Below, piece by piece: positions 1 to 22,323 of a stretch of DNA of 22,323 nt. A model generated the notes under the pieces. It made no database searches. It was not told the DNA's origin and saw nothing but the letters and a program-made list of their open reading frames with translations. The position numbers and the translations under genes are program-made. The stretch is from a virus: positions 1 to 22,323 of the IMG/VR virus record IMGVR_UViG_3300031688_000145, one strand, 5' to 3'. How positions within the stretch are numbered: position 1 is the stretch's first letter; each line of letters begins with the position of its first letter.

Positions 1-155
1 GTAGTTTCTTCAACTATAGGTTCTTCTTCTTCTTCTTCTTCAAACCAAGAACCATTTTCTGCTTTTTTTAATTTATATGTTTCAATATATTCATTAAAAG
101 AAATACCTAATTCCTCTGCAGCTTTTATTATTTCTTCTTCTGTATAATTTTCCAT
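1..155 (-). CDS. Partial acidic protein, N-terminal 51 residues only
   Basis: The gene opens with ATG at 155 and runs off the left edge of the window. The stop of the upstream 406-aa gene overlaps its start as TAATG, so the two are probably translationally coupled, and this supports the start. The visible part is helical and acidic (MENYTEEEIIKAAEELG), followed by GSWF and a run of seven Glu (residues 39-45) encoded by seven perfect GAA codons. I do not recognise a domain. Its place after the internal-virion-like and 406-aa genes is where short-tailed phages often encode large ejected virion proteins, but the visible portion cannot show that. The reading frame is secure; the function is unknown. 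Confidence 0.75.
   Translation of the reverse strand, partial: MENYTEEEIIKAAEELGISFNEYIETYKLKKAENGSWFEEEEEEEPIVEET
21..41. repeat. Seven-copy GAA (TTC) trinucleotide tract
   Basis: Seven perfect TTC units on the plus strand encode Glu39-Glu45 of the partial acidic protein on the minus strand. Changes of copy number would stay in frame, so it would alter length but not switch the gene off. Confidence 0.8.
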
Positions 156-1375
156 TAAGCTTTATTTTTTTGATGAGGTAAAAGCTTTACATCTGTTCCT
201 ATAGTTTCAGGAGCTGATGATGCTACTATTTCTTCTGTATTTGAAGTAGAATATATATTTTTATCTTCTTGATATCCAGGTAAATAATTTGCTTTACCCC
301 AGTCAATAAAAGAAGCTTCAACAAGTCCAGAGCTTTCAGGCGTTAACCTATAATTACCAACGTAATCTAAGTCTTTTTTAGGATATTTCTTTTCGTTGTT
401 TAATCTAGATGCATATTGTAAATAAGTTATATTTAAATCATTATATTCTTCTAAACCTAAAGCACTACCTCCACCTGATAATCCAATAGCTTTACCAGCT
501 AATTTTCTTTGAAACTCCATAGATTTTTTTTGATCTAAATACTGTACTGTTTTTCTTATAGTTTTATTACCATCTTTGCTTTTTTCATCTATAACTTCAG
601 TTTTTGTTTCATCAATAAAACTTGGATTAAAACCATTAGATGCAGGACTTAATAATTCCATTTCAGAAACAATAGGTTGTATTTCTTTACTCCAATTGTT
701 TAATGTTGGTGCATCTTGATTTATTGTATTCATAACATTAAAAGGTTCAATATAACCATCAACAAATGCCATTAACACAGGTTGATCATACCTGTCAAAT
801 TCTTGAAAATATGTAGGTTCTGGATATAATTCTCCACTACTTCCAACATAACCTCCTAACAACATATCTTTAAGTGATTGATTTTTATAAACTTCTTGAG
901 ACCAGTCTGTTGTAGGAGCTCCGGTATAAGTACCACCTATAACATTTTTTTTACCAGTTTTTTCAGGTAAATAAGTTTGTTTCCATTCTTCTAATGCTTT
1001 TATTGATCCTACAGAAGCTGTTATTTTTTTATCAGCTTGACTCATTTGATAAGATGCATTTTTTCTTTCTTCAGGAGTTTTAGCTTTATTTAATTGAGTA
1101 CTCCAATAAAATTTATCATTAATATCTTTATCAGTCATTTGAAACCAACTATCAGATTTACCACCAAAATTTCCTTGTCTTGATATTATTTCGTCTTTTT
1201 TATTTAACTCAGCTGATTCTTGATTTATTTGAATAAGATTAGCTTGTTTTATTTCAGGCGCTTCTTTATCTAAGGAACTTCTATAATGTGAAGCAATTTT
1301 TTGAGCTAAATCTTCACTTGGCGTAAAAATATCTGGTTTATTTTGTTCTTTATTATCTTTTTTATTCATATCCAT
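155..1375 (-). CDS. Hypothetical hydrophilic virion-cluster protein, 406 aa
   Basis: This is a soluble, charged protein with no signal peptide or membrane segment. The first ~100 residues are Lys/Asp/Asn/Gln-rich and probably helical (MDMNKKDNKEQNKPDIF). The middle (about 145-240) is richer in Gly, Tyr and Pro, and residues ~265-330 return to a charged helical pattern with a GLSGGGSALGLEEY turn. I recognise no family or catalytic motif. It starts 6 bases after the Ala-rich 245-aa gene and ends in a TAATG coupling to the next gene. It therefore belongs to the distal tail/internal-virion part of the operon, and an internal or ejected virion protein is the likeliest role by position only. A second in-frame ATG lies two codons in, so the start could be residue 1 or 3. 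Confidence 0.8.
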   Translation of the reverse strand: MDMNKKDNKEQNKPDIFTPSEDLAQKIASHYRSSLDKEAPEIKQANLIQINQESAELNKKDEIISRQGNFGGKSDSWFQMTDKDINDKFYWSTQLNKAKTPEERKNASYQMSQADKKITASVGSIKALEEWKQTYLPEKTGKKNVIGGTYTGAPTTDWSQEVYKNQSLKDMLLGGYVGSSGELYPEPTYFQEFDRYDQPVLMAFVDGYIEPFNVMNTINQDAPTLNNWSKEIQPIVSEMELLSPASNGFNPSFIDETKTEVIDEKSKDGNKTIRKTVQYLDQKKSMEFQRKLAGKAIGLSGGGSALGLEEYNDLNITYLQYASRLNNEKKYPKKDLDYVGNYRLTPESSGLVEASFIDWGKANYLPGYQEDKNIYSTSNTEEIVASSAPETIGTDVKLLPHQKNKA

Positions 1376-1381
1376 GATTAA

Positions 1382-2119
1382 TTATCCTTTCATTAATGCA
1401 CCTAATCCTTGACCAGCTAAACCAGAAGCAGCAGAAAATACCCCAGCCATAGCATTACCTTCAGCAGCACCAGCTGCAGCAGCTTCTTGGTTTGCGGATG
1501 CTTCTTGACCTGTTTTTCTAGCTATTTTTCTATTAATTCTGTCTTGTTGTTCTTCATACACATAAGCTTTACCTTGAGCTGTTGCATTTTGTATTCTTTG
1601 ACCTTCACTAAATTGAGCATCTTGAACTTTAGAAGACTCGTCCATTCTTATATTTTGTAATCTTTCTTCACCTTTAATACGAGATTGTTCTCTCATTGTT
1701 TGATTTGCTACTTCTTGAGTTTCAATCGTATTAGAGACACCTTGTTTGCTTTTAAGCGCAGCTTGAGCTAATGCGGTTGCACCTCCAGCTGAAGCTCCAG
1801 TAGAAGCTAAAGTATCTAAAGTATTTGCTAAAGCTATATCAGCTTCTTCTGCTTGCATTTCAGCAGCTCCAGTTGCTACAGATAAATTCATTAAATTATT
1901 AGACGCCATACTACTATTATCTTTAATAGCGCCTGATAGATCAGTCATATCCGCGTAAGGATTAACAACAGCTCCTCTACTATTTTCTAAACTTGTAATC
2001 TCTCTATCTAATCGAGCTGCTTTTCTTTCAGCGTCTCTTCTTGCTTTTTTAGATTTACTAGCTCCAAAAAGTGAACCACCTAATTTTACAAGAGCACCTC
2101 CTGCCATTACCCAAGTCAT
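1382..2119 (-). CDS. Putative internal virion (DNA-ejection) protein, Ala-rich, 245 aa
   Basis: The protein is Ala/Gln/Ser-rich and predicted almost wholly helical. It has a glycine-rich hydrophobic N-terminus (VMAGGALVKLGGSLFGASK), a basic stretch (KSKKARRDAERKAARLDRE, ~22-40), long amphipathic helices to ~190 and a Gly/Ala C-terminus (FSAASGLAGQGLGALMKG). This architecture (small hydrophobic end segments around a helical Ala/Gln body) is typical of internal virion proteins ejected by short-tailed phages, such as T7 gp14 or P22 gp7, which insert into or span the host envelope at infection. No catalytic motif is visible. Its place after the tail genes agrees with this. A second start at Met5 would give MAGGALVK..., which also looks natural. 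The function is inferred from composition and context; an unrelated helical structural protein remains possible. Confidence 0.6.
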   Translation of the reverse strand: MTWVMAGGALVKLGGSLFGASKSKKARRDAERKAARLDREITSLENSRGAVVNPYADMTDLSGAIKDNSSMASNNLMNLSVATGAAEMQAEEADIALANTLDTLASTGASAGGATALAQAALKSKQGVSNTIETQEVANQTMREQSRIKGEERLQNIRMDESSKVQDAQFSEGQRIQNATAQGKAYVYEEQQDRINRKIARKTGQEASANQEAAAAGAAEGNAMAGVFSAASGLAGQGLGALMKG

Positions 2120-2154
2120 ATTAGTATTGTTTTTTTAATTAAAATCATATTTAT

Positions 2155-2610
2155 TTATTTATTATTTTGATTTAAAACAACTTTAGGATCATTGAAGTCT
2201 TTAGCTATAACTTCTTCTTGAACTTCTTTAATTGTTTTTTTATCTGTAGGATGTACGGTTATAAGAATAGTATCTTCGTGTGTTATTATAATTCTTTTAG
2301 TGCCTGGTTTTGTTATACCTTGATAAGGTGCTTTTATTCTTTCAGTACCATCAGGCGATATTATTGTAACATCACCAATCATAAAAAAAAATGGATGTTC
2401 TTGTTTATGTATTTGAGTTGTTAATGTTTGTCCTTTAGGCATTAAGATTTCTCTTATATAACAATCTTTTATAAAAGTATGTTTTACTGGGTTTTTTTTA
2501 TCACAAGCTTCTTGACCACTAAAAGAATCTTTAGTTTTAATTAATGCTTTTTCAAATTCTTCTATTGCTTGTCTAAATCTTTTAGTTTTATTTAAATCTT
2601 CTATTTCCAT
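2155..2610 (-). CDS. Cupin-like phage protein, 151 aa
   Basis: A helical N-terminus (to ~30) is followed by a compact beta-rich core that reads as a cupin-type barrel: CYIREILMPKGQTLTT, then the HKQEHP pair of histidines, then FFFMIGDVTIISPDGTE, PYQGITKPGTKRI and DTILITVHPT. The His-x3-His spacing and the following GDV strand match cupin motif 1 in outline, but a full metal-binding set (the Glu and the second-motif His) is not obvious. It may therefore be a structural cupin. Small cupin-like proteins of this pattern occur in many marine phage structural clusters, where their role is not established; this statement is from memory. The gene lies between the tail and internal-virion genes with 10- and 35-base gaps. 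Confidence 0.65.
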   Translation of the reverse strand: MEIEDLNKTKRFRQAIEEFEKALIKTKDSFSGQEACDKKNPVKHTFIKDCYIREILMPKGQTLTTQIHKQEHPFFFMIGDVTIISPDGTERIKAPYQGITKPGTKRIIITHEDTILITVHPTDKKTIKEVQEEVIAKDFNDPKVVLNQNNK

Positions 2611-2620
2611 TTAATGTAAT

Positions 2621-4114
2621 TTAATATGCAGATTCTACGTAATCCGAAGATGCAGCAAATAATTCTTTCATACCACCAAGGTCCGTTGTTAAATCTGTAG
2701 ATATTTTAACTGTAGCAAAATAACCTTTTATACCAGTCATTGAAGTTCCAAAAACTATTTCTCCAGGTGCAGCAATGCTATTATTAACTAAATTAGACAT
2801 GTATTTATTTTCTTTTCTAGTAAAACCTGCTCTAAATATTGGAGGATTTAGTGCGGCTGGAAAAACATTACCATATAAAACCGGATCATCATATGCACCT
2901 TCATTATAACTATATACAGCTGGTATTTGAACTCCAGAGCTGTTAGTTGCTGTTGTTATGTCTTGAGTATTTACGATAGTATAATCGTTGAATTCAGGTA
3001 TGGTTTTTATATATCCTATACCGGTAAAATCTGAAGCAAAAGAATCAACTTGCCAGCCATTACTACCTTCGTAATTTACAGTTTTAAATACTTTTGATAA
3101 ACTAACTTTTGGATTAAATATAAATTCTACGCTAGACTTATACTGTGTTCCATAAAATTTTGATCTAGGTTGACTAGCTACATAGTGTTGGTATAAACTA
3201 GAACTATTATTTTCATCAACAGCGTTAGGACCGGCAGTATAAAATTTAGATTTTAAACTTATAGGTTTAGCTGGTTTATAGCTATACAAACTAGTCCAAC
3301 CTTGTACTGATTCATCAAAAGATAAAGTATTGTATGTTGCTGTACCTGGAGTTTCACTATAATATTGTATTGATAATAAATATTGTTTACTATATATATC
3401 CCAACCACCAATTAATCTTCCTTCACCCATAGCTCCAAATTGATCTCTAAAAAAATCAATCATACCATAATTAGATATTTCAACTATACCATTTGTTTGC
3501 AGTCTTAATACTGCGTTTCTATCTTTATCAGTAAAATATTTATTTTGACCATAAACAGCAAAACTTTCAGGGTTTTTACTTATACCAAATTCTCCTGGAA
3601 AAGCTGTTAAAGGACCAATTACTACAGCGCCTGTTGCTGTTAATTGACCACCTTCAGCTGTGTATATAGCATCTTTATCTATTAATGCTCTTGTTACTTT
3701 TTTTTCTTGAAATATTATTAAATTAGTATCTTCAGCATAAAGTTTTTGTATTGATCCATTTATAGGATCTACACTTTTAGTAATATCATCTCCTACAGAA
3801 AACACATTAGTATTGTTAATACCTGTTCTAGAATTAAATATTCCAGAATATATAAGAGCATTACCTCTTATTGATGAATTAGGGTTTTCTTCAACTAAAT
3901 AAGCTTTAACGCCATAATTTGTACTCGTGTTATTGTAACCGCCTCTAATTCTAGCTTCTTCAACAGCCCAATTTTGAATATTAGGATTATTAGGATTTAT
4001 TTGTGGATATGTTGTATCACCATTAGATCCATTCCAAGCATTATCACTTGACCCATTTACTGTTTTACGTAAAATAAAACTATTAAAATATTTAACTTCT
4101 ACGGTTGCTCCCAT
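2621..4114 (-). CDS. Tail stabilisation/nozzle-type structural protein, C-terminal part of the family, 497 aa
   Basis: A beta-rich virion protein with no cysteines. Motifs that I associate with the distal half of large nozzle/stabilisation proteins of marine and crAss-like short-tailed phages are visible: VEEARIRGGYNNTSTNYGVK (51-70), ALIYSGIFNSRTGINN (86-101), KLYAEDTNLIIFQEKKV (124-140), LIDKDAIYTAEGG (144-156), FGISKNPESFAVYG (176-189), KYFTDKDRNAVLRL (192-205) and VEISNYGMIDFFRD (211-224). The proximal half of that family is encoded by the preceding gene, so the two products probably act together at the tail. The start is firm: three stop codons (TAATAATAA) sit just upstream in the A/T leader. 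There is no sign that it is a damaged remnant. Confidence 0.65.
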   Translation of the reverse strand: MGATVEVKYFNSFILRKTVNGSSDNAWNGSNGDTTYPQINPNNPNIQNWAVEEARIRGGYNNTSTNYGVKAYLVEENPNSSIRGNALIYSGIFNSRTGINNTNVFSVGDDITKSVDPINGSIQKLYAEDTNLIIFQEKKVTRALIDKDAIYTAEGGQLTATGAVVIGPLTAFPGEFGISKNPESFAVYGQNKYFTDKDRNAVLRLQTNGIVEISNYGMIDFFRDQFGAMGEGRLIGGWDIYSKQYLLSIQYYSETPGTATYNTLSFDESVQGWTSLYSYKPAKPISLKSKFYTAGPNAVDENNSSSLYQHYVASQPRSKFYGTQYKSSVEFIFNPKVSLSKVFKTVNYEGSNGWQVDSFASDFTGIGYIKTIPEFNDYTIVNTQDITTATNSSGVQIPAVYSYNEGAYDDPVLYGNVFPAALNPPIFRAGFTRKENKYMSNLVNNSIAAPGEIVFGTSMTGIKGYFATVKISTDLTTDLGGMKELFAASSDYVESAY

Positions 4115-4146
4115 AATTTATTATTACTTATTTATTTAATTAATTA

Positions 4147-7100
4147 CTATGTTAGAACCCATAAATAATTATCTGATATAGCACCTAGGCTAGGTATTCT
4201 ATTACAATTTCTTAATTTTACAATAGCTTGAGTACCGTCTTGGCTCCAATTAATAGTACCATTAGTTACATCTATAGAATTAACTTGTTGATATGCTTGA
4301 TTAGGTATAGTTGTTAAACCATAGTAAATATATACAGTTGTTGATGCAAGACCACTTATAGCCAAGGTTGATCCTTCAGGTATAACATCAGAATTTACAA
4401 AAGCTCTAGCTAATAATTCCGCATAACCAGGAGCAGTAGCACTTGTGTTAGAGGTGTTTGAAAAACTCCAAGATATATCAAGCCCAGTGTTGTTTTCTAC
4501 AGAAGTAAGTGTATAACTTCCACCAAATAAAGTTGAGTTATTAGGAGCTGAAGGCGTAGGTACCGCTGTAGCTAATTCAGCAGAACAAGGTTTAGCTGTT
4601 TTTATTTTCTTTTTACCAAATTGATCAAATTCAGCAGTCCATTTTCTTTGAAAATCAAATGATTCAGATATTGGAACACCAGCAGCCCTAGTGTTTGAAG
4701 ATTCATTACCGTATCTTACATTAATGTTTGATAAACCACCTGGATTTTCAACAACTGGATTTGCTACACCACTGTATGCATAATATCTATCTTCATTAGC
4801 GACAGGTGTCCAAGGTGTTGTACAAGACGTATCTGTATAAAACTGAGTTACATATCTAAATCCCCATTCTCTAGCATAAACAGTTGTATTAGGTATTTGT
4901 TGTTCAGCATCATTTCTACTTGTGTAAGCTCCACTTGTTACATAATAAGCAAAAGAAGTTACAGAAGAATCACCTAATTGTTCAATAATATTAGGACCTG
5001 AGTATTTATTAAAAAGTTGTGTTGGATTATAAAAATCTCCAAAACTTAAAAAAGCTGTTATATTTGTTTGAGCACCACCAACACCCTCATTACTATAAAT
5101 TCCAGACGGAGGGCAAGTATCACCAAAAGCATTAGGCAAAGGAGAAACTGCTTCATTAGGACTAACAGGTGTATTAGATCCTTGAGGAAATCTTACCACT
5201 AATCTATATTCTCCAAATTTATCTAGAGGATAATCACTAGCTGGAGTTCCAACATTACCGTCAACATCTCTATACGCTTGGTTTTTACCTACAACAAACA
5301 TTTTACTACCTGTTGTTTGTATAGTCTGTAAATCACTATCAGATCTTCCAGCAACCTTAGCTTCAAAAGCATCTTCAAGAGAAAAAAATCCTTGACCACT
5401 TTGAGGTGATGGTATTGATGCCTGATTTTCTTTGTCTAAAACACCTTGATTTAGAGTAAAACTATTTGAATTTGGACTAACATCATAATTATTTGTTTGA
5501 GTACCACCAAATCTACAACTAGAACCTTCAACATCTTTAGCTGTTGCCCAAGTAGAAGTAGGAGTACCATTAGCGTCTGTTGTTCTATATTGTAAAAAAC
5601 TAGGCCATATAGCTGAAGGATTATCATTAATACCAGGATGTAAGCCATATTGTTCAAAATTATAACTAACAATTATATAAGCACTACCTTCTGTTAAAGG
5701 TTGTTGTTGTGGACCTCCTAATGAAAATGAAGAAGCTTGATCAAAAACTTCTCCTTCTAAACCACTATTATCAGCATTAATTGGTGTTGTTCCATTTCTA
5801 TTTGTATTATAAAGTTTCCAATTGCTACAAGAACCACTCATTGCTAGTGAAGTTTGACTAACATTTCTAGGATCATTAATAGTATCTATATTAGGATTAT
5901 ACAAAGGACCACCAGATGTACCAAATGGAGTTCTGTTTGCATTTGGAACAGCAGGACCAAGTACTGGATTAGCGTCACCAATAGTATTGTTTACTTTAGC
6001 CCAATAAAAACCAGAAGATTCAAAACCACCATTTATACACATGTTTTTTATTTGATAAAAGTATGGGTTTAAATTCACGGTAGGATAACCAGTACTTCCA
6101 TTAATAGATGTGATACAACTTGTTGTTGCGCTACCACCAAGTGTAGTAGAACTAGTACCAGCATCTGTAAGTGTTACGTCTATTGTATATGTGCCTCTAA
6201 GAACCCCTGTTTCTTCAGATAAAATACCATCACCATTTGGCTGGGTTGTTATTATAAGAGGTACAGCTCCAGGTTCTCCAACAGCAGGACTTTGAGAAGC
6301 TATAGCCCAAGTTAAATTATCTTTATTATTAGTTGTATCCGCAGAACCATTGGTTCCAGTAAAAGTGTATATATTACCTGTTTGACCTATAGGTATAGGT
6401 ATACTAACTGGACAATCTATTATTGGCTTTAAATTTTTTAATTTTTCTGTTAATATTATTGTTGTAGGAAATCTATCTTCTTCTGCTACAGATAAATCTA
6501 TCACTTCAAAACTAAAACTAAAAGAATCACGCACAGGAGAGTCTTGCATGTAATTAAAAAATGTATTAGCTGATATTGCTATATAATATCTATCAGGTGT
6601 TTGTAGTCCACCAGCACCTGCTAGTTTTACTAATGTAAATCTATCTGTTGCATCTTCAAGCAACCCATTAGTAACTTTAAAATTATTTATTTCACTTTCA
6701 ACCACAGGTGATTTAGTACCCGCAGTTACAGTATATGGAAAAAACGATATAATAGATGCTGGCTGATTAGTATAACCTGTTACAGAATCATAAATAGCAT
6801 TAGGAGATTGATCAGGCTGTATATCTTCATAAAGATTAAAAGTCCAGCTTTTAGGAGCCAACTGCATATCAGTATTTGTTGTAAAACCTTGTATACCTAT
6901 GCTTGTTAATTCTATAGCTTCATTTAATTGTAATATAGTTCCTGTTGTTGATGTTTCCCAATAAATATCTATTTTTGATTCAAAAGGAGTGGTTTCATAT
7001 ATACCTAAGACTATATCGTAAGTGCTAGCTGCCATTGGTAAAGAACCTATAGGGTTTGAAATATCTGTTTGAGTTGTTCTAGCTAATAATGGATTTGACT

Positions 7101-9552
7101 CTGTTTGGTATATTTCTAAATATTTATCTATAGGAGTCGCTATATTAGAAAGCAAATCATTTTGTTCACCTATAGTACTTACTGTATCGGCTATAATACC
7201 AGGATTAAATTGAATATTATAACTAGGTGCTGCTGAGACATTAGGTGTTACTCTTCCATATAATTGAACTGCACTTCTAAATTGCTTTTGCTCTGGACCA
7301 ACTTCTGTTAAATCCCTAGGTACTTTATTTATATTATCATTTAATAATGTAATTAAATTAATAGTATTCACAGGATCACTTATCGTTAGTGAATCAGATG
7401 CCTCTTTAGGATAACCATTTAATATACCTGGTAGGTATACATTATAATATTCTTGCTCTTGTTGTTTAACTACTATTTTATAAGAATACCATCCTAATGG
7501 ATTATATTCATCAACAGTAGGATCTCCATTATATAAACCAGGCCATCCACTTGCTAGATTGTGTGCATTTTTATCTATAGGTTGATTAAATAATACTTTT
7601 AAAGAATCACCTATCCACGAGTGTATATCATTGCCTATTGCCGAGGTTGTGCTTTCCACATTGTAAGGAAAATATATAGTATCTCCAACAAAAGAAATTC
7701 CCTCGTCACCAGAACCTTGCTTGCTTGCAGATGAAAGAATTGTAGTAGAAGATCTTCCAAATTTATCAGAAAAAACAATACCTACTTGATAATTTCTATT
7801 TTGTTTCAAAGTATGCATTGGATATTCTCTTATAGACGTTCTTTCTAATGAAGGCAATACCGGTTGAGAAATAGAACTTACTGAAAAACTATATTTATTA
7901 GATGCACCTACATTGTAATTAATAGTACTAGGTGGTGTATGTTTGTTTTGAAAATTACCATAAACAACTCTATTACTTATTAATTCTTGAGTTAAAGCTC
8001 TTACTGGTACTTTGTCATAAACTCTTACTAAATCACCTGTAGGTAATGTTTTAAAAGGTTTTGTTCCTTGATAATTATAAGATAATACGTCGTTATAGGT
8101 TCCATCTAAATTTTTACCTAATTCTTCAAAACCATTGTTTCCAGACCTAGGTATAGAATCAACAACCTGTACCGCTTGCCTATCGGATTCTTTGTATAAT
8201 ATTTCTATTTCATTTATTTTTAAAGAAGTAGCAATTTGATTAGCTTTCAAGCCAACATTATTTATATCTAAAGGTAGTGGTATTTGTAAAAATATATTAT
8301 TAACTTTATTTTCCATAAAATTAACAATAGTACTTCTATATGCTTTGTCTTCGTCACCACTTAAAAAATAACCATCTTGTTTAGGTATAAAAGCAGGTTG
8401 AGTAAAAGGAGCCATTATAGAAACTTCACCATCTTCATATTTAAATCTATAGCTAAATCTTACGAATTTATCTTCTAAAAAATCAGGATCTCCGTTAAAA
8501 TTAGGATTATAATTTCTATTTGTAGTAGCACCAGGTGTAGCCGCTACGTGAGTTTCGCCAGGATTCATTTTACTACTAGCATCAATCATGCTGGTAACGT
8601 ATTGATCTATGTAATCGGTACCCCAAGTTGTTTGATTAAAAAATATAGTGGTACCAGCTGGAATAATTGCATCAACTTTACCCGCTGCAACTGTTATAGT
8701 TGTAGGCGTATAACCATCTAATGTGGTTCCAGTAACTAAACCAGCGCTGGCATTTAATGATGTTGTTAATTTAGCACCTAATAATGCTGTATTTAAAACC
8801 CCACTAGGCCCTTTTGCGCCTGGGTTTATACCCTTAAATCCATCAGATTTTAAAACTATACTAGTAGCGTTAATAATTGTTTCTGTTTCTGTAATACCAC
8901 TACCACCATTAGATAGAAAAAGACTGTTATCTTTATAATAAAGCTCTATAGGTTGAAAAGGAGAATATGTTGCTACAGATATTTGATCTTCAGATATATA
9001 ATATGTTGGTGTTGTTGATGATGATGGAGATCTTTCTAAAGCTCTTAATACATTTATTTTACGTGGTTGGTTTCTATTGTCAGTAAAAAATAATATATCT
9101 TCTAATAAGTTAACAGAATTTATAAGAAAATTTTGAGAGAAATTTAAAAAAGCTCCTTCTACTAGTTTAGTTCCTATAGCTGTAACCGTATTATAAACAT
9201 ATATATAGTTGTTAGCTTCTTTTGAATAATTTAAATTTTGAGAATTATAATCAGCAGCATCTAATTCATTATAATCAGTTAAAAATATATAAAGATTATC
9301 ACTTAAGTTATCCGTATACATTCCTATTGTTTTTAGTTTAGGAATTATTACTTCTACACCACCTACTATTTGTTTTGAAAAATCAATTAATTTAAGGTTT
9401 CCTAAAGTATTCTCTAAAGCACCAACATCAGCACCTTCGGATTTACTAACTTGTATATTAACTCCTTCACGATATTCACCATTTGGTAATAACCTGGCAT
9501 CCAGGTCTTTATTCATTTTGGATTTAATAAACGAATTTTTAACTTCTGCCAT
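4147..9552 (-). CDS. Large tail nozzle/stabilisation protein with cysteine-containing C-terminal extension, 1801 aa
   Basis: This is the largest gene in the window. The N-terminus FIKSKMNKDLDARLLPNGEY (8-27), SEGADVGALENTLGN (38-52) and FFTDNRNQPRKIN (155-167) are hallmarks, as I remember them, of the tail stabilisation or nozzle protein of marine/crAss-like podoviruses, functionally comparable to T7 gp12 or P22 gp10. LKINEIEILYKESDR (~440-460) and the beta-rich region to ~1040 continue that core. The first ~1046 residues contain no cysteine, while the remaining ~750 contain nine. That C-terminal part begins at PIIDCPVSIPIPIGQTG and looks like Ig/cadherin-like or adhesin beta domains (TFTGTNG, LTWAIASQ, GTYTIDVTLTD). 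It may contact the host surface. The gene starts 5 bases after the connector gene and stops with TAG at 4147. Tail location is confident; the receptor-binding idea is inference. Confidence 0.75.
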   Translation of the reverse strand: MAEVKNSFIKSKMNKDLDARLLPNGEYREGVNIQVSKSEGADVGALENTLGNLKLIDFSKQIVGGVEVIIPKLKTIGMYTDNLSDNLYIFLTDYNELDAADYNSQNLNYSKEANNYIYVYNTVTAIGTKLVEGAFLNFSQNFLINSVNLLEDILFFTDNRNQPRKINVLRALERSPSSSTTPTYYISEDQISVATYSPFQPIELYYKDNSLFLSNGGSGITETETIINATSIVLKSDGFKGINPGAKGPSGVLNTALLGAKLTTSLNASAGLVTGTTLDGYTPTTITVAAGKVDAIIPAGTTIFFNQTTWGTDYIDQYVTSMIDASSKMNPGETHVAATPGATTNRNYNPNFNGDPDFLEDKFVRFSYRFKYEDGEVSIMAPFTQPAFIPKQDGYFLSGDEDKAYRSTIVNFMENKVNNIFLQIPLPLDINNVGLKANQIATSLKINEIEILYKESDRQAVQVVDSIPRSGNNGFEELGKNLDGTYNDVLSYNYQGTKPFKTLPTGDLVRVYDKVPVRALTQELISNRVVYGNFQNKHTPPSTINYNVGASNKYSFSVSSISQPVLPSLERTSIREYPMHTLKQNRNYQVGIVFSDKFGRSSTTILSSASKQGSGDEGISFVGDTIYFPYNVESTTSAIGNDIHSWIGDSLKVLFNQPIDKNAHNLASGWPGLYNGDPTVDEYNPLGWYSYKIVVKQQEQEYYNVYLPGILNGYPKEASDSLTISDPVNTINLITLLNDNINKVPRDLTEVGPEQKQFRSAVQLYGRVTPNVSAAPSYNIQFNPGIIADTVSTIGEQNDLLSNIATPIDKYLEIYQTESNPLLARTTQTDISNPIGSLPMAASTYDIVLGIYETTPFESKIDIYWETSTTGTILQLNEAIELTSIGIQGFTTNTDMQLAPKSWTFNLYEDIQPDQSPNAIYDSVTGYTNQPASIISFFPYTVTAGTKSPVVESEINNFKVTNGLLEDATDRFTLVKLAGAGGLQTPDRYYIAISANTFFNYMQDSPVRDSFSFSFEVIDLSVAEEDRFPTTIILTEKLKNLKPIIDCPVSIPIPIGQTGNIYTFTGTNGSADTTNNKDNLTWAIASQSPAVGEPGAVPLIITTQPNGDGILSEETGVLRGTYTIDVTLTDAGTSSTTLGGSATTSCITSINGSTGYPTVNLNPYFYQIKNMCINGGFESSGFYWAKVNNTIGDANPVLGPAVPNANRTPFGTSGGPLYNPNIDTINDPRNVSQTSLAMSGSCSNWKLYNTNRNGTTPINADNSGLEGEVFDQASSFSLGGPQQQPLTEGSAYIIVSYNFEQYGLHPGINDNPSAIWPSFLQYRTTDANGTPTSTWATAKDVEGSSCRFGGTQTNNYDVSPNSNSFTLNQGVLDKENQASIPSPQSGQGFFSLEDAFEAKVAGRSDSDLQTIQTTGSKMFVVGKNQAYRDVDGNVGTPASDYPLDKFGEYRLVVRFPQGSNTPVSPNEAVSPLPNAFGDTCPPSGIYSNEGVGGAQTNITAFLSFGDFYNPTQLFNKYSGPNIIEQLGDSSVTSFAYYVTSGAYTSRNDAEQQIPNTTVYAREWGFRYVTQFYTDTSCTTPWTPVANEDRYYAYSGVANPVVENPGGLSNINVRYGNESSNTRAAGVPISESFDFQRKWTAEFDQFGKKKIKTAKPCSAELATAVPTPSAPNNSTLFGGSYTLTSVENNTGLDISWSFSNTSNTSATAPGYAELLARAFVNSDVIPEGSTLAISGLASTTVYIYYGLTTIPNQAYQQVNSIDVTNGTINWSQDGTQAIVKLRNCNRIPSLGAISDNYLWVLT

Positions 9553-9557
9553 TTAAT

Positions 9558-10781
9558 TTAGTATTTTATCCATTTAGATTTACCTCTCATTATTTGAACA
9601 AATTCATTAGATTTAATGTTTGATAATCTTATTTTTGCATTTCTTAATTTAGCACTTTTTTCTTTTTTTAATCTTTGTATTATATACTCAGGTTGATTTA
9701 TTCTGCTAGCCAATATAGCATGCATAACATATGAGTACACGGCTTCTTCTGCTAATTTAGGTATCTGCATCTCTTCATCATAACTAAGACCATCAGATAC
9801 ATATTCTAATATTATTAATTTATCTTTTAAATCACTAGAAAAAGACATTTTTCCTTCTCTATCATTTATAGTAAACCAACCATTTACTTGAGCAAGCTCA
9901 GGTTGCATACCAAACCGTTGACCATAACCCATAAGATTACTTCCATACATAGCCCAAAGACCATCAGCTATTAATCTACCTGTTATTTCATCTCTTATAG
10001 CTTGAACTGTTGCTGGGTTTTGAGATATCCACCGCTCTTCAGTTAAAGAAGTACCGGTTATATCTGCACCGTTATTATCTTGTGTTGGTATTCCTTCTGA
10101 GTCTTGTATAGGTTTTGAATAAGGATTTGAGGTAAGTGTAGTTGGGTATATTATATGTTTAACACCTACATCATCTATCCAAGAAACGTTAACATAGTTA
10201 ACATAATCTTGTGGTAAAGGAACACTAAGGTTATGAGGTATAGTTAATTCTTGAGAATGAATACTTCTTAAAGTATCATAACTAAATTCTTGTAATGCTC
10301 TTTTAGTATGAAATATAACATCTGTTTTTTTAACACTTGATATTAATTTACCAGCACCAACATATGCTACCATAAAATTATTAACAACTTCTTGTACTTG
10401 AATATATTGATAACTACCATAATTATCTTGTACAACTTTACCTAAAGCATCTTTATTACCAAAATTACCTCCATTTTCAGTTAATAATTGTATAACTATA
10501 TAAGTACCAGTAGCTTGTGCAGGTAAAATAAATACGTTATTTATAACGCTAGTTATTATAGTATATTCTGTAAAAGTTCCATTGCCACCAGTTGTACTTC
10601 TGTATAGTCTAAAGTTGTTATTATTATATGACTTAGCTGTAGGATCTCCACTTCCAAAAGTTATATCTGTATTAAAATTTGCCGTAAATGTTGTTTGATT
10701 ATTTGTAGCAATAAATACCTGTGTACCTGCGTAATACTGGGCACTTGTTTCTGTTATTAATCCCCCATTAGGTGTTGCCAT
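9558..10781 (-). CDS. Head-tail connector / tail ring protein with N-terminal beta module, 407 aa
   Basis: Residues ~125-407 form a unit I recognise from marine short-tailed phages, annotated there as tail tubular or connector protein: QEVVNNFMVAYVGAGKLI, a helical KRALQEFSYDTLRSIHSQEL, LPQDYVNYVNVSWIDDVGVK, LIILEYVSDGL, IPKLAEEAVYSYVMHAIL and a basic C-terminus (LRNAKIRLSNIKSNEF, MRGKSKWIKY). It should sit between portal and nozzle. Residues ~10-120 look like a separate beta-sandwich (QYYAGTQVFIATNNQTTFTA, NNNFRLYRSTTGG, GTYIVIQLLTENGGNFGN), the kind of module found at the base of tail fibres. It lies 6 bases after the 253-aa gene and 5 before the nozzle gene. The structural role is likely; the exact ring position is not determinable from sequence alone. 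Confidence 0.7.
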   Translation of the reverse strand: MATPNGGLITETSAQYYAGTQVFIATNNQTTFTANFNTDITFGSGDPTAKSYNNNNFRLYRSTTGGNGTFTEYTIITSVINNVFILPAQATGTYIVIQLLTENGGNFGNKDALGKVVQDNYGSYQYIQVQEVVNNFMVAYVGAGKLISSVKKTDVIFHTKRALQEFSYDTLRSIHSQELTIPHNLSVPLPQDYVNYVNVSWIDDVGVKHIIYPTTLTSNPYSKPIQDSEGIPTQDNNGADITGTSLTEERWISQNPATVQAIRDEITGRLIADGLWAMYGSNLMGYGQRFGMQPELAQVNGWFTINDREGKMSFSSDLKDKLIILEYVSDGLSYDEEMQIPKLAEEAVYSYVMHAILASRINQPEYIIQRLKKEKSAKLRNAKIRLSNIKSNEFVQIMRGKSKWIKY

Positions 10782-10787
10782 AATTTA

Positions 10788-11549
10788 TTAACTTTTTTGA
10801 TTTATTTCTTCTGTCTCTACTTGTTGAGCTGCAGCTTGAACTATATTTGGATCTCTTATAACAATACCTGCATATATTAATATTTTTAATATTAATTCTG
10901 TTTGCTCACAACTATGTAGATCAAATTGAGTAGATCCTGTTGTTGTTGTACTAGGATTATAAACAGCTTCGTTATAAGTATATTGGCCTAAGGTACCTAC
11001 ACTAAATCCCCACCTAGGATCTATAGGTCTTCTTATATAATCTACTTGTATATCTCCAGCACTAACTATGCTAATTGGTTTAACATAAAGATAATTATTT
11101 TCATATAAATATACTGGATAAGTAGTTGTTGGTTTAGTTAATAAAGATTTATTTATATGATAAAAATCACTTCTATCAACTCTTTGAAGCTCTGTTGTGT
11201 TTTTGTAAACTACACTACCTATTCTATATACTGTTGAGTCTGTATTTGCGTAAGAATCTGTTGTAGGTAATGTCCAATAATTAAGATTACCATTGGTTGT
11301 ATATATTGCATTACCAAAAGTTTTGAATATAGAAATTCTATCATCAATGCTAACAACTCTATCGGCATAATCTGTATTCGTTTGAGGTATTCTTATTTGT
11401 TGATTTAAATCTTCAAAGTATTTTTCAAAAATCTCTAATTGCACTTGTGTACCAATACTATTAAACTCAGTTGGTGTCATATACCCCCTTTGTTCCTTGT
11501 TTAATATAAGTAAAACAGTTTGATATACAGTATTTACATTTATAGCCAT
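10788..11549 (-). CDS. Head completion / connector-type structural protein, 253 aa
   Basis: The N-terminus TVYQTVLLILNKEQRGYMTP followed by EFNSIGTQVQLEIFEKYFED is a pattern I remember from Bacteroidota phage structural clusters, where it marks a small protein between capsid and tail genes, probably a head-tail adaptor or ring. The middle (about 65-185) is beta-rich (VVYKNTTELQRVDRSDF, LYENNYLYVKPISIV, IQVDYIRRPIDPRWGF), and the C-terminus has a helix (EQTELILKILIYAGIVIRD) and a short charged tail. The gene starts 15 bases after the foot of the hairpin at 11565-11595, so its expression depends on readthrough or on a promoter I cannot see. Structural placement is moderately sure; a specific function is not. 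Confidence 0.65.
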   Translation of the reverse strand: MAINVNTVYQTVLLILNKEQRGYMTPTEFNSIGTQVQLEIFEKYFEDLNQQIRIPQTNTDYADRVVSIDDRISIFKTFGNAIYTTNGNLNYWTLPTTDSYANTDSTVYRIGSVVYKNTTELQRVDRSDFYHINKSLLTKPTTTYPVYLYENNYLYVKPISIVSAGDIQVDYIRRPIDPRWGFSVGTLGQYTYNEAVYNPSTTTTGSTQFDLHSCEQTELILKILIYAGIVIRDPNIVQAAAQQVETEEINQKS

Positions 11550-11564
11550 TTTTTATTTTTATTA

Positions 11565-11595
11565 TAATAAAGGAGGCGCGAAGCCTCCCTTATTA
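11565..11595 (-). terminator. UUCG-containing hairpin terminator after the 254-aa gene
   Basis: Ten bases after the stop of the 254-aa gene the minus-strand RNA would fold GGAGGC-UUCGC-GCCUCC, extended by A/U pairs and one G-U to about 13 pairs. The U-rich UUUAUUA is the outer 3' arm of the stem and not a separate tail, so terminator strength is uncertain. The core resembles the hairpin at 12405-12428. No plus-strand gene could use it. Confidence 0.7.
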
Positions 11596-11605
11596 GTATT
11601 ACATG

Positions 11606-12370
11606 TTAAGAAAGTTTTTTCTCTATAGATTTAAATATTTCTAAACCTTCATCTGTTTTAAAGAACTGCGCCATAGCAGAATATGGATGTTCGTCAAAAG
11701 GTACAGTCATTAGTTTTTTACCGTTAGACGTCCATTTAAATGTTCTTTGATCATCTGCTAAAGTTATTATTTTAGCTTCAATTGCTTTTATAGCAAAGTT
11801 TCTTAATTGAACATTATCATCTTTAGCTAAACTTAAGAAGTTTCTTGGTTCTTGTTTAGCAAACACAAGTAAATCTCTTTTGATCTCTTTAGAACTCATC
11901 TCTGATACCTTAGATCCCATTTCTACTCTAAGAATTGCTTCAGCTTGATCTATATCAATTGCTCTAGCTGCGTTTAAAGCGTCTATTTCTATTTCTAATT
12001 CAAATAAATCATCTTTAGCGTCTTCAACAACATTTAATTCTGTGTATTTTATGTTTTTTAAAGGATGATATAAAGATAATATTTTTTGTAATGGTTGATT
12101 TTTTTTAGAAACATTTAAAGTTCCATCTCTAAAAACAATATGACCTAATGTGGCTTCACCTTTTTGCTCATCTTTAAAAGGAGAGTTTTGATTAGTTGCA
12201 TATCTAATTTCTCTTTGTTCATTAGTTTTTTCATCAAACCACAATAAGGCATGACGAGTAGTATGTCTTCCTGGTATTTTGTAAGTTAAAGGATCATTAT
12301 TCCCTTTAACATAATATGTTCTATCTTTTATTTCCCAACCATCTTGTTGGGTTATTGTTTTTGTTTTCAT
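11606..12370 (-). CDS. Conserved protein of unknown function between capsid and connector genes, 254 aa
   Basis: I recall this type from uncultured marine phage contigs, always as a hypothetical protein near the capsid gene. The N-terminal ~120 residues are beta-rich with distinctive motifs: WEIKDRTYYVKGNNDPLTY, HALLWFDEKTNEQREIRYAT and GEATLGHIVFRDGTLNV. Residues ~115-200 are helical and acidic (LFELEIEIDALNAARAIDID, then QAEAILRVEMGSKVSEMSSK). The C-terminus ends MTVPFDEHPYSAMAQFFKTD. No catalytic triad, zinc site or membrane segment is visible. The gene is separated from its neighbours by a UUCG-loop hairpin on each side, unlike other genes in the cluster, so its mRNA level may be set independently. 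A capsid accessory, cement or assembly protein would fit, but this is only positional inference. Confidence 0.7.
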   Translation of the reverse strand: MKTKTITQQDGWEIKDRTYYVKGNNDPLTYKIPGRHTTRHALLWFDEKTNEQREIRYATNQNSPFKDEQKGEATLGHIVFRDGTLNVSKKNQPLQKILSLYHPLKNIKYTELNVVEDAKDDLFELEIEIDALNAARAIDIDQAEAILRVEMGSKVSEMSSKEIKRDLLVFAKQEPRNFLSLAKDDNVQLRNFAIKAIEAKIITLADDQRTFKWTSNGKKLMTVPFDEHPYSAMAQFFKTDEGLEIFKSIEKKLS

Positions 12371-12404
12371 GATATAATATAATTAAATAATTAAAAAAAT
12401 AAAG

Positions 12405-12428
12405 TAAGAGTGCCCGAAGGCACCCTTA
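12405..12428 (-). terminator. UUCG-loop hairpin terminator after the major capsid gene
   Basis: On the minus strand, 15 bases after the capsid stop codon, the RNA would fold AAGGGUGCC-UUCG-GGCACUCUU, extended by one more A-U pair. It has ten pairs including one G-U, closed by the very stable C(UUCG)G tetraloop. ACUUUAUUUUUUU follows, so the U-rich tail of an intrinsic terminator is present. Because genes continue downstream in the same direction, it may act as a partial terminator or as a 3' end stabiliser that keeps capsid mRNA abundant. Confidence 0.8.
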
Positions 12429-12442
12429 TCTTTACACTAATA

Positions 12443-13909
12443 TTAAACTCCTTGGAATAAAACAAAGTTGTTAGCAGCTTGTACAACCAAACATCTTTCA
12501 GATAGGAAGTTAACTTCCATAGCATCAAGGTTTGAAGATACAGCACCACCAGCAGAACCAGTTAACCAAGACTTCATACGTCTGTCTTCTGTTTGAGAAG
12601 CTCTATATCTAACGTGTAAGAATGGTCGTCTGATGTTTGTTCCTAGAATTTGGTCATAAACTGATGAAGTTCCAGCCGGAACTAAAACACCTTCTATTGA
12701 AGATACACCTACTTGAGCACCACGTGTAGATGCGTCATTTAAGTATTTCCAATCAGTTTTATAAAAATCATAAGAACCTCTACGGAAACCACTAAATCCT
12801 AGATTTAATGCCATTTCTTCAGAGTTTTCAAATAATCCATAAGCAGTACCTCCCTGTGCTCCGTAAGAAACATTTGAAAGCATGTTGTCAAATTCTAATG
12901 AAGTAGATCTATTTAAGAAAAGCATATTTTCTTCAATAGCTCCTTGAGTATCTAGATTCTTAAGGATTTCATCAAAATCATCTAAACCAGCAGCGCCAGC
13001 AAATCCTATTTCAACATTACCTCTTTGTTGGATAGCAGCAAACATACCTTGTGTACCTTTGAAACCAGCTGCATTTGCAGATCCAGCACCAAGAGCAGGG
13101 GCTAATTCACCTTCAACACATACCATTTCTAAGTAATCTTCAAAACGTAATCTTGTTTCAGATTCAGCTTTTAAGTACCATAAATAACCTGTTGTTCCAT
13201 CTTCTGTAGCAACTTCAACCCAACCAATTTGAGCCATATCTGATCCGTTTATTGTGTAAACGTTTCTGATAATAACTGGTGAGTTAGCAAATTGAGTAAA
13301 AGAAGGTGTAACTGTTATTTGTGGTTGTAAAGCAGTGGCATTAGCTAAAGCTCCAGCACCTGCATTAGAAGTAGCAGCACCTTTAACAAATTCTGAACCG
13401 TAAACAAATATTTTTACTGTAGCACCTAAACCACCTGTTGTTTGAGCAGTATAAGGAGCGACTGTTAAAATACAGTTACCACCAGCACCCGCAACACCAT
13501 TAGTAGCTGTTACAATAGCTTTTATCTCATTACCAGCATTATCCATTGCAACTACTGTTTGACCAGGTCCTATAACACATTGCTGTGGAAGTGGAGCTGC
13601 ACCTACAGCGATAGTAAAAGTAGATACACCAGCATTAACCGCGTTACCTACATTAGTGTAAGCTATGTGTAATCTGTTTTGTTCTGACCAAATTACTTGA
13701 TCTGAAGTCATTGGCATTTCTGCCCCTACCATACGTAAGAATCCTGATAACGTTCTGTTTCCATAACGCTCAACTTCTTGTTCGTATACTTCTGGTAAGT
13801 ATTGTTGTATAAAGTCATTTGCACCCCCATTAAATGCGAGGTATGCATTTGGTAAGAGTTGCTGCGTAGGTGCAGGAACTATCGAACCAAACTGTGGTAT
13901 TAAAGCCAT
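12443..13909 (-). CDS. Major capsid protein (HK97-fold type), 488 aa
   Basis: It lies directly after the scaffold-like gene, as expected for the major capsid protein, and the length is normal. Ala/Gly-rich beta regions (~85-215), which include an Ala-rich NAGAGALANATALQPQ stretch, precede a helical QDLE-like section (SLEFDNMLSNVSYG). The C-terminal third carries GFSGFRRGSYDFYKTDW (~371-387), LNDASTRG, NIRRPFLHVRYRASQTEDRR and MKSWLTGSAGG, which I associate with capsid proteins of crAss-like and related Bacteroidota phages. Base composition is somewhat more balanced than neighbours, reflecting Ala/Gly content and perhaps high expression. The start has no Shine-Dalgarno and an A/T-only leader. 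A strong hairpin with a C(UUCG)G loop follows the stop codon, consistent with high, separately controlled mRNA. The HK97 fold itself is inferred, not seen. Confidence 0.85.
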   Translation of the reverse strand: MALIPQFGSIVPAPTQQLLPNAYLAFNGGANDFIQQYLPEVYEQEVERYGNRTLSGFLRMVGAEMPMTSDQVIWSEQNRLHIAYTNVGNAVNAGVSTFTIAVGAAPLPQQCVIGPGQTVVAMDNAGNEIKAIVTATNGVAGAGGNCILTVAPYTAQTTGGLGATVKIFVYGSEFVKGAATSNAGAGALANATALQPQITVTPSFTQFANSPVIIRNVYTINGSDMAQIGWVEVATEDGTTGYLWYLKAESETRLRFEDYLEMVCVEGELAPALGAGSANAAGFKGTQGMFAAIQQRGNVEIGFAGAAGLDDFDEILKNLDTQGAIEENMLFLNRSTSLEFDNMLSNVSYGAQGGTAYGLFENSEEMALNLGFSGFRRGSYDFYKTDWKYLNDASTRGAQVGVSSIEGVLVPAGTSSVYDQILGTNIRRPFLHVRYRASQTEDRRMKSWLTGSAGGAVSSNLDAMEVNFLSERCLVVQAANNFVLFQGV

Positions 13910-13922
13910 AATTTATTGTTTT

Positions 13923-15188
13923 TTAATTAAATGTTTTTTTCTTTATTTTTAATGATGTAGAATCTTGGCCACTAATTGCTTTTACTTTAAATCCGTTAAC
14001 AAAAACTTCACCTGATGCTGTTTTTCTAGCTTCAGTACTTATGTTTTTGGATTTTGCTATAGTATCTTTAATCGCATCGGTTTTACCTTGTTCATAAAAA
14101 TGCTGAGCAATAGTATCAGCGTTCCTAGCCGCATACATAGCTTTATGATAGCCTTTAGTATCTATAACATCACCTTTTTTATTTAAGAACGTCTTAACTA
14201 TTTTAGTAATATCTGACTGTTGTTCGGCTACTTGTGCAGGATCTTTTACTCCATACCTAAATTTTTTATCTCCTAATTTAAAATCAAAACCTTTGAAATC
14301 ATCATTTAATAGATCTTTGGTACTTTGTTTAAAGTTCTCATGCTTTGCTGCATTTGCTTTTTCATCTTCGTTGTATCGGTTGAAAAAGTCAGTAGCTTTT
14401 TTTTGCTCTTGGGTTACGCCTGGCCTCAACTTGATTTCATCGTAATATTTACCCTTAAGATCTTCTAAAAAACCTTTGGCTTTTGCAACTTCTTCTTTAT
14501 AAGCAAGTTTTTTCTTTCGTACTTCTCTTGCTTCTTCTAATTCCTCATCAAATGAAAAAGAATCTTCAATAATAAAGTTTCTTTCATCATGGTCTAGGTG
14601 AGGTCTAGCTTTTTTGTAATATTCATGTAATAATGTTTTATCATTAACATTGCTGTAGTCAGCATTTAAACGGGTGTAATCTTCAATAGTTCCACCTGTT
14701 TCTTCCATGAAATCGATTAATTTTTCTATATTGTCAGGTAGTTTTTGTGTTTCAACTTCCTTTGATATTTCTTTTTGTTCTGATGCGGTTGTGGTAGTTT
14801 CATCGCTTCCTGCCACTCTATTCTTGTCAATATTATCTTCTTCATCATCTATTAATTGTAAAGGAGATTCTACTTCTTGCTTTTCAGCAACATTTTCATC
14901 GGACTCGATCCGTACTTTGTGGTCCACTTCCGCGCTAACTTCGGTAGGTTTGACCACATCCACTTTCTTTGTTTCTCCGACTTGAATGGCATCTTCTTTT
15001 TGTTTTATAAGTTGTTCATTTTTATTAACAGCACTTAAGTCTAGTTTTGTTATTTTAGGTTCTGATAAATCACCTAAGTTTTTCATTTTTTTTGCAGACT
15101 TTACTTTAAACGTACCTTCTTGTTGTTCTGTAGTGTTTTCTTTTATTTTCACTTCAGGCTCTTTTACTTCTATTTTTTTTGTTGACAT
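13923..15188 (-). CDS. Putative scaffolding protein, 421 aa
   Basis: The gene sits between portal and major capsid protein, the classic scaffold position. The product is very hydrophilic. The N-terminal ~150 residues are disordered, Lys/Glu/Thr-rich (EVKEPEVKIKENTTEQQEG). Residues ~155-260 are helical with likely coiled coil (LLHEYYKKARPHLDHDERNF, LEEAREVRKKKLAYKEEVAK), followed by mixed helix and a basic C-terminus (TSLKIKKKTFN), where scaffolds usually bind capsid protein. No protease triad is visible, so this is a scaffold without an obvious fused protease. Residues ~63-103 are encoded by a locally GC-richer stretch (42-47% against a more AT-rich surround). The role rests on position and composition and not on homology; the alternative is another internal head protein. 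Confidence 0.65.
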   Translation of the reverse strand: MSTKKIEVKEPEVKIKENTTEQQEGTFKVKSAKKMKNLGDLSEPKITKLDLSAVNKNEQLIKQKEDAIQVGETKKVDVVKPTEVSAEVDHKVRIESDENVAEKQEVESPLQLIDDEEDNIDKNRVAGSDETTTTASEQKEISKEVETQKLPDNIEKLIDFMEETGGTIEDYTRLNADYSNVNDKTLLHEYYKKARPHLDHDERNFIIEDSFSFDEELEEAREVRKKKLAYKEEVAKAKGFLEDLKGKYYDEIKLRPGVTQEQKKATDFFNRYNEDEKANAAKHENFKQSTKDLLNDDFKGFDFKLGDKKFRYGVKDPAQVAEQQSDITKIVKTFLNKKGDVIDTKGYHKAMYAARNADTIAQHFYEQGKTDAIKDTIAKSKNISTEARKTASGEVFVNGFKVKAISGQDSTSLKIKKKTFN

Positions 15189-15219
15189 AATATGATAATA
15201 TAAAATTAATAATAAACTA

Positions 15220-17622
15220 TTAAGAACTAAATTGCTCTAAACCAGATTCATTAAGTGGTCCACTGCCAGATTCAAAATCAGTAGGTAGTAAATCACTTTG
15301 TCTTTGCTCAATCATTTTACTTTGTTGAGTAGCTTGAATTTGTGTTCTTTTATCTTTTCGATCTTCTATTTCAGCTTCTCTACCTGTTTGACGTTGAGCT
15401 TCCATTTTAGCAAGTTGTAAATTGTATTGAAATTCTTCAGCTAATATTTGTTTTTTAATTTCAGCCTCTTGCTCCATCCTTTGTATTTCAAATTGAGATT
15501 TCGCTTGTTCAATTTGTATTTCTGTTTGAGCTAATGCTTGGTTTTTTTGAACCTCAGATAAAGCAGCTTTTTCAGCAGATTCAGCATTGGCCTGTGCTTG
15601 AGCTTGTATGTTTTCTAATTGTTCAGCTCTTGCTTTTTCTTGTTTTTGTTTTTGTTTAGACTTAAGTAATTGATTAGCTAATTTTAAATTACTTATCTCT
15701 CTTATATCTATTGCATCTTCTAATCCAATATTACCTGATTGAAGAGCTATTTGTATACTTTTTTCTAATTGTGCTTTTTCTTCTTCATCAGGCTCTAACT
15801 CTAAAAATATACCAAAATCATGCATGTGTAAAGATTCTAATTCAGCAAGTGCTCCTACATTAAATGTATTTATACTTTTCATTAGAGAGTCTTTAGTTAA
15901 AGGATATCTTAACATATCAGCCGCTCTTAAACTTATGTTTTCACAAACTCTAACAGTCATATACATTAAAGATTGAAGTATATGTCTAGTAGCAGTATTA
16001 GAACTAGCTGCCGCTAATTTTTGTAAACCAACTAAAGCATTTTTATCTGGAGTACTTCCATCTCTAGCTTCATTTAATCCTGTTACGTCTCTTATCATTT
16101 GTAAATAATACTGATAAGTTTGTATCATTGCTTGTATTTTAGATATACCTGAAGAGCTTTGTAATTCTTGAACAGGTATTTTACCTCTATTTGCATCACC
16201 ATCCTGTGTTAAAGATCTACCTACTATACTACCTGTTTGAAAATACATGTTAAGTGCTTCTTGAGGATTATAGTTTGTGCCATTGCCAAGATCTACTTCA
16301 GCTAAGCCATCTACGTCTAAGTAAACTCCATCAGGAACTATTCGAGCTAATACTTGTTGTAATTTTAAGTGTGTTATTTGAATCATATCAGCAAAACTAA
16401 CAGTCTTACTTACTATGGATTCTATTCTTCCTTGATACATTCTAGGAGAAGTTATTATATAATTCATGTTAACTTTAGTAGTATCGGCTTGAGGTCTAGT
16501 CATATTTTCTGACAATTCCCATTTTAACATATTATCTCCTAAACCTAAAACTTTAGCACCAGTATATAAAACTTCTATGGACCTAGAAACTCTTTCAAAA
16601 TTATCGCTAGGTGGAGGATTAAAAGTATCAGGTTTTTCTAATATTTTTTCTAAACCTTGTTCTGTTCTTTTTATTTTAAAAACTTGATCGTGATAAGTTT
16701 TATATTCAAAAAACAAAACTTGAACTAAATCTTGTTGATTTTGTCCCCACCAAGTATTAGTATAAGAATTTCTACCTGGATATTTTTGTATATTTTCTAA
16801 TTCTTTATCAGTTATGTCGGGAAATTGTCTTTTTAATTCTGACAAAGACATATTTTTAACTTCACCTACATAATATATATCTTCAAAATTAGGATCATCT
16901 GTGTAAGACCAAACTAAATGTGCTGGATTAACATACTCTACTGTTATTCCTTCCGATAAATTAAAGTTTGTTTTAACCGCACTTATACCTAACACCGTTA
17001 AATCATAAGCAAGTTGTTTTTTAGTTTCATCAAACTTATTATAATTTAAAACATTATTTATTATTTCTTCTTCTGCTATTTCAATACTTTGTTTATAACT
17101 AAGTTGCATAAAAAGATCTAACTCTTCTGGGTCATCTGGTAATATATCAGGATTAGCTGATGCATAAAAACTTCTTCCTGTTAATTGTGTTAATTCTGCT
17201 ATTGTTTCTTTTTCTTTAATATCTCTTAAAGCATTAGTAGCATAATCTGTTCTTATTTTTATACCATAAGGATCACTTGCAAAAGATTTTATTTCATATC
17301 CTTTTTCAGTCATACCATTAACAACTATATCTACAAACTTAGATAATACAGGGACAGGTGTCCAGTCTAAATTAAGATAAGATAAATCACCGTTTATAGC
17401 TAATTCATCTTTATATTTTTGTACAGGCTGTTCACCTCTTGCATATAATCTTAATCTATTAAAGTTTTGAAAATTATTAATAAATCTATTTTGACCGCTA
17501 CTGTTTCTAAACCATTCATGCTCAATAGCTTGAGCAACGGCTAAACCATATTCCCAAGAACTTTTCTCTTCTTCAGGTACCACCTGATCTGGAAAACTGC
17601 TGTTGTAGTTAATGTTAATCAT
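15220..17622 (-). CDS. Portal protein, 800 aa
   Basis: This is the portal vertex protein, through which DNA is packaged and ejected. It directly follows TerL with an 8-base overlap (ATGATTAA), a normal portal position, and the length matches the large portals of crAss-like and marine podoviruses. Motifs include RLRLYARGEQPVQKYK (~56-71), LNLDWTPVPVLSKFVDIVVN (~83-102), the central ISPRMYQGRIESIVSKTVSF, and IRDVTGLNEARDGSTPDKNA (~510-530) followed by helices LVGLQKLAAASSN, the usual clip/stem/wing region. Residues ~640-765 form a long Gln/Glu/Ala-rich coiled coil (KQKQEKARAEQLENIQAQA), probably the barrel extending into the head. No frameshift or missing block is evident. Portal identity is by pattern and context; a profile search would settle it. 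Confidence 0.85.
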   Translation of the reverse strand: MININYNSSFPDQVVPEEEKSSWEYGLAVAQAIEHEWFRNSSGQNRFINNFQNFNRLRLYARGEQPVQKYKDELAINGDLSYLNLDWTPVPVLSKFVDIVVNGMTEKGYEIKSFASDPYGIKIRTDYATNALRDIKEKETIAELTQLTGRSFYASANPDILPDDPEELDLFMQLSYKQSIEIAEEEIINNVLNYNKFDETKKQLAYDLTVLGISAVKTNFNLSEGITVEYVNPAHLVWSYTDDPNFEDIYYVGEVKNMSLSELKRQFPDITDKELENIQKYPGRNSYTNTWWGQNQQDLVQVLFFEYKTYHDQVFKIKRTEQGLEKILEKPDTFNPPPSDNFERVSRSIEVLYTGAKVLGLGDNMLKWELSENMTRPQADTTKVNMNYIITSPRMYQGRIESIVSKTVSFADMIQITHLKLQQVLARIVPDGVYLDVDGLAEVDLGNGTNYNPQEALNMYFQTGSIVGRSLTQDGDANRGKIPVQELQSSSGISKIQAMIQTYQYYLQMIRDVTGLNEARDGSTPDKNALVGLQKLAAASSNTATRHILQSLMYMTVRVCENISLRAADMLRYPLTKDSLMKSINTFNVGALAELESLHMHDFGIFLELEPDEEEKAQLEKSIQIALQSGNIGLEDAIDIREISNLKLANQLLKSKQKQKQEKARAEQLENIQAQAQANAESAEKAALSEVQKNQALAQTEIQIEQAKSQFEIQRMEQEAEIKKQILAEEFQYNLQLAKMEAQRQTGREAEIEDRKDKRTQIQATQQSKMIEQRQSDLLPTDFESGSGPLNESGLEQFSS

Positions 17623-19846
17623 TTATTTTGATTATTTTTGAATTTACTCCTTCATTATTATATTTTTTCAAACCTAAAGGAACAGATGTTATTGTCTTTT
17701 TTGCGTTAGGTGCATATCTATTTTTATTACAAGCCATTATTGCTAAACCTGAACTAATTGATGCATCGTGCTTTGTTCTATTATTAATATTAAACCTAGC
17801 CCAATCATCAAGTGTTTGTTGAAAATACATATCTCCATAACCATCTTCAAGTAATCCAACAAAATTTTCTATATAATCTTCTATTGCTGCGGCGTGTGCT
17901 TGCTTTATATCTTCACTTGAATTAGGTATACCACCTATTTCTCTTTCAGTAATAGATAATTTGTTATAGATTTTGTCAGGTCTATTCATAGAATATCCCC
18001 TGTATCCTCTTCTTTTTAAGTAATATAATAATCTTGGTTTGTTATTTTCTGCTAATATTGGCATTCCATAAAACACCAAAGCCATTAACACATCTTCAAA
18101 AAATATTTCAGCTGTTTGTGGTCTTGCTATATATTCTAAAAAAAAACTATTAATAGGAACGTCTTCCATTGAAAACTTAGTTAGACCGTGTAAAGAACCT
18201 TTTGATCCTCTACCATCTACTGTTCCGGAAATATCGTAAGAGTCACAACCAAAAGCACCAGTGTGATCATTACCTGGATATCTAATCCCATTTTTAATTA
18301 AATATTTATTTTGTAATTGAATTGGTGGAATCCATGATATCATAAATCTACCATTTTTATTAGGAAAAAAAACTACTCTAGTGTCTTTAACACCATTTTC
18401 CCATTGAAAACTACCTTGTGTAACTATATTTGTATTTCTTAGATCTTCGTTATAATCTATCTGTTCGTATATTTTAGTTAGATTAAATAAAGATTGTTTT
18501 GCTTCATCTCTAAAAGCGTGTTTTTCAGTTCTTGGAAATTGTCTATAGAATTCATTTAAACTGTCTTGGTCTTCTTTTAATCCATCAACTTCGTTTTCCC
18601 AATGCGAGATAACTCCGATCTGAATCTTGGATCCATCAATGCCTTTGACGGGTTTTTTCGGAGTGTCGAATACAGGAAATCCATAAGCGTCGATGTATCC
18701 TTCGTAATTCCATTCCATAGGTATGAACAGACTATATAATCCTGAGTTAGTCTGACCATTGCGGTTTCTTTTTGTAACATCTGATGCATCATATAGCTTT
18801 TTAAAATTAGATCCTCCTTTATCAAGTGCATTTGATGTTGAACCCATCATACACCTACCTATTATTCTACTACCTAATCTTAATGTTGTTTTCGTGACCC
18901 TCCAGTTGTTGAGGATATTATCCGGCCTTTCCCATTTGCCCGATTCGTCGTGGGCAAGGATCTTAAGTTTCTCACCGTCGTACGAGTTATCACCGGTGTT
19001 CTTCCAATCGATCGTCGTGTCGAGCCCGACAAGGTCCTCGGGACGTTCGTTCGAATCAAGTTTACGCCTCGTGAGTTTCGAGGCAGGGATTCTATATGCG
19101 AGTTCGGTTTTCGGACGGTCCATACCGTCTTGGATCGGTTTGAAAAAGAAGGGGTAATTAACCGAGATCGGTACCACCTTGTCTGTAAACATCTTCTTTG
19201 CATCCGCTCCAGTCTTTGATAATATCCCATATCTGGAATCCGAAGAGATGGTTGCCTGGTGTACAAGTTCTGAAGATGCCATGAATGAAAATCCAGAACG
19301 TCTGTTCTTAAGGTAACACAGTCCGTAACATCTGGTATCCAATTTACAAGCCTCCCAGAATATAAAGAATATTCGGTTGGATTCTCGAAAGTCTGGTTGC
19401 CCAACATCAATTTTAGTCCACTGCAAGTACATGTAATGAGAACCAGTAATATAATTAGGAGTGCCTTTATTATAGAACCAAAATCCTTCATCACGCTTTT
19501 TAAATTCTCCATCAATGTAATCATACCATTTGTCTTTAAAAACGGAAGGATAATTATTCCAATCAAAAACTGTTTTAATTTTAGACAATTCTTTTGGATA
19601 AGTATGTGACTCCCAGTATTGTTCATCTTTTTTTCCAGATCTTTTGTATGGTTGCTTTTCTAAAGGAAGAGCAATCTTAAGACCTTGTATTTCATATATT
19701 TCACCTATTTGACCAGTCTTACTAATAACAATAACATCGTGTTCCTCGTTATAACCTGTTTTCCACTTATTGTATCTGTTATTTCTTTTAAGTATATTAG
19801 GTTTAATATGATCTGATAGTATTTTATATAAAGTTTGTTTATACAT
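17615..19846 (-). CDS. terL: Terminase large subunit (packaging ATPase/nuclease), 743 aa
   Basis: This is the ATP-driven packaging motor and DNA-cutting nuclease. Within the ATPase half, K180-NRRSGFS-FMASSE occupies the Walker A position. It lacks the GK[ST] lysine and resembles lambda gpA KSARVGYSK, with K180 aligned to lambda K76. LKILAHDESGK (294-304) is Walker B with D300/E301, and MMGSTSNALDKGG (333-345) fits the coupling motif. The RNase-H-like nuclease half has D535 in FGCDSYD, E600 in GMPILAENN and an acidic DYIENF near 657, a plausible metal triad. The N-terminal ~130 residues are a charged leader. The start overlaps the stop of the small-terminase candidate as TAATG; the 3' end overlaps portal by 8 bases. 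A central block of the gene is much more GC-rich than the rest. TerL identity is confident. Confidence 0.9.
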   Translation of the reverse strand: MYKQTLYKILSDHIKPNILKRNNRYNKWKTGYNEEHDVIVISKTGQIGEIYEIQGLKIALPLEKQPYKRSGKKDEQYWESHTYPKELSKIKTVFDWNNYPSVFKDKWYDYIDGEFKKRDEGFWFYNKGTPNYITGSHYMYLQWTKIDVGQPDFRESNRIFFIFWEACKLDTRCYGLCYLKNRRSGFSFMASSELVHQATISSDSRYGILSKTGADAKKMFTDKVVPISVNYPFFFKPIQDGMDRPKTELAYRIPASKLTRRKLDSNERPEDLVGLDTTIDWKNTGDNSYDGEKLKILAHDESGKWERPDNILNNWRVTKTTLRLGSRIIGRCMMGSTSNALDKGGSNFKKLYDASDVTKRNRNGQTNSGLYSLFIPMEWNYEGYIDAYGFPVFDTPKKPVKGIDGSKIQIGVISHWENEVDGLKEDQDSLNEFYRQFPRTEKHAFRDEAKQSLFNLTKIYEQIDYNEDLRNTNIVTQGSFQWENGVKDTRVVFFPNKNGRFMISWIPPIQLQNKYLIKNGIRYPGNDHTGAFGCDSYDISGTVDGRGSKGSLHGLTKFSMEDVPINSFFLEYIARPQTAEIFFEDVLMALVFYGMPILAENNKPRLLYYLKRRGYRGYSMNRPDKIYNKLSITEREIGGIPNSSEDIKQAHAAAIEDYIENFVGLLEDGYGDMYFQQTLDDWARFNINNRTKHDASISSGLAIMACNKNRYAPNAKKTITSVPLGLKKYNNEGVNSKIIKIND
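18595..19440. other. GC-rich island with shifted codon use inside terL
   Basis: Counting by 60-base lines, GC is 42-43% at 18601-18720, 32-37% at 18721-18900, 47-57% at 18901-19140 (124 of 240 bases), and 38-47% at 19141-19440. Sampled flanks (17641-17700, 18121-18180, 18481-18540, 19501-19560) are 23-28%. The peak encodes about residues 236-316 of TerL, including Walker B, and uses GC-ending codons (GAC, CTC, ATC, TCG) where the rest of the window uses A/T-ending ones. The reading frame is intact. This suggests allelic replacement from a higher-GC relative. Confidence 0.75.
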
Positions 19847-20118
19847 TATCTAGATCTTCCTTCTGCAAACCCTTTAAAACTTGCGCCTTTATCATCTTTA
19901 GATACTTCTTTCAACATACTTTCTTCTTCTTCTATACGCGTTAGTATTTCAAAAGCATCAAATATTGCTAATTTTTTAGTTGCTGCTGCATTTTTTAATC
20001 TATCAGCAGATAGATCATCCTCAGAATCTACTATTTTTTCTTTAGCAACTTTTATTAATTCTTCAACTGCTTTTTGCCCAGCTTGGATTATATTCAGTTT
20101 CGTTTCTTTGGTGTTCAT
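19846..20118 (-). CDS. Small-terminase candidate, 90 aa
   Basis: A small helical protein directly upstream of and coupled to TerL (TAATG at 19844-19848), the usual place for the small terminase subunit that recognises viral DNA. The reading frame is open back to 20205, but I place the start at ATG 20118 (MNTKETKLNIIQAGQKAVEE). It has an A/T-only leader like the other genes, and the longer form would overlap the co-chaperonin gene by 143 bases and add an unconvincing N-terminus. With this start the overlap is 56 bases. The body is predicted helical (LIKVAKEKIVDSEDDLSADR, then LKNAAATKKLAIFDAFEILT) with a short charged tail ending EGRSR. No clear helix-turn-helix is visible. The assignment rests on size, helicity and position. 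Confidence 0.5.
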   Translation of the reverse strand: MNTKETKLNIIQAGQKAVEELIKVAKEKIVDSEDDLSADRLKNAAATKKLAIFDAFEILTRIEEEESMLKEVSKDDKGASFKGFAEGRSR

Positions 20119-20668
20119 ATTTAATTGTGATATCATTTGATTGCATACAGTATAAAACTTCATTGTCAATAACAAATTCAAATTCTCTGTTTGGTTTAAA
20201 ACCAATCAAGTCTCCAGGGTTTATTTCTAGCGCTTCTAAGACGTTATTGCCATATTTTAATATACCAATTTGTTTTTTTAGTTTAGTGGTCTTATTTTTG
20301 TTGTTTTCCATAATAGGTTTAACAAAACAAAAATCTATATTTGTTTTCCAGGATTCTTTGTTTTTATATAAATACAATTGATCAGGTGACGCAAAATACA
20401 TATCTTCTTTAAAAAACTTAGAACCATTAACAGACTTTCCTTTCATGTTATAATACCTTCTAAATAAATTATGATGTACAACAACCGTGTCTCCTTTTTG
20501 TATTTTTGTTTTTAAACCTAATGGAATACTAATAACTTTAGCCATTCTATTAACAAATTTATGATCTGAAATACTAGAGTTTACAATTAACTCTTTTTTA
20601 TTAACAATTTTTTTATTATTATATTTATCACCTATTGGTTTAATTATAAATTGATAAAGACTGTTCAT
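20063..20668 (-). CDS. Putative co-chaperonin with two tandem GroES-like domains, 201 aa
   Basis: The protein reads as two ~90-residue units of the GroES (Cpn10) type. Unit 1 has YQFIIKPI (5-12), VISIPLGLKTKIQKGDTVVV (45-64), HHN and QLYLYK (97-102). Unit 2 has DFCFVKPI (112-119), GILKYGNNVLEALEINPGDL (135-154), IGFKPN and DITIKYE (179-185). Each follows the GroES order: a first strand ending in a Pro, a polar loop, a V/I-rich strand, a GD turn, and a final D-I-x-I-like strand. Such a protein would cap the host GroEL and help fold virion proteins, as T4 gp31 does for the T4 capsid. It lies just upstream of the terminase, portal and capsid genes, which fits. The start overlaps the preceding stop as TAATG. 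The GroES-like call is by pattern; a tandem beta-barrel of other function is the alternative. Confidence 0.6.
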   Translation of the reverse strand: MNSLYQFIIKPIGDKYNNKKIVNKKELIVNSSISDHKFVNRMAKVISIPLGLKTKIQKGDTVVVHHNLFRRYYNMKGKSVNGSKFFKEDMYFASPDQLYLYKNKESWKTNIDFCFVKPIMENNKNKTTKLKKQIGILKYGNNVLEALEINPGDLIGFKPNREFEFVIDNEVLYCMQSNDITIKYEHQRNETEYNPSWAKSS

Positions 20669-20898
20669 TAGTATTCTAGATCATATTCTACAGATATTGC
20701 CATATTAGAATTAAATTTTTTCCAAGGCAATACTTCGTCTAATTTTTTAATATAAATATTATAAGAAGACTCTTCTTCATCATATAGTATATGAGATATG
20801 GTATGACCGCCATACACTTGTTGCGCAATAGCATAGTGCATGGCATCATTTTTATAATCAGATCCTATACTGATTTTTCTTATAATTTTACTACTCAC
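20668..20898 (-). CDS. Small conserved-looking protein with GTG start, 76 aa
   Basis: The start is GTG at 20898, inside the end of the preceding gene (GTGAGTAG, 8-base overlap). The stop overlaps the next start as TAATG, so this little gene is coupled on both sides, which argues that it is real. The product has a basic N-terminus (MSSKIIRKISIGSDYKND), then MHYAIAQQVYGGHTISHILY, an acidic DEEESSYNIYIKKLDE turn and an aromatic C-terminus (VLPWKK, VEYDLEY). It looks like a small alpha/beta domain without cysteines or membrane segments. I do not recognise a function. The next in-frame ATG (residue 19) would remove the conserved-looking basic segment and leave a gap, so GTG is preferred. Confidence 0.7.
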   Translation of the reverse strand: MSSKIIRKISIGSDYKNDAMHYAIAQQVYGGHTISHILYDEEESSYNIYIKKLDEVLPWKKFNSNMAISVEYDLEY

Positions 20899-21160
20899 TT
20901 TTCTTTTCTATAGGAGTACAAATTCCAGTTTCTAAGTTAATGTTAACTGCACCATATTCTTTTTCTAACTCAGCTTTAAAATCTTCTATTTCTTGTATAG
21001 ACGCAGCATACTTATGATTTAATGTATGTTTTTGTGTATCTAAAAAACCTATATCTTTTAATAATTGAGTTATTTCTTCTTGTTGTTTTCTTACTTTAGT
21101 CAATTGATCTTCTGATAATTGAACCTTAGCCTCTTCAACTTTTGATTCTACTTTTTTCAT
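20891..21160 (-). CDS. Small coiled-coil protein, 89 aa
   Basis: Residues ~1-70 are nearly all charged or polar helix with heptad-like spacing (QLSEDQLTKVRKQQEEITQL, then LLKDIGFLDTQKHTLNHKYA, then IQEIEDFKAELEKEYG), so a coiled coil is likely. The C-terminus forms a short strand-turn-strand (AVNINLETGICTPIEKKSE). There is no membrane segment or catalytic motif. It follows the 243-aa gene after a 29-base A/T-only gap and overlaps the next gene by 8 bases. Small coiled-coil proteins of this shape are frequent near terminase genes in marine phages, but their function is unknown to me. A role as assembly factor or regulator is only a guess. Confidence 0.7.
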   Translation of the reverse strand: MKKVESKVEEAKVQLSEDQLTKVRKQQEEITQLLKDIGFLDTQKHTLNHKYAASIQEIEDFKAELEKEYGAVNINLETGICTPIEKKSE

Positions 21161-21189
21161 TTAATTTAATTTAAGTTAATTTATAGTAA

Positions 21190-21921
21190 CTAATAAAGGG
21201 CTACTAGTCCTGTTGCTGTAACTACACCATCGGTGTATACTTTTTTAATTTGCATGCCAAGTATTCCAGTTGAAACAGTCATTGTAACAGGGTTATCTGT
21301 TAACGACCCAGCTAATTCTACTTTAATTGTTCCTGCAACACCTATAAATAAATCAAAACTATCTGATCCTGATAAATGATCTGCCGTATATATAGATGGG
21401 GTTGTTGCCGCTGCACCATCACCACTTTGAGGTATTTGTAATTCAGCAGCTGTAAGTGTTACAGTAACAGAACCTGCTACAGCTGGTGTCTGTGTACCAA
21501 AAGCTGAATTTAAACAAGCGGTATCAAATATTATAGTTTGATTTGCTGTACCTATATTAGGTCCTACCCCTGGATTAACAGGTGCGTTTGTTGCAGCACC
21601 TAAAAAAACACCATCAGGTCTTGTTTGAACTGGGGTTATAGAATTAACAGTCCCAGTACCATCTGTTGTTAAAGTGTAAGCTACACCAGTAGCTCCATTT
21701 TGAACACCAGTGCCTATACCTCTAGTACTTGGTCTTGCTGAACCTAAAAATGTCCCACCACCTGCTCCTATTGACGGATAAGCTACGGCTGTTGAATTTA
21801 TTGGCAAATTTGCAGAAGTGTTTGCACCACCAGCATATCTAGCACCTGCAATAACACTGTTTGCTAATGTTGCTGCTACTTGTATATTTACTGCGTTTGT
21901 TATTTCTTGATAGTTATACAT
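21190..21921 (-). CDS. Ala/Gly/Thr-rich putative virion surface (decoration or fibre) protein, 243 aa
   Basis: Apart from a short helical N-terminus (MYNYQEITNAVNIQVAATLA), the sequence is low-charge and rich in Ala, Gly, Thr, Val, Asn and Pro. Short strands alternate with glycine turns (GAGGGTFLGSARPSTRGIGT, GVFLGAATNAPVNPGVG), and a more ordered beta domain occupies ~125-243 (SVTVTLTAAELQIPQSGDG, SFDLFIGVAGTIKVELAG). It ends IKKVYTDGVVTATGLVALY, a pattern like the C-termini of phage capsid decoration or spike proteins. There is no signal peptide. It starts 2 bases after the holin stop. A head decoration or fibre role is inferred from composition; no specific family is recognised. Confidence 0.6.
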   Translation of the reverse strand: MYNYQEITNAVNIQVAATLANSVIAGARYAGGANTSANLPINSTAVAYPSIGAGGGTFLGSARPSTRGIGTGVQNGATGVAYTLTTDGTGTVNSITPVQTRPDGVFLGAATNAPVNPGVGPNIGTANQTIIFDTACLNSAFGTQTPAVAGSVTVTLTAAELQIPQSGDGAAATTPSIYTADHLSGSDSFDLFIGVAGTIKVELAGSLTDNPVTMTVSTGILGMQIKKVYTDGVVTATGLVALY

Positions 21922-21923
21922 AT

Positions 21924-22304
21924 TTATTTATCTTTTCCTTTTATTTTTTCATAAGTTCTTAAACCTCCTAATCCCAGCATGCCTAGTAACACGGTCATTA
22001 AATGATCCATTTGTAAAGCTGGTGGAGTTTCTGTGGTTTTTGTTATCCATATAAATAAGTCTCTTATGACAAAGTTATAAGCTAATGCTACTCCACATAT
22101 CCAACCAATAAATGGTCTCCATCCGGCAACAAATAATGTACGATGCTGAGCTTCAACTGCATTGATTTTTGTTTGTAATTCTATTAATTTTTCAGGATCT
22201 AACTCCTTACCTTTTATTGCTTCTCTTATATCCCAAGCTAAATTTCCAGCAACAGATTTATTTCCATTACCTTTACCTAAAAGACCTAGTAGTAATTTAA
22301 ACAT
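21924..22304 (-). CDS. Holin, 3-TM phage holin family type, 126 aa
   Basis: Holins form lesions in the inner membrane that time lysis. The pattern fits the 3-TM phage holin family: a short hydrophobic N-terminus (FKLLLGLLG), a polar helical section with AQHRTLFVAGWRPFIGWICG (52-71), a hydrophobic segment ~62-88 (ALAYNFVIRDLFIWI), a PP turn at 94-95, and a second hydrophobic segment ~100-115 ending GMLGLGGLRTYEKIKG. The GWRPFIGW and LLGLGG-x-RTYEK signatures are distinctive of the family as I know it. Its start overlaps an upstream stop as TAATG. No endolysin or spanin is adjacent within the window, so the lysis partner must lie elsewhere, possibly beyond the right edge. Confidence 0.85.
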   Translation of the reverse strand: MFKLLLGLLGKGNGNKSVAGNLAWDIREAIKGKELDPEKLIELQTKINAVEAQHRTLFVAGWRPFIGWICGVALAYNFVIRDLFIWITKTTETPPALQMDHLMTVLLGMLGLGGLRTYEKIKGKDK

Positions 22305-22323
22305 TAACTATCTTCTTCTTTTT
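22304..22323 (-). CDS. Probable last codons of an upstream gene (partial)
   Basis: A TAA at 22306-22304 overlaps the holin ATG as TAATG, the same coupling seen at three other junctions in the window. The only visible codons in that frame would read ...KEEDS. Too little is present to identify the gene, and the stop could be chance in this AT-rich DNA. Confidence 0.3.

Follow-up and report, generated by a model that had tools for sequence, protein, structure and literature searches.

A two-gene crAss-type tail muzzle whose upstream piece probably carries a cadherin-like stalk and a variable candidate host-contact tip at its free end

A crAss-type tail muzzle is characteristically a single polypeptide, whereas the locus studied here holds two adjacent muzzle genes, P0001 and P0002 (Table 1), the first of which ends in a long segment. 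The question is what has been placed at this gene end, and which part of it could read the host. The window, i.e. the whole stretch of DNA analysed, is an entire IMG/VR virus record of 22,323 nt whose minus strand carries crAss-related podoviral structural genes, and seven of ten scanned window proteins matched PHROG head-and-packaging families, including terminase and portal. The closest terminase in GenBank is that of MW202828 (63%), followed by Flavobacterium elemo (46%) and Cellulophaga phages (37–40%). At E 1e-5, tblastn with the terminase returned 87 records (Flavobacterium 68, Cellulophaga 15, Tenacibaculum 2, Maribacter 1, Caudoviricetes sp. 1) and with the capsid protein 85, none of which is a gut crAss phage by name; the records of five relatives carry the labels Pervagoviridae, Pachyviridae, Elemovirus or unplaced. 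Rfam and tRNA scans across the window found nothing, and the DNA repeats at 2600–9600 are short imperfect families.

Muzzle identity is supported from both ends. P0002 matches the Pfam family crAss_MUZ_C at E 2e-11 (44.6 bits, cut-off 27), and phrog_14478 is matched by both proteins, by P0001 best at its start and by P0002 at 914–1217 of 1474. The profile of the P0001 core aligns with residues 9–152 of crAss001 gp44 (hhalign probability 92.9), an N-terminal match also obtained by HMM (iE 4.8e-7 in a nine-sequence set), and that of P0002 with residues 1034–1292 (probability 96.7). Against unbroken relatives, in one alignment also containing the fused locus L150, both profiles reach probability 100. 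Neither profile found a PDB chain at E 1, so that hhalign, HMM and Pfam together carry the link to gp44. The window's muzzle proteins gave no profile match to gp44 about 155–1033, and a fragment profile comparison with its IG2/crass stretch was weak (probability 30; 6 for the start of P0002). By these profiles, P0001 shares homology with the first part of gp44 and P0002 with the last. In crAss001, the muzzle gene likewise follows capsid and small structural genes, but gp44 is one chain of 1371 aa. It forms a hexameric plug at the tail tip, with a distal domain that, in a proposal made without a test, is likely to touch the cell and to set the gate-opening changes in motion (PMC10172136). By analogy with this structure, P0001 and P0002 would together complete one beta-propeller, and the order of parts suggests where the break lies relative to the IG2/crass, i.e. 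distal, domain. Residues about 205–318 of P0001, absent or variable in many relatives, would by the same order take the place of gp44 IG1. Muzzle length in crAss phages varies by insertions into the crass and IG2 domains, with no break mentioned in the available part of that report (PMC10172136).

Table 1. Features of the two muzzle genes (window positions; residue numbers refer to P0001 unless stated otherwise)
Feature	Positions	Strand	Description	Basis
P0001	4147..9552	-	1801 aa, upstream piece of split crAss-type muzzle, C-terminal tip modules	phrog_14478, E 1.6e-51
P0002	2621..4114	-	497 aa, downstream muzzle piece with crAss_MUZ_C, no cysteine	PF25729
Core	6913..9552	-	residues 1–880, conserved muzzle core; ETTPFESKIDIYWETSTTG at 853–871	
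Core variable zone	8599..8940	-	residues about 205–318, putative place of gp44 IG1	occupancy 0.38–0.63 in 201–325
Cadherin-like sandwich 1 (predicted)	6436..6900	-	residues 885–1039, no cysteine; extra material begins	
Cadherin-like domain 2 (predicted)	6094..6435	-	residues 1040–1153, first cysteine pair	6bxu_B
Cys1047	6412..6414	-	first cysteine, probable partner of Cys1146	co-occurrence
Cys1146	6115..6117	-	probable partner of Cys1047	co-occurrence
Cys1242	5827..5829	-	possible partner of Cys1480 (weaker)	co-occurrence
Cys1480	5113..5115	-	possible partner of Cys1242 (weaker)	co-occurrence
Beta-rich block	4585..6087	-	residues 1156–1656, no confident match, ends in KWTAEFDQFGKKKIKTAKPC	
Terminal domain	4150..4584	-	residues 1657–1801, hypervariable, best host-contact candidate	
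Gap between muzzle genes = break site A	4115..4146	-	32 nt	
Break site B	3329..3358	-	P0002 residues about 253–262, place of the MW202828-type break; intact in the window	

The explanation that we regard as fairly probable is a crAss-type tail muzzle, a T7-nozzle-like tip plug, built from the two polypeptides P0001 and P0002. The gene break would give P0001 a free C-terminus at a loop that is short in unbroken relatives, and this end would bear a stack of two cadherin-like sandwiches as a stalk, a beta-rich block some 500 residues long and a terminal domain of 145 residues. Projecting from the muzzle, the stack would bring the terminal domain to the host surface, and contact would be relayed via the stalk to the muzzle gate. 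The terminal domain may thereby act as a tip for receptor contact that is renewed through substitution and exchange, a reading favoured because this domain evolves several-fold faster than the core and, in some phages, departs from the core's kinship.

An AlphaFold2 model of residues 860–1801 (mean pLDDT 79.7, pTM 0.64) had no clear match in a viral structure library. Residues 885–1153 were aligned with cadherins by Foldseek at E 1.7e-6, yet with an rmsd of 10.7 Å over 258 columns, and VIA gave two-domain cadherin matches (model residues 26–294) with Z up to 10, mostly at rmsd 8–11 Å over about 180–200 residues. Sandwich 1 was aligned only inside these loose two-domain matches (Z 9–10). Domain 2 alone (model residues 181–294) superimposes on 6bxu_B with Z 9.8 and 2.1 Å over 92 residues. 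Residues 1040–1153 are thus predicted to have a cadherin-like fold, resembling protocadherin-15 and E-cadherin, with a looser likeness over 885–1153; unlike in true cadherins, no Pfam match is present in the window's tail at E 0.1. The zone 891–1039 is filled in all 84 rows of the alignment of relatives and the zone 1040–1155 in 83, the unfilled row being taken to be L056, whose ORF is apparently frameshifted. The cadherin-like pair may have been inserted at the time of the gene split.

For the remainder of the tail, no confident match was obtained. A second model, of residues 1150–1801, reached a mean pLDDT of 75.6, and nothing convincing was found for this stretch in PHROGs, Pfam, PDB sequences or phage tblastn; the best Foldseek E was 0.065 (none ≤0.001) and the best VIA Z 4.8, with weak TNF-like, jelly-roll and tail-tip rows, and no new fold is proposed. 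The Ig- or cadherin-like character suspected from the sequence is supported by structure prediction at 1040–1153. A near-relative scan using only residues 1150–1801 yielded a single locus, L157, which lies on the same contig as L001, a sequence 99.9% identical to the window. A scan of the best 80 of 109 relatives with two short conserved stretches of the block placed it within the muzzle ORF in 79 of 79 loci, and the downstream gene came next in the 75 loci containing that gene.

Variation is concentrated at the very end. All pairs among 23 long rows (L004 and L138 left out) were compared, and in the six with a core identity of at least 0.85 the median identities were 0.88 (core), 0.84 (cad1), 0.89 (cad2), 0.78 (block) and 0.42 (terminal domain); in 17 of 17 pairs with a core identity of at least 0.75, the terminal domain is less identical than the block. 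Core, block and terminal identities are 92, 85 and 44% for L097/L114, 88, 87 and 44% for L022/L002, and 88, 62 and 27% for L084/L081, with less contrast in very close pairs such as L148/L019 (core 98%, terminal 97%) and L015/L014 (core 91%, terminal 98%). Terminal-domain dN is about 6–13 times that of the core in six close pairs, with dN/dS of 0.30–0.68 versus 0.08–0.16, the terminal domain being the highest zone in four of the six. Part of this excess may stem from import by recombination, from relaxed constraint or from poor alignment. For five of the 23 rows (L005, L136, L087, L104 and L084), the phage that is clearly nearest in the terminal domain is not the one nearest in the core. As it differs strongly between close relatives, the terminal domain is the likeliest place of host contact, a candidate by its variability. 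A sequence-only reading had named the whole cysteine-containing end as a candidate host-contact region and suggested a diversity comparison; this end does hold the best candidate in the window, and diversity does rise there, but most strongly in the last 145 residues and not throughout the block. Two peculiar cases were noted beside this. The L015/L014 pair reverses the usual contrast, with tail zones 98–100% identical, perhaps because the whole tail, or part of the core, was recently exchanged, and L004 (ORF 10001–15442) has a post-block end unlike any other terminal domain, either an assembly chimaera or a true replacement.

The same variability could be read differently. The tail modules might be mainly a structural stalk or skirt, with receptor binding carried out by fibres encoded outside the window and a terminal domain that is little constrained, an alternative that we consider rather unlikely. 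It gains from the 60 of 84 rows that have no terminal domain, from crAss001, where fibre proteins are docked on hubs according to the part of the source available, and from terminal-domain dS, which is raised as well (1.3–4.2 times that of the core in the six close pairs), with other tail zones reaching similar dN/dS in two pairs (cad1, at 0.69, exceeds the terminal domain in L084/L081, and cad2, at 0.39, in L104/L102). However, a domain in decay would hardly keep its length (138–165 aa in long rows other than L138) and, as judged by eye, its aromatic end, and the kinship mismatches suggest exchange. A receptor-contact tip at the end of P0001 is the preferred reading, albeit neither terminal domain nor block is required across the lineage, as the former is absent in 60 of the 84 rows and the latter in six.

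Where the extra material begins was traced by comparison with unbroken muzzles. In Cellulophaga phi38:1, Tenacibaculum Gundel_1 and Flavobacterium elemo, the window's profiles reach probability 100 on both sides of the break, but the muzzle is one gene. The end-of-core motif (ET-P-S--diY-E) is present at 875–910 in Gundel (iE 2e-5) and at 821–870 in the truncated L245 (0.0036), the only significant cases in the unbroken set, and weakly but in order at 814–840 in phi38:1 (0.81). P0002-like sequence begins at 948 in Gundel and at 867 in phi38:1, leaving 37 and, from the weak match, 26 residues between the flanking HMM matches, compared with about 920 residues plus a gene end at the same loop in the window. 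In Panino and MW202828, both broken further downstream, 42 and 53 residues separate a weak motif from the P0002 match. Since unbroken relatives thus have only some 25–55 residues there (some of the matches being weak), the extra material, by this comparison, begins at about residue 885, some 160 residues ahead of the cysteine step described below; conservation along P0001 drops at about residue 895. The loop seems open to insertion, as L150, which is unbroken, has roughly 90 residues there, judged by eye. The L150 muzzle (L150:4667–11092, 2142 aa) also extends several hundred residues beyond the muzzle C-terminal domain.

The cysteines, by which this region had first been noticed, mark a position inside the added part. 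P0001 has nine, at 1047, 1146, 1172, 1242, 1346, 1480, 1577, 1656 and 1783, and P0002 none, just as the sequence-only reading had it. With nine uniformly placed cysteines, the chance of the first falling at or after 1047 is about 4e-4. Low cysteine content is common in the window, as six of 16 scored ORFs (P0002 and five others) have none, and the cysteine-free core is not strict in relatives: only 16 of 86 aligned rows, the window included, lack a cysteine before column 1047, and many relatives have one near 64–75. Counted over 84 rows (L150 and L004 excluded), cysteines per 100 residues amount to 0.50 (1–200), 0.29 (201–435), 0.04 (436–890) and 0.05 (891–1039), and then to 0.98 (1040–1155), 0.93 (1156–1656) and 0.92 (1657–end), i.e. 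21 in 50,235 residues at 436–1039 versus 91 in 9,253 at 1040–1155. The family-wide feature is this step near residue 1040, not a strict absence of cysteine from the core. It had been thought to coincide with the start of the cadherin-like domains; PIIDCPVS does stand at the opening of domain 2, where the single-domain structure match also begins (residue 1040), but the cysteine-free sandwich 1 precedes it (about 885–1039).

Two of these residues behave as a pair. In 85 scored rows (one row without letters at the sites omitted), Cys1047 and Cys1146 are both present in 38 and both absent in 47, and since neither occurs singly, they probably form a disulphide staple across one domain in the released virion. 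On a core tree built from 673 columns by a quick LG+G4 search, each site changes at least nine times, and both change together in six of six supported independent pairs (p 0.031). For Cys1242 and Cys1480, the corresponding pattern of 30/3/0/17 with 3-column slack (27/4/2/17 without) is weaker and did not reach significance across independent pairs (median p 0.125).

Did the block arrive together with the gene break, as a single event at residue 1047? This had been part of the sequence-only reading and is now clearly unlikely. In its favour, all split rows with an intact junction keep some tail (at least 221 residues after 890), and the tree is compatible with an early gain and later losses. 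However, the extra material starts near 885, a cysteine-free cadherin-like zone stands before 1047 in 84 of 84 rows, and six split rows (L054, L058, L059, L062, L064 and L066), with tails of only 221–233 residues after 890, have no block, which makes the split independent of it; according to the alignment for five of the six, they end after cadherin-like domain 2. What holds of an adhesin-like block added behind the nozzle core is a length-variable region with cadherin-like domains and a block of variable presence among relatives. The block zone comprises at least 60 residues in 77 of 84 rows, not all homologous, and the terminal zone does so in 24. On the core tree, long forms make up one supported group (24 rows, the window among them), with L138 elsewhere. 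Short forms nest among longer ones, so that they likely arose by loss. The 906-aa ORF of L056, a candidate for a tail-less form, was ruled out as its tail continues in a second ORF.

The gene break itself recurs across relatives. In 127 of 151 loci, the upstream ORF is complete and the downstream ORF stands apart from it; one locus is fused (L150), 19 are without a complete upstream ORF >800 aa and four without a downstream ORF; two genes are thus found in 127 of the 128 loci containing both parts with a complete upstream ORF >800 aa. Duplicate contigs are included in the 127, which represent 94 distinct upstream proteins. Overall, 132 complete upstream ORFs >800 aa were available (99 distinct; 86 rows at 92% identity, including the window), and the model alignments A1 and A5 comprised the window plus 52 of 68 and 46 of 55 candidates, respectively. 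Complete split upstream ORFs are 1042 to 1868 aa long, L056 aside. The gap between the genes is 1–53 nt in 93 of 94 distinct rows (1428 nt in L056) and falls in all three phases (37/32/25), arguing against a programmed fusion. That P0001 and P0002 are really one gene, either interrupted by a mistake in sequencing or assembly or joined through a frameshift or read-through, is scarcely credible, the unbroken muzzles of phi38:1, elemo and Gundel and the frame-error-like breaks of L056 and Panino being outweighed by the recurrence of this break in 94 distinct upstream proteins with gaps in every phase, and by the window's own AT-rich gap after a TAG stop. Muzzle ORF breaks resembling frame errors, not stable splits, were seen at L056:9698–13842 and PP540027 (L155) 5403–9316. 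Among the titles and abstract starts listed by searches of the open PMC literature, none describes a split muzzle, which may be in print elsewhere.

A second break was found in the clade of MW202828 (MW202828.1, 5634–11654), a Manatee Spring record with related IMG/VR loci. Like the window, it has a broken muzzle and a cysteine-richer upstream extension. Here, the first loop is short and the break lies at P0002 position about 253–262; the upstream piece ends in a tail some 350 residues long, and a 183-aa gene stands before the separate downstream gene. Among the best 80 of 181 IMG/VR loci of this type, 49 have an upstream and a separate downstream piece, 11 are without a downstream piece, 18 are truncated, two have a fragmented upstream piece, and none has a fused muzzle; about 1 kb or more often lies between the pieces (L247–L326). 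In 53 complete distinct ORFs, a set excluding truncated ORFs and matches past HMM position 300, the tails are 277–704 aa long (median 352) and in every case cysteine-denser than the rest (3.24 versus 0.94 per 100 overall). In L255, L264, L280 and L298, the match continues past HMM position 300, yet the downstream piece is separate. The MW202828 tail and the window block show no detectable relation (probability 0.06). Being at different places, the two breaks are best read as separate events. From at least two clades with different loops and long, cysteine-enriched upstream modules each time, the tip plug itself, and not just the fibres, can be read as a modular receptor-binding platform with a two-chain propeller, muzzle breaking then being a repeated route to a free tail-tip end; we give this generalization even chances.

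Gains of repeated adhesion-type domains are also described for BACON-repeat and Ig-lectin tail proteins of crAss-like gut phages, but in the parts of these reports available the genes are near tail genes or are tail fibres, with no broken-muzzle extensions (PMC6949934, PMC12386605). Together, the two break sites suggest that a conserved virion propeller can withstand interruption of its chain at two places, a point of interest for tail-tip evolution and for how host specificity might be read from metagenomes. The relatives form a natural series, from no add-on (unbroken) via stalk and stalk plus block to stalk, block and variable terminal domain, through which the part that reads the host could be sought directly. 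Outside the muzzle genes, a 126-aa protein at 21924–22304 matches GTA_holin_3TM (PF11351, E 2.4e-10), and a 151-aa gene without a Pfam match directly follows the muzzle (2155–2610); a sequence related to the latter, with GITKPGTKRII, stands after the muzzle in L056, and L060 has a different 136-aa ORF instead.
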